Source of the DNA: Arbacia lixula
Taxonomy: Eukaryota; Echinodermata; Echinoidea; Arbacioida; Arbaciidae
DNA length: 64,000 nt
Direction of reading: 5' to 3'
NCBI GenBank assembly: GCA_963669155.1
Contig: OZ022591.1
Location: 9,646,253 to 9,710,252 of the forward strand
Shown: positions 1-64,000 of the stretch, in pieces
Position numbering within the stretch: position 1 is the stretch's first letter
Layout of the letters: each line of letters starts with the position of its first letter
The notes under the pieces: model-generated
What the model saw: only the letters and a program-made list of their open reading frames with translations
Told to the model about the DNA's origin: nothing
Databases searched by the model: none
Translations under genes and position numbers: made by a program

Positions 1-229
1 CCCCCCTTCTCTCTCCCTTTCTATCGCTTTCTTTATCTCTCTGTCTCCCTCCCTCCCCCTCTATCTCTTCCCCCTCTCTGTCTCTCTCTCTCCATCTGTC
101 TCTCTTCCCCCTTGTGTCCCTGCCTCCCTCCCCTCTCTCCCTCGGCCTCCCTCCTCCCCCCTCTCTCTTTCTATCGCATTCTCTCGCTTTGTCTCTATCT
201 CTCTTTCCCTCTTCCTCGTATCTCCTCCT

Positions 230-273
<44 letters not shown>

Positions 274-330
274 CCTTCCCCTCTATCTGTCGGTGTCTCT
301 TTGTTACCCTCTCCCCCTTCTCTCTTTTCT
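1..330. repeat. CT-rich low-complexity tract
   Basis: Nearly pure pyrimidine sequence on the plus strand with a clean (CT)n core near 238-268. Open frames here encode only Leu/Ser/Pro runs and are not genes. Confidence 0.85.
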
Positions 331-1620
331 TTCGAGTTTACGTATAATACTAAGGCGACTTACAACAGATCGGGGGATGGGGTTGTCCTTAAATGATGGA
401 TAAAACATAACTATCTTCACATCCTTTCCTTTCTTCGATATATATGACAATTTACCGTCGCTCTTCAGACGAGTTCTCCTGACGTCATCTCCTTATCCGT
501 GTTCCCAGACTGTACATTTATTCTCCAAACTAAAAAATGTATTCGAATCTATTACATTTATAAATCTAAAGAGAAGTAACTTCATCATTCTCAGACTAAA
601 CCGGTGACGAAATTAAGATTGACTAGTCTTCCGCAGCCAGACCCCTTTATTGAATAGTTTCAAAAAAAATACCCAACAGCCTCCAAAGCCAGGCTATCGT
701 TTCCTGCGAAAGTGACTTTTGGAGGACATATACACTTGGCAGAATATCCGTCGTGAATTGGGCTTGAAATTTACGAAATTATGAGCAGAGGAAGGTGAAT
801 CTTAAGTTTTTTTTTTTAATCTCTTCCATCCCATCCTCTCTTTTCGTCCTCGTCACACAGGTTATTTCGACGTAGTGACAAGCACAGGAAGTTTCTTGCC
901 TACGCACCTGAACGAAACTTGTCTGCCTGAAATGATCCGTCTTGCTAAACCGGGTAAATCTCATCCATTTTCTCTGTAGTTATATCATAATGCCCAGTAG
1001 TACTATTCTCCTTCACCTTCTGATCCACCTCCGCATCTCGATTAAATGGACGTCAAAATAATGACAGCCCAAATTATTGTTCCGAAATAGTACTCGAAAC
1101 ATTCCTTGCAGATTTTTTTATACATTTTTTTAATGATTCACAGTATGCATACACTATTGTAAAACAACTGATATTGCTTAACCTAAACCTGGCTCTTTCT
1201 ACTCACCGTCCCTTTCACATGTCCCTTTGTTCCCGCCTTTCTCTTCCCCATCGCTCCATCCACCAATTTTGTTTAACCAAGACCGTACTAAACGTAAACT
1301 AACTTTATAGGACGCACAATAAATCAGCTGATGCTGCCACTAACTCAGTGATTTCCATCACATAATCACAACAGTTGTTGATTTCAATTATACTTTGTAA
1401 TTATTATGTGGACAAACTCGAGGTACTATGGTGATTCTGAAGACGAAATCAATTTCTATTACATCAATAATGATGTTTCACGTTGTTTTATTTGGCCTCC
1501 CATAAAGTCAGTTCTGGTTTAGTACACAATTAAGTAAAAACACCATCGTGAATGTCCTCTGTCTTCCATTATTGTATTTTGTCTTAAAAACTTGTCTTCT
1601 CCCATAACCCTCCACGCTTA
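331..1620. other. No gene recognised
   Basis: AT-rich single-copy-looking DNA. I see no convincing exon, RNA gene or repeat. It may be intron or intergenic DNA upstream of the terminal exon that starts at 1624. Confidence 0.4.
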
Positions 1621-1623
1621 CAG

Positions 1624-1817
1624 ACGGACTCATCATTATTACGACTCGGAAGTACATCTTTGACGGTGAAACGGGCGACATGAAACTCAAATCCGGTCTT
1701 GTTAAGTTGACGAAAGACGGCGCCCTTCAAAAAGTTGCTCATGAGGAGTCGTTTTACGAGAAAGATGGCAACGAAAATGTGATCGGCCTTACCCTTATTT
1801 ACAAGGTGTTAAAATGA
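1624..1817 (+). CDS. Probable terminal exon of an unidentified gene
   Basis: A pyrimidine-rich tract ending in CTTACAG at 1617-1623 is followed by an open frame, entered with two bases of a split codon, that ends in TGA at 1815-1817. It encodes about 64 residues of ordinary globular composition (including FDGETGDMKLKSGL and a C-terminal GLTLIYKVLK), quite unlike the low-complexity frames around it. The alternating hydrophobic pattern suggests beta strands, as at the end of a lipocalin-like or nitrobindin-like barrel, but I could not assign a family. Earlier exons would lie to the left, possibly outside the window. Immediately downstream is a (CT)n microsatellite, which would fall in the 3' UTR. 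Seen: splice acceptor and open frame. Inferred: that it is expressed. Confidence 0.45.
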
Positions 1818-1822
1818 GGCTG

Positions 1823-1828
<6 letters not shown>

Positions 1829-1863
<35 letters not shown>
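1829..1863. repeat. (CT)n microsatellite
   Basis: Uninterrupted CT dinucleotides just after the stop codon of the preceding exon. Confidence 0.95.
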
Positions 1864-1866
<3 letters not shown>

Positions 1867-2479
1867 ACTACATACCACACCCTGGCTGCTGATGACGAGT
1901 GTGGAACTGGCTGCCTGATTTTCTTTCATTTTGGTACTCTCTGGCCAGGAGAGTATTCAACTATTCATATATGGCATTTTCACATTGTGTTTGTAGGGCT
2001 GTTATATCATGTGAACATAACGTGACACAACGAGGCTATTGAACAAGATCTTAAACACCTTATCCAAAAATTTTGAGGTAATTATTTTTACCTAAATCAT
2101 GCATTTGGATCAAAAGTTTAAGTCTTGTGATATTCAACCTATCTTGATTATTGCCTCATGCTTATGCCGGATCGTGCCAACGTTATTGTGCTAGTTACGG
2201 AATACCGGTGTGAAGATATTCCGTTTGGTGCAATTATCATATATGATACATGTATATCCAATGAACACTTACACATGTACTAAAATCTTGTGTATTTCTA
2301 CTTCTTTTGAATAGAAGTGCGCAATAGGCTTTCTTTCTTTGAAGATGAACAAAAATATGTATATAATCATGATATTTTCTTACCTTTGTTCAAACAGGCA
2401 TTATTAATGGGAAATACATTTGGGAGAACATGAACATGAACATGATTTCAATCATTCAAATAATGTATCGGGTTTTATG

Positions 2480-2975
2480 ATGTTAGCAGGTATTGAAAAG
2501 GGCTTTTGATAAGTTAGAATGGTCCTACACATTTCAAGTTTTAAAGTATAAGTAAACATTTAAATGTTATAGCTTGGGTTAATTATATTCTTGTGTAATT
2601 AGCAATGGTTATGCTTCAGGATTTGTTAATATTAATCATGGTATTCGCCAGGGCTGTTTCCCAAGTCCATTACTTTTTATCATTTGTCATGAAATTATGA
2701 GTATGAGTGTAAAGGGTGATTCCGACATTCAAGTTATTATGATTAAAGATGTTGAAGTTAAAATCTGTATGTATGCTGGTGATACTACATTCTATGTATA
2801 TGATGTAAAATCTGTTCTCAAAATGCTGCGTTTGTAAAGATAAATTAAAGAATTATATTCCGGTTTATATATAAATCACACATTGTAGCACTTGGTTATC
2901 ATAAAGCCCACCATCCAGATATTCTTATTACAGGTTTGAAATATTCAAGAGGCCCATTGCAATTATTGGGAATTG
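2480..2975 (+). pseudogene. Decayed LINE reverse transcriptase fragment
   Basis: Conceptual translation in shifting plus-strand frames gives recognisable LINE reverse transcriptase blocks in the correct order: EKGFDKLEWSY near 2495, GIRQGCFPSPLLFI near 2645, the catalytic box in altered form (YAGDTTFY instead of YADDT) near 2772, and a final LGI block near 2970. Stops and frameshifts separate the blocks, and one catalytic Asp codon has become Gly, so the copy is dead. The endonuclease and C-terminal parts are absent. The type of LINE cannot be fixed from so short a piece; it resembles the L2/CR1/Jockey-like families. Confidence 0.7.
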
Positions 2976-3110
2976 ACTTTTGACCTTTGACCTGTGATCT
3001 TTCAGGGATTTGATCAAATATATCATTAGTTTACCTCAATGATGTGATTCATTCTCTGTACCATGTTTGCTTGGAATTGCGTCATCGGATTTGTAATTGT
3101 GAAAAAAAAA
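2976..3110. repeat. Dispersed TTTGACCTTTGACC repeat
   Basis: This stretch resembles 7155-7265 (the same GACCTTTGACC start, then ATCATTAGTNTACCTC and TACCATG...TTGGAATTG blocks). A related GACCTTTGACCCC word occurs near 16920. It is therefore an interspersed repeat, family unknown. Confidence 0.6.
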
Positions 3111-3765
3111 TCAATTTTGGGTCAATTTTTAGAGAGCGTAAGAGCGGCTGAGGTGTAAAAAAAAAAGAAGAGAGACACAAGGAAGACAGTGAGAAATGGA
3201 GGGAGAGAGGAAGAGGGAGATGGTGTGTGCGTAGCTAAAGAGAGGAATAAATCGAAGGGAGTTTCATTGCTGAAGGAGTTTTGTAGTAAGAGAAATGAAG
3301 AGAGAGATATAATAGTGTCTATAGATTCAAAGGGATAGTTGGATGGAACATAATGTTGCTCAAGATGAAGTCTTGAAGGGAAAAGAGAAAAGGACAGAGA
3401 GAGAGGGAGAGAGATAGAAAATGGGAGAAAGAGATAGAAATTGTGAGAGATATTTCCGAGTAGCAACAGGGTAAGGTTGAATGATGAAACTTTTGTTGCT
3501 TCAGAGGAAATTAGTTATGGAAAAAGAGAGACAAACGTGTGCATTTGTATGGCTACATAAAGAAATAAAGAAGTACAATATACTCTAGAAAAGATAGAGC
3601 TTTGCATACCAGAGCCATATAGACACATAGTTCGGCCAACTCGCATTCAAAACATGTCGTGTGTTGTTTTTTTGGACAAGCAGATAACAACAGAATATGC
3701 CATGTTGGCCAAACTCTGTGGATAGATAGCTCTGTCGCACAGTCATGCTCAGGCACACACGCACT
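3111..3765. other. Purine-rich DNA, no gene recognised
   Basis: Plus strand rich in GAGAGA and AAGAGA words up to about 3530, then unremarkable DNA leading into the CA repeat. Open frames here are low-complexity artefacts. Confidence 0.5.
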
Positions 3766-3832
3766 CGCACACACACAGAGACACACAAACACAGAGACAC
3801 AAACAGACACAGCCACACACAGAGACACACAA

Positions 3833-3864
<32 letters not shown>

Positions 3865-3905
3865 ACAGACACACAAACAGACACACACACATACACACAC
3901 ATACA

Positions 3906-3983
<78 letters not shown>
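3766..3983. repeat. (CA)n microsatellite, imperfect then perfect
   Basis: CA dinucleotides interrupted by CAGA, CAAA and CATA variants, becoming a long pure (CA)n run from about 3909 to 3983. Open frames in every register are repeat translations. Confidence 0.97.
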
Positions 3984-3985
<2 letters not shown>

Positions 3986-4545
3986 CAGACAGACAGGCAG
4001 AATCAACGGCCTATCTAACTGAATTATTTTTATCGTAATTGATTGCAGTCAGTGGGTGCATTGAATGTGTTCAAACGCATGGATATGACTGCACTGGACT
4101 GCAACCTACACTGGGAAGTTGGTCTCCAGCTCATTAATTTATGTACTCTGATTTTTTTTTGGATGATTTCAAATGTAAAAATAGATCTCACATCGTGGGA
4201 GCCCTGAAATAAATATCTGTGAAAATGTTTCTGTGATCCGTAGGTCCCCTCCCCCAACTACATAATGACACACTGACATATTGTCAGAACAAATATATGT
4301 ATGTTTCAAGCTTATCTTGTTATATTTCAATACAAAATTAAACAGCTATGGCAAGAAAAATCAAAGATGTATTTCAACTCTTATGATGAATGCACAATAT
4401 TCAATGCAATAAAGCAGAGATTACTTGTATTGCACATGTCTACATTTCAGCAATAACTATCATAAGTACCTGAAACTACAATAATACAAAGCCATACAGA
4501 GATTTTCATGTAATATCTTGCAAAAACTACTTTAAAAACTGCAGT
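3984..4545. other. No gene recognised
   Basis: AT-rich DNA without visible exons or repeats. Confidence 0.4.
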
Positions 4546-4865
4546 GTGTGTACACACATCATTTCTGAGTCTTATGAAATATGAACATAATAATGATGCT
4601 GTATGTTTAGAGATTTCATCAATCAATATCATAGTGTCTGTGGGCCACATCACTTCTGAATTATTTGAAATGAAATGAGTTATGAATCATCTACATGTAC
4701 AAAGAGGATACCTGACATAGCACCACATAATGATGTTGTATGTTTAGAGTCTTCATCACTCAATAGCAATGGGTGTGGGGGCCACATCACTTCTGAATTA
4801 TTTAAAATACAATGAGTTATGAATAATCTACATTTACAAAGAGGATACCTGACATAGCGCCACAA
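4546..4865. repeat. ~124-bp minisatellite, cluster 1
   Basis: Two and a half tandem units share the blocks GTATGTTTAGAG, TTCATCA.TCAATA, GGGCCACATCACTTCTGA, AATGAGTTATGAAT and GAGGATACCTGACATAG. The spacing between equal blocks is roughly 124 bp. Confidence 0.8.
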
Positions 4866-5649
4866 TAGCATACGGCATTTTCACGGCAACTGACGTTACA
4901 CGGCACAATTTTACACACCTTTTAATGCGTGTATCTCTCTTTCTACAAATACCTGGAGTTTGATATTGATACATTCAATAACGTTAACCTTGGTGTATTA
5001 AGTGATATTAAGATTTTCAATGCAACTGCATTTGTTACACTTCAGTGAGCAAAAATGTGTTGGTAACTGACGTTACACGAAAAGGACATGAATTTTAGGG
5101 TGTTCAGTAAAATAAAATGTCCCTGATTGTATAAAGTGATGAGTTCAATGTGTAAATATACATGTACCTTTGTTACTAGGTTCAGATATGTCAAAATATT
5201 AAATGATCTTTTATTGTATTTTGAGGGCTATGAGGGCTATCATGACAATGTTGGTAACTGGTGTTACGTAACTGACATTACACTTACTTTTGTCATTCGA
5301 TTTACATAGACAGCCATGGCTAGTTATTAGTTTGTAAGATCTTAAATCCCAGACTTATCAATATTAATAACATTCAACTGAAAAAAATGCAAAAGAATTG
5401 GTACATGTAATAACTAAGATTTACCCAAATAAATGAGTTTTAGTTATATGTTGTCCCACATATAGCATTTTATGTGCTGTTCAGATACTCATTAACAGAA
5501 ACGTTACAGAAAGAAATAAAGGTGGTACATGTACATGTAAATGGTAACCTTATCGTTCCTGCAGAATTCCTGATGCAGTGAGTTTTGAAAAACAAAATAA
5601 GTTTTGAAGTAGATCCCTTTGAAAAATGAGAGGGATGTCCATCTGTCGT

Positions 5650-5900
5650 GAACTTGCCCATAGGGTGTATGGGCCACATTGCGTCTGAGTTATTTAAGAT
5701 ACAATGAATTATGAATCATCTACATTTACAAAGAGGATACCTGACATAGCACCACATAATATTGTTGTATGTTTAGAGTCTTCATCACTCAATATCACAG
5801 GGTGTATGGGCCACACCACTTTTGAGTTATTTGAAATACAATGAATTATGAAGAATCTACATGTGCAATGAAAATACCTGACATAGCACCATATACTTAT
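5650..5900. repeat. ~124-bp minisatellite, cluster 2
   Basis: Two more units of the same family as 4546-4865, separated from them by about 0.8 kb of different sequence that contains repeated GTAACTGACGTTACAC words near 5060-5290. Both clusters have the same orientation. Confidence 0.8.
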
Positions 5901-6113
5901 GAATCAATTGTGATCCTGGCATACCCTGGAACTTGTACAAAATGCCATTTAATGACCACTTCAAATAATGACGAAATATTCATGTAATAACAAATGATAA
6001 CTCAACAATGCCTGCTCATATTTTCTATTTTTTCCCTCTTTTACATACGACTGGGAATATAAGATGGAGAACATATAACAATTTACTGTATCTGAAAATG
6101 AATCATCACCCAA

Positions 6114-6240
6114 GGGGGCATTTCATCAAAGGACTTGTCGGATATTTTATCCGACAAGTTTGCTATCGGCCAATAAGATGCAAGCATTTCAGTAGCTTAT
6201 AACAGAAAACGTCCGACAAGTCCTTTGATGAAATGCCCCC
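6114..6240. mobile_element. 127-bp foldback MITE
   Basis: Starts GGGGGCATTTCATCAAAGGA and ends with its exact inverse, giving terminal inverted repeats of about 30 bp (through CTTGTCGGA). The inner part is short and non-coding. Such hairpin elements are typical non-autonomous DNA transposons. The parental transposase family cannot be told. Confidence 0.9.
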
Positions 6241-8961
6241 CAGATATCTTTCAGACATTCCTGCATATCTGTATTTCAAAGCAGAGCAATGTATAGTTCT
6301 TGCTGCATGGCAAGATAAAGAGGCACTTAACTTATTAAACAATTACATGTTATACATGACGTCATATGGAATAATATTGCGTAGCTCCAATATATTCTAC
6401 AGAACGGGCAAAGGATTGCAATATCATACAGTGATATAATTGGCATGTACATGTAACTACTCTTCATTTTGTATTTGTCATATAATCTGAAAATGACCAT
6501 TTAAATCACAATAAGCAAATACATAACAATCTATTGCATTTTCCAAGTAAAAGAAAGATAACAAACAAACATTCACAATAACTACTAATAAATGTATTTT
6601 TGGTATGTATATTCATTTGTACACACACTTGGGTTTCCACAAAACTACATGTACAACAAAATGGAGAATGTTCTATTACATATTATAGATGCAAATGGTA
6701 GTAATACAGGATTTAAGTTGGATTCTGAAAGTGGCAATGTACATCATAATATAAAAATAAAGCAAATTAACATACATGTACATTAGATTGCATAGTATAT
6801 TGCATTTTTCCAAGAAGAGGTACAACATATAAATACATTATTAAATATATACATACACATCCACAAGTACTATCAATATTTGTTTTATTATGTACAAATA
6901 TTCAGTCAATTTTTTCTCAGTGATTTCTCTTCTTTAACCAATCATAAATGAGAATAACAAGATAATATTCATATAGTATGTTTGCATCATAGTACATACA
7001 CTGTACATAGAAGCTTGATGTGGCCATCCTGACTAATTAATCATAACTGGTACTGCTTACAGGATGCAATATTTGATTGGAATTGCATGATTTGATTTGA
7101 TTTATTGTGTAAAATATAAATTTGGGAACAATTTTTCATAGACAATTTTGGCAAAGTTCATTGACCTTTGACCTATCATCTTTTAGAAATTTTACCAAAT
7201 ATGTCATCAGTATACCTCTATAAAGTGATTAATCTCTATACCATGGTAGGTTGGAATTGTACTTTTCGAAGTGAACTTATTGTGAAAAACTTCAATATAT
7301 GCAATTGTTTACAAAGTTCATTGAACTTTCACCTTTGACCCCAATCAATATTGACCAATATTTTACACAATTCATAGGTCTCATGCAATGCACACATGTA
7401 CCAAATTTTAAACAAATCTGGTATATGGTTCTCAAGATATTCCATAAACGGATTTGGGCCGGCCGGCCGGCCGGATGGACAACCCGGAAACATGAGGCTT
7501 ATGGCCACTTTCGGAGACATAATCCTTCCGGCCACTTTGTGGCAGAGGCATAACAATCATTAAAAAAAAATAACAGTTTCTGTTCCTGGTAGTCAGACTT
7601 TCTATCAACGGAATACACACATTACAATTCTGTTCAGACCAGGTGAACATAAGAGTGAGTTGAAGGAAAAACAAAGTGATCCTTTGCATTTGTCGCCCTT
7701 TCATTTTACATAGTTTGAATTCTAAAAGGCCACAATATGAAACAAGCATTAAATAACTAAGCTTTATAACTGTGTTCGTCATCAAAAATTTGTTATCATG
7801 CAGTACAATGCATGCTCATGTTCACCAAATTTGATTAAAAGTCTTGGGCCAATTTCACAACAAAGGAACTTCACCAAAATCGATTATAATCTGTTACTCT
7901 CCCGATAGCTAAAAGTGTCAGAAATTCCCCCATATGTGTATGACATTCAAATCACACTTGTCCTGGCAAATAAGAAAAGACACATTCATATGTCATGTAC
8001 ATGTACATACTATGGAAACTACATCTGTGAATTAGATATAGTTGATTCTGAAAATAATTTAGAGTAGTCAACCTATTCAGTAGATGAACACAATCTTTCA
8101 TCCAGCACATTATGTCTCAGAGATTTGTGTCATATCATTATGAACAGATCCATAATCCATGCGATGCACAAAAGTCCTGAAACAGTCTCTCATACTCCAG
8201 TCTAATAGCCTTCATGTAATGCAGAAAAAGAAGCAACTGAGGTGCAAGAAGAACTTTTCCTTAAAGCTCCTTTTCTGCCAGACTCTAATGTCAGATGGGA
8301 ATAATGTGTATGGCTCAATTATGGATAAATGCAGTGAATTAATTTTGCAAAAATTAAAGAATATAATCTATAAACACATGTTATCGGAACTTTGGAAGAA
8401 ACAACCTGGAAATGGACTTCGAGTGAACTTACAAAGACTGTTACATTTTGAATAAATTTTTGGATGGGTTGCCAAAAATCATTGGCTGTGATCATAGAGT
8501 GGAGTTTTGAAAATACAGGAGAACTCAAGTTAGACTGGTAATTTTTTTTGTGTGAATACTTCCATGAACTTAGCTACAAGCATAATAAACACAAGGTAAG
8601 CCACTGACAACTATCAACAAAGAAAGAACTGATTACCTCCAGAATTAGCAATAGCTTTATAAGTAGCCTCCCTCTATGACCTTCCACTGCACTGATGGAA
8701 CTCCGTCGTTGTATCCGATCTTGGGATGCACGATGAGCCTCCTGGACATTTCTTACAGAGTCAGCAGGTGGCAGCAACCATAATGCAGTAAAAAACAATC
8801 TTTCACTTCACATTTTGGTCACAAGCCTGGTCCTTATCTATAGGACACTGGTTAACCAGGAAGTTATAGGTTCCATCTTTATGTAGCGTCTAGTCCTTTG
8901 CGTTTCTTTTGATATATTCAATGTTTGTTTGTCATTTTACATTTTGCTACTGTTGCACTGG
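6241..8961. other. No gene recognised; some repeat debris
   Basis: AT-rich sequence with many ACATGTAC words. It contains the dispersed GACCTTTGACC repeat at about 7155-7330 and a GGCCGGCCGGCCGG run at 7457-7474 inside another repeat-like block. From about 8600 to 8961 is the 3' flank of the following minus-strand gene; this flank is partly duplicated at 13150-13422. Confidence 0.4.
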
Positions 8962-10983
8962 TCAGACCCTGATAGGAATAACTGAATTCATGGTTGCATC
9001 GACATCCGACAGTTTTGTGGTAAAGACACCCGCCTCGATACAATCCCACAGTCCTCGAGGCAGTAGGTTTCTATAAGGAATGCGATGACGTAGTGTGGCG
9101 CGCACTGCAGTTTCTTCCAGAGAAAGAGGACCCTTGGCACACAATACTTCCACAACATGCTGATATCTGAAAGGCACTGCTTGGCTTTGAGATGAGGTGT
9201 TGGAGCTTTGATTATCCTCACTTGATGCTTCTTCCTCCAACTTCGCTGCAAATGCTCGCTCTGCATTAGCACTGACTGGGAAGCCAAAGCGTATAAGCAT
9301 CCACAATATTGGAACAATGAAGTCCATGTGACGGGAAGGATCATTTTGAGGATGTCGCAATAAAGTATCCCATAATGTTTCATTGGTCTCAAATCTGTGC
9401 ACAATATTGACCCCAAAGTGCTCTACAATAATAAATCTACAGATCATTCGTTGAATTCTACGAGAAACAATTAATAGGGCTTTTTCATCAACGTTTACGA
9501 TATTTGGGGACCAAAAATCCTCTTGAGCTGAGAAAATAAGGTAATGTGTGAACGATGTGCTATTCCTAACCTCAGCAGGGCAGGCTAACAGCCTCGAGTG
9601 AATTGTGGTTACCACCTTCTCCATTAAGCCATATGCTTCTTCCAGTGAGCATCCCTCATAGAAGCAAGCAATTGAGGTCGTCAGTGAAATTGTTGCTTCG
9701 ATGATGTCATTTAGTTTTTCTGTCACTCTGCTCAAGTCAGCCCGTGCCAAGATATCAAGGAATGTTGTAACCAATTTGCATACTTCCTCTCTAATGAAAT
9801 GAGTATTCAGGCAAGTCCATAACGCTCTGACAATGCCTGTAAATGTTGAAGACAGTTCCATTTTCCCTTCTAATTCTTGCCTCAAGCACAATGCATATAT
9901 CTTGACGGCTTTTTCAATGCAATTTCCTTTTTGAAAAGATTCTCCAAAGGTTAGCAAATGTTGCCACAAGTATCTGTTCTGAAGTTGCTCAGGAATTGAC
10001 CTTGCAATAATCAAGAAAGCTTCGATTTTGAACTGCAAAGGATCACTTTGTTTTTCCTTCAACTCACCTATAGTCTTAGCTTCTGTCTGGTCAAAAATTA
10101 CTTCAAGGCTTGAGATAGAATCCTTGTCTGCAACACTACAAGGTTCCCTCTCAAACAGTCTGGCTTCAAGCAAAAGTTCTAATGCAAACTTATACCTGTA
10201 AGGGCCTTCTGGAAGATCGAGGACTTTACTCTCAGTGTGCATTATGATAAAGGCTGCAGCAAGGAGTTCTAATGCCTTTACCTTTTCTTCACTAGGGATG
10301 GTCAGTTTGCCCTCTGCCTCTGACACAAAGTACCTCACTACATCTATCAAGCTCTGGAGGGCAGCAATTGTTGATGGGGTAACCCCACAAAAGTTTGCTT
10401 CAAAAGTGGCTTCACTATCAACAAGAATTTTAACAATGTCTAATTGTCTCGCTGCGGTCCTTCTAACATAAGACAGGTTCTCTGCTTGGTCACGAAGTGT
10501 TACAAAGTAGGTCTCCAACTTGCATGTTTGACACGCATAGTGCATAGGAGTGTTGCCATCTTGGTTGCAAACCTCATTAGGATTGGCGCCATTTTGCAGT
10601 AGAAGACGTACAATATCAATGCATCCATTCAGACAGGCGATCATGAGGGGGGTCATGCCTACATATTTCTTCAAGAATTTTGCATCCTCTGTGACTAAGG
10701 ATGTCCCAGGATACTTTTCATCCACCTTCACCTCCCTTCCGAGCAGGTACTCCACCATCCCCTTCCAGTTTTTGATACAGGCAATCATCAGTGCGCTCCT
10801 CCCAAGATCATCAGGGCTGCTTACATCAACAACCTTCTGGGTTTCCTTGACACCTTGCAAATACGTGTCAAGATTACTGACATATCTCTGCTCCCCTGCA
10901 TCCATCTCCTTGGCAAGATGTAACACATCTGGTGATTCCTCTAGAGAATCGTCACATGGCACACAAACATTACGCTCTGACAT
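8962..10983 (-). CDS. FEM1-like ankyrin-repeat protein (copy 1)
   Basis: A single uninterrupted frame of 673 codons with an ATG start. The N-terminal third holds ankyrin repeats (GRSALMIACIKN near residue 62, GMTPLMIACLNG near 109, DGNTPMHYACQ near 141, then a repeat with GVTPSTIAAL). These are followed by KALELLAAAF, the block that in FEM1 proteins begins the TPR-like middle domain. The C-terminus, SLEETAVRATLRHRIPY and LPRGLWDCIEAG, has the position and pattern of the FEM1 VHL-box/CUL2-box. Known for the family: FEM1 proteins are substrate receptors of CUL2 ubiquitin ligases that read C-terminal degrons. Inferred here: a divergent receptor of the same kind. It has fewer N-terminal ankyrin repeats than vertebrate FEM1 (about 620-670 aa), and the two C-terminal ankyrin repeats are unrecognisable. 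A paralogue lies at 18256-20229 and a broken 3' copy at 13423-13699, all on the same strand. Confidence 0.8.
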   Translation of the reverse strand: MSERNVCVPCDDSLEESPDVLHLAKEMDAGEQRYVSNLDTYLQGVKETQKVVDVSSPDDLGRSALMIACIKNWKGMVEYLLGREVKVDEKYPGTSLVTEDAKFLKKYVGMTPLMIACLNGCIDIVRLLLQNGANPNEVCNQDGNTPMHYACQTCKLETYFVTLRDQAENLSYVRRTAARQLDIVKILVDSEATFEANFCGVTPSTIAALQSLIDVVRYFVSEAEGKLTIPSEEKVKALELLAAAFIIMHTESKVLDLPEGPYRYKFALELLLEARLFEREPCSVADKDSISSLEVIFDQTEAKTIGELKEKQSDPLQFKIEAFLIIARSIPEQLQNRYLWQHLLTFGESFQKGNCIEKAVKIYALCLRQELEGKMELSSTFTGIVRALWTCLNTHFIREEVCKLVTTFLDILARADLSRVTEKLNDIIEATISLTTSIACFYEGCSLEEAYGLMEKVVTTIHSRLLACPAEVRNSTSFTHYLIFSAQEDFWSPNIVNVDEKALLIVSRRIQRMICRFIIVEHFGVNIVHRFETNETLWDTLLRHPQNDPSRHMDFIVPILWMLIRFGFPVSANAERAFAAKLEEEASSEDNQSSNTSSQSQAVPFRYQHVVEVLCAKGPLSLEETAVRATLRHRIPYRNLLPRGLWDCIEAGVFTTKLSDVDATMNSVIPIRV

Positions 10984-11199
10984 TTTTCTGGTACTTACAG
11001 CTCGTTTCTTGAGTGCAGTTTGGCTGTGATTCTTGCTGCTGATTTGCAGTTCCTGTTTGCCCGAAGAGTATCTGGTTAAAGGAGAGCAAGATAGATCAGT
11101 CTCAACCTTTTACTTTGAAAAAAATGGGGTCACAAAATCTGTTGACAAACAATGCATATTTCAGAGAGCCACTACTTGTCATTGAGTACCTTCCCTAGA
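10984..11199. other. Upstream region of FEM1-like copy 1
   Basis: Probable 5' UTR and promoter side of the minus-strand gene. On the minus strand a CTGTAAGTACC donor-like sequence sits just before the ATG. No clear TATA box was found. Confidence 0.35.
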
Positions 11200-11732
11200 C
11201 AGTGTGTCCCGGAAAAAAAAGGAAACCGGGATTCTAGTTTACTGAAACAAAATCATTGAATATTATATACATAATTGGAAAGTACGCTTCTTCTTCTTTT
11301 ATTTGACACCTAACATGATAGATATGAGTCATGCGTTGAGGAGCAACAAGTGTTTGTAAAATAATTGTCAAAATCAAGTTGCTCAGGACAAATGGTCAAG
11401 ATTGGTAAGGAAGCATTAACGTAGTGCATAAAAAGAATGGTTCATTAGCATTTCTTGTGTTCTTTGTTATACTTCCTTTACAAATTCTCTCATTGAGAGT
11501 GAATCAGTCAGAGGCATGGATTTTTGACCATTTGCCCTGCGCAACTTGATTTTGACGATTATTTTTAAACACCTGTTGCTCCTCAACGCATGACTCTTAT
11601 CTATCATGTTAGGTGTCAAATGAAAGAAGAAAAATCGTACTTTGTAATGATGTGTATAATATTCAATGATTTCTTTCAGTCAATTAGAGAAATAACACAG
11701 AATCTCGGTTTCCTTTTTTCTGGGACACACTG
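11200..11732. mobile_element. 533-bp hairpin element, CAGTGTGTCCC ends
   Basis: Begins CAGTGTGTCCCGGAAAAAAA and ends with the inverse (TTTTTTCTGGGACACACTG), followed by TA. The inner parts 11285-11410 and 11525-11640 are also inverted copies of each other (GTGTCAAAT, GAGTCATGCGTTGAGGAGCAA, TCAAAATCAAGTTG), so the whole unit folds into one long hairpin. No coding capacity. The ends resemble Tc1/mariner-type non-autonomous elements, but only the right side shows a flanking TA. Confidence 0.8.
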
Positions 11733-12029
11733 TATAGAGCATTTTGAAAAGAATGTTTCATTAGCATTTCTTGTGTTCTTTGTTATACTTCCTTTACAAA
11801 TTCTCTCATTGAGAGTGAATCAGTCAGAGGCATGGATTTTTGACCATTTGTCCCGCGCAACTTGATTTTGACAATTATTTTTTTAACACCTGTTGCTCCT
11901 CAACGCATGACTCTCGAAAGAAGAAAAATCGCACTTTGTAATGATGTGTATAATATTCAATGATTTCTTTCAGTCAACTAGAGAAATAACACAGAATCTC
12001 GGTTTCTTTTTTTCTGAGACACACCGTAT
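11733..12029. mobile_element. Second, half copy of the CAGTGTGTCCC element
   Basis: Repeats the right half of the preceding element (same order from CATTAGCATTTCTTGTGTTC through CTCCTCAACGCATGACTC to GAGACACACCG), joined directly to its right end. A 19-bp piece around TTATCTATCATGTTAGGTG is missing. It probably arose from tandem insertion or unequal exchange. Confidence 0.75.
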
Positions 12030-12491
12030 AGAGCATTTTGAGAAGGCCACAGAGGGACCATGTAATGAAATGTTAAATACAAAATAGTGTATTTGATTTG
12101 GTGTCTTGGTAGAAGGCATGCAGTAATATTCTAGTTGCTAATTCATGAACACACATGTCAGAAGCTCCATATTCCAGACCACAATTCTCTCTGTTTATGC
12201 CTATCAACAAATTAAAGACATGGCCCTTGGAATAGAGAGTCATGAATACAACGGCCAGTAATTTTCTTTGCTTCATCGAAAGGATAGGTTAATGTTTACA
12301 CTAGTGACAAATTTGTTGATGAACTCTGTTATTCCATGTAGACATGAATGCACTAACTCTAACCTAGCTCCCTCCGAAACGTGAAGGAGGCTTTTGTCAT
12401 AAACATTCTAATGAAGACAATGCAGTTTCTTTTCCTGACCACACTTGACACCAGACCATCACAATTCAAGACACATTAAATCTTCAATTAA
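12030..12491. other. No gene recognised
   Basis: Ordinary AT-rich DNA up to the TTAA that begins the next element. Confidence 0.4.
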
Positions 12492-13123
12492 AGGGCCCCT
12501 GTTAAAAAAAAATTATGTTGACTTTTGTTGATGCAATTAAACCTAATATAACAAAATCACTAACTGTTCAATGGAAATATGTGTCCTATACATGTGTTTT
12601 AAAATAATTTTTCTATATTTTTTCTCAGCACTGATAAGCCCCGCCTCCAAAATATCCTCTAATTCAAGATTCCCCTTGTGATATCATCAAAGGTAGAAAT
12701 TAGCAGGATAATAGCCATAATTTATGCACAAACTAAACTTGCTCCAAGTGCTTATAATAGCATAATATAGCTAGCAAATTTCTGACATAAGGAAACAATT
12801 ATTCCCACATGAAAGGTTGTTAGATGGTATTGTGTGAAGACATGTGATGCTCTTGTGGGCAGGTGGAGGTAGTCAGTGCAATGTTTAATCTGTGCATAAA
12901 TTCTGCTTATTATCCTGCTAATATCTACTTTTGATGATGTCACAGGGGATATCTCGAGTTGGAGGATATTTTGGAGGCGGGGCTTATCAGTGCTGAGAAA
13001 ACATAAAAAAAAATCATTTTAAAATATAGGACACATATTTCCATTGAACATTTAGTGATTTTGTTATGTACACATTATGTTGCATCAACATAAGTCGACA
13101 TATATTTTGATGACAGGGGACCT
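12492..13123. mobile_element. TTAA-flanked foldback element, copy 1
   Basis: Bounded by TTAA at 12488-12491 and 13124-13127. Ends read AGGGCCCCTGTTA and its near-inverse GACAGGGGACCT. The arms are long (about 230 bp) and include GACTTTTGTTGATGCAA, GATAAGCCCCGCCTCCAAAA and TTATCCTGCTAAT blocks in opposite orientation on the two sides. Non-coding. TTAA target duplications are characteristic of piggyBac and Kolobok transposons. A second copy is at 14267-14931. Confidence 0.88.
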
Positions 13124-13422
13124 TTAAGAGGATTCCAAGGCCTGGCTGTTCCTTCATCAGATGTTGTTGACATGCCACACAAATGCTTGTAAGAAGACAG
13201 CAGAGAGCACAATCAAGTAGAAACAAACTTTCACTACACATTTTTGGCCATGAGCCCATTCCTCATAAAGTAAATGTATGCTGACTGACAGGTGCAATGA
13301 CTACATGTATCAAAGCAGGATGTTCTGTCCATCTTTATGCGGTATCGAGTTCTTTGTGGTTTGTTGACAAATTCAATGTTTGTTTGTCATTTCACAGTTT
13401 GCTGTTGTTCCACAGGTCTGAC

Positions 13423-13699
13423 CTTGATAGGAATAATTGAATTCATGGTTGCATCAACACCAGACAGTTTTTGTGGTGAAGACACCAGCCTCGATACATT
13501 CCCACAGTCCTCTAGGCAGTAGGTTTCTATATTTATAAGGAATGCGATGACATAGTATGGCTCGCACTGCCGTTTCTTCCAGAGAAAGAGGGCCCTTGGC
13601 ACTCAATTATTCAACGCAATGCTCATATCTGAAAGGTACTGCTTGACCTGACACTGATGACCCAGCAGATGAGGTGTTGGAGCTTTGTTTATCCTCACT
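13423..13699 (-). pseudogene. Broken 3' fragment of the FEM1-like gene
   Basis: Aligns in the same orientation with 8969-9230, the last ~90 codons of the copy 1 gene, and continues about 270 bp into its 3' flank (13150-13422 with 8745-8968). Recognisable pieces include PRALFLWKKRQCEPYYVIAF, a frameshifted reading of the parental exon, and GVDATMNSIIPIKV. It carries a one-base insertion in a T run at about 13469, a 6-bp insertion near 13534 and about 15 extra bases near 13655, so the frame is lost. Because the homologous part includes untranslated flank and lacks a poly(A) tail, it is a DNA-level duplication rather than a processed copy. Confidence 0.85.
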
Positions 13700-13703
13700 T
13701 AAA

Positions 13704-13815
13704 CAAAAACTTAAACATTTTTGTAACAGACCAAAGACTAAGATACCAGCAGACCAAACGACTACCAGACTAACAGATTAACAAACTAACAAGAAAAGTG
13801 ATCACTATGTAGCAG
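13704..13815. repeat. Dispersed repeat shared with 17036-17160
   Basis: CAAAAACTT..A.ATTTTTG.AACAGACCAA.AGACTAA and GAAAAG.GAT.ACTA blocks recur at 17036-17160, and the adjoining word GGTCTCTGCCGAACTTTGTT recurs at 16754 and 17131. It starts at the very point where the pseudogene homology ends. Confidence 0.6.
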
Positions 13816-14266
13816 CAAAACAATTAGGGTGGGGGAGGACCTTGGACTGTGTTACATATTACATGTATTTATCTACAGCCCTGTTAACAGAGTTTAAAAA
13901 CAAAATGTAGCGGAAGACTTATTAATTATTTAATATGAAAATAATTGTTTAAGTATATCACATCTTCCCCACCATATCACTGTACAAGAATAAGAGCGAC
14001 AATCACATCACATTACTCAATCAATTCATTCATCATCAATTATCCACATTGACCACATGCCTTTTACTATTTAATACAAGTAAAGCATACAGAAAACTAA
14101 ATGTAGATAAGATGTGTAAAGGAATTATATAGAACCTTTAATTATTCAATGAAAAGAGAATATAAACGCATTTATAATATATACAAAAAGCTGTTCAATT
14201 ATGCGAATTGCATATTTTCTAATTAGTGGCACACATGTGCACACTTATGTACAGTAACACCTTTAA
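13816..14266. other. No gene recognised
   Basis: AT-rich DNA without visible structure. Confidence 0.4.
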
Positions 14267-14931
14267 AGGGTCCCTGCAATCAAAATGCATGTTGACTTAT
14301 GTTGATTCAACTTAATATGCATATCACAAAATCAGTAACGGCTTAATGGAAATATGTGTCCTTTACTTTAAAATAATTTTTCTATATTTTTTCTCAGCAC
14401 TGATAAGCCCCGCCTCCAAAAATATCCTCCAACTCAAGATTCTTGTTGTGACATCATCACAGGTATAAATTAGCAAGATAATAGAAATAATTTATGCACA
14501 AACTAAACATTGCAATGACTACCTGCAAGTGTTTATAATGTCATCGCATGTTTATACAATGTATTTCCCCCCTTGGCATAGCTAGCACATTTGTGACATA
14601 AGGAAACGATTATTCCCACATGAAAGGTTGTTAGGTTGTATTGTGTGAAGATATGTGATGCTCTTGTGGGCAGGTGGGGGTAATAATTGCAATGTGTAAT
14701 TTGTGCATAATTCTGTCTATTATCCTGCTAATTTTTAACTTTGATGACGTCACAAGAATCTTGAGTTGGAGGAAATTTTTGGAGGCGGGGCTTATCAGTG
14801 CTGAGAAAAATATAGAAAAAATTATTTTAAAATATAGGACACATAATTCCCTTGAACAGTTAGTGATTTTGTTAAGTACATGTTAAGTTGCATCAACATA
14901 CGTCAACATACATTTTGATTACAGGGGACCT
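14267..14931. mobile_element. TTAA-flanked foldback element, copy 2
   Basis: Same family as 12492-13123, with TTAA at 14263-14266 and 14932-14935. Ends read AGGGTCCCTG and CAGGGGACCT. The long inverted arms again contain GATAAGCCCCGCCTCC and its inverse GGAGGCGGGGCTTATC. No coding capacity. Confidence 0.88.
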
Positions 14932-15101
14932 TTAACTTAAAGGACTTTTAAGGATAATAAACTTAAATTAACTGAACTACATTCTTAAAACGAGGTTATC
15001 AGATTTATTGGGATTGTTAAGTTCTGACACGTTGTCATTGTATCTTCTTGGCGGAGAACCTGAAATGATAAAATAGTACAGTCGCAATCAGCAAGTCTTA
15101 A

Positions 15102-15438
15102 AGGGCATATACTGTACTGGGAAGGCAGAAAAGCCTTCAAAATGTAATTGTTAGCAATCTTCTTGCCAATGGTCTTAAATTCATGTATTGTCCATTTTAG
15201 AAGCTTGCTGAAAGTTATTAGCCCTCAAATGATCTACATTTGGAGTAATGAGTGATTAAATCACAAATCCTCAAAATGTTCGGCCCGAACATTTTGAGGA
15301 TTTAATCATTAATCATTAATTACTCCATATGTGGATCGTTTGAGGGCAAATAACTTTCAGAATTTAAGACCATTGGCAAGAAGATTGCTAACAATTACAT
15401 TTTGAAGGTTTTTGCCTTCCCAGTACAGTATATGCCCT
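15102..15438. mobile_element. TTAA-flanked perfect-looking hairpin
   Basis: TTAA at 15098-15101 and 15439-15442. Left end AGGGCATATACTGTACTGGG, right end its inverse. The arms meet at a GTTCGGCCCGAAC centre (about 15276-15288), so essentially the whole unit is one palindrome with a few mismatches. Sequence differs from the other TTAA family nearby. Confidence 0.88.
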
Positions 15439-15724
15439 TTAAGGCAGGTCTGTCTTCCTCAAGTTTCAGGAACAGAAGAGACAGAGCTACTCTCAAGATG
15501 ATGTACACTGATGTGGACTGTACCACTTTCACTTTAGTAGGTAAACTTGGGAGATTGTAAGACTCTTTACCCAGTCATGTTAAGCATTCTGACAATACAG
15601 TAAGCAATTATACATAATGTAATATTCATGAACACATTATGTAAAGTGACTGTGAAAGCATGGACAGTGAATGGGGCTCTACCAGACTCACATATACACA
15701 CACACACAAGTGGCCTAGTCTAAG

Positions 15725-16663
15725 CAGGGATGTGTTAGGAAGGAGAAGCAACTCGAGCATAATGTATTCAAACATCTGTATGGATACTAAAGCGTGCTAA
15801 TGAATGTTAAAAGCATTTCACAATCACTACAATGCTTTGATGTCCAATGCGTGGCACCGACATTTAGCTGCAGTCAACTTGGAAAGCAATATCTTTAATT
15901 CACTGTTTTGTCTCTGGAAGCTATGTTATTTATCACATTTTTGTGCAATTTTCAAGAAAGTTACTGGCAACACCACTAAAGATCCTGTACTCAGTTTTCT
16001 TCTAAATAATTGTTGAATGATGCACAAACAGAGATACATGTATAAGATTATATTCTTACTTACACAATTAACAAATTTCTTCAATTTTCTTCAGATTTCC
16101 ACAAATGTGGGATTCAATCATTATCAGAATTATATCTTAGTAATTCCTGGCATCAGAGGGCGAGGAAGGCCGAGGAAGACATGGCTAGAATGTGTGAGGA
16201 AAGATGTGAGTGAATGTGGCCTGTCTGGCATTGACCCGCAAGACAGAGCCGCATGGAGAGCTGGTGTGCGACGTTGCCTGGTGTTGCCAACCCCATCGAA
16301 TGGGACAAGTCCAGCACCCTAAAGACAAATATGGATTTGATTGATCTTAAGCTGTTTATTTTCATTAACAGAGTTTGCATGCATTTGCGTGCAACTGAGA
16401 TATTTTAGTTGAAAAAAGTGTTTATTTTTGTTCGCTGATATCTCTTTTCCGCACAAAAGTATTGATGCAATCCAACAGAAGGGGACAAGCGAAATAAGAC
16501 TCTACATTTCTTTTGTTCTATCTAAGAAACCGTTGCTACGCAATCCTGTTCATTATTAAAACACCTGAAAAGCACATGCTGAGAAGACATTTCTTCTCCG
16601 GCGGTGCCACGCATGGGTTCAAAGAAAGAAAGTTGTTTCATATCCTTCCTTAACACATCCCTG
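15725..16663. mobile_element. CAGGGATGTG element, copy 1 (7-bp target duplication)
   Basis: Runs from CAGGGATGTGTTAGGAAGG to CCTTCCTTAACACATCCCTG and is flanked by the direct repeat GTCTAAG at 15718-15724 and 16664-16670. Two other copies lie at 32966-33691 and 33742-34403. Beyond the ends, inner words such as ATGCGTGGCACCG and CGGTGCCACGCAT are inverted to each other. It has no ORF of its own. A 204-bp LINE tail has inserted at 16140. The CAGGG ends recall hAT elements, but those make 8-bp duplications; see findings. Confidence 0.9.
16140..16343 (+). mobile_element. LINE 3' tail nested in the CAGGGATGTG element
   Basis: Absent from the other two copies of the host element, so it is a clean insertion. 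It is flanked by ATCTTA (16134-16139 and 16344-16349). The frame ending at the TAA at 16320-16322 reads RGRGRPRKTWLECVRKDV and DPQDRAAWRAGVRR, the C-terminal tail motif of many RTE/L1-like LINE ORF2 proteins. The element ends in an ATTTGATTG-like short tail. It is a severely 5'-truncated insertion. Confidence 0.85.
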
Positions 16664-16670
16664 GTCTAAG

Positions 16671-18255
16671 CAGACACTCAAGTTGTTCAATACTGTATGA
16701 AAGGGGGGGGGGGGGGAGATCGATTAAAATATATCTTAACAAGGGCTACAACTAGGTCTCTGCCGAACTTTGTTCAGGAGAGACAAAAATGAGAGGAAGT
16801 TAAACTAAAACTTTAAGAACAAGCCCCTGCACATCTGTGACCTAACAAAAAGAAACGTCCTTTAGAATTTTTTTTTAAAAATGATGGACATGGCCTCATA
16901 TGATTTGACCTTTTGACCCATAGATGACCTTTGACCCCATCATTCACATGAAGACACATATATATGGTATTAACCAATGATCATTTGTACACAGTGTGAT
17001 CATAATTGATGCAGAAATAAAGAAATGAGAGCAAGTCAAACAAAAACTTGAATATTTTTGAAACAGACCAACAGACTAATAGACCAACAGAATAACAGAT
17101 TAACAGACGAACAGGAAAAGCGATTACTAGGTCTCTGCCGAACTTTGTTCAGGCGAGACAAAAGAAAAGACATTGAGCAAACTGGAAAAAAGGAAAGAGA
17201 AAGAAATACACATGTATGAGCTGATGCTTTTTAAAGCATTATTCCTCACACTCCACACATAAGTTTATGTCTTTGAATCTAATGCATACTTTTTAAATCC
17301 TACAGTGCAATTTTGTCCTTTACGAAGTGATGTACATGTAATGGCACAAATTACAATTTCTCATTAACGGGTACATGTACAATCATAGTCACGGTTCAAT
17401 CCTTTATACGAGGAATACGTTTAGGCTAAGCAGGGCTCTGCTTTCATACTAATGATCCTATACTGTTACATGTATCACGGTCACACATCAGAAGCACCTA
17501 ATGCAATACAAATACATGCAGTGCTAGTCTAGATAATTGCTCATAATGGAAACCAAGGAACATGAACTTATACATACATGTACATGAAGCAGATATACAA
17601 CTTCACAATTTGGTAATTTGGCATAAAAGTGAAATATGCTGCATTAGGTAGTGATTATTTCAGGACACAGTTAGAAACTTACGTAATGTTATTTTTAGCA
17701 ATTCTTCTAACTGTACTGTACATGTACCATTCTCAACCCATAATACATGCACTACATAATACAGATACTATAGATTTGAAGATACGTGTATCACATGAGG
17801 CTCCTCAATAATCAAGATGCATATTAATAAACAACAAATTAAAAAACTGACGAACATTCTGTGTCCATTATGTTAATGCACATGTCATTTTGTGAAACTA
17901 CACATTAATGAAACTTGCCCTCTATGCAACTGTATACTTCCAATGATACAATTAGTCCTCCAACTGAATATTTCTGATGATACATGTACAATTAGTCCTA
18001 CTGTTTGGGCTACATTTGACAAGTTTAAGTTACAATACATGTATGAAACTGAGGAGGTACATCTGCTACTCTGAAATTGGAATAGCAGATCTTATGAACT
18101 TGAAAAACTGTTTTCGTAAACATGTATCTACAGATACAATGGGATGTTCAAGTTATCACACATGCTGAACAAAATTAATGATGAATATCATGCCAATGCA
18201 GCCAATCTAAGAGTGACCACAGCTTCATAAACATGTAATGAAGAAACTAGACAAC
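16671..18255. other. No gene recognised; repeat fragments
   Basis: Contains a G run at 16706-16718, the dispersed GGTCTCTGCCGAACTTTGTT word at 16754 and 17131 and a GACCTTTGACC piece near 16920; the rest is AT-rich. The part near 18256 is the 3' side of the next minus-strand gene. Confidence 0.4.
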
Positions 18256-20229
18256 TCAAAGCTCATCATAGTAGTGCATGAAATCTTCTAAGCTGGAGTC
18301 AGAATAATGAGTGCTGTCCGAATATTCACTTTCTTCTTCGTCCTGCATCAGAATGGGGTCCTTGATCAGGATCCACAATTGCTCTGGAAGGAAGCGGGTG
18401 TAGGGGATACCGTGTCGCAAGATGGCCCTCGCAGCAAGCTCCTGCAGAGAATACACTTGGGTATGGCCTTTCAACAGGTTGTATAATGCCATCTCAGTAT
18501 CCTCAGTATCCTCAAGGTACTCTGGATCGATGTCGCATTCATATTCAAGAATCTGAAGAGCAGTTTTCCCATCTTCGTTCCGCACATCCGTGGGACATCC
18601 ATGTCTCAGGAGAAGTTCTACGAGGGCTTGAACAGCATATCGCTGACGCGAGGATGTCAGGGGCATAAGCGTGTGAAGCATCGTTTCGCCTCGATAGTTG
18701 ATGTCCTGGGCACCTTCAATATGAAGTAGCTGTGCAACCAAGCGTTTGAAGCAAGTGTACGGTGTCAGCTCGCGTGAGCATGAGAAGATGCTGTGCACTA
18801 AGATCATGATGACGTTGTGACAGACGGACACACTGGGACAGGAGTCTCCTTTCGCGGAGGGAGCTGGCTTGGGAATGCGGTCCCATGTGGTTGTGATGAT
18901 TTTCTTCACTGGTTCGAGAAAGTCCTCTGTGACCTTTACAGATAGAAATTCTTCTGTTACTCGATACAGGATGAGGGCAAGGTCACTCATGATGTCCCTG
19001 ACATGCTTTGTCAAGAGATCCAAGGGAGCCTTCTTCACAACTCCTACATAGGATTCAAGCAATGCACACAATTGATTCAAAAATGGTTCCATAACCTGTT
19101 GTACCATGAGAAAACCTGTTGTCTTGGACATTATTTCTCGTAGTTCAGCTAGGATATAGCCAGGCCGCAGGAGCCCCTCCTCTTCAAGAGAGAAGCAGCC
19201 TTTGAGCAACTTATATCCTGTATCTGCTGTCTTCCTGTTAAAGAACAGTTTACATCCATACCGAGCAGCCCACGTGTAGACATATTTAGACTTCAGTTCT
19301 GCAGGCAAGACGCGATCGCCTATCAAGAGAGCCTCTGTTTTACCTTTGTACCGTCCACTACTCGCAAGTTTCTTGTAGTCATCCAGACTTTGGCATTCTT
19401 TACGCCCAATGCACTTTTGCATTGTGGGTGCATCATCTTTAATGATGGGATTGTTTGGATTTGCATATCTTGTTTTCATGGCCACCTTCAAAGTTTCACA
19501 TCCATGCTGGATATTTCCTTTTTGAAGAAAGTGCACCGCCAACAACTCTAATGCCTTGATAAGTGCTGATTGTGAACAGAAATTTTGACGTACAAAGAAG
19601 TACACAGTGTTCTTGTTGCCAGTTAGAGCTCCTAGATCAGCAGGACTAAGCCCAGACTTATTTTCCTGAAATGAAGCATGATAGTCAACAACCAGAGTGG
19701 TGAGCATGGTCTGAATTGTTGCATCAACAGACTTGCGAGCTTCTTCTCCATCTCTAGCTTGTGGATCTGGATCTCTTGTACTCTTGGAATCACCTCTGGC
19801 TGCAACATCTTTTTTGTTTTCCCCACTTGTTTTCCCAACTTGGACTTTGCTCGTCTTCTGTGTTGTTTCTTTGGTTGAGTCCAACTCGTTTTGTTTGCCT
19901 TCTGATGTTTCCTTGGCAGAAAAGTCAGCATGTTCACATTTTTCTTTAACATACTGGGTTGCATAATGAAGAGCAGTGTTTCCATCATTAGATGTTGAAT
20001 TAGGATCTGCTCCTTTCTCTAGAAGATAAGTCATAACCCCAATCATTCCATTTGAGCAGGCAATCATCAGCGGAGTGAGGCCATCTTTGTTCCGACAGCT
20101 GACATCAACAGCACCACCTCGCATATCAAAATACTTCACCACATCCGCAGTAGTCATTCTCTTTGCACTCAGCAGATCTGCGAGATTATCGCTGCCACTT
20201 TCACTCTGACTGCCCACGATATTCTCCAT
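18256..20229 (-). CDS. FEM1-like ankyrin-repeat protein (copy 2)
   Basis: Single-exon frame. I place the start at the ATG at 20229 (657 aa); the frame is open further upstream but has no earlier ATG. Two clear ankyrin repeats (DGLTPLMIACSNG and DGNTALHYATQY, about residues 55-100) are followed by a ~75-residue polar, charged insertion rich in K, E, T and D, then a degenerate repeat and KALELLAVHFLQ, the start of the FEM1 middle domain. C-terminal ankyrin repeats are visible (GETMLHTLMPLTS, DGKTALQILEYEC), and then SLQELAARAILRHGIPY and FLPEQLWILIKDP, the FEM1-type VHL/CUL2 box. The protein ends in an acidic Asp/Ser/Tyr tail. Family knowledge: CUL2-based ubiquitin ligase receptor. It is a clear paralogue of 8962-10983 on the same strand but strongly diverged, and keeps the C-terminal repeats that copy 1 has lost. 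Confidence 0.82.
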   Translation of the reverse strand: MENIVGSQSESGSDNLADLLSAKRMTTADVVKYFDMRGGAVDVSCRNKDGLTPLMIACSNGMIGVMTYLLEKGADPNSTSNDGNTALHYATQYVKEKCEHADFSAKETSEGKQNELDSTKETTQKTSKVQVGKTSGENKKDVAARGDSKSTRDPDPQARDGEEARKSVDATIQTMLTTLVVDYHASFQENKSGLSPADLGALTGNKNTVYFFVRQNFCSQSALIKALELLAVHFLQKGNIQHGCETLKVAMKTRYANPNNPIIKDDAPTMQKCIGRKECQSLDDYKKLASSGRYKGKTEALLIGDRVLPAELKSKYVYTWAARYGCKLFFNRKTADTGYKLLKGCFSLEEEGLLRPGYILAELREIMSKTTGFLMVQQVMEPFLNQLCALLESYVGVVKKAPLDLLTKHVRDIMSDLALILYRVTEEFLSVKVTEDFLEPVKKIITTTWDRIPKPAPSAKGDSCPSVSVCHNVIMILVHSIFSCSRELTPYTCFKRLVAQLLHIEGAQDINYRGETMLHTLMPLTSSRQRYAVQALVELLLRHGCPTDVRNEDGKTALQILEYECDIDPEYLEDTEDTEMALYNLLKGHTQVYSLQELAARAILRHGIPYTRFLPEQLWILIKDPILMQDEEESEYSDSTHYSDSSLEDFMHYYDEL

Positions 20230-21599
20230 GTCACTTTGTTCTTTCACAATGACAGCGATTGGGAAACGAGGACTTTACTTGATGAAGGTATGGTCAGGTA
20301 CTTCATGCACAGTACCACACACCGGCAGAATCAACAGACAGATGGACAGTTCTCTGCAAAAGGGACGACACAGAAGGAATACAAAAAATAAAAGACTTGA
20401 CACACGAAAAGTAGCATAATCACAATTCAAGACAAATACATTCATGGTAAAGTAAAGAAAATGAATATCAAACTGTATGACATAGAATAAAGACACATAC
20501 AAAGACCTACATGCATACAATGTCACATACATTTCATTTTGACACATTTCACTAATTGTCTGACCCACCCTGACATTCCAATAACACACACAAAAATATG
20601 TACTGCATAACAATTGCATCATTACGAATGAACTCTTAGAATCTTGCAGCGATTGACAACTGCATGACATTAGCGTAACTTTGTCCACTGGGCCCTCTTC
20701 CTTCTTTGCTATAATGTATTTAGTCCATTAATTCATATCATTGTTTTTCGTACCCGGTACTTAGTTTATAATCCTCTCGGTCCATCTTCTTTCATGTGCA
20801 TGAAGGAGCTTTTTCCATTTTCTTCTTCTTTTGGGAACCTTTTCTTTGGGATTAGAATGTTCTTTCTTGCAATGCATTCTGTACTGTCGTTCATGTTATT
20901 TTTGTGTCATTCAAAGTTTCTTTTTTGTTGTTGTTTTTTTTTCTCATTGTAAACTATCTATCCTTTCCTTGAAGCTCTTTTCCGTTTTTACTTCACTTCA
21001 AATGTACAGTCAAGTGCAAAACTACACAACAAACACAAACCTAATAAGAATTGCAACTTCCTTTGTCTTAATTGCACTGTCATTCCTAAACTATAGACCT
21101 ACAATGTTTAAATCTTAGATTGATTTGAGTTGTAACCTTCCATTTATTATAGCATATTTGCAATGTCAACATAGAATGTGTGGATGGTTTGCAAAAATCG
21201 AGAGCAACCATAGTAACAGCTCCCCCAGGGTGGTCTCCAGTGTAGAAAACGTGTGACGCAAACACTATGCATCAGGTCTGTGATTGTGAGCCACACCATG
21301 ATTTACTGCACCACCAGTTCAATCAATATCAGTCTTAATATTCTTATCGTTTTTGGTTTCTTTGAGGCAGGCGTTCCATGATTGTGTACCAAACATCCAG
21401 CACAGATATCTTAGAGAAAGTGACATTCTGCCCTTTTAAGCCACATGTTAGAGATTCATGAATAGTCATGAGCATCCCTACGCAGCAATATGGGTATCAA
21501 CTGGAGCAATGTCTCTGATTGGGTTAACAATTAGTGATAGCTTGAATTTATATTAATTAGGGGCAAGGTTATCCTAAGGATACTTCGGACTAGTCTTAA
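20230..21599. other. Upstream DNA, no gene recognised
   Basis: 5' side of the minus-strand FEM1-like gene, then AT-rich DNA. No exon or promoter element could be picked out with confidence. Confidence 0.4.
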
Positions 21600-21907
21600 T
21601 TAGGATTTGGTCAAGGCTAATTAGGCTTTTTTCAACTAGTGCTTTCAACTATTTTTTTTCCAACTGGTGTTTTGACTGGTCCAACTGGTTTTCTAACCGG
21701 ACCAGTAATCCCATTTGAATTTCCATGGTTGCCTGTTGATACTAACTGGGTAAACGTGACCTGGTTCAACTAGCTTTTTTTTTTTTCCAACCGGTGTTAA
21801 ACTGTAATTTTTCAAACTGGCATTTAACTGGTTTTCCAACTGGACCAGTAATCCTATTAAAATTCCCAAGGTTGTCTGCATGTTGATACAACTGGTTCAA
21901 GTGGACC

Positions 21908-22306
21908 GGGGGGTGTTTCACCAAGCTGTTCGTATTAAGCTATGAACGACTTTACAAATGACTGGTGATCCCTTCTTGTGCTAAATCAGATTTCAATGAA
22001 GAAAGTGTGGTATCGCATTTAGCACAAGATTAAAGAACTACACTACAGCTCAAAGGAATTGGCAGAGGGAAAGGGAAGAAAGGGAAGGAGCCGCAGTTTT
22101 AAACCGTGGTATATTTTGTCCAGTTCAGCATGAAACATGATGCTTTAGCCTGAAAAGCATATGTTTCATGCTGAACTGGACAAAATATACTGTGGTTTAT
22201 AACTGCAGCTCCTTCCCTTTCCCTATCCCAATTCCTTTGAGCTGGAGTGTAGGGATCACCAGTAAAGTCGTTCATAACTTTCAAACAGCTGGGTGAAACA
22301 CCCCCC
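21908..22306. mobile_element. Foldback MITE with GGGGGGTGTTTCACC ends
   Basis: Begins GGGGGGTGTTTCACCAAGCT and ends with the inverse AGCTGGGTGAAACACCCCCC. The inner arms (GGCAGAGGGAAAGGGAAG..., CAGTTCAGCATGAAACAT) are also inverted to each other, with the turn near 22145. Non-coding. Confidence 0.85.
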
Positions 22307-22700
22307 AGCTACAACTGGTGTTTTTCCAACTGGTGATCAATGGTTTTCCAACTGGTGTTTCACTGGTTTTTCCAAATCCAGGGGCCAGTAACTAATCCCA
22401 TTTCAATTTCCAGGGTTGCCTGTCGATTCAACCAGTTTAAGTGGACCAATGGTAGATCAGACCAATGGCAACTGGTGTTTTCAACGTTTTTCCAGCTTGA
22501 GTTCAACTGGTTTTCCCCAACTGGACTAGTTCCATTCTAATTTCTAGGGGTCACCAGTTAATTTCAACTGGTTCATCTGGACCAGTTGCAATTAACTGGT
22601 GTTCTCGACTGGTACAACTGGGAAATCATACAGACCAGTTATAAACTGCATGGTGCTATGGAATTCCATTTTTCAGACCAATTTATAAACTGGTGTATAC

Positions 22701-22917
22701 AACAGCTCAAAGCCAAGGAATTGCCAATTGGTAAGGGAAAGGGAAGAACGGGAAGGAGCCACAGTTTTAAACCGCGGTTTTATTTTGTACAGTTCAGCAT
22801 GAAACAGGATGCTTTAGCCTAAAAAAAACATCATGTTTCATGCTGAACTGGACAAAATATAGCACGGTTTAACACTGCGGTTCTTCCCTTTCCCTATGCC
22901 AATTCCTTTGAGCTGTA
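22701..22917. mobile_element. Second hairpin related to the core of 21908-22306
   Basis: Starts ACAGCTCAAAG and ends with its inverse. The arms carry the same GGGAAAGGGAAGAA, AGTTTTAAACC and CAGTTCAGCATGAAACA blocks as the neighbouring MITE but lack the GGGGGGTGTTTCACC ends. It is either a related smaller element or the inner part of one. Confidence 0.75.
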
Positions 22918-23034
22918 GAATGTCGTGTACACAAGAGAAAAGATCAACTGGTGTAACAAGTTCTGTATATTATTGTAGTAGTTAGCGACCCCACCCCTCC
23001 ACAAGCCCCGCCGATAGAGGGCAGCAGGGCTGCA

Positions 23035-23041
23035 TATATAA
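23035..23041 (+). promoter_or_regulatory. LTR TATA box
   Basis: TATATAA in a GC-rich setting 60 bp into the LTR. Transcription would be expected to start roughly 25-30 bp downstream, leaving an R-U5 part of about 130 bp. Confidence 0.65.
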
Positions 23042-23120
23042 GCCCTGCGCCGGGGAGAGGTCGACAGACCGAATCCTGACAGAGACTGAGACAGAACTGA
23101 TACAAGACAGATACAAACAA

Positions 23121-23128
23121 AGGTTAGT
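23121..23128 (+). promoter_or_regulatory. Candidate 5' splice site in the LTR
   Basis: AG|GTTAGT lies downstream of the presumed start of transcription. It could be the donor for the ORF3 message whose acceptor is at 27478. Only the consensus match supports it. Confidence 0.4.
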
Positions 23129-23197
23129 GTGTCGTTTGTATTCGTGGTCTGTTTGGTCTCTTGGTCTGACCAAGCGTTTCAGAGTGAACCGCTTCAT

Positions 23198-23213
23198 TGG
23201 CGCTTGCGAGCAG
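23198..23213 (+). other. Putative primer-binding site
   Basis: TGGCGCTTGCGAGCAG starts one base after the LTR. TGG matches the CCA end of a tRNA, as is standard for LTR elements. I cannot tell which tRNA. Confidence 0.6.
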
Positions 23214-24126
23214 AAGCTGTTCGCTGCTTTTGCGGCCTTTTTATTTAATCGATTTGTGGTGAGACTTTGCAGGTTCGCCGTGAGCTAGGCCTCTCATTGC
23301 GCATTAGATGCGTTCCCTGATGCGTGGGGGGAAAGTGCTCACGGCAGCCGCGTAGTCAAGCCACGTTTTTAGTTTCGGATCACATTAGTGTTTTGTTCGG
23401 TAGGGTTGCCTAGTCAGCCTTACCAATCGTAGTCCTAGTTTATTGCCATCTTTATAATTTTTTGTAGTGCGTGGTGTGTGTGTCCTGAGTCAGGTTCTTT
23501 TTAGTAGCCAGATTCGGGGCAATTTTTAGCTCGTTTTCGTACGGCATTTTTTCGTTTTCGCGTGGGGATATAGTTCCGGCCGCGGGCTGGAAATTTCCAC
23601 GAGGGAGCGGGGATCGTGCGTAAATCGTTGCACCTACGATTGGGTGATTGTGTGTTCGAGCGTGTGTGGCTGATCTGTCGGCTGCGCACTAGTTTAGTCT
23701 CGCGTCCGCGGGCTTTTACATCACTCGGTGGTGGGGCCTGCGCAGTGCGCGGCGCATAGTTGTTTTTCGTGTCGGGGACGGGCGGAGGGATACTTATTAT
23801 CCTCCCGCAAAAGTTTCCGGCGCCATCTTTGGACCGTGTCGATCGTGGACCAAACGTTGCACGCGTCTTCGGGACAGCGGTGATCTATCATCTACCCGAG
23901 ATTGACGGAGCGGTACGGAAAAGTGAGTTTTTGTGCTTTGATCTCCGTTTTATTTTGGATTTATAGATCTGAATCCGTGAGTTGTATATTTGTGTTCCAC
24001 TATTGGAACGGATTTTTAGCCAGTTTCGTATTTTCATCTTATATTTAAGTAAACATTTTGTGTGTGTGTGTGAGTGCATATTTGGGAGTGTCACGTGTGG
24101 ACCCACCCGTTCGTAGTAGCGGGGAG

Positions 24127-24175
24127 TCCGTTCAAAAAAAAAAAAAAAAAAATAAAAATAAAAAAAAAAAAAAAT
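24127..24175. repeat. A-rich run in the leader
   Basis: Almost uninterrupted A from about 24135 to 24174, with two T interruptions, inside the untranslated leader. Confidence 0.9.
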
Positions 24176-24260
24176 TTGTGCGGGTGTGAGGTGATTGTTG
24201 AGGTTGATTGTTTTTAGAGTTTGTTGAACTTCACAAATTGTGAGGTGCGTTTGTTTTTGT

Positions 24261-24422
24261 ATGGCCGGTGAGGGGGAGGATTTTGAAATCCAAATCCAAG
24301 GCAAACTTAATTTTTTATTATTTGTCATTGAGGCGTACAAGGCAGATATCATTACACTGCCGGAGCTTGTACAGCTGTTGGTCGATATTGTTTTCCAAGA
24401 GGGAATGCAATACGAATTTTAA
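24261..24422 (+). CDS. Short leader ORF (53 aa) of unknown role
   Basis: ATG at 24261, stop at 24420-24422. The product begins MAGEGEDFEIQIQ and continues with a strongly amphipathic stretch (LNFLLFVIEAYKADIITLPE). It lies 260 bp upstream of gag within the LTR element. It could be a genuine small protein or a translational control ORF. There is no recognisable family. Confidence 0.35.
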   Translation: MAGEGEDFEIQIQGKLNFLLFVIEAYKADIITLPELVQLLVDIVFQEGMQYEF

Positions 24423-24424
24423 GT

Positions 24425-24605
24425 TTTACCATTTTTGTACACCCTATGGTTGGCCATTTGCGCCGACTTGTACAATTTTTGTAAATTTTATAGTTGGCCA
24501 GTCGCGCCAAAATTTATAATTTTGGTAAAGTCTATAGGTGGCCAGCCGCGCGAAGTTTTATAACTTTCGTGCGTTATATAGGTGGCCAGTTACTCCAATA
24601 CTTAT
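24425..24605 (+). repeat. Tandem ~55-bp repeat before gag
   Basis: Four imperfect units share the phrase TATAGGTGGCCAG..GCGC (variants ATGGTTGGCCATTTGCGCC, TAGTTGGCCAGTCGCGCC, TAGGTGGCCAGCCGCGCG, TAGGTGGCCAGTTACTCC), each followed by a T/A-rich part. Position between leader and gag fits a packaging or translation-control element; the role is inferred. Confidence 0.7.
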
Positions 24606-24685
24606 AAATTTTGTTGTGTATAGTCTAGGTTGGTTCCAGACAAGCTTTGTCCAGAACCAGTAGGCCTAGAGCGTAAACTCGAACG

Positions 24686-26359
24686 ATGGATAGGGACACT
24701 AAAATCCCTATCAATCTGTGCTCCTTTGAGGAGCTTCATGAGGTGCCAGGGCTATCCCCAGCCCAGGCAGGAATCCTATTGGGTCTTAGAATTGAGCATG
24801 GGAACGTGACTCCCGAGCTCTTTGAGAAGTCTCCCGGACTTGTAGAGTCCAGGGGGCTACTCGACAAGTTTGATTACACACCCAGGAGTACGTCGGGGCT
24901 CCAGGGTCAGAGTGGGGAAGGCCAAGGCATTTTTTCCACTCCGATGGGATACCGGGTCCCAAACACCAGCACTCCTAGGGGGGCCCAAGCCCCGCTGGCG
25001 GAAGGGTGGGCGCCGCAGGGCGCCTGCACGTACCCGTATGATGTATACCCGCCTCCGTCGACACTGGAGACTACACGAAGGTCTCCGGGTCGCACACCAG
25101 CGCCCTCGCATGCACAACCTCGAGATGCGTATGGGTTGAGAGAGTCCTCTCGGATGGGGGACGCCCTCGCCGATAGGCAGGGGCGTCGTGGCCCCACCGT
25201 CCGGGATTACTCGCTCAGCTCCTGTGCAGCCAGCGCGAATAGAGGAAGCGTAAGTGGAGGGCGGGGCCCACAGGCCTCGCTACCACCACCTGATTTCGGG
25301 TCAAGAGATATTCGGAATTATCGCGAAAGTCAACCTGGACTCTTCTCTAGTTCAATCCCGATAGGGCAGGGGGGTGGCAGGTCTATGTACCAGCCTCTCC
25401 CCAAGGCCATAGCCTTTGACGGACAGGGGAGCTGGAGAACGTTCCAACGAAAATTCACGGTCTACGCCGACCAACAAAGGTGGACCTGGGCTGAACGGGT
25501 CTATCAGTTGCATTGGGGCATGACTGGGAAGGCTGGAGACTACCTCAGCCTGGTTCTTGAACAAGAGCCGGACTTGGGGTATCTCGATATCCTTGAACGA
25601 ATGGAGCAGCGTTTTGGCGAGGGTGGATTACCTGAATCCGCCCAGCTGGAATTTGCTTCAGCCAAGCAGGGGCAAGACGAGTCCCTGCCGGAATGGGCTG
25701 ACCGGATACTACGGTTGGCACTGAGAGCGTTTCCGGGGGTGGAAGGGCACTACCCACAGCAGCAGGCAGTCCTCCGCCTGTGCCAAGGGTGTGCCAATAG
25801 GGAGGCAGGGTGTCACGCACTCACCCAGCATCCCGCCACCATTAGGGAGGCTCTCCAGTCAATAGAGTGGCACCAGCATGTCCATCGGGCCATGTATGGT
25901 CGTGCCCGCGCTATCAAGCCAGTCGCGATGACTACCGTTGAGGAGGGAGAGGTCCGTAAGGTCGATCTCTCTCCCCCCGCGTCCACAAGATCTACTGAAG
26001 AGGGAAGATATGCTGCCCCGGAGCGTCGCTTAATCGCGTCGGAGCGCCGATCTTCCGAAACGGAGCGCAAACTAAGCGAACTGGAGCGAAGGACTGGGGA
26101 GCGCTTAGACCAATTAGAGCGCGATATGAAAAAAGTTTTGGAGCTGCTACAGCCCAAGTCTGAAGCTTCCAGGGAACGGCCAAAGTCTCCTGGAGGTGAC
26201 AGATGCTACGGCTGTGGGGGGTATGGGCACTTCCGCCGACAATGCCCAAACCCCAAGGAAAACAGAGCGAAGGTACAGGTTTCCTTTGTTGAAGGTTTGG
26301 AGGAGGAAAACTGCAGCGGGTCGGAGGAAGAGGCCAACCTCCGACCCACATCGCCATAG
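24686..26359 (+). CDS. gag: Gag polyprotein with HhH-like N-terminus and CCHC knuckle
   Basis: 557 aa. Residues about 8-45 (INLCSFEELHEVPGLSPAQA...) read like a helix-hairpin-helix repeat of the ComEA type. Residues about 80-220 are a Pro/Gly/Arg-rich linker. The capsid-like part follows (GQGSWRTFQRKFTVYADQQ near 247, then ALRAFPGVEGHYPQQQAVLR), as in the Retrotrans_gag family of Ty3/Gypsy elements. Residues about 445-490 form an E/R-rich coiled coil (repeated ERR/LERR), and a single CCHC zinc knuckle, CYGCGGYGHFRRQC, starts at residue 507. Expected role: assembling the particle and binding element RNA. The frame is intact. Its 3' end overlaps the protease frame by 67 bases. Confidence 0.9.
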   Translation: MDRDTKIPINLCSFEELHEVPGLSPAQAGILLGLRIEHGNVTPELFEKSPGLVESRGLLDKFDYTPRSTSGLQGQSGEGQGIFSTPMGYRVPNTSTPRGAQAPLAEGWAPQGACTYPYDVYPPPSTLETTRRSPGRTPAPSHAQPRDAYGLRESSRMGDALADRQGRRGPTVRDYSLSSCAASANRGSVSGGRGPQASLPPPDFGSRDIRNYRESQPGLFSSSIPIGQGGGRSMYQPLPKAIAFDGQGSWRTFQRKFTVYADQQRWTWAERVYQLHWGMTGKAGDYLSLVLEQEPDLGYLDILERMEQRFGEGGLPESAQLEFASAKQGQDESLPEWADRILRLALRAFPGVEGHYPQQQAVLRLCQGCANREAGCHALTQHPATIREALQSIEWHQHVHRAMYGRARAIKPVAMTTVEEGEVRKVDLSPPASTRSTEEGRYAAPERRLIASERRSSETERKLSELERRTGERLDQLERDMKKVLELLQPKSEASRERPKSPGGDRCYGCGGYGHFRRQCPNPKENRAKVQVSFVEGLEEENCSGSEEEANLRPTSP

Positions 26360-27339
26360 GGCCACAGCTAGACAGGAACGGTTGCACGTTCCAGGATAGC
26401 GTGGATGGGCCGCCCATAGGCCCAACCAAACCAGAGGAAGAACCTGGGGTGCATTCATGCATAATTACTCTAGGGGATCCAGTGGTTAAAAGTCTAGCAC
26501 AGTATGTAGAGGAGATCACGGCTCCTGAAGCTGATATCGGCACCTCGGACATCCGGTCATTTGACCGGATAGGGGAGGGTCCAGAAATTATTCCAGACCA
26601 CCCCCCGGGGGCCGAAAAGGCTGAAGAAGTGGTGGTATGTAGGTTGGAGTCCGGCTCCACCCTCAATGCTTCCGTGATAGTCGGGGGCCAGCCAGTTAGC
26701 GCAGTGGTAGATACGGCCGCGGAGGTATCACTTATCTCGGAGGAAATGTTTCAACTACTGTGTCCACGCCCGCCCAAGCTGCGAAACGTTATCCTACACG
26801 CGGCGGGTAAGGATATGAGGATGAAAGGGACAGTAGTCGGACCTATCTCTGTGAAGTTGGGAAACCAAACATATCTCGAGGAGATTTATGTGGCACCGAT
26901 AGCGGGCCGCATGCTCCTGGGATTGGACTTCCTGAGTAAACACAAGGTAACCATTCATCTTCAAGAGCCACACTTACGAATAGGAGAAGAGACGGTTCCT
27001 CTTTGGTTTGAGCACGATCCAGGGCGTCGTGTCGCTCGGGTTCATGCACGCAAGCGTGTGGTGGTACCACCGAACGCAATCAAGAGGATCACAGGAATTA
27101 TTGACCAGCGGTTAGGAACAGGTATTTTCGAACCGCAGGTGGATCTTCCAGTCATGATTCCCAGTTCCATCCACGGGGCAGGGGAAACGGTAGAACTCTA
27201 TGCCATCAATCCCACGGATAGACACCAGGAAATCACTTGTTCAGGTGTCTTGGGGGAGGCTGGACAACTGCAAGACATGGAAATCCAGGAACTTAGCTTG
27301 GGGGATGCAAGGGTTTCCCAAATTAAAACGGGGGGCTAA
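26293..27339 (+). CDS. pro: Retropepsin-like protease / start of Pol, -1 frame
   Basis: Open in the -1 frame relative to gag from 26293 (just after a TGA) to the stop at 27337-27339, overlapping gag until 26359. No ATG sits at its head, so a gag-pro frameshift in the overlap is the likely way to express it; GGAAAAC at 26305-26311 is a possible slip site, not a perfect one. The aspartic-protease core is present: AVVDTAAEVSLISEEMF (active site D-T-A) and, about 75 residues on, GRMLLGLDFL. The following VVVPPNAIKRITG and VDLPVMIPSS blocks are the stretch that in Gypsy Pol leads into reverse transcriptase. Here the frame simply stops. The 7 bp of G before the TAA and the next 140 bases contain no RT remnant. 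Confidence 0.82.
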   Translation, partial: RFGGGKLQRVGGRGQPPTHIAIGPQLDRNGCTFQDSVDGPPIGPTKPEEEPGVHSCIITLGDPVVKSLAQYVEEITAPEADIGTSDIRSFDRIGEGPEIIPDHPPGAEKAEEVVVCRLESGSTLNASVIVGGQPVSAVVDTAAEVSLISEEMFQLLCPRPPKLRNVILHAAGKDMRMKGTVVGPISVKLGNQTYLEEIYVAPIAGRMLLGLDFLSKHKVTIHLQEPHLRIGEETVPLWFEHDPGRRVARVHARKRVVVPPNAIKRITGIIDQRLGTGIFEPQVDLPVMIPSSIHGAGETVELYAINPTDRHQEITCSGVLGEAGQLQDMEIQELSLGDARVSQIKTGG

Positions 27340-27434
27340 CTCCTAGTCTCCACATAGACAAATATTGCCCTCTCTGTGTAGGTAGGGAGAAGTAAGGGCA
27401 GAGAATGTGGAATGATTGGGTCTTCTTGGTTAGA

Positions 27435-27478
27435 TACTAATTATGTTTTCTTCTTTTCTCTTGTTCTCCTTGCTACAG
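27435..27478 (+). promoter_or_regulatory. Branch point and 3' splice site for ORF3
   Basis: TACTAAT at 27435-27441, then a T/C-rich tract (TTTTCTTCTTTTCTCTTGTTC), then TACAG ending at 27478, directly followed by ATG at 27479. This is a textbook acceptor, so ORF3 is probably translated from a spliced message. Confidence 0.75.
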
Positions 27479-29992
27479 ATGACTGAGTTGAGGGCAGAGG
27501 ACCTTCCTTTGCCCTCAGATAGTGATGAGGACTGGCTACTCGGCGGTGAGGAGCCGGGGGCCGTGGAGGGTGGGATGGAGCCGGCGGAGCTGCGTCCCAC
27601 GGAAGTGGAGGAGGGTGGGGTCGACCGGCCTGACTCTACACTCCCCACTCGAAATCAGGTAATGGGTTTGGGAGGGGCCCCTATGGCTCAACCCAATCCC
27701 GCAGAAGACCTGGGAGGAGCTCAAAGTGCGCCTTCCGAGGTGGTGGTGGAGGAAGGGAACCTTGCGGTTGCCTCACCAGCCCCCGAAGGGGAAACCTGGG
27801 CGGGACAGTTGGTGAGGTGGCTAGTGGGGGGACCTTCTCTCCCCTACCCTAGTTTTGTGGTCCGCTTGGCCCCGTCTGAGCTGCCCTGGGACTTCGTCCT
27901 GGCGCACTTGGACATGGTGTACACGCGGGCCGCAGAGTCATGTGATGCGGGCTGGGTCAGTTGCCTGCATGAGTACCTCAGGGGACGCCTGTCTCCAGAG
28001 GACTATGTCAACAGGTACCCTTTGCTGGGGTCAGAGGAGGGCGCCGAGGAGGGGGCTGAGGGATTAAGATTCTTCGACCCCCCCACTCCTTGGTGGGAGC
28101 CGGGCATGGAGAAAAGTCAGCGTTTTCACCGCAGCCTGGCCCACCTTTCGCCCTTCTCGTGGCATACTCCAGTGGGGTCCTCAGGATTTGGGGCAAGGCC
28201 TCAACCAGAGGTTCAGGGCAATTTGTGCCTCGAACCTGCACCAGCTGACTTACATCCAGCTGGGGTTGGGCCAACCTCAAAGGGTCACTCCGAGGCTCCC
28301 ATGGAGGCAGAGGAGGCTATGGACACGGGGGATTCGTCTCCTGTGCCTAGCTCCCCTCCTTCGAGCACCCGGGTGACACCGCCTGAGGAGCTGACTCGTT
28401 CTCAGCTTCCCCAGGCCGAAGTGGGAGCCACTCGGGCAGGTGTCACATCCCGCCCGGGTAAGCGACCAGGGGGAGGGTCCGTAGATGGGCCTTCCCGCAA
28501 ACGCAAGGCGAGGGGCATGTGTCCCCTTTGCCAAGCTAGGCCGGCGGGAAAGTTGAGGACGCATGTCTATCGACACATGCCGCCAGCGTTGCGCTTGTGC
28601 CAGGGCAAGGATGCCCCTGAGAAATTGCCGCTTCTCGGGGTCAAAGGATGCCTCAGGTTCATGTCGCAAGCGCTGACTGGGTCAACTGAACTGGAGAGCC
28701 TCATGCGGTTTGTGGACAGTGGGGCACCTGAGGACTGGGATTGGTCTATCCCGGACGTCATGGAGGAGGATATGATTCGCCTCCATGAAGGTCTGCGGAT
28801 TCCGGTCCCTCCTCAACTGTCCGTCCGGCCCATGAGCTCTTTCGTGGTGCTGCTGCACTGGAGGGTGTTAGCCTGGCTCGTGCCTCAACTGAGCACTGAG
28901 CAGAGGGACAGGCTGCACTTTCTGGGAGGGTCTCGCCCAAGGCAGACCACAGCAACCACCACAGGAGTTGAGTCAACTCAGGCAGGTGGCGACACGCCAT
29001 CCGCACCGAGCGTGGCACCATCATCTGATGGAGGTGGGAATACTGTTCCCGCCGCTGCTGCTTCGGCTGCGGGGGCGGCCCCGCCTCCTGCGGCGGCTGG
29101 AGCTTCTGCTCCGGTTGCAGGGTCCTCCACAAAGGGTTCGGGTGTATCGTATGCCCGGGCCACATCTAAGCCACCTGTCCCCTTAGCTTTCGATAGCCAT
29201 TTCCATTTGGATAGGCTAGAGGCGAAGACAGGAAAGGCGGGGCTTGGGTGTGTGGAGACTCTGGCCGGCAGGGAACCGCGGGTTCCGGTGCGACTCTGCG
29301 GGGGCGTGGTCAATTACTGCGACCCCAAAGGACACCGGAACATCAAGTTCCCTGCGGACCGGAAGTGGAAGGTGTCGGTGGGGGTGCACCCCAAGCATGC
29401 CCCCACCTTCGATGAAGTGGATCTGGACGTTATGGGCAAGCTTGCCTGTGACGCCAGAGTTTGTGCCATAGGGGAAGTGGGGCTCGACTACTCCGTTCCC
29501 CCTAAGGCCTGGCCGAGGCAGCTGAGCGTCTACAAGACGATTCTTGAGAAGCTTGGTGCGTCCGGCCAGGTCTTGGTCCTTCATCTCCGGGGTGAGCAGG
29601 GAGCCCCGGATTCTGACAAGCCCTCTCGCGTCTGCAGGGAGGCAACTGTCGGAAGGGTCAATAAGCACCAGCGGATTCACATCCACTCGTGCACATTGAG
29701 CCCTTCTGAGGCCAAGGCGTGGGGGAAAGCATTCCCAAACGCCTACTTCGGCTTTAATGCCTTGGTCCGGTCGTTTTCGAAGGCCCAGTTGTCCGCCCTG
29801 CGGGCGATCCCTCCGAGTCGGGTTCTGTTAGAGACCGACTCCCCTCATCTGCCCTTAGGTGGGGGCATCACTCACATGACCCCTGCTTATATAGGGGAGG
29901 TGGGACTGCTTGTCGCCAAGGCACGGCAAGAACAGTTCCACCCCTTCATGGAGAGAGTTAGGGCAAATGCCCTGACGCTCTATGGAGCCTAA
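27479..29992 (+). CDS. ORF3: C2H2 finger plus TatD-type nuclease
   Basis: 837 aa counted from the ATG that abuts the splice acceptor; an ATG at 27443 is inside the presumed intron. Residues 1-340 are acidic and Pro-rich without a known domain. A C2H2 finger follows (C348-x2-C351-x10-H362-x3-H366). After a Ser/Ala/Pro linker (about 490-560) comes a TatD-family domain: FDSHFHLDRL with the HxH pair at 574/576, IGEVGLDY with Glu 666, VLHLRG with His 702, HIHSC with His 734 (or 736) and LLETDSPHL with Asp 787. These are the metal ligands of TatD 3'-5' DNases, a branch of the amidohydrolase fold. Known: TatD proteins cut DNA and RNA with divalent metals. Inferred: the element carries an active nuclease in the place of Pol. 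The frame is complete with no stop. The host gene it was captured from cannot be named. Confidence 0.85.
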   Translation: MTELRAEDLPLPSDSDEDWLLGGEEPGAVEGGMEPAELRPTEVEEGGVDRPDSTLPTRNQVMGLGGAPMAQPNPAEDLGGAQSAPSEVVVEEGNLAVASPAPEGETWAGQLVRWLVGGPSLPYPSFVVRLAPSELPWDFVLAHLDMVYTRAAESCDAGWVSCLHEYLRGRLSPEDYVNRYPLLGSEEGAEEGAEGLRFFDPPTPWWEPGMEKSQRFHRSLAHLSPFSWHTPVGSSGFGARPQPEVQGNLCLEPAPADLHPAGVGPTSKGHSEAPMEAEEAMDTGDSSPVPSSPPSSTRVTPPEELTRSQLPQAEVGATRAGVTSRPGKRPGGGSVDGPSRKRKARGMCPLCQARPAGKLRTHVYRHMPPALRLCQGKDAPEKLPLLGVKGCLRFMSQALTGSTELESLMRFVDSGAPEDWDWSIPDVMEEDMIRLHEGLRIPVPPQLSVRPMSSFVVLLHWRVLAWLVPQLSTEQRDRLHFLGGSRPRQTTATTTGVESTQAGGDTPSAPSVAPSSDGGGNTVPAAAASAAGAAPPPAAAGASAPVAGSSTKGSGVSYARATSKPPVPLAFDSHFHLDRLEAKTGKAGLGCVETLAGREPRVPVRLCGGVVNYCDPKGHRNIKFPADRKWKVSVGVHPKHAPTFDEVDLDVMGKLACDARVCAIGEVGLDYSVPPKAWPRQLSVYKTILEKLGASGQVLVLHLRGEQGAPDSDKPSRVCREATVGRVNKHQRIHIHSCTLSPSEAKAWGKAFPNAYFGFNALVRSFSKAQLSALRAIPPSRVLLETDSPHLPLGGGITHMTPAYIGEVGLLVAKARQEQFHPFMERVRANALTLYGA

Positions 29993-30074
29993 AAGCAGGG
30001 GCATAGGGTACGGTGGGAAATTGTTTTCCGCCGGCCACCGAGAAGTGGGTATCATGTAAAGATCCTACTTCTTT

Positions 30075-30240
30075 TTCTGTCCATCTGAAGGTGGAATCCA
30101 TCAGGGATTCCACTTTCTTAAATTCTATCGGTAGGTGGGATTCATTTAGGATTCTATCTTTCCAAATTCCTCATTTCCATTGGTAGGAGGAAACCATTTG
30201 GGATTCCACCTTTTCGGTTCCAATGGTATGTAACGGGTCT
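30075..30240 (+). repeat. Short repeats after ORF3
   Basis: Three spaced units share GGTGGAATCCAT.AGGGATTCCAC.TT and TTCTATCGGTAGGTGGGATTCAT-like phrases, partly palindromic (GGAATC...GATTCC). Non-coding. Confidence 0.6.
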
Positions 30241-30501
30241 CAAAATGGCCTGCTCCGTTTAATGGCGACGCTGGCGCCTCCTGGCCTACGCCTGAGTTAC
30301 CTAGGTGGGCTTCCATTATGTGGATCCCACCGATAGTACCCGAGTAATGAACATCTCGCACTGGTAAGATGGCGTCCTAGCCCGGGCAGGATAAGCGGAT
30401 AGCTCACCGCCATGGGAGCAAGGAGGATTTTGGGCAAAAGGGGTAGGGGGGACCCATAGGGAAAATACTTTTTTTTCTTCTTATTGGGGACCTTGTTTTT
30501 T

Positions 30502-30515
30502 AAAACGGGGGGGAG
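30502..30515 (+). other. Polypurine tract
   Basis: AAAACGGGGGGGAG lies directly before the TG of the right LTR, the normal place for the plus-strand primer of reverse transcription. Confidence 0.85.
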
Positions 30516-30738
30516 TGTAGTAGTTAGCGACCCCACCCCTCCACAAGCCCCGCCGATAGAGGGCAGCAGGGCTGCATATATAAGCCCTGCGCCGGGGAGA
30601 GGTCGACAGACCGAATCCTGACAGAGACTGAGACAGAACTGATACAAGACAGATACAAACAAAGGTTAGTGTGTCGTTTGTATTCGTGGTCTGTTTGGTC
30701 TCTTGGTCTGACCAAGCGTTTCAGAGTGAACCGCTTCA
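30516..30738 (+). repeat. 3' LTR
   Basis: 223 bp, same sequence as 22974-23196 over its whole length by visual comparison. Followed by the TTAT target duplication. Confidence 0.93.
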
Positions 30739-30742
30739 TTAT

Positions 30743-31689
30743 TTTGCCACTGGCACTGTAGTTGGTGGTGCCTAGCCTGGTAGTGGTTCTATTATGCAGC
30801 TTCAAACTCCATAGGCCGTGTGTACGAAGTAAGGCAGAACAGCCTAAAATTACAAGTGACAATAACTATTTAATTTAGCTACATAAAATGATATCACTTG
30901 CAGGTCGTCTTCCTTACGTTAATCTAGATCTAAAACATACGTAACAGTGAAAAAAATAATAGTTTACTCACAATTTGATGTACTTTTTGGAATCAGGTTG
31001 AGTGGACGGGCATGCTTGTAATCCTTTGCTCGAATGCCTGTATTAATTCGTTGCTCCCTCACTTGCGGGTTTGAGACACTACGGTGCTTCATTAATAGAG
31101 TCAGCGAAAGCACTGCCGGGTAGCTTGTTTTGGATACATATAGCTTTGGACATAAAAGCCTTCGCGATGTATTCTTGCTAAAATGCTGTAAGAGTTGTTG
31201 TAAATCATGAGGCGAAATCACAGACATACTTGGCGAAATAAGGTATAGCGCCCTCTATAATTATATTTGTTACATTAACGCTGAACTACTAGTACACACA
31301 TGCCCTGTTAATATGCTATAAACTAAAAATATATATCATAAAATCATAGAATCTTACCTCCGCATCATGTTACGTTTAATGTACATTTTCATGCATTTTG
31401 TATTTGTTTATTGAATGTTTTTATTTGCATATCCTGTCTGTATTATGGGTACTATCTTAAAAAGAGTTGCGATGGATTCGAATCGGTCGCAAATCTAGTC
31501 AAGTTGCAATCAATCGCAAGGCTTTATAACAGGGCCCTGAACCAAACTTTCTGTTTCTGAGTCAGCATTGCTTATTTGTACAATACTTGAATGTTTTTTT
31601 TTATACGTATAGTGTATTGTTTTTAATGTTGTTTTAATGATTGATTGACACACACACTCGTATACATACACAGATTAATCAATGATAAA
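30743..31689. other. No gene recognised
   Basis: Resumes the AT-rich sequence interrupted by the LTR element. No exon or repeat identified. Confidence 0.4.
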
Positions 31690-31702
31690 GGATAATAATC
31701 AT

Positions 31703-32193
31703 GTGATGTTTGAAGGTTTGCATGGTGGTATGATCAATCACGAGAGAGGTTTACGGTACACCATGTGTAAAGTCCTGGGAGGACTGAGATGAGAAAACGT
31801 GGATAGAATTGAAGGTGAAATGGACAGGCGAGAAAGTGGAGATTTGAAAGTAGAGTATTCTTTCGAAATGTGAGTGTAGTCCTGAAAAGGACTGTAAACC
31901 AGAAAGCGTGAAGAGCTGATGAGTAGAGAGGTGGACTCGACGTTTCGGGCAGATTGACTGTCCGTCTTCAGGAGTGGACAGTCAATCTGCCCGAAACGTC
32001 GAGTCCACCTCTCTACTCATCAGCTCTTCACGCTTTCTGGTTTACAGTCCTTTTCAGGACTACACTCACATTTCGAAAGAATACTCTACTCCACTTTCTC
32101 GCCTGTCCATTTCACCTTCAATTCTATCCACGTTTTCTCATCTCAGTCCTCCCAGGACTTTACACATGGTGTACCGTAAACCTCTCTCGTGAG
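31703..32193. mobile_element. Inverted repeat with Penelope-type hammerhead motifs
   Basis: Two arms, 31739-31963 and 31976-32192, are inverse copies with one 10-bp length difference near 31850. A 12-base spacer lies between them. The outside carries GGATAATAATCAT on both sides (31690-31702 and 32194-32206), which looks like a 13-bp target duplication. Each arm holds GCCCGAAACGTCGAG, the same phrase that occurs in the terminal repeats of the Penelope-like element at 56-60 kb. It is therefore probably an inverted, non-coding Penelope-related insertion. Confidence 0.75.
31939..31971 (-). ncRNA. Hammerhead-ribozyme-like motif
   Basis: Read on the minus strand: CTGAAGA (31971-31965), a helix II formed by GGACAG and CTGCCC with one mismatch, then CGAAAC and GTC. 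One unpaired C follows CTGAAGA. This matches the minimal hammerhead variants reported from Penelope-like elements. The other arm holds only the second half. Confidence 0.6.
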
Positions 32194-32206
32194 GGATAAT
32201 AATCAT

Positions 32207-32521
32207 ATATAATACATAAATAAATAAACAAATAAATAAATAAATAAATCATACAAGTGGGATAGCTCTGACACAATTTTGCATAAACAAAGCTTTGTCT
32301 TATCAAACTATTTCAGGTTCCAGTTCTTCTTTATTTTTACAGTACAATCAAGCCTGTAACATTTTCGGACAACCGTTACGTTTGACACGTAGCATACTAT
32401 CGCAAATTTTCATGAATATTCGTAAAATTAAAATGAATAAAAATATAATTTGCATGTTTATTAGTATTGCACCCGAGAATGAGGTTTTCCTTTTCACCGA
32501 GCTGTATCACGAAATTTCAAG
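32207..32521. other. Upstream region of the PHD/DUF6589 gene
   Basis: An (AAAT)n run at 32217-32248, then AT-rich DNA that should contain the promoter of the gene starting at 32522. No TATA box stands out. Confidence 0.4.
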
Positions 32522-32741
32522 ATGGATGTTAAGGTTCGCAGAAGAAATGTAAGGTATTGTTTAACTTGTAAAGAGGTGCCAGCTTCATCTCGTGATGGGG
32601 ATTCTTGGAAATCTCTGAGGGCCCGTGTTTCTCCCACAGAGACAGTTGGAGATGTCCTTCAGAAAATGAATTATGATGTTTCTCATATGCCAATGCAAGG
32701 GAAAATCTTCTGCTGTGCAAAGTGTGTGGGTGCCATGAAAA
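32522..32741 (+). CDS. Exon 1 of PHD/DUF6589 gene
   Basis: Starts with ATG and ends before GTAAGT (phase 1). Encodes MDVKVRRRNVRYCLTCKEVP and, near its end, FCCAKC, giving two CxxC pairs about 50 residues apart, as at the head of many DUF6589 proteins and ZAD-like zinc domains. Confidence 0.75.
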
Positions 32742-32965
32742 GTAAGTATACAGCTGCCTTTAGCACTGAGCCCGCATGATATGCGGGGTGACTTCAGGTT
32801 GCGTCACTCGTAAGTCATGTTAATAGTTAGCCATGCAGATTGCTGGTTGTTAGCCGGGGAAAATATACAGCTGTGATAATTCACTCACGAATTGACTAGC
32901 AATAAACCATTTTCGTTATGTAGCCTGTGCAAATTTTATTCACGTCGTTCAAACCATGCATGGAC

Positions 32966-33691
32966 CAGGGATGTGTTAGGAAGGAGGGACAACTCAAGCA
33001 TAATGTATTCAAACATCTGTGTGGATACTAAAGCGTGCTAATGAATGTCAAAAGCATTCCACAATCACTGCAATGCTTTGAAGTCCCATGCGTGGCACCG
33101 TCATTTTGCTGCCGTCAACTTGGAAAGCAATATCTTTAATTCCCTGTTTTGTTTCTGGAAGCTGTGTTTCTTATCACATTTTTTTTGTAATTTTCAAGAA
33201 AGTTAAGGGCAACACCTCTAAAGATCCTGCAATCGTTTTTCTTCTAAATAATTGTTGAATGATGAACAAACGGAGATATAAAATAATATTCTTACTTACG
33301 TAATTACCAAATTTCTTCACTTTCCGGAGATTTCCGGAAATGTTGGATTCAATCATTATTAAAATTCTATATTAAGCTGTTTATTTTCATTAACAGAGTT
33401 TGCGTGAATTTGCGTGCAGCTGAGATATTTTACTATAAAAAAACAGTTTATTTTTGTTCGCTGATATCTCTTTTCCTCACAAAAGTATTGATGCAATCCA
33501 ACAGAAGGGGACAAGCGAAATAAGACTCTACATTTCTTTTGTTCTCTCTGAGAAACCGTTGCTAGGCAATCCTGTTCGTTATTGTTAAAACATATGAAAA
33601 GCACATGCTGAGACCACATTTTTTTTCGGCGGTGCCACGCATGGGCTCAAAGAAAGAATGTTGTTTCATATCCTTTCCTAACACATCCCTG
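32966..33691. mobile_element. CAGGGATGTG element, copy 2 (intron 1)
   Basis: Same family as 15725-16663, uninterrupted here (726 bp). Target duplication CATGGAC at 32959-32965 and 33692-33698. No coding capacity. Confidence 0.92.
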
Positions 33692-33741
33692 CATGGACAC
33701 TACACGGTCCATGTTCAAACAGACCCCAAAGCTTGTCCGAG

Positions 33742-34403
33742 CAGGGATGTGTTAGGAAGGAGGAACAACTGAAGCATATTATATTCAAACATTTTTGTGG
33801 ATACTAAAGCGTGCTAATGCATGTCAAAAGCATTCCACAATCACTGCAATGCTTTAATGTCCCATGCGCCGCACCGTCATTTTGCTGCCGTCAACTTGGA
33901 AAGCAATATCTTTAATTCCGTGTTTTTTTCTCGAAGCTGTGTTTCTTATCACATTTTTTGGTAATTTTCAAGGAAGTTAAGGGCAACACCACTAAGGATC
34001 CTGTATTCGTTTTTCTTCTATATGATTACCAAATGATGCACAAACGGAGATATAAGATAATATTCTTACTTACATAATTAACAAATTTCTTTACTTTCCG
34101 GAGATTTTAGGAAATGTCGAATTCAATCATTATCAACATTATAAAGCTGTTTATTTTGCGTAAATTTGCGTGCAGCTGAGATATTTTACTAAAAAAACTG
34201 TTTATTTTTGCTCGCTGATATCTCTTTTCCTCACAAAAGTATTGTCCAACAGAAGTGGACAAGCGAAATAAGACTCTACATTTCTTTGAGAAACCGTTGC
34301 TAGGCAATCCTGTTCGTTAATGTTAAAACACGTGAAAAGCACATGCTGAGACCACATAATTTTTCGGTGGTTCTGTTTCATATCCTTCCATAACATATCC
34401 CTG
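33742..34403. mobile_element. CAGGGATGTG element, copy 3 (intron 1)
   Basis: 662 bp, only 50 bp from copy 2 and in the same orientation. Target duplication GTCCGAG at 33735-33741 and 34404-34410. It has several small deletions compared with copy 2, so the two inserted independently. Confidence 0.92.
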
Positions 34404-34835
34404 GTCCGAGAGAAACAACTAATAGATTCACGGTGCACTGCACTCCATCCATTGAATCTGAATGAATAGATATATGTGAATGAAATATCGCTTGAAATAA
34501 CAAGTGGAACCTGGATTTGATTTTAGAGTGGTTCCATGATGATGAATTAGTTTCAGAGAATATCAAAAGAGCTCGGCAGGATAATGTGACAATACTTTTC
34601 ATTGTATTCAAACATGATAGTTACATATCATGGCCATAGATGAGATTATCATTTAATAACATAATTATATGCGAACATTTACAATAATTAGGATTATAAA
34701 CAACCTTGCGTAGACCCGTTTAAATAACCTAAATGCCATTGCATTTGTGATACATGAACATCACCTATACAAACTCATATTGCTCCGCACAGTGATGTGA
34801 AAAATATGATATAAGTAAAGGGGAGGGAAATAGAG

Positions 34836-34879
34836 AGAGTGTGAGAGAGAAGAGAGAGGGCGGGGTAGAAAGAGAGAGG

Positions 34880-34920
<41 letters not shown>
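34836..34920. repeat. (GA)n microsatellite
   Basis: GAGAGA sequence, pure from about 34886 to 34920. Confidence 0.93.
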
Positions 34921-34922
<2 letters not shown>

Positions 34923-35051
34923 TGTGATACAGGAAAAGAAATACACGGTGAGTGATAATAAGATACAGGAAAGGAACTTTCATGATATTTTGGTAAAGCT
35001 TACACCAAACTTTCTAATTTCTTCATTTGATATTCTTTTTGTCCAAACAAG

Positions 35052-35293
35052 GCTACACTACGCATGCGAGACACGTTGCCATTTATTGGAAGATTTGGAA
35101 AAACAGGACTGGCAGGGATGCGCCATATCCATTGAAAGTGATGGGCGTCGAGCAAATGGAGGCTTCTCCCCACCCACCAGCAGGCACACTCCACCCACCA
35201 CTAGGCACACTCCACCCACCACCAGGCACACTCCACCCACCAGCAGGCACACTCCACCCACCACTAAGCACACCCCAACCCCAACCAAACAAG
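35052..35293 (+). CDS. Exon 2 of PHD/DUF6589 gene
   Basis: Acceptor AACAAG, phase 1 in, phase 0 out before GTATAC. Encodes YTTHARHVAIYWKIWKNR and then five runs of the type HPPAGTL, a proline-rich minirepeat of 18 bp (CACTCCACCCACCA...GGCA). Confidence 0.75.
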
Positions 35294-35432
35294 GTATACT
35301 GATCACTTCAGACTAATTTACTGTTGAACATATTTGTACACAATTTTATTTGAAAACAATATCACCGATTAAGCCATATTTCACATAACAAATAGATAAG
35401 GCATGCAAAATATTATACTTTCATTATTACAG

Positions 35433-35531
35433 TCACAGGCGTTGGACGTCGAGCCAATGGAGGCTTCTCCACACCCACCAGCAGGCACACTCCACCCACC
35501 ACTAGGCACACCCCAACCCCAACCAAACAAG
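35433..35531 (+). CDS. Exon 3 (duplicated Pro-rich exon, copy a)
   Basis: 99 bp, phase 0 on both sides, TTACAG acceptor and GTATAC donor. Encodes SQALDVEPMEASPHPPAG and a tail ending PQPQPNK. Each such exon adds 33 residues without shifting the frame. Confidence 0.72.
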
Positions 35532-35670
35532 GTATACTGATCACTTCAGACTAATTTACTGTTGAACATATTTGTACACAATTTTATTTGAAAACAATAT
35601 CACCGATTAAGCCATATTTCACATAACAAATAGATAAGGCATGCAAAATATTATACTTTCATTATTACAG

Positions 35671-35769
35671 TCACAGGCGTTGGACGTCGAGCCAATGGAG
35701 GCTTCTCCCCACCCACCAGCAGGCACACTCCACCCACCACTAAGCACACCCCAACCCCAACCAAACAAG
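35671..35769 (+). CDS. Exon 4 (duplicated Pro-rich exon, copy b)
   Basis: Same as exon 3 apart from single-base changes (for example LST instead of LGT before PQPQPNK). Phase 0 in and out. Confidence 0.72.
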
Positions 35770-36320
35770 GTATATCTTTTCAGATATTGAAAGAACGGTA
35801 GCGATTTTACAAAAATCGTGAAATTCAACATGGATCAACAGTATACCCTAATGATATCGTGTGGACATTCTCATATTCAATGCATGGATCATGGTCAAAT
35901 CTTTGTTAACCTTTTCATGAAAGGCAAACAACTATCCTTGTTTACGCGTAAGCACCCTGTTTCGTAACAATCATAGTCTACATTCATATACTGTATACTG
36001 TATTGTCCACCTGACATGGGCTGTTATAAAAGGTCCTTGGGTATCAATGTGCTTGGGTGACCAGTGTGCACATTTTCTTCGTGTACTCTTTTGTGATTTA
36101 ATGGTAATCTGTTATCTGTTAACACGTAAAACCGTATATTGGGTATGTATGTCCCTTGTGTCCATTACACGCCTCTTGTGTCCATATTTACCCCATATTA
36201 CAATTTGTTACTTTCTGTCATCTCCATACTAATATTTGGTTAAGAGATGGATGTTCCTAATAGAGATTCATAGGTACGCGAGCCTGACGCAGGAGATAAT
36301 CTCCAAGTGAGGAATCCACC
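35770..36320. other. Intron, nothing recognised
   Basis: AT-rich intron DNA between exon 4 and the TTAA element. Confidence 0.4.
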
Positions 36321-36324
36321 TTAA

Positions 36325-37113
36325 CCCTATATAGCCCGGGCTATTTTTAAATCGCATAGCCCGGGGGGGGGGGGGGGGGCAAAAACAGCCCCCCCCCCCC
36401 TAAGATCTCGACCATTGATCGCGCGATCGCGACGAAAATTGGCACGTACGTCACCGATGACGTAATCTCCAAAATTCAATTGTCAATTGCACCAATATCA
36501 TTCAACTTTATTTTTGATTAATTAATTATGCTAATTAAATGCATAAAATCATAATTTGGTTGTAAATCTTTAAATATAGCCCCAAAACTGCTAGATTTCA
36601 GTCCAGACACTCTTCTTAGGATTATTATCAAATCAGGATTTAAAAAATTGCAATATCAAAGTTTTTCTTATGTATTTTATTGTTTTTTTAAGTTTGTTAT
36701 GTATTTTTCTGTTTTTTCGACTTTATGTTTTTCATTGTTTTTTCGATGGAAATCATTGGCAACACTATTTCAGTCATAAATGACATGAAATTTATTGTTT
36801 TTCATCAGTCAAACTAAAAATAATGATACATTTATGAATTTTGGCTAGATACAGAATTTGGATTGGATTTGTACATGACATCACGTTTTTGAGCAATTTT
36901 TGGTCCGACATGCACGTACAAAATGTTACGTAACTTCGGAACCGCGTACCCCCGCGACGCAAATTTGGTCTTAAAAGTTGCGTGAGATTTGAAGGAAAAC
37001 AAGTCATGAATCGTCGCGGCGCGATCTTTTCGCGTTACAAATTTATTGCGAAAAATGTCGAGGAGGGGGGGGGGGGCTGTTTCCCCCCCCCCCCCCCCCC
37101 GGGCTAGATAGGG
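36325..37113. mobile_element. TTAA element with C/G homopolymer arms (intron 4)
   Basis: TTAA at 36321-36324 and 37114-37117. Ends CCCTATATAGCCCGGG and CCCGGGCTAGATAGGG are inverted. Next to each end are long G and C runs with an AAACAGCC core, also inverted. Non-coding, AT-rich centre. Confidence 0.85.
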
Positions 37114-37887
37114 TTAAATACAGTTGTATTTGAATGTTCATTCCTACAATTCATTCTCTTTTATCACTGAGTCCTGAAATCCGCTATATCGCTTTGAAAT
37201 AACAGTAGAGTGACATGTTGCACTGTTCTTGACATCCACTATGACCTACCAAATAACTACCATTCTCCAAAATGGCCGCCGCGAGTGACCACTTTTGGTC
37301 ATATCTCGGTCCATACTGCACGAAGAGCTGCAACTTATGTAGGTTTTAATGTGATGTTACGTGTTCAACAATAAAGGCAATCTTTTAGGGTGATCCTGAA
37401 ATAAGTTGACATTCTCCATAACATCTGACCTTCATGCCGACGGCTGGTTTTGTCCTAATTGGTTTACATCGTAAATATTCTGGTTCAGTATTTTGATTTT
37501 GGAGAACCATAACAATATCTCAAAATAAGTACTCTCCTTGATTCTTGTACATCGTATGAACCATATGTTTAGGCAGTTTTCTAAAAAGTTTCACTTCGTT
37601 AGTGTGAATATTTACAGAAATATGACGAAATTAGTATTGCATAAAATACGAATATTTCAAAAAAAAAATTGTTAACATTCAATTTTTTTGCCAAAAAATG
37701 TAATGAAAATCACCTCAATACACGAAAATGTGGTACCATCTTGTTTGAAATGTTACCTAAATGATACCCCATATTGCCCATAAGATGTGGGAATTGTCAT
37801 ATTTTGTGCCATAAATGAAATTTTGTTCTAAACGTTTAGTTTGCAATTTAAGAAATAACATTGATCTACTTGATGTTTATTTTAAAG

Positions 37888-38038
37888 GGCAGCAACCGCT
37901 CTTGGAAGAGGAAATCGTGGAGCAGCTTCCTCTTCTCCAGATATGATATATTTTTCAGAGAAGTGTGGGAAAATTCTACCACGGCCAGAGAGCAGATGGT
38001 GGGAAAAATCGAGCGAATAATGTCCCAAGAACTGAAAG
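37888..38038 (+). CDS. Exon 5
   Basis: Acceptor TTTTAAAG, donor AAAG|GTGATA. Phase 0 in, 1 out. Encodes GSNRSWKRKSWSSFLFSRYD and a helical stretch ending MSQELK. The acceptor lacks a strong pyrimidine tract. Confidence 0.55.
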
Positions 38039-38811
38039 GTGATATTCACAGAAAAGCTCAAAATTGTAATGATGTATAAATGGGAAGTGGATAAAGAATG
38101 TTGTCTTCATTGCCACTCGTATAAATATCTCAACATCAATTTAAAACAGTTTAGAAATGCCCCTCAGAGTCTCCGTTGTATATACGAAGATAAAACTAAT
38201 ACCCTGAACCTTTACCATTTCAATGCCTTCTGAAAGTGCCATGTAGTTTCAGTATACCAAACCTTCAATGTCATCAGATTTGTATTACAAACGGTGTCAA
38301 CAATGAAACAGAACTAAAGGTATTCGAGTCAATAAATGTGTATCCGCCTCTATGGTAGCTTCATTTTGTTTGAAATGATAATCTTCTATGCCCAGAAGTC
38401 ATTTATCTTTTATACAAAAAAGAAACACATTGCGTGATATATTTTAACACTTTTCCCTTCATATCAATGATCCTCTCACCTACTGATATCACTTCCAAAC
38501 TATGCACTTCATTCTCATCCGTGGTGGAATATATTCATACTAGTTCTCGGCAAAATAAGTAATACATGCAGCATGATTGGCTTCACTGGTACCATATCAT
38601 TTTTTTCACAAATGACACGAACGTTGATCATTGCTCTCCTGGGATTACTTCAAAAGCTCTTTTGTCCATCTCCATGGTTTTCATGCTTTGAAATATACAC
38701 CCGCCCACTACACGCGTTGGGTATACAAGTTTGTTTTCACACGTAGAAAATAATTTTTGCATTGACCTGAAATATCACAATATTTCAAATCAATGAATAT
38801 TTTTCTCAAAG

Positions 38812-38959
38812 AAATGGAGGAAACGACAGCGGAGGAGATTACGTTTGACACTTGCACGAACTTCTCATGGCAAGAACAACTTTGGCTGTATGAAACAGTG
38901 ATGCCTCTGACATGCCGACTAGTGAGGGTACTCCTTTGTGGCCTCAATAAGTCAGCAAA
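38812..38959 (+). CDS. Exon 6
   Basis: Acceptor TTTTTCTCAAAG, donor GTAAGA. Phase 1 in, 2 out. Encodes EEITFDTCTNFSWQEQLWLY and MPLTCRLVRVLLCGLN, matching the W-containing helix block of DUF6589-type proteins. Confidence 0.7.
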
Positions 38960-39457
38960 GTAAGATTTTTCTCTCATTGAATGTTCTTTCTCTGTATTTG
39001 TGACCTTGATTTAGTTGCAATTAACCAAAATGTGCATGCGTGCATTATATTTCAAAGTATGGTATTGGCGTTATCCCTCCTATACTTGTTTATTGTTTAA
39101 TGCTTGAAAAACCTGCCACTTGACGAAATAAACATTGTCTATGAAATATATTTCAATCAGACATACATGTACGTCATAAGCACGGCACAAACTAGGTATG
39201 AGAAATGTTTCGGTTGTCACCATGACGACATGAACTTTTTGTGAAGTCAACTTGGAAAGATAATTTATTTCGACATGTCAACTCATCGACTCAAGTTGGT
39301 AAGTCTGCTTGACAAGATAAAAGGATCTCGTTATGTCGACAAGTGGAATGGCACTTTAACGCCTCCGTAAAGGTCCATGCTTTATCCATACGATGCTATG
39401 TTCAAATAATTTATATTGCCTAAAGTTGACAGTTACTTTATTGTTCGTATATTATAG

Positions 39458-39593
39458 GAAACCAAAGAAGTTCGAGCAACCTAGGGTCGGACTTGCTCTT
39501 GCCATAGCGATGTACCATCGGAGGCCGATGAAATTTAAACTGGTTCAGGGCCTGATGTCTCTCCAGATGTTCAAGAGTGGCGCAACAAAGAAG
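39458..39593 (+). CDS. Exon 7
   Basis: Acceptor ATTATAG. Donor GTTATT is weak. Phase 2 in, 0 out. Encodes KPKKFEQPRVGLALAIAMYH and KFKLVQGLMSLQMFKSGATK, the most typical N-terminal block of the family. Confidence 0.72.
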
Positions 39594-40486
39594 GTTATTA
39601 TCCAGCCTCACCAAAAGTTAACTAAAATGATTTTGTGAAAATAGTGACTTATACTATGATGGCACATATCCACCATATTCGTAAATGGCATTTATACTGA
39701 CGTAATCCCCAAAATGTAATGCTACTACAATACGGAAATGAATAGAATGATCGTTGTGCTCACGATAGATGTGCACGATGGGGCACATTATGAGCTAGAG
39801 AGCGCGCTATTAAATTTTCAATACGATATGGACGACATGAACAGAATTGGGAGAAATTCGACTCCATGCAGTCGATACATAAATCCTCCGTCTCTGTGCT
39901 TTTTTTTTCTGGTTTGAAGCATATTATGTGTTATAAGTCCTACCTCATCAGATCAAATTTCACCTTTGATCCTGAATCGGCCAAGCAAAATGTACACTGA
40001 AACAAACAAATCGCAATGTTTCTTTAATCGCTAGTGAATGATGCTAGGAAACTGACCCATACAAAGTCACATCCAGATAAATAATGTCAAGCATCCTTCT
40101 CTGTATTATAGTTGTTTACAAAAGTACAATTAATAAACATGGCGATGTTTGGCCAATATAAATGGTCGCTTTCGAATAGCCATAAAAAACGTGGATATAA
40201 AATCTAGATGTACTTCGTGTCATAATTCGTTAGCAATAGCCTTTTTATTATGAAGGGCTCTCACCTCTAATAATCAACTAATCGGCAAGTGATAGAAGAC
40301 TGACCCGGGTCACTCTTCAATCTAGCCCCATCGTGGATTATATTATGCACAATATGTCTTGTTAAATGGCAACGGTGACAAATTAAAATCCGCGTCTGTT
40401 TAGACCAGCTGATTGTTTTCCTGAGTGTATATTCCGCTTATCCATGGATGCTTTAAACAATAATTTTGTACATTTTTTACGTATAG
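39594..40486. other. Intron 7, nothing recognised
   Basis: No repeat or exon recognised. Confidence 0.4.
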
Positions 40487-40603
40487 GCGATCACTTGCCT
40501 TCACGGCCTGGGTGTTACTCAGACGTATGTCAGCACGCTTCGGGGAGTCGACACGATTATTAAGCAACAACATGACTTAAAGTCCATCTGGAAGGAAGAA
40601 ATT
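40487..40603 (+). CDS. Exon 8
   Basis: Acceptor ACGTATAG, donor ATT|GTAAGA. 39 codons, phase 0 in and out. Encodes AITCLHGLGVTQTYVSTLRG and HDLKSIWKEEI. Confidence 0.72.
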
Positions 40604-41005
40604 GTAAGAATCTATTACTCAGAATTTCTGTCATATTGTCTTTCCTTCCAGGGGTAGCACAGCAGAGTTGATGTGCTAACCAAAAACTTGACTACTGTAA
40701 TGCATATAAAGGATAGGAACATTGATAAATGATAAAATAAACATATATTTAGCAGTTATACTTCTTCGATCAATTTGTCTACAACTTTGTTTTGCTGCTT
40801 CTTTATGATATTTCATCTTAAAGCGATACTTTTAAGAAACGATGGTAAGAAGAATGTTAAATAGAAACTTCAAATAAAAAACAATACTTCAAATCGCCAA
40901 ATAAAAACTCAAGCGTTACTAATTTGTCTTAACAAATAGCAAGCAAGGCTATAAAACTGTCGTTCCTTTTTGCCTTTCTCTTTCGTCTCCAATTCTGAAT
41001 AACAG

Positions 41006-41030
41006 GTAACCAACTGCAACAAACCATCGA
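41006..41030 (+). CDS. Exon 9, 25-bp microexon (candidate)
   Basis: AATAACAG acceptor and a perfect GTAAGT donor enclose 25 bases encoding VTNCNKPS plus one base. It converts phase 0 to phase 1, exactly what exon 10 needs. Accepting it rests on phase and splice signals only. Confidence 0.5.
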
Positions 41031-41452
41031 GTAAGTTGTATCATAGATACTTCACGTCAGTTAGATTACACAGGGAAACTAGTATTTAAAGTGTACTCAA
41101 GGGAGACACAAAATATGGACTGCATGCACTGATTACTGTAATCCACGTTTAAATGAAAAACGTTTTGTAGGGAAAAGAGATTGGTCTCAACAAGTTTCAT
41201 CATTGAACATGAATCTACGTACACTACATATCATACATCTCAAGGCAATCACGAATATATGTCAATTTGATGTTGTTATGTGAGAATCAAAATTCCCATC
41301 ACTCAGCCTCTTTTCCGAATCAAATATGCCACAGGCCAATTTGTGGGGGAGAATTACAAAGTACAAACCCTATACCTTAGGCCACGGTACATCCCTGCAA
41401 TGTCCTGGAGGTATCAATTCACACTGAGTATTTAGTTGGTGCATACTACGTC

Positions 41453-41731
41453 AGGGCCGTCGCCGGGGGGGGGGGGGGGGTGGGTGCGGAGGGTGCGAAC
41501 GCACCCCCCTTCAGAACCAAAAAAAACAAAAAACAAAACCGGAGGGGGGGGGGGGGGTAGGGGATACTTGAGGGCTCTTTTGAAAAAGATCTAGGCGAAA
41601 TACATGGCCGTAACCAGGGAGAGTGCGGGAGGGTGAGAACGCACCACCCTCCAGACCACATTTTTTTATTTTTTTTTTTAGAAGGGAACTTTTTTTTTTT
41701 TTTTTTTTTTTTTGGGGGGGGGGACGTCGCC

Positions 41732-41763
<32 letters not shown>

Positions 41764-41870
41764 TATAGGTCTTTTAGATGGGCGAGCACTGCCTCACATC
41801 AGAATTGGTAATGTTTGTGTCTTTTCCCCCCCAAACGCACCCCCCTTGAAAAAAGCTGGTGACGGCACTG
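41453..41870. mobile_element. CAGGGCCGTCGCC element with G runs
   Basis: Left end CAGGGCCGTCGCC and right end GGTGACGGCACTG are inverted. Between them are long G runs, an A/T run and repeated GTGCG.ACGCACCCCCCTT words. No clear target duplication. The homopolymers make the assembly here unreliable. Confidence 0.55.
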
Positions 41871-42003
41871 TGCGTCCTCCTAAATCCATGTATGAAGACA
41901 AATTAGATGAATGGATATGTAGAGATATATATCCATGAACGAAGTGACGGAAGCATAATATCATATGCCTCTAACATAATGCTAATATCATTCTTTTGAT
42001 TTT

Positions 42004-42203
42004 NNNNNNNNNNNNNNNNNNNNNNNNNNNNNNNNNNNNNNNNNNNNNNNNNNNNNNNNNNNNNNNNNNNNNNNNNNNNNNNNNNNNNNNNNNNNNNNNN
42101 NNNNNNNNNNNNNNNNNNNNNNNNNNNNNNNNNNNNNNNNNNNNNNNNNNNNNNNNNNNNNNNNNNNNNNNNNNNNNNNNNNNNNNNNNNNNNNNNNNNN
42201 NNN
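42004..42203. other. Assembly gap, 200 N
   Basis: Exactly 200 N, probably a placeholder of unknown true size, in the long intron before exon 10. An exon could be missing here. Confidence 0.99.
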
Positions 42204-43825
42204 TGCCGATCGAGTTTCATGACTTCTTCGAATAGGCTACCCTGTCTTCAAAATCGATATTATAACCATTTTTTAAAGATACATTTTAAGGAACTAAATT
42301 TTAAGGGGATTAAACACGCCAGAGAAGACTTCATGTAAACAGCATGGTGTATAGAGGGGAGATTTGTTTTTCTTCTCGAAATCATGATTAGGCCTAACAT
42401 CATGTCCAGGATGTTCAAGAAAGAAAGTCATCAAGATAGATGTTGATTTATAATAGTCCTTCTTTAGCCTTATATTGCAAAACAACACAATCACAACTCC
42501 ACCTTTAGACTGAAAAGATTAGTCTCGCCATCATTCTTCTTCTTCTTCGTCTTCTTTGTCTTCTTCTTCTTCTTCTTCTTCTTCTTCTTCTTCTAGCTTT
42601 TTTCTTTCTTTTGTCTTTCTTTCTTGTTTTTCTTTCTTGTTTTGTTGTTGATGTTGTTGTTGGTGTGTGTGTTTTGGGGGAATGAGCAATGTGATTTCGT
42701 CACACGCAAGCAACCTCAACCCCCTCGCGGCGGCCCCAACTTCACGCAGACTTGCTCAACTTGTAATTTTTGCATAGTAATGTATAGTCTTCAGTTCGTT
42801 AACTGTAGTATGTCTGTAGCATAAATTGTGAAGGGCGCCATCTAAGTAAATCGCGCCGAAGTGGGTTCTCTCGGTTGTATTCAAGTTATACATAAGTAAA
42901 GATCGTAATAAATCTGTCCATTAGAGATATGGCATTGGAATTGCGATGGATTTAAATCAACCGCAGCTTTTAATAAGACGGGCGCGTGGGACAAACGTGA
43001 CGTTCACAATCATTTTGATTGATGTGTAAAGAATGGGGGTAATGTAAGCCTCCGTACGTGTGCTAAAGCCATACAACTTTGTTTAATTCTACGTGCTTCT
43101 GGAAAAAAAAAGTAATCACAAGAAGAACGCAGCCATTAATGAATAGGATTACGAGGTTGTTTACCCCCTTTCATCTTTCATCGCATTAGTCCCCTCGCGG
43201 TCATAAGTTTATGCTAAATTGATTTTTTATCACTATAGACCTATGACAGTACCACTCTTCATGCGGCGCATGTGCATTTTTTTTGCACAAATAATACTCG
43301 TAAAATTCCATCTAATCTATACAAATAAGATGCAAATCGCGTCTTCATAACTCGTTCAAGTATATTGGAAATTATCCATCTTCGGAGGGACTGGCATAAG
43401 TTACTATGTCAGGCACAAAGTGGGCGCAGGATACCATAAACAGTTTACGCTATGTGTTTCTTTTCAAATAATAGATAATAATCGATACTCCGTAATGGTT
43501 TTTCGATTAATCGAAAATTCCACAGAATTGAAAATTATGATGAAATTAAGATAAAGTGTCACTGTGTGTTTACAGAGCATCTTTAAGATTATACAACTTA
43601 AACTTATTTTGATGGCGGCATTTTGAAATGAGTTCTGGCCGCTTGTTCAGCAGTGTTTCCTTATTACTGTTCATTATCAGCAGCTTTTCTGTTAGGCACA
43701 GCTAGGTCGCATCTCTTTGTAAGGTTTGAGTAAGCATGAGCATGGCTGGCAATGGACCACTTGATGCAATAGGGCGTGTCGTGTCGTTTCAGGTCCCAGA
43801 TGAATTTCGACAGCTCTGTGCTGTT
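42204..43825. other. Intron DNA with a (TTC)n run, no exon recognised
   Basis: Imperfect (TTC)n at about 42535-42597. The rest is AT-rich and without recognisable exon. Confidence 0.5.
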
Positions 43826-43827
43826 CT

Positions 43828-43829
<2 letters not shown>

Positions 43830-43862
<33 letters not shown>
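43830..43862. repeat. (TA)n microsatellite
   Basis: Pure TA run. Confidence 0.95.
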
Positions 43863-43865
<3 letters not shown>

Positions 43866-43993
43866 ATATAGTTCATGCCAACAAAGTGAATTTCCGTTGA
43901 GGACAATTTAAGATAATGAATGAATGAATGAATGAATGCGGAGTTGCAAATGTCAGAATCCTCACTATATTACGCCGCGCGCGGTACCTGGTA

Positions 43994-44124
43994 ATACTAC
44001 GTACGTACGTAATAATACTACGTACGTACGTACGTAATAAATACTACGTACGTACGTGATAATACTACGTACGTACGTGATAATACTACGTACGTACGTA
44101 ATATTACTACGTACGTACGTAGTA
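43994..44124. repeat. TACTACGTACGTACG tandem palindromes
   Basis: Six units of about 21 bp, each an (ACGT)n core flanked by AATA or GATAATA. Every core is its own inverse, so the array can form a row of small cruciforms. Confidence 0.9.
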
Positions 44125-44507
44125 TTTTTTTTTTTTTTCGTTGTCAAAAATGTCCGGTTTGGGGCTTCGTAGTTTCCTCTGATGTCACAAGAAATTTCAG
44201 ACGGGCTGTGGATTTTACCCACGTAAGCTGATTTAATTCATCCATTGTATAAAAAAGTCACTGATACATCTCCATGAGTGCCAAAATGGAAATGCACATG
44301 TAGCCCTACGACGAACCCAAAATTTTATTTATTAAAAATCGTGTATGAAATCTCACAGTCAAAATATAAAATCGTGCAAGCGGATTCTCTGTTCAACTCG
44401 GTACATTTGTGAGACGAGTTACATGCCGAAAGTATGACATAAATCATACATTCGAATGTATCTCTGTAACTCTGTCATGACATGTCTGAACATGTGGAGA
44501 CATATTC

Positions 44508-44965
44508 CCGGGGGGGGGGGGGGCACTCACATACATTGGTGGTACGGGGACGTGCCGCTTTGAAGACCCCCTTTTTGAGACCTCGATATCCGTTCTATAT
44601 CCTACGCATGGCGAAAGTTCCGCGAAAGTTCCGCTCCTTAGCCTCCCCGCTGAGCCCCTCCCTCCGTTCCCCAGGTCCGCGGCTTGCGTGCAGCTTGCTA
44701 CGCGTACGTTTCAACGTCAACCCGGCGGCCCGACCCGCCGGCCGAGCGAGCTGCAAGAAAACCCTGACGTAAACACAACGCGTCGCATGTGCAGCAAGGA
44801 TAGTCCTGTAGACCCCGTTTTTCACAATGCCGGTATATTTTTAGTTCCTAAGACCCCACATTTTACGCGGATTTTACCCTTGTAGTCAGTTCTTTAGGCC
44901 CCATTTCAGGGTTTCGTGAGGCACACCCCATCAAAATATAATTTGAGTGCCCCCCTCCCCCGGGA
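44508..44965. mobile_element. TCCCGGGGG...CCCCCGGGA element
   Basis: Ends (TCCCGGG plus G run plus CACTCA, and TGAGTG plus C run plus CCCGGGA) are inverted. Inner GC-rich parts contain GGCCCGACCCGCCGGCCGAG. Present in both units of the duplication (second at 45234-47590, split by the 1.9-kb insertion). Confidence 0.65.
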
Positions 44966-45124
44966 CATTATCCCGTTTTAATGCGTATTCTTTTTATTTT
45001 CCTTTTAAAGATGCTTTTAAGGAATAATACCTGATGTACATCATGCTCATGCGCTGTATATAATGAAATATGAATTACATTTAATGTATATATTGCGTTG
45101 CTTTGTCAACGTAGTTCGTTACAG

Positions 45125-45200
45125 ACTGTTACATGTGCGGGATCCGAGATCAGCTCATAACGGACCTGCCTGAGGCTAGAAGCTGGTCTCTGAAGGAGAC
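45125..45200 (+). pseudogene. Truncated copy of exon 10
   Basis: TTACAG acceptor and the first 76 bases of exon 10 (GIRDQLITDLPEARSWSLKE) with two or three substitutions, cut off by the duplication breakpoint. It has no donor site, so it should not splice productively, yet it offers a decoy acceptor. Confidence 0.85.
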
Positions 45201-45206
45201 ATGTTT

Positions 45207-47828
45207 ATGTCTGAACATGTGGAGACATATTCCCGGGGGGGGGGGGGGGCACTCACATACATTGGTGGTACGGGGACGTGCCGCTTTGAAGACCCCCTTT
45301 TTGAGACCTCGATATCCGTTCTTTAGATCCTATATATCCTACGCATGGCGAAAGTTCCGCGAAAGCTCCGCTCCTTAGCCTCCCCGCTGTGCCCCTCCCT
45401 CCGTTCCCCAGGTCCGCGGCTTGCGTGCAGCTTGCTACGCGTACGTTTCAACATCAACCCGGCCGCCAGACCCGCCGGCCGAGCGAGCTGCAAGAAAACC
45501 CTGCACTGTAAAAAATAACTGTAAATTAACAACATTTTCGACTTGTAAAATTACAAGTTTTGGTTGTTTTTCCATTATTACGATATTTTTCTTGTAAAAC
45601 AGCAGGGGAATCGTTTTTGTCTACGAAGTCGGCTTAAATTAACGGTTACAAGTACATGTAACTGTTAATAAACAGGAATCGCGTATTCATACAGGCCATC
45701 CTGTTTATTTACGAATTGTTCCCATAGTTCCATTTTCAGCAACGAGAATTTTCCTGTCAAAAAACAACAAATTCCTTAATTAAAAAACATAAAACAAATA
45801 ATACTGTTGATCAACATGTTCCTCGTATATCAATGGCCTTAGCTTGTTCACTAACAGGAAGTTCTCGTATAGTTCTGGACACTGTAAAACTAACTGTAAA
45901 TTAACAGTCTTAGTTTGACTTGTAACATTACAAGTTTGGGTTGTTTTTCCATTATTACGGCATTTTTCTTGTAAAATGGCAGGGAAATCGGGGTTTTTTT
46001 AAGGAAGTCGGCTTGAATTAACGATTACCAGCTCGTGTAACTGTTGATAAACAGGAATCGCGTATTCATACAGGCCATCCTGTTTATTTACGAATTGTTC
46101 CCATAGTTCCATTTTCAGCAACGAGAATTTTCCTGTCAAAAAGCAACAAATTTCATAATTAATCTACATAAAACAAATATTACTGTTGATCAACGTGTTT
46201 CTCTTATATCAATGGGCTTCCTTGTTCACTAACAGGAAGTTCTCGTATAGTTCTGCACACTGTAAAAAATAACTGTAAATTAACAGTCTTGGTTGTTTTT
46301 CCATTATTACGGTATTTTTCTTGTAAAATGGCAAGGAAATTGTTTTTTCTATACACTGTAAAAAATAACTGCAAAACTACAGGATTTTTTGCCCGTGAAA
46401 TTACAAGATACTGCCGTTGCATTAAATTCACTGTCTTTTCCATGTAAAATAACAGTAAGTTTGTTTCTCTACAGGAAGTCAACATATGTTCTGGTATTTT
46501 AACGAGCTATTTTGTTAAATTACAAATTGCTCCGTCATTTTCATTTTCAATGAATATTCATTAGCATAATTCTGTTAGCAAGGGATTTAGAAAATAACAA
46601 TTATCAATGAAATAGATTGCTATTTTATAGAATATTACAATTGTGAATAATGGCATATTAATAGAAAATATCTAATCTATAAAGGATCGCTAATTGAATT
46701 GAAAGTACTATCAAAATGTTAATTTATCTGTCTAATTAGTGCATCTATCCGCAAGTACTAACCATAACGAAAATATGTATAAATAGGATGCCCTATATAA
46801 GAATGTCCAAGCAAGTTAATGATAGTTAGTGATAATAGGTGTAGGTTAGATTAGGCTTATTGTTAGATTAGGAGTAGGCTAGGATTAGGATTAGGATTAG
46901 GCTATCCAAGTATGTATTAAATAATTAATAGGATTTAATTAAACGGGCATTCCCGTTAAAAAGCGGAAATATTTTTTTACAGTGATAGGAAGTCGGCTTG
47001 AATTAACGGTTACCTTAATTAAGCCAATGTCAAAGAACAGGAATTCCATCAATTTAACAACATTTTATTACATGATAAATACAGGAAAGGACTGTCAATT
47101 TACAGAGCACTTATTAACGGGAACCTGTATTTTAATGAGGCTGTATAAAAACGGGAATACGACACTGTTAAATAACAAGGTGGTCAATAACGGGAACCTG
47201 TATTTTAATGAGGCTGTATAATAACGGGAATGCGAAACTGTTCAATAACAAGGTGGTCAATAACGGGCACCTGTAAATTTACACTAGACTGTAAAAACAC
47301 TGTATGAGGATGTGAAAAAACAGGCGTTCCTGGCGTCCCGGACTGCCAGGAAATTTCCCGTAAAAAAACGGTAATATTTTTTACAGTGTGACGTAAACAC
47401 AACGCGTCGCATGTGCAGCAAGGATAGTTCTGTAGACCCCGTTTTTCACAATGCCGGTATATTTTTAGTTCCTAAGACCCCACATTTTACGCGGATTTTA
47501 CCCTTGTAGTCAGTTCTTTAGGCCCCATTTCAGGGTTTCGTGAGGCACACCCCATCAAAATATAATTTGAGTGCCCCCCCCCCCCCCCGGGACATTATCC
47601 CGTTTTTAATGCGTATTCTTTTTATTTTCCTTTTAAAGATGCTTTTAAGGAATAATACCTGATGTACATCATGCTCATGCGCTGTATATAATGAAATATG
47701 AATTACATTTAATGTATATATTGCGTTGCTTTGTCAACGTAGTTCGTTACAGACTGTTACATGTGCGGGATCAGAGATCAGCTCATAACGGACCTGCCTG
47801 AGGCTAGGAGCTGGTCTCTGAAGGAGAC
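45207..47828. repeat. Tandem duplication, unit B
   Basis: Second unit, containing the complete acceptor side of exon 10, plus the 1,885-bp insertion at 45504-47388. Confidence 0.9.
45504..47388. mobile_element. CACTGTAAAAAA element with internal tandem units
   Basis: Starts CACTGTAAAAAATAACTG and ends TTTTTTACAGTG, flanked by TG on both sides. The empty site (CCCTGACGTAAAC) is intact at 44763-44775. Inside, the start sequence recurs at 45879, 46258 and 46354, the first two units being about 375 bp each. No ORF of note. It is a non-autonomous element that amplified its own left end or received further insertions. Confidence 0.85.
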
Positions 47829-47893
47829 ATCTGCCTACATAATGCAGATCATTTGGCAACAGATGTCCATGAACGATATCACGGACGTCGTAG
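47753..47893 (+). CDS. Exon 10
   Basis: Acceptor CGTTACAG, donor AG|GTATGA, phase 1 in and out. Encodes CYMCGIRDQLITDLPEARSW and then SAYIMQIIWQQMSMNDITDV. Joins in frame to both exon 9 and exon 11. Confidence 0.7.
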
Positions 47894-48446
47894 GTATGAT
47901 ATTTTTCATAAGCTGTACATGTCATTATCATTTTACACCCCTTTATTACACCCACAATTTATCCTCATTTCATTCTCGAGAAATACAGATTGGGGGTGGG
48001 GGGCTAAGCAAAACAAAATAAATGCTCGTGTAAAACTAATACCAAAAGGAAAATAGATTATCTTTTCTAATTATTTTGCAAATAAGTTAAAATTATCGGT
48101 AGACTTAACATTCCCTTTGACTTACGAAGGTTGTGGGAGGGGCGGGGTTAAAGGATTATCATGCAGCCAAACTGCACGTTGTTCAATTCATCGTTATCAT
48201 AAACATATTTTATATCTGTTTTAATACAAACTTTTCCATTACCTTTGATGATACAGGGGGAACAGAATATGCCATCATTAATAGCTGTATTATTCTTATA
48301 GTTATGTTAATAAAGGGATACAGCATACGGTGCTTTGCTTGAAAAAAAAATGAATTATTGCATATCAGTTGTGAATATTCCCAAACAAAATTGGACGTGA
48401 AAACTTAATTGCTCCCTATTAATAAAGACTCGTATTTGCTACACAG

Positions 48447-48493
48447 ATTCCCCTAACGACGACCTGGGGCAGAGTTTTGCTCCTGCAAAGAAG
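48447..48493 (+). CDS. Optional 47-bp exon (uncertain)
   Basis: ACACAG acceptor and AAG|GTGAAT donor enclose a frame for SPNDDLGQSFAPAKK that accepts exon 10's phase but leaves in phase 0, which exon 11 cannot use. It is either false, alternative, or followed by a further exon I did not find. Left out of the 786-codon model. Confidence 0.3.
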
Positions 48494-48985
48494 GTGAATG
48501 TAATAAACTCGCAGTCATGGTATCAAAGTTTAAAAACTAAATTTAAATCTTCTCCATTTACTTCTCACACACAGTATGTGAACGATTATTCTTAGGGTGG
48601 TGATTTGACAACTTAAGAGAGTGCCTTCCTTAAAACTGACCCTGGACTTTCAAGAAATGTTTTGCGCTCAAGTTTAAGCCGGGGCTTTCCCGCCGAAGTG
48701 ACCAAGTATGTGACGTCACTACCAAAAACAGCCTCTCAGCCTGCCACTAATCATCACTGTGCCCGCCCCAAATCCGCCCTGTGCCATGTTTATTTTGAGG
48801 CCTCATTAGTTGCGCTTTATTGTGTGAGTTGGCATTTTCGAAACACTATATTTTGAACCCTTTACACTTTTAAGGAAATCTTGTACATAAAAGTTGTAGA
48901 AAATGTTAGCAGCTTTATCATGATACCATATTCCTACGTTTCTACAGTTTCTAAAATTTCGAATCGACTTTTCCCTTTTATTCAG

Positions 48986-49240
48986 AACTGAGCGAAGAAG
49001 ACATGGTGCAGTGTGGCAACCATGACTGCACGGACGGTCGTTGGTTCCACCTGAACTGTGTATCGCTCCAGAGTGTACCACCAGGAGATTGGTACTGTTC
49101 CCCAAAGTGCCAAAGATCGGGATTTGGAGGGATTTGCATCTGTAGAAAGAGGAGGGATGGGGAGGAGATAATATCCTGTTCAGGATGTAAACATCTGTTC
49201 CACAGTGGATGTGTCAGCAGGGATCGTCACACGAGTGACG
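48986..49240 (+). CDS. Exon 11: PHD region
   Basis: Acceptor TTTTATTCAG, donor GTGAAT, phase 1 both sides. Encodes MVQCGNHDC, WFHLNC and WYCSPKC, the last six zinc ligands of an ING-like PHD whose first CxC pair is not visible, followed by CIC, CSGC and HSGC, the first part of a complete second PHD finished in exon 12. PHD fingers usually read histone tails. Confidence 0.8.
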
Positions 49241-49746
49241 GTGAATATGAAATGAAACACATTTTCCTTAAACCTGATAAAAATGTCAATTTCCCCAGAA
49301 CTAACCGATTGTGCTTAATAAACATAATATTGTATAATCCCCCCCCCCCCTCCACGATGTAGTGTACCCCACAATACCTATAAGAATTCCCCTGAGTTAT
49401 GTGACCCCCATGACATTGTGGTAGAAGGTGAGAGGATGAAGGGGCATTGGGAGTGTAGAGAGGGACCGAGTGTAACTGTGTTTGTGTGTATTGGGAAGGG
49501 GGGGGGGGAGCGATATCATGTTTTCATAACATTTTTAAGTCTTTATGTTTATAATACTGCAATTTCACCGCGTATTTTGATATCAAGTAAATCGGGGAGT
49601 TATGTTACATCGGCCTATACCGAGATTTTAACAAAATTGCATGTAAGATATAGTATGTGAAAAATTCAAACTGCACTGACATGTGTTATAAGCAAATATT
49701 TTGACATATTCACGAAGATAACAATTTGAATTTATTTGCTTTATAG

Positions 49747-49977
49747 GTAAATGGCACTGTAGCCATGCGTGTAGCGGGGAGGCTAGCGGAGATGCTACTT
49801 ACAACTACGTCACATCGGCATGCTGGCGGGGCCTCCTCGACATGGCTTTCGAGGACGCCGTGAAGGAGGGCGACGGGGCGGCGATTCTGAGGTTATGGAA
49901 GGTGTATCTTCCATTCCTGTGGAATCGCACCCACAAGCGGAACCGCTATCTCAAGTTGGCTCACAACTTGATCGCGG
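49747..49977 (+). CDS. Exon 12
   Basis: Acceptor TTTATAG, donor GTAATA, phase 1 both sides. Starts with KWHCSHAC, the last ligands of the second PHD, then continues into FEDAVKEGDGAAILRLWKVY and NRYLKLAHNL, the beginning of the DUF6589-like part. Confidence 0.82.
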
Positions 49978-50010
49978 GTAATACAGTATTCTTACAAAGA
50001 CATTAGGGGT
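49978..50010. other. Start of intron 12
   Basis: Short intron segment between exon 12 and the inserted element. Confidence 0.5.
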
Positions 50011-51276
50011 CCAGATAGTAAAATATCTGGGGCCCATATGGGCTAGATATGGGTTGATCTGGGCCTGGACAGGATATGGGCCCCATGTGGGACCCATCTA
50101 CATTTTGTACCGTACACCCCATATGGGGCCCAAATGGGCCAAAAAAATCACATGACTAATCATACTTAGATAGGCTACATACGAACACATAATCCTTATT
50201 CTATATCCTCATCCAATCTTAATTTATCCTATCCTAACTTACTCGATCGTATTCCTCAGTACATTCACTTTCATATATATAGCACTACGGAAATTTACTT
50301 TAAAAGATAGTGGTTAGTACAATTAAAGACAGCCCGTCCCTTTTTCAGATCACCACAAAACCATCGAAACATTGGCAAACATATAGAGAAGTGTTAGCAA
50401 GCTGTATATACATAATTTGAAACTGATACGTCGTGTAAAATTCAAATAATGCACGCAAACAACGTCTCATTAATAGTCTTTACCTCAGGCTCTTAGCAGT
50501 TTGTGTTGAAATATCTGTTTTATTGATTAATCTGTTTATTAAATTATAAAACGCATTATGAAAAAAAATTGTTCTATAGAAGGAATCATCTCCAAAGTTT
50601 GTTAGTTATTCATAAAATTAGGATTTCACACATGCATAATAACCACATAGATACTGTAACAAAGACTAATAATTTTTTCGTAGTACGAAAAAAGTCGGTT
50701 TGAAATTTAACGGCTGAAATTTTTACATATACAGAAAGCTTCAACATGCTATATTCTTAGGAATGGTCTTGAATCAGACTATCTTCAATTTACGATCGTG
50801 ATAGACGATTTCAAATTTTAAGCTTGCAAAAGGGACGGACAATCTTTAAAGATGAACATTTTATTGTCATTATTGTTGCCTGTATGGATTCAATTATGTG
50901 CCATTTTTTTTTTTATGAAACTGTTATTGGAATGTATGCTTAAATATTCATTCTATCTAGTTATATGGAGTTAAATGTACAAAAATATGACACAAATCAA
51001 TAGGACTTGCATGCATGAATATCCATGAGCATCTCAGTTATCACGTGGGTTCAAGGTGGAAAAACACATATGGACCCCATATGGGTTTTATATGGCTCAG
51101 TCGACCACATTGCCCATATGCATACCACACGGAGCCCATATAGTTTTATTATCTGGGTTCTAGATGGCACAAACCATATGGCCCCCATATGGGTTGAACA
51201 TGGTACATATGGGCGCCATATGGGCCCCAGTAGACCCACATGATTTCCATATGGGCCCCAGATACTTTGCTATCTG
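50011..51276. mobile_element. CCAGATAG...CTATCTGG element rich in CCCATATGGG
   Basis: Left end CCAGATAGTAAAATATCTGG and right end CCAGATACTTTGCTATCTGG are inverted, continuing into GGCCCATATGG on both sides. The last 230 bp and first 130 bp hold many CCATATGG palindromes. The centre is AT-rich and non-coding. It lies in intron 12. Confidence 0.8.
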
Positions 51277-52216
51277 GGGGGGGGGGGGGGGGGGCTATTA
51301 AAAGGCGTATTGTACAGTAAACTTGTTACAAGCAATTGTAAAACATAACATTATTGGGTGGTCTGTCGTAATCGACAGATCACCTTCTAATTTCGTTAGA
51401 TTTTTTTATTATTATGGAGTCTGTCGTAACCGACAGAGCACCTTCTAATTTCGTTAGAATTTTCTTTCTTTATTTATTCTGTTTTTTGTGTGTCATCTAT
51501 ATCTTAACAATGCAAGTGTCATGTTTCATCAAATTTTTATCATGTATATGTATGTATGTAAACATCTTCACGCAACAATTCCAATGTCATTACATTATCG
51601 TGACGTCATCTACAAGCATTTTAATGAAAACCTATTAACTAGTATATCTCTAGAACTCATCATCTATAGCTAATGAAAATTGACCTGAGCTTTCTTGAGC
51701 GTTGCCCCTAATTTCTATTGAATAGATGGTCCCCGTGCATTCACCAACCTATGTCTGTGCACGAATTTGCCAATACAGACCACCTTACACTTGTTCACAA
51801 GTATGTTCGTTTTCTTTTAAAATTTGTCCTTGTCACCAATGTGCCTCACGTACCTTCTATATATATGTCACCATGCACTGCCCCCGGGGCACTGCCCTTC
51901 TTGTTTAGCGTATCCTCTCGTCAGCTTTAAGGGGAATTGTGGTCCAAAAACAAACGACAAAATACCAACAAATAGCTGTCAATACAAAATTGTTAGAACG
52001 AAATCAGTTTCGTAGAAGAATACTTGGCAATCTGAAATATCAAGCCAGGTAAGAAAGAAACAAAAGAATAAAAAGGAAAGTAAGCATAGGATAACAAAGC
52101 CTCATGACCCCAAAATAGCAATCAGTGGATTAGTCGATTTTGGCCGATTTTTCTCAAACCCATTTTTAGTTTTTTGTATGACTCTCTGAACGAAATATCT
52201 ATTTCTCATTGCACAG
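51277..52216. other. Rest of intron 12
   Basis: Contains a G run at 51276-51293 and a duplicated ~60-bp phrase at 51352 and 51411 (GTCTGTCGTAA.CGACAG, then CACCTTCTAATTTCGTTAGA). Otherwise unremarkable. Confidence 0.5.
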
Positions 52217-52258
52217 ATACAAGTGGCGGTCTCCCCTCGCGTGAATGTGGCGATATTA
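52217..52258 (+). CDS. Exon 13, left part (before transposon)
   Basis: Acceptor TTGCACAG, phase 1 in. Encodes TSGGLPSRECGDI and is cut at GATATTA by the element at 52259. The reading frame resumes at 53140. Confidence 0.75.
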
Positions 52259-53134
52259 CGGAGCTTTCTAACCTGAGACCGAACGTCAGCTACTACGAGT
52301 TAACTGGTGCGTATCGAGGTTGTGCAGATCTCCTTCGTTCTGTCGCAGAAGCGCTTTCGGTTTTCACGACGGGGCCTTCGGCGATATCACGTGACTAAAT
52401 GTTCAGATCAAAGACCGTGCGTAGAGCGGTGCGAAGCTTCGCCAGCGCTATGGTCGAATACATCGCACGCTGAATCAACCGAAATGGCGAGCTTCAGGCT
52501 CCGGCGCAGGCTTTAACTTACACCGAGCTAGAGATATGTTGCCATTTGCATAGGCCTACTGTCTGCGACATGCTGGACGATAGGCCTAGTAATTTCTTAA
52601 ACATACCCATAAACAGAAAAGTTAACCCTAACAATGTTCATAAACGAGTATTTGTGTGCAAATACCTGCGCTTATACCGATAGCTAAAACCATTTGGGCT
52701 AGGCTACTCACCCGATGTGTCGCCCGCCAGCCGCGGCGGCCGGTCTTGTCGATTTCCGCTGGGAAGCATGACTTAGGCTAAAACATGAAATTCAAAACTT
52801 TCACTCAAATTTACATGATCTAAGAAACGATTTCATGGAAAATGTGATCGCATAATGATTGATAGTTTATATGTCAAGCCCTCTCAAGAAACTATTTTAT
52901 GATGCAAGAAGTAGAAACAACAAAATAGACCTACCTATTCCGATTGTTTAGACAAGTGAATCGCACTCACGTTGTCGTTTTCACCACAACGTGGAATCGG
53001 GGAAATTTCCCCCGACTCCCGTCGTCAGAATTGGACGGCGACGTGAGTGTAGGCTTTCGGGCATGCGCAGTGGCAAAATATGACGTCACTCGTAGCTAGT
53101 AGCTCGACGTTCGGTCTCGCGTTAGAAAGCTCCC
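52259..53134. mobile_element. Transposon inside exon 13 (TATTA target duplication)
   Basis: 876 bp with inverted ends: CGGAGCTTTCTAAC.TGAGACC on the left, and the inverse of GGGAGCTTTCTAACGCGAGACC on the right, continuing through GAACGTC and AGCTACTA (about 40 bp). TATTA is duplicated at 52254-52258 and 53135-53139. Removing the element and one TATTA restores the exon frame exactly. No transposase ORF. Confidence 0.9.
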
Positions 53135-53139
53135 TATTA

Positions 53140-53229
53140 CCCACAATCGGACGGTCAACCTTCAGGGAGGTCCGGGAAAGAATATTGCTCTTGACATGTG
53201 CCAAGAGATAATGAATCACTACTTCAAAG
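53140..53229 (+). CDS. Exon 13, right part (after transposon)
   Basis: Continues the split exon: HNRTVNLQGGPGKNIALDM and CQEIMNHYFK, donor AAAG|GTAAAA, phase 1 out. This is the best conserved DUF6589 block. Confidence 0.8.
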
Positions 53230-53495
53230 GTAAAATATTTGCCAAGTTCGTACGAATAGTTGCATTTCATGGCACATACCGTCGAAGAAGCCTATTTTAG
53301 GGAACAAACGCATATCCCACGGGAAATAATGACAGGCATTTGACCAGATGAAATCCCGTTAATTAATCCGATACTGGATGACGTAGAGGACCTACAGCGA
53401 CGTTTTTCTTTCCATTCATTGTGTGATGATTGTGAAATATACCTCATGAAACACCATATGGGTTAACACTGTTCGCGATGTTTGTATTCTCACAG

Positions 53496-53860
53496 AGAAT
53501 GTAAGACGAACCAGAGGCCGCTACACCAAGGAGAGTGTGTACCGGGCGAGTCGGTTGTGCGGCCAGCTTGGAATGGCGCTCGACCGAGTTGGGATGCACA
53601 ATCTATCGCAAGCCGGTTACGAGGGTCATGTGGGCAAGTCATCAGAGCGCATTGTCAACGTCGCGGACGTGCATGAGTTTGTACAAAAGTACAGAAAAGA
53701 TGCGCTTTTCAAGGTAAAACAAGGTAGGAGATTTAATGGGGGACATTACTTCGAAGACACTTTGAAACTAGGCGCAAAGTCGGCAAGTCTATTAAAGGCT
53801 GAACTTGTGAGACTCAATAACATGTATGATGCGCAGAGAGACATGGTTCCAGATGTCTAA
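53496..53860 (+). CDS. Exon 14, terminal
   Basis: Acceptor TTCTCACAG, phase 1 in, TAA stop at 53858. Encodes RRTRGRYTKESVYRASRLCG and later VNVADVHEFVQKYRKDALF, ending MYDAQRDMVPDV. The TAA lies in frame with exon 13, and no poly(A) signal close by is obvious. Confidence 0.82.
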
Positions 53861-54184
53861 TATGCCTGAACAATTTGAGCAATAACAGAAACTGTGCCCT
53901 TTTGCTCACAAAGTGAAATGATGGACAAAGAGAGTAAAAAATCTCTCATGTTTTGTGAGAGGTTTCGGGTTGAAGGTACGAAAAATAATCATTAATTTCT
54001 TTTTCATTGTGACATGAGATCAAAATCAAGATGTTTCATCCATTCCACTTCTTGATGTAATACATGCTTTGGCCACAAAGTAGGTATCTTAAAGCAAGTA
54101 ATTAGGGTTATCATACTTAGGACTAGACTTAAGCATATCGTTAGTATCATCGGTCATATCAGATTATACAGGATAAAGCTAAAG
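53861..54184. other. 3' flank of the gene
   Basis: A stretch near 53998-54080 (GATCAAAATCAAGATG, CCACTTCTTGATG.AAT, GCCACAAA) recurs at 55922-55983, so it is a short dispersed repeat. Confidence 0.5.
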
Positions 54185-54660
54185 ATTTTAACTGGTGTTC
54201 AACGGGTGTTTTCAACTGCTCCAATGAGTGTTTAACAGGGGTTTTTTTCAACTGTGATTTTGTTTAAACTGAGCCAGAAATCCCATTTCAATTCCCAGCG
54301 TTACCCATTCATTCAACTGGTTCAACTGATTTTTTCCAACTGCATGGTGATGAACTTGTTTTCAATCTGGCAGACTGGTGCTGAAGTGTTTAAGTGCTCT
54401 TTCCAACTGGACCAGTAATCCCATTTCAATGTCCAGGGTCACCAGTCAATTGCCAATGGTACCACTGGACCAGTTCCGTTTGGTGTTATCAAGTGGTGTA
54501 ACTAGAAAATGATACAGACCATTTATCGACTGGTGCTAATAAGTTTCATTTGTCAGATCAATTGTGAGCTAGTGTGCGTAACTAGAAATACATCATACAG
54601 ACCGTCATCAACTGGTGTAATTGCAAATACATGTACACACTGGTTCATTCCATCAAAAGT
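54185..54660. repeat. AACTGGT-word tract, locus 2
   Basis: Same phrases as 21600-22969 (TTTTCAACTG, CCAGTAATCCCATTTCAAT, CCAGGGTCACC, ACAGACC.TTTAT..ACTGGTG), same orientation, 31 kb away. Confidence 0.75.
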
Positions 54661-55750
54661 GGACATGATACCCCAAATTTGAAAAGTGTCCTGTCTTTTC
54701 AAATGGGGTCTCAGGTTAAAACGTCGAGTCCAAAGTGTGTGATTCTCATGTCAGAATGACAGTTTTCATATTTAGAATTGAGCTTCATCATTGATTTATA
54801 TTTTGATCAGAAATGGTAAAAAAAATGAAAGAAAATGTGTTTATGCCTAAAAAAACATCATTAATTATGAAAGTAGCGTAATTGAACTTTACATAAAAAT
54901 TCAGGCTTAGATAAGGCACCGCATTAAAAAAATAATACTTACTGGGGATTTTGTTACGCTTCAGTGGTCTTATAAAAACTTCAGCATTTTTGTGTTATTC
55001 CGTTACCAATTTCTTTTCTCAATATTTCTTTCCAAAAATGGTGAGAAGAAGATTTTCATGTATATAATATGCAAAGCAGATTTAGGCTGACTGACACTAT
55101 GGACGAACTTTCGCTTTTATTGATACTCCTGATATTTAACAAAAAGTTCATCAAGTTTCGTCATTCCGTTACGATACTCGGTAACGGAATGACGAGACTT
55201 GATTAATTTTTTCGATAGAATAGCATTGGACATTTGTAACCAAAATGTATGTGTATCTTCTCACTTTATATCATTGAAATTATTGTCACCTAGTAGCGTG
55301 AACGTCTTTTTAAGTAAAATGACGAGCCATCTAGTTAATATGTGGAAGATAACACTTCCCTTGTACTTTTATACTCTCAATGTAGTTACTTCCTTTATCT
55401 GGATGAATAGCATAATTATACATCACATGTACCTGAGTAACATTAGCAAAACCTCTTATCATACCAAAACAGGATTAATAGATTCTGAGGTAAAGTGTAA
55501 TGTACTAGTATCTTTTTTGTTGAAATGCAGAACATGAAAATATCTCAATCCTAATTTAAAACTTAGTTATTTACTTCATTTGCGAATGGTGAGCCTGTTT
55601 GTTGATATGCGTAAGTTTAATTGCTTTGAAAAGGACAGTCGTGTTACATGAAATACCCTTGGTGTGCGAGGGAAGGAAAACGTTTCGAGAGGGGAATGAG
55701 AGGAAGAGACGGGGAGACAGACAACGGATAGTGGATGTATGGAATGAGGG
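54661..55750. other. No gene recognised
   Basis: AT-rich. A small hairpin at about 55155-55198 (TTTCGTCATTCCGTTAC and its inverse) is the only structure seen. Confidence 0.4.
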
Positions 55751-55754
55751 TTGC

Positions 55755-55835
55755 AGTTCGTTATTCAGAAGTTTCGTTAATCCGAAAACAAAAAGGTTCG
55801 TTTCTCCGAAGGTTCGTTAATCCCAAAACGAAAAC
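55755..55835. repeat. GGTTCGTTAATCCGAAAA repeats
   Basis: Three closely spaced variants of GTTCGTTAATCCGAAAAC, likely the end of an interspersed element. The rest up to 56047 includes the short repeat shared with 53998-54080. Confidence 0.55.
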
Positions 55836-56047
55836 GAAATAAGGGCTTGTTTTGACCAGAATAAGAGCGGGGCAAAGCATGCCATCCGCAGCCATCGTCT
55901 AAGGCAGAAATTGCTCAGATAAAAATCAAAATCAAGATGCTGAGCCACACCACTTCTTGATGCAATCTTTTTGCCACAAAATACACATGTATCCTCCTCC
56001 GCCGAGATCATTATTGCGTAATATCCTACCACTTTTTAATTACAACA

Positions 56048-57071
56048 CCGGACACTCAACCAGGAGTCTACAAGATACCGTGTGAATGCGGTCAGTTCTA
56101 CGTTGGAGAAACCGGAAGAAGCCTTAGGACCAGACTCAAGGAACACCAGACCAGCTTTAGACGGAACGAATGGGAGAAATCAGCTATCGTCAAACATGCT
56201 CAGCAACAGAATCATCGCATCGACTGGTCCAACGCAGAACTCATCACATCCATTAAGCACTGGCACACCCGGCGCGTGAGAGAAGCCATCGAGATTCTTC
56301 AACACGACACGGTACCACAGGAGAGCGGACTTGTGATCAACGATATCTGGATGCCACTTCTTCACCACGCACACCGGCAGCACCACCACACACAACGCAC
56401 ACGGGACGACGACCTACCCGAAAGCTCGGGGAATTGAATACGCCGCACTTTCGCGCCGTTTCACGCTCCAGTGCACACCGCGCATTCGCGCCGCACTTTC
56501 GCACCTATTCAGCTGTTTCACGCTCTAGTGCACACAGCACATTCGCGCCGAAACGCTCTATTCTTATTGGCTGATTTCGGACACTCTCGGGTTATTTCGG
56601 ATCCCTTCGGATCACATAAATACCCGGCGCGCTCGTTAGTTTCTTCGAGTTATTCTCCGGATGACGGACAGAGCACACTGCCCGAAACGTCGAGACTGAT
56701 ACTCCCTCTTTCAGATTTTGAAAGAAATCTATAGTTAGTTGCAGAACTGACTATAACTTTTCTACACCTTTCTCATTTTCTTTTCTTGTCTTTTCTCTTT
56801 ATCACTACTTTGTGACTAGTTCACAACTTTCATCAACACCCACCCTCTTCTTCTACCTCCATTCCATCCCATTTATTTTCGGTTTAAAACACTGAAAACT
56901 AAAGCTAAAAATAGTCTTGTGTAAGTGTTATAAAATATAAAAATTCACCTCTCCTTTTCACTTTTCACTTTCCTTTCCTTTCTTCACCCCATAAGTGGGC
57001 CAATTATCCGAAAGAATACAACCACATGGTGTTACCGAAAGTTTTGCTATTTTCTAAATAGTATTTATTAG
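56048..57071 (+). repeat. Left pLTR
   Basis: 1,024 bp. Its first 390 bp are the GIY-YIG coding end of the ORF without the rest, followed by a promoter-like region with TTATTGGCTGATTTCGGACA and AAATACCC, a hammerhead-like motif, and a T/C-rich part. Confidence 0.9.
56655..56691 (+). ncRNA. Hammerhead-like motif in left pLTR
   Basis: CCGGATGA, then a hairpin of GGACAG with CTGCCC, then CGAAACGTC. The classical core would read CTGATGA; here the T is G and one extra C follows. Penelope-like elements are known to carry minimal hammerhead variants in both terminal repeats. Confidence 0.6.
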
Positions 57072-57083
57072 TACACTCTCACC

Positions 57084-59513
57084 ATGGAAACATTCAAAGA
57101 ACATTTAATCCAGCTCTACGGGGAGCAGATTGTTCTAGCTTCGAGGAGACTACAGCGTGATTTCATCAAGCAAGCCAAGCTTTTCAATCACCTAACTTTC
57201 CTGAAACGTTGCCGAAATTCCCAGATCATTCCTATAGGTCTTCGTCTCAAGTCACCTATTCAATCCAGCCGAGCAGAACGCATCATCAAGGAAGCAAGCA
57301 TGGCCCTCACCAGAGAACGGATCAGCCACACCAGAGAGCAGCTACACGTCGTTACCCAGGACATCGACTCACTCCAGATTCTACTACAAGAAAAGCTGAG
57401 CCAAGAAGACTTCAAGAAGATTGGGGCATTTAACGACGAAATCTACAAGAAGACCTTTAATAGGTCTAGGGCCAAGCAGCTCCGGAAATTTAGCACATTG
57501 CACCCTACTAGAGAACAACCAGCGGATACGTCAGCACCAGCCAGGAGGAAGACTGTCATCAACCTCAGCGACCGGAGCCTCTCTGAAGACGAACAAAAAG
57601 TGTTACAACTTGGTCTCAATTTTGCTGTGGCACCTAAGAAAATTCCTTTCGCAGAGGTCATTCAGCAAATTGAGCCTAATCTTCGTGTTTTGAACAAGAC
57701 AACAGCTGACAGCGTTAGATTTCAAGTTTCACAGGTTCTCTCTACTGCCAAGCCACCTAGAGCCAACATCAGCAAGGACGAACGAGCTGCCATCCAAGGA
57801 CTTCGTAGGGATCCATCCATCCACATTCTCAAGGCCGACAAGGGAAACGCAACAGTCATCATGCGACAGGACGAATACGACAGCAAGATGGAGAGCCTCC
57901 TCAACACTTCAACCTACACCAAACTGTCCAGAGATCCGACGGCTGCTACAGAAAGGAGAATCAACGAGAAATTGCTAAAACTTCATCGAGAGGACATCAT
58001 ACCCAAGCCGCTATACTTCAAACTTCGATGTTCGTCATCAACCTGCCCTGTGATATTTGGACAACCTAAAATACACAAGCCAGATACGCCACTTAGGCCC
58101 ATCGTCGCAACAAGGGGATCTCCGACATACGACACGGCTCGACATCTTGCTACGATTCTTCAACCACTTGTTGGGAACTCATCTCATCACATCGCCAACT
58201 CCAAGCATTTCATTGAGAAACTCAACGCAATTCAAATCTGTCCTACAGATACGCTTGTCAGCTTTGATGTTGAATCTCTCTTCACCAATGTTCCTGTTTC
58301 AGAAGCCTGCAGTATCATCCGACAGAGACTAGAGGAAGACGACGCCCTACCAGAACGGACAGCTATGTCTCCAGAGCACATCCAGGATCTACTTCTCACA
58401 TCCCTCAACTCGACTTCATTCCAGTGGCGTAACTCTTTTTACAAACAGGTTGAAGGAGCAGCAATGGGGTCACCTCTCTCCCCCATCGTCGCCAACATCT
58501 ACATGGAGGAATTTGAGACAGCAGCACTTCAAACATCGACTCTCTGCCCCAAATTATGGGTTAGATATGTTGATGATATTTTCGTCGTGTGGCAGCACAG
58601 CAGAACTGATCTCCAGGAATTTCTTTACCATCTTAATCACAGGCACCCAAGCATCAAGTTCACCATGGAGATAGAGCAGGATCTTTCCATCCCATTTCTA
58701 GACGTACGCATTACAAGGACAGCTGAGGGAAAGGCATCACACCAAGTCTACCGGAAACCGACGCACACGGACAGGTACCTCAATTTTAAATCGTTTCATC
58801 ACCCTTCTGTTTTACAGTCAGTATCCAGTACTCTCATCCGGCGAGCACACGACATCAGCGACGAGGAACACCTTCAACAAGAGCTTCAGCACATCAAGAC
58901 AGCGCTCACCAGCATCAACGGATACCCTCCTCGAAAGGTGAAGACATCTCTACCTCGTCCGCGCACTCCTGCTCCGCCACATTTAGCTTCAGTTTTTCTC
59001 CCTTACATAGGACAAGCTTCTCACAAGATTCAGCGGATTCTCAAGAACGTCAACATCCAGGTCAGGCACCGATCTTCAGGTAAGCTGCACTCCAAGCTCT
59101 TCACCCACAAAGACAGGAAGCCGCCGGACACTCAACCAGGAGTCTACAAGATACCGTGTGAATGCGGTCAGTTCTACGTTGGAGAAACCGGAAGAAGCCT
59201 TAGGACCAGACTCAAGGAACACCAGACCAGCTTTAGACGGAACGAATGGGAGAAATCAGCTATCGTCAAACATGCTCAGCAACAGAATCATCGCATCGAC
59301 TGGTCCAACGCAGAACTCATCACATCCATTAAGCACTGGCACACCCGGCGCGTGAGAGAAGCCATCGAGATTCTTCAACACGACACGGTACCACAGGAGA
59401 GCGGACTTGTGATCATCGATATCTGGATGCCACTTCTTCACCACGCACACCGGCAGCACCACCACACACAACGCACACGGGACGACGACCTACCCGAAAG
59501 CTCGGGGAATTGA
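57084..59513 (+). CDS. Penelope-type reverse transcriptase with GIY-YIG endonuclease
   Basis: 809 aa, ATG start, no internal stop. Around residue 250 lies the Penelope signature LKADKGNATVIM; then IFGQPKIHKPDTPLRPIVA near 325, the RT A-box SFDVESLFTNVP near 393 and the catalytic box RYVDDIFVVW (YVDD at 495-498). QVYRKPTHTDRYLNF follows near 560. The C-terminal GIY-YIG nuclease starts GVYKIPC at 686 and has YVGETGRSLRTRLKEH. Function: target-primed reverse transcription with an endonuclease of the GIY-YIG type; the RT is related to telomerase. All catalytic residues that I can check are present, so this copy could be active. Any intron that some Penelope elements keep is absent. Confidence 0.93.
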   Translation: METFKEHLIQLYGEQIVLASRRLQRDFIKQAKLFNHLTFLKRCRNSQIIPIGLRLKSPIQSSRAERIIKEASMALTRERISHTREQLHVVTQDIDSLQILLQEKLSQEDFKKIGAFNDEIYKKTFNRSRAKQLRKFSTLHPTREQPADTSAPARRKTVINLSDRSLSEDEQKVLQLGLNFAVAPKKIPFAEVIQQIEPNLRVLNKTTADSVRFQVSQVLSTAKPPRANISKDERAAIQGLRRDPSIHILKADKGNATVIMRQDEYDSKMESLLNTSTYTKLSRDPTAATERRINEKLLKLHREDIIPKPLYFKLRCSSSTCPVIFGQPKIHKPDTPLRPIVATRGSPTYDTARHLATILQPLVGNSSHHIANSKHFIEKLNAIQICPTDTLVSFDVESLFTNVPVSEACSIIRQRLEEDDALPERTAMSPEHIQDLLLTSLNSTSFQWRNSFYKQVEGAAMGSPLSPIVANIYMEEFETAALQTSTLCPKLWVRYVDDIFVVWQHSRTDLQEFLYHLNHRHPSIKFTMEIEQDLSIPFLDVRITRTAEGKASHQVYRKPTHTDRYLNFKSFHHPSVLQSVSSTLIRRAHDISDEEHLQQELQHIKTALTSINGYPPRKVKTSLPRPRTPAPPHLASVFLPYIGQASHKIQRILKNVNIQVRHRSSGKLHSKLFTHKDRKPPDTQPGVYKIPCECGQFYVGETGRSLRTRLKEHQTSFRRNEWEKSAIVKHAQQQNHRIDWSNAELITSIKHWHTRRVREAIEILQHDTVPQESGLVIIDIWMPLLHHAHRQHHHTQRTRDDDLPESSGN

Positions 59514-60146
59514 ATACGCCGCACTTTCGCGCCGTTTCACGCTCCAGTGCACACCGCGCATTCGCGCCGCACTTTCGCACCTATTCAGCTGTTTCACGCT
59601 CTAGTGCACACAGCACATTCGCGCCGAAACGCTCTATTCTTATTGGCTGATTTCGGACACTCTCGGGTTATTTCGGATCTCTTCGGATCACATAAATACC
59701 CGGCGCGCTCGTTAGTTTCTTCGAGTTATTCTCCGGATGACGGACAGAGCACACTGCCCGAAACGTCGAGACTGATACTCCCTCTTTCAGATTTTGAAAG
59801 AAATCTATAGTTAGTTGCAGAACTGACTATAACTTTTCTACACCTTTCTCATTTTCTTTTCTTGTCTTTTCTCTTTATCACTACTTTGTGACTAGTTCAC
59901 AACTTTCATCAACACCCACCCTCTTCTTCTACCTCCATTCCATCCCATTTATTTTCGGTTTAAAACACCGAAAACTAAAGCTAAAAATAGTCTTGTGTAA
60001 GTGTTATAAAATATAAAAATTCACCTCTTCTTTCACTTTTCACTTTCCTTTCCTTTCTTCACCCCATAAGTGGGCCAATTATCCGAAAGAATACAACCAC
60101 ATGGTGTTACCGAAAGTTTTGCTATTTTCTAAATAGTATTTATTAG
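59124..60146 (+). repeat. Right pLTR
   Basis: 1,023 bp, differing from the left copy by three substitutions seen at about 59416, 59682 and 59969, and by a C/T change plus a one-base deletion near 60029. Confidence 0.9.
59731..59767 (+). ncRNA. Hammerhead-like motif in right pLTR
   Basis: Identical to the motif at 56655-56691. Confidence 0.6.
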
Positions 60147-61013
60147 AACACCGTTTTTGTTACTAAAATACGTTTATTTCATTAAAAAAAAAAACGTTTT
60201 CGGACAAACAGAGCAGAGTGCTTCCCGGAATGAGGAATCGAGGGAAAACGTGATGAGAAAAAATGAGGAGTGTGAAGGAAGAGAGGACGGAGAAGGATAG
60301 AAAAGAAGTGAGAGGAAGAAAGTGATGTAATGTGGGGTATTGTTGTAAATAGTAGTTTAAAGACCGTATCGAGATCACCAGGCAGAACCACTCGCAAGAA
60401 GTAGAATGACACGTTTCGTATACTGTATTTTTATGTACATGTAGTTTAATTCTATCCGACGTGGATATATGAACAGAAAATAAAAGAGTCGTACAGAAGA
60501 AGCGTAGCAAGCGACAGGACTTGCACGTGCCAGAACTAACTCTACACGCCTTTGCACACACTAATTCAAGGTCAATGAAACTGTTATAATAAACCCTCTA
60601 CTAACTCCACGAAACCCAATTCAAATTACGTTAATCCACTGATCATAATCTTAACTTTCAGTAAAAAATCTTCGCGCGATCAGCTATGAGGAGGGAATCG
60701 GGCAGGTAGCTCGGGTTTTATGTATGGTCACCCATTAACTTGTGTAAACAATGCAGCGAGGTTTGGCGGGCGAGTTCATTATACCTTTGGGGGATTTGTG
60801 TTAAATTGTGCAATCTGAATGAGACATTTTGCTATTTACACACACCACGCTCAGCACAATAGAGGAGATTTTCAATTTACAAAACCAAAATCAGATAATC
60901 ATAATATCCTGAACATTGAAAACCACTGCATGCACTGGATTAGAGTCAGGTAAACACATACACCCCCGCATAACAAATGGTGCGGTCTGCTATGAACTGA
61001 GCTACTGCAGTGA
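60147..61013. other. No gene recognised
   Basis: AT-rich flank between the Penelope-like element and the LINE. Purine-rich around 60240-60320. Confidence 0.4.
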
Positions 61014-64000
61014 TCGATTGCATGTGGGCTGTTCGAACATGTAGCGCAGCAGGCGATTTTAATAATAATGATAACTTGTTTTAACAAAAATGGTGGTTGT
61101 AGCACTGTCGACTATGCATTAGTTTCTTACACACTTTTTGATCACATTTGTGGGTTTCAAGTTGATACCTTCGATAAATGTTTCTCAGATGTACATTGCC
61201 CTATAATACTATCATTAGGTAGTACCTTGCCATGTCCACCCAAGGATGAGACAGCGTATGATAGCGCTACTGGTTCTATTACAGCTGTCAACGTTAGATC
61301 AGGTCACTTAGCATTTAGGTGGTCTCAAGATAAGGCTGAAGAATATATGCTTAATGTTGGTACATCTCTTACTGATTTATCCGAGAGTCTAAATTGTCTC
61401 AAAAAGGATGTCAATATTGTAAGTGTTGATGGTTTTTGTTCAAAACTCTGTACAGTTTTTGTTAAAGCTGCAACTGACGCAGGTGTGAGTTCTTGGATTG
61501 ATCCTTGCCAGACTGCTCACAAAAAGTGTGAAACAAACCAACCTTGGTTTGACCATGAGTGCCAAATTGCCAGAAGGAAATATTTTACAATAAAAAATAG
61601 ACTTAAGGGTAAGGAGCATGCAGGTCCAGACTCTGATGTCAGTCTTGACGTGGAAAGGAAGACTTACAAAAAGTTGTTGAGACATAAGAGGAGATTATTT
61701 ATAACAACATTAAATGAAAACTTACGTTCTTTGAAGAAAAATAATCCCTCAGAATATTGGTCAATATTAAAGAAAGGTGAAAGAAAAGCTCCTATTAGCG
61801 ATAAAATCCCATTAAATGTATTTGTGGATCATTTTAAACTCCTGGGGAATACAGATAATGTTCCAGTCTTAGAGAGCTCAAAGAATGAATTGCACTTTCA
61901 GCCTGTTTCAAACAGTCCTGATTATGACAATGACATTCTGAATATTCCAATTACTGTGGAAGAAACCTTGTTGATCATTAAGAAATTGAAAAATGGTAAG
62001 GCCTCTGGTATTGATTTAATGAGGAATGAATTTCTGAAAAATTGTCCATCCTCTGTCATGCACATTATTGTTTCTTTGTTTAATGCTGTACTAGATAGTG
62101 GTGTTATCCCTACTGACTGGTGTGTTGGAATCATTATTCCAATGTTTAAGAATAAGGGTGATGTTAAAAACCCTGACAACTATAGAGGTTTAACCTTGTT
62201 AAGCTGCTTGGGGAAGTTGTTCACCTCAATTCTTAACCATAGAATTACTGGATATCTAGAAAGAAATTCCACAATTGGTGAGGAACAAGCTGGTTTCCGT
62301 TCAGGTTACTCAACAACTGACCATGTATTTACACTGAAATGTATAATTGATATTTATCTACAGCAAAAAAAGCGTTTATATTGTGCATTCATTGACTACA
62401 AAAAAGCTTTTGATTTGATTGATAGATCCTCCTTATGGTTGAAAATGTTGAAGTCAGGTGTAAATGGAAAAGTTTTCACTGTTATCAAAAACATATATGG
62501 CTATGCCAAATCTTGCGTAAGCGTAAAGGGAAAACTTTCAGACTACTTTTCATGCAATGTAGGGGTACGGCAAGGAGAAAATCTGTCTCCGCTTTTATTT
62601 GCGTTGTTTTTAAACGATTTTGATAAACACATTGGCAGATTGTATAGCGGTCTCCATTCGTTATCTGCCTTGGTAGATTCACATGTAAGCGAAGATGAAA
62701 TAGAGGCGTTTTCTAGATTATTCTGCTTATTATATGCCGATGACACCCTCATTTTCGCTGAAAGTCCAGAGGAGCTTCAAATTGCATTGCATGGAGTTGA
62801 GGAGTACTGCTCGAAATGGCATCTTCAAGTTAATACTAGTAAAACAAAAATTGTAATTTTCTCCCGAGGAAAAGTGAGGAAGGTACAATCATTCATATTT
62901 AATGGTGAAGAGTTGGAGATTGTTTATGATTTTGTTTATTTAGGAGTGAAATTCAACTACAATGGCAGCTTCAAGAAGGCCATCACAAAGCAAGTGATTC
63001 AGGCTCAAAAGGCTTTATTTAGTATGCTAGTTAAAGCAAAGAGATTGCAGTTATCTATAGATACTCAATGTGAATTATTTGATCGTATGGTGCTTCCGAT
63101 TTTGTTGTATGGAAGCGAGGTCTGGGGATACGAAAATATAAGTCAAATTGAAGTATTTCACAGAAAGTTTTTAAGAACTATTCTACATGTTAATAAATGC
63201 ACTCTCGACTGCATGGTTTATGGTGAAACTGGTCGATGTGTAATACTAAACCATGTCAAATGCAGAATGGTTGGGTTTTGGTTAAGGATCATCAAAGGGG
63301 AACAAACTAAGCACTCATTTTTACTTAACCGCCTTTCAAAATGTTTGAGCCAAAATGAAGACTTGAATTCAGCATCAAATTGGTTACGCTATGTTGAAGA
63401 TATATTGAACAATGCAGGATTTGCTAATGTGTGGTCATCTCAGAGTCATGGATTTAAATCTGAATGGGTACTGAAAGCATTGAAATTGAGACTAGCTGAT
63501 ATCTTTAAACAGGACTGGAAAGCTACAATATGGAGTAACCGATTATGTTCCAATTATAGAATGTTTAAAGGCCTATTGGAACTGGAAAAGTATCTGCTGT
63601 TTCTTAATAGTAAAGATGCTACTACTTTGTGTAAATTCAGATGTAGATCACACAGTTTACCTGTAAATAATAATAGGTTTGACTCAGACATGTCGCAGGA
63701 TGATATATGCACACTCTGCTTGTCAGATACAGGGGATGAATTCCATTATATATTTGTTTGTCCTTTCTTTTTGGGAGAGAGAAAGTTATATTTACAGAAA
63801 TCAGTATTACGTAGCCGTAGACCTAGCTCTATAGAAATGGAGAAACTTTTTAAGATGCAAGACTCTTGCCACTTGAGGAAACTTGTAAAATTTATTAACA
63901 TAATCATGAATCATTTTAGTCATGAACCAAAAAGAAGTGATTTTGTTGATGTTACTGTTCAGCGTCACGAACATGTAGTTACACGTAGTGGTAGAATTGT
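61014..64000 (+). CDS. LINE ORF2, 5'-truncated, open to the window edge
   Basis: The frame is open from just after a TGA at 61011 to 64000 with no stop (about 995 codons) and runs off the window. Recognisable sequence begins near 61083 with NKNGGCSTVDYALVS and FSDVHCPIILSL, the end of an apurinic-type endonuclease domain. Then come the RT blocks: KLKNGKASGIDLMRNEFLKN, NYRGLTLLSCLGKLF, EEQAGFRSGYSTTDHV, FIDYKKAFDLID, GVRQGENLSPLLFALFLNDF and the catalytic LLYADDTLIF near 62733. Near 63715 is the C-terminal CTLC...HYIFVC knuckle. The start of the endonuclease is missing, so the insertion is 5'-truncated near 61060; the rest looks undamaged. The clade is not certain (I/Nimb- or CR1-like). Confidence 0.88.

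Follow-up and report, generated by a model that had tools for sequence, protein, structure and literature searches.

Non-autonomous LTR elements of the TR-GAG type retain LTRs and gag, lack reverse transcriptase (RT) and integrase, and are amplified in trans. Many non-autonomous forms are also described in sea urchins for Troyka, a Gag-PR-RT-RH-IN element of animals including echinoderms (PMC12440569). Enzymatic third open reading frames are described in the bdelloid rotifer LTR retrotransposons Juno and Vesta, in which ORF3 is a DEDDy exonuclease or a GDSL esterase, one type being a 3'-5' nuclease; the DEDDy ORFs of the elements are closer to each other than to cellular ones, were gained at least twice, in more recent branches, and the ORF3s are reported to show no significant departure from neutrality (PMC5408684).

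The locus described here lies within a window of 64,000 nt of the Arbacia lixula genome (assembly GCA_963669155.1, contig OZ022591.1, positions 9,646,253-9,710,252, forward strand), and is an LTR insertion that encodes gag, a protease and, at the end of a long ORF, a TatD nuclease domain. Compared with TR-GAG elements, it has also kept the protease and a nuclease ORF3, and this layout arose through separate deletions at least twice. Membership of Troyka was ruled out by the termini and the length of the target site duplications (TSDs), which are CG..CG and 3 bp in the published elements (PMC12440569) and TG..CA and 4 bp in the window family. The nearest precedent is the bdelloid DEDDy exonuclease ORF3, as Juno and Vesta likewise add to gag and pol an enzyme-coding ORF3 where env would lie (PMC5408684); the Arbacia element differs in its TatD domain, in showing purifying selection, and in bearing a C2H2-like finger together with a predicted splice acceptor, and the text of that paper nowhere mentions TatD. 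Judged by titles and the openings of abstracts, none of the papers that searches on TatD or TATDN2 and retrotransposons listed deals with a TatD-bearing retroelement. The host TATDN2 shares with ORF3 both a TatD domain and a long N-terminal region, but its gene (L078) has its TatD match in several separate pieces, as expected of an intron-bearing gene, and falls on a separate branch of the tree. The TatD ORF is an env-position ORF3 belonging to a Ty3/Gypsy-type clade.

Structure of the insertion

The insertion at 22974-30738 is recent, having identical 223 bp LTRs (0 mismatches over the full length) and a 4 bp TSD. Its features, numbered from the first base of the window, are as follows.

22970..22973, 5' TSD TTAT, partner of 30739-30742
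22974..23196, + strand, 5' LTR, 223 bp, TG..CA
23198..23213, + strand, primer binding site (PBS) resembling that for tRNA-Ser(CGA), one T longer than in the C10 copy and the sister family
23923..23924, + strand, candidate splice donor AAA/GTGAGT in the leader (predicted)
24686..26359, + strand, gag, 557 aa; weak helix-hairpin-helix (HhH) match at 24698-24808, CCHC knuckle at 26201-26251
26401..27339, + strand, protease ORF, in a different frame from gag; protease domain at 26671-26937
27330..27345, deletion junction, from comparison with L069; GGGG microhomology beside a run resembling a polypurine tract (PPT)
27443..27478, + strand, predicted 3' splice site, pyrimidine tract and CAG, abutting the ATG at 27479
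27479..29992, + strand, ORF3, 837 aa; C2H2-like finger at 28520-28576, TatD nuclease domain at 29189-29986
30502..30515, + strand, 3' PPT AAAACGGGGGGGAG
30516..30738, + strand, 3' LTR, 223 bp, identical to the 5' LTR
30739..30742, 3' TSD TTAT, partner of 22970-22973

The protease frame is open from 26293, giving a 67 nt overlap with gag, and ORF3 extends to 849 aa if read from the first ATG, at 27443, rather than from that at 27479, the start chosen in the first-pass annotation. The PBS-like sequence of the window element, TGGCGCTTGCGAGCAG, is the form with an extra T; the form found in the C10 copy and the sister family, TGGCGCTGCGAGCAG, is complementary to the 3' end, with CCA added, of a tRNA-Ser(CGA) gene in the same genome, and a search with one pattern found no tRNA-like 3' end carrying the extra base.

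The TatD domain matches PF01026 at 89.2 bits against a cut-off of 27, covering positions 1-253 of the 253 in the model, and the protease matches PF13975 at 39.2 bits, above its cut-off of 28.2. The gag knuckle scores 17.1 bits with PF00098, below the cut-off of 20.8, but the CX2CX4HX4C motif is nonetheless intact; the gag N-terminus has a weak HhH match (PF12836, 16.8 bits; cut-off 27). A chance ORF was rejected on the Pfam score of 89 bits and the relatives of ORF3 in other genomes. No match to RT, RNase H or integrase families was found in the three ORFs at E values up to 1, and the pol stretch of a copy on C12 had no DNA match inside the window except at its two ends. Both the anatomy given in the first-pass annotation (identical LTRs, PBS, PPT, gag with CCHC, protease and TatD ORF) and the absence of RT, RNase H and integrase were thus borne out.

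Internal deletions of a complete element

In the copy at C12:802367-817561, which contains L069 and has the same gag and ORF3 and LTRs 99% identical to those in the window, the protease is separated from the TatD ORF by RT, RNase H, integrase and a PHD finger; the pol of this copy is interrupted by one in-frame stop, as is that of a copy on C17. At C10:1179472-1187507, an inserted copy with LTRs 100% identical to those of the window carries RT-RH with most of the integrase missing, such that RT-RH-TatD is joined in frame. No copy of this family with an intact pol was found among the matches listed, the numbers of which are lower bounds. The first-pass annotation had taken TatD to replace the polymerase, and had named same-LTR copies with RT-IN at this place as the evidence against that reading; RT-IN occupies exactly this place in the C12 copy, and the replacement was rejected.

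Relative to L069, about 3.15 kb is missing from the window element, taking in RT-RH-IN and the greater part of the PHD finger. An identical junction is found in the window copy (C16) and in copies on C5 and C19, which have three different TSDs, speaking against segmental duplication; a further copy, at C12:14947920, has a different junction and the same gag-protease-TatD layout, with gag, the protease domain and ORF3 all open. The two different junctions show that RT-IN was lost rather than replaced, the window layout being an internal deletion of the full element. The junction shared between different TSDs, together with the second, independent deletion, implies that the RT and integrase of the deleted copies are presumably supplied from elsewhere, and the earlier idea that they are borrowed in trans stands.

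Nor is the layout that of a single chimera, since four insertions belonging to the window family share it. All six LTR-paired copies have TG..CA termini, LTRs free of mismatches and 4 bp TSDs, in line with the TG..CA ends and TSDs of 4-6 bp of Ty3/Gypsy elements, and ORF3 is open in four of them.

Related families

A sister family also carries a TatD ORF3. In the copy near 16.29 Mb on C10 the LTRs match at 347 of 347 positions, and gag, pol (1371 aa) and the TatD ORF (580 aa) are all open; full-length, stop-free pol frames are present in five of seven copies of this family, and ORF3 is open in all six fetched. The order PR-RT-RH-IN, absent from the window copy, was seen in L069, in two pieces around the stop, and in L070. 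Family 2 has a full pol and no TatD ORF was seen in it, yet it is present as eight closely similar copies; hence TatD is not essential for spread.

Relatives of ORF3 were found in sea urchins, Acanthaster and molluscs. A 1373 aa single ORF with TatD (L077) was considered as a domesticated gene, which was rejected on a match to an integrase C-terminus just upstream; it is more likely to be the ORF3 of another family. The best 80 of 402 confirmed matches in genome contigs were all bacterial, with identities of 24-33%, and the scan of viral contigs retained two of 11 stretches.

Conservation and origin of the TatD domain

A profile built from 31 ORF3 rows matches the chains of E. coli YcfH and TatD and of human TATDN1 and TATDN3. 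The metal ligands of TatD proteins are HxH, E, H, H and D, the set also used in the first-pass annotation, and the candidates for them in ORF3 are H586, H588, E678, H714, H748 and D799 (849 aa numbering); five are invariant in the 31-row alignment and the glutamate is present in at least 90% of rows. Hence the HxH pair, the glutamate, H702 and D787 of the original assignment stood, while its H734 (H746 in the longer numbering) did not, the invariant histidine lying two residues further on.

The first-pass annotation had argued that the nuclease is under selection, and ORF3 as a whole is under purifying selection within the family (20 synonymous and 21 nonsynonymous sites, ratio 0.36, p 0.001), codon columns showing multiple changes being excluded from all such counts. 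For the TatD domain alone the counts were too few (3 and 3, p 0.17). In the sister family the TatD domain is constrained (ratio 0.19, p 6e-4, from 11 synonymous and 7 nonsynonymous sites); no significant constraint was seen on the N-terminal part of ORF3 (4 and 9, p 0.36).

In a tree of TatD domains, built without TATDN1 or TATDN3 rows, a branch at 94/75 sets the 28 element rows apart, and one at 98/96 sets apart 27 of these; the element rows are placed outside the 14 TATDN2 rows (100/99), and nine bacterial rows also group together (100/96). Three near-identical element rows and two bacterial rows with short translations were omitted; ten bacterial genome-contig TatDs had been taken for the tree, of which eight were used, and alignment A1 took in 27 of 70 relative proteins. 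Capture from the host TATDN2 was rejected, as the element TatDs fall apart from it, and they may have a single origin.

Distances between TatD ORF3s correlate with those between integrases over seven lineages (Mantel r 0.758; 4 of 5040 permutations as high). ORF3 carriers are scattered over separate branches of the integrase tree, a quick tree in which ORF3 state is known for a minority of rows, comprising 34 of the 120 listed from 844 found, P0007 and the four own families. TatD appears to be old in its element clade and to have been co-inherited with integrase.

Predicted splicing of ORF3

An acceptor-like site lies 0-2 nt ahead of the ORF3 ATG in all five lineages examined, a context found at two of the 90 ATGs in the window element; the pattern search had missed the sites in L015 and L077, which were recognised by eye. 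The leader of the window element has one good candidate donor, and the rule that found it gave none in the sister family. Both independent RT-IN deletions retain ORF3 and its acceptor-like site.

Possible roles of ORF3

The window copy is best explained as a derivative, made non-autonomous by internal deletion, of a Ty3/Gypsy-type LTR retrotransposon whose full form has the order LTR, gag (HhH-like, CCHC), protease-RT-RNase H-integrase with or without a PHD finger, ORF3 (C2H2-like finger, spacer, TatD) and LTR. A full element would supply RT and integrase in trans, and ORF3 would be encoded by a spliced subgenomic RNA, like env in retroviruses. We hold the anatomy and history of the element to be very probable as proposed, and the explanation overall, leaving aside the biochemical role, to be highly probable. 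As to that role, we suggest tentatively that ORF3 might be a metal-dependent 3' nuclease on RNA or DNA ends, its substrates most likely being RNA:DNA hybrids, or the 3' ends of cDNA or RNA while reverse transcription proceeds or once it is over, and that it might be most effective in cis, alongside the Gag by which the RNA is packaged.

It is rather unlikely, but deserves consideration, that ORF3 is instead directed at the host, either as a TATDN2-like RNase on R-loops or by destroying small RNAs or host transcripts, so that in germ cells the element would evade silencing or replication stress. Human TATDN2 is described as a 3' RNA exonuclease and endonuclease acting on R-loops (PMC10707325, PMC12709183), and medaka tatdn2 as protecting primordial germ cells (PMC12709183); separate spliced expression would release ORF3 from the particle, and a host target would account for the dispensability of TatD in family 2. 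However, the element TatDs do not fall within TATDN2, so that its substrate is not transferable to them, and the in-frame RT-RH-TatD fusion of the inserted C10 copy shows that TatD can travel joined to RT.

That ORF3 serves to repair damaged or deaminated cDNA, as an AP endonuclease or another repair nuclease, is improbable: AP-endonuclease activity is attributed to TATDN1, TATDN3 and E. coli TatD (as recounted in PMC12709183), but nothing in the present data points to it specifically. Still less probable is a functionless passenger taken from a host mRNA. LTR elements are described as transducing host genes (PMC7264820), and family 2 spreads without TatD; against this stand the separation of the element TatDs from TATDN2, their correlated divergence with integrase, the invariant or nearly invariant ligands, purifying selection, and the survival of ORF3 and its acceptor-like site through two independent deletions. 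A separate gag-protease-TatD class, with TatD in the polymerase's place, is the least credible alternative and is refuted as an origin by the two junctions of loss and by the RT-RH(-IN) held exactly there in copies with 99-100% identical LTRs, despite the layout of the four insertions and a protein from another genome (P0066) in which protease is joined to TatD with no RT.

The interpretation given in the first-pass annotation is thus partly supported, and the reading preferred here is that of an internally deleted element retaining an env-position nuclease. It is possible, though far from assured, that in a Gypsy-type clade found in echinoderms and molluscs TatD is maintained as a factor acting in cis, in replication or against silencing, with env-like spliced expression, and that its tie to Gag is close enough for RT and integrase to be lost and then borrowed, with gag, protease and nuclease all retained; the gag-protease-nuclease form would then be a satellite retroelement state reached repeatedly. 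With TatD, the env-position proteins of LTR retrotransposons gain another nuclease family, and the role of enzymatic third ORFs in retroelements becomes testable, nature having already set up the genetic experiment in its series of elements (nuclease with or without polymerase, polymerase with or without nuclease). The findings further suggest that retrotransposon ORF3s are to be found among the TatD proteins annotated as 'uncharacterized' in sea urchins and molluscs, and among those of symbiont MAGs.

The window element and its family

The window (G000:C16:9646253-9710252, within a 607 Mb genome) contains an LTR element bounded on both flanks by TTAT.

Components of the window element
22974-23196: 5' LTR, 223 bp, identical to the 3' LTR
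between the LTRs: gag, 557 aa
between the LTRs: protease ORF, 312 aa
between the LTRs: ORF3, in the env position, 849 aa, or 837 aa if begun at the second ATG
30516-30738: 3' LTR, 223 bp

Pfam matches were above the cut-off for the aspartyl protease and below it for the Gag CCHC knuckle, and the N terminus of Gag weakly matched a helix-hairpin-helix; ORF3 matched TatD_DNase over the whole model (89 bits). The matches, identical LTRs and TTAT flanks agree with the first-pass annotation of an LTR element encoding Gag, protease and a TatD protein. All TatD metal ligands are in place, but the fifth, given as H734, was two positions off. Directly upstream (22038-22894), direct and inverted repeated blocks resemble a decayed foldback or MITE cluster. 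At 31729-32201 is a near-perfect hairpin, in which a pair of 115-nt arms with 100% complementarity lies nested within a pair of 113-nt arms with 97%.

Searches of the same genome with ORF3 and the LTR, as originally proposed, and with gag, which give lower bounds on copy number, found at least six copies whose paired LTRs share 96-100% identity with that of the window: the window copy on C16, C5:21824226, C19:18580682, C12:14947920, C12:802367 and C10:1179472. In all six, the LTR pair is internally identical and flanked by a 4-bp TSD differing in sequence from copy to copy; a single LTR on C11 also bears a TSD, and a further one is present on C579. ORF3 is open in four of the six (C16, C5 and both C12 copies), split in the C19 copy, and reduced to a fused TatD domain in the C10 copy.

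Loss of the polymerase by deletion

The nuclease ORF had been thought to replace the polymerase, and a sister element sharing the LTR and carrying RT and integrase was to be sought. The copy C12:802367-817561 is such an element, and it overturns the replacement: RT, RNase H, integrase and a PHD finger are encoded between its protease and ORF3, with a single in-frame stop, in RT. This copy is 15.2 kb long, its leader holding around 4.3 kb of unrelated sequence. In C10:1179472, protease, RT, RNase H and the first part of integrase run into the TatD domain; this fusion was pieced together from two loci 147 bases apart, and the ORF3 search shows one frame open over 1324 aa. Pol sequence is also present in partial copies at C17:21217052-21235726, C18:15021834-15027345 and C5:25155350.

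The window copy lacks around 3.15 kb of pol, and shares one deletion junction with the C5 and C19 copies. C12:14947920 has a different junction, around 3.5 kb having been deleted; RT-IN is likewise removed, and gag, the protease domain and ORF3 are still open. An older copy, C18:11357850-11363003, likewise runs from protease into what is left of ORF3. Since RT-IN is present in related copies and the junctions differ, the RT-less layout is, judged by comparison of the copies, a deletion product arrived at more than once, one such product having inserted at three sites (C16, C5 and C19).

A second PPT-like run, TTAAAACGGGGG, lies at the protease/RT boundary in the window family (family 1) and in family 2, another family of the same clade in this genome (positions 1083-1096 of L069, the pol stretch of C12:802367-817561; 973-985 of locus L076; window 27323-27335). 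It resembles the 3' PPT of both families and may serve as a central PPT; the deletion in the window copy has its breakpoint on this run.

Related families and other hosts

The ORF3 search of this genome also found at least seven copies of a sister family, with a full-length, stop-free pol frame in five of seven and ORF3 open in all six fetched. In the copy at 16.29 Mb on C10, the LTRs match at 347/347, the gag N-terminal motif is similar as judged by eye, and both pol (1371 aa) and the TatD ORF (580 aa) are open. A third family with TatD was found at C12:12932751-12939764. In locus L077 (797-4918; C5:1666500-1672500), a single 1373 aa ORF has a TatD domain, in which D replaces the usual ligand E, plus two C2H2-helical modules and internal repeats.

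Family 2 has gag and a PHD-bearing pol (full frames in four copies, the integrase part alone in four), with at least eight copies by gag search of this genome. No TatD ORF was found in the copy read, and among the matches listed none to ORF3 lies beside any of the eight gag copies. In the copy read, 32 codons by the pol stop resemble the TatD C terminus (tblastn E 0.011), a suggestive but weak trace of TatD loss. Family 2 seemingly has its own RT-less derivative, four copies of which (C20:422076, C4:1346147, C19:4384818 and C1:45279985) keep gag and integrase-PHD.

ORF3 relatives, mostly known from protein alone, occur in sea urchins (Lytechinus, Diadema, Strongylocentrotus) and molluscs (Pinctada, Crassostrea, Ruditapes, Mya, Pecten, Elysia); a single predicted Acanthaster protein, P0007, has TatD together with integrase and a PHD finger. 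Three TatD proteins each pair with a pol protein of the same source and equal contig size (11370, 8316 and 16046 bases), and on that basis each pair is taken as sharing a contig. In a TatD tree without the cellular proteins TATDN1 and TATDN3, all 28 element rows group together (94/75), 27 of them at 98/96, the other (P0066) being on a long branch; they stand apart from 14 TATDN2 and nine bacterial rows, and the TATDN2 of Arbacia lixula clusters with that of sea urchins (100/99).

In an integrase tree built quickly from 39 rows, family 2 stands beside family 1 (four rows, 98) and the seven TatD-linked integrases are dispersed over the whole tree. Hence loss of TatD in family 2 appears a simpler reading than repeated gain, with the state of ORF3 known for few rows. 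TatD and integrase distances correlate across seven lineages (r 0.758, as high in 4 of 5040 permutations), three of the seven pairs depending on the equal-contig-size match.

A PHD finger, possibly a chromatin-targeting module, commonly ends integrases of this clade (L069, L076, P0071-P0190). The clade also includes another RNA-processing enzyme: the pol P0174 (jgi source) has a Tpt1/KptA RNA 2'-phosphotransferase domain (PF01885), which by eye follows integrase and precedes the PHD finger. Retroelement-like clade proteins filed under Sedimenticola and Thiodiazotropha MAGs (P0010, P0014, P0022, P0085, P0087 and P0115) are probably animal-host contamination, and G000:C506, a 13-kb contig whose full-length TatD groups with bacterial TatDs, is probably a bacterial contaminant.

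Expression and selection

A pyrimidine tract and CAG immediately precede the ATG at 27479. In all five lineages examined, two by eye (the window, sister and third TatD families, L077, and L015, a 62% identical relative at C4:12687775), the ORF3 ATG follows an acceptor-like site at a distance of 0-2 bases; such a context is found at 2 of 90 ATGs of the window element. A candidate splice donor is present in the window leader, and the same rule found none in the sister-family leader. The simplest reading of these signals is that ORF3 expression would be spliced, in an env-like manner.

The nuclease had also been proposed to be under selection. This holds for own-family ORF3 as a whole (20 synonymous and 21 nonsynonymous changes, ratio 0.36, p 0.001) and its N part (17 and 18, p 0.003), in a comparison of three copies, C5 being identical to the window; its TatD domain alone has few changes (3 and 3, p 0.17). 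In six sister-family copies, TatD sites gave 11 synonymous and 7 nonsynonymous changes (ratio 0.19, p 6e-4), against 4 and 9 in the N part of their ORF3 (ratio 0.68, p 0.36). For Gag, five copies gave 13 and 9 (p 5e-4). These p values are rough because the copies are related, and selection is no proof that the deleted copies need ORF3, because the history is partly older than the deletions.

A TatD nuclease as ORF3

Enzymatic ORF3s are known from LTR elements of bdelloid rotifers, where those described include a DEDDy exonuclease (PMC5408684), whereas here the enzyme is TatD. No paper describing TatD in a retrotransposon was found in the literature covered, which includes few subscription papers and not Repbase.

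According to two papers (PMC12709183, PMC10707325), E. coli TatD acts as a 3'-5' exonuclease with ssDNA and RNA as substrates, TATDN2 is a 3' RNA exo- and endonuclease acting on R-loops, and TATDN1 and TATDN3 are AP endonucleases. Given these reported activities, we infer that ORF3 is a metal-dependent nuclease, perhaps directed to its target by a C2H2-like finger. Our first choice, a tentative one, is that its substrate is nucleic acid of the element itself, at RNA:DNA hybrids or 3' ends; a close second, no less tentative, is that R-loops or small RNAs of the host are its targets. As family 2 does without TatD, this ORF3 is an accessory. Work near the particle is favoured, since ORF3 was kept with gag and protease when RT-IN was lost and since an RT-TatD fusion exists.
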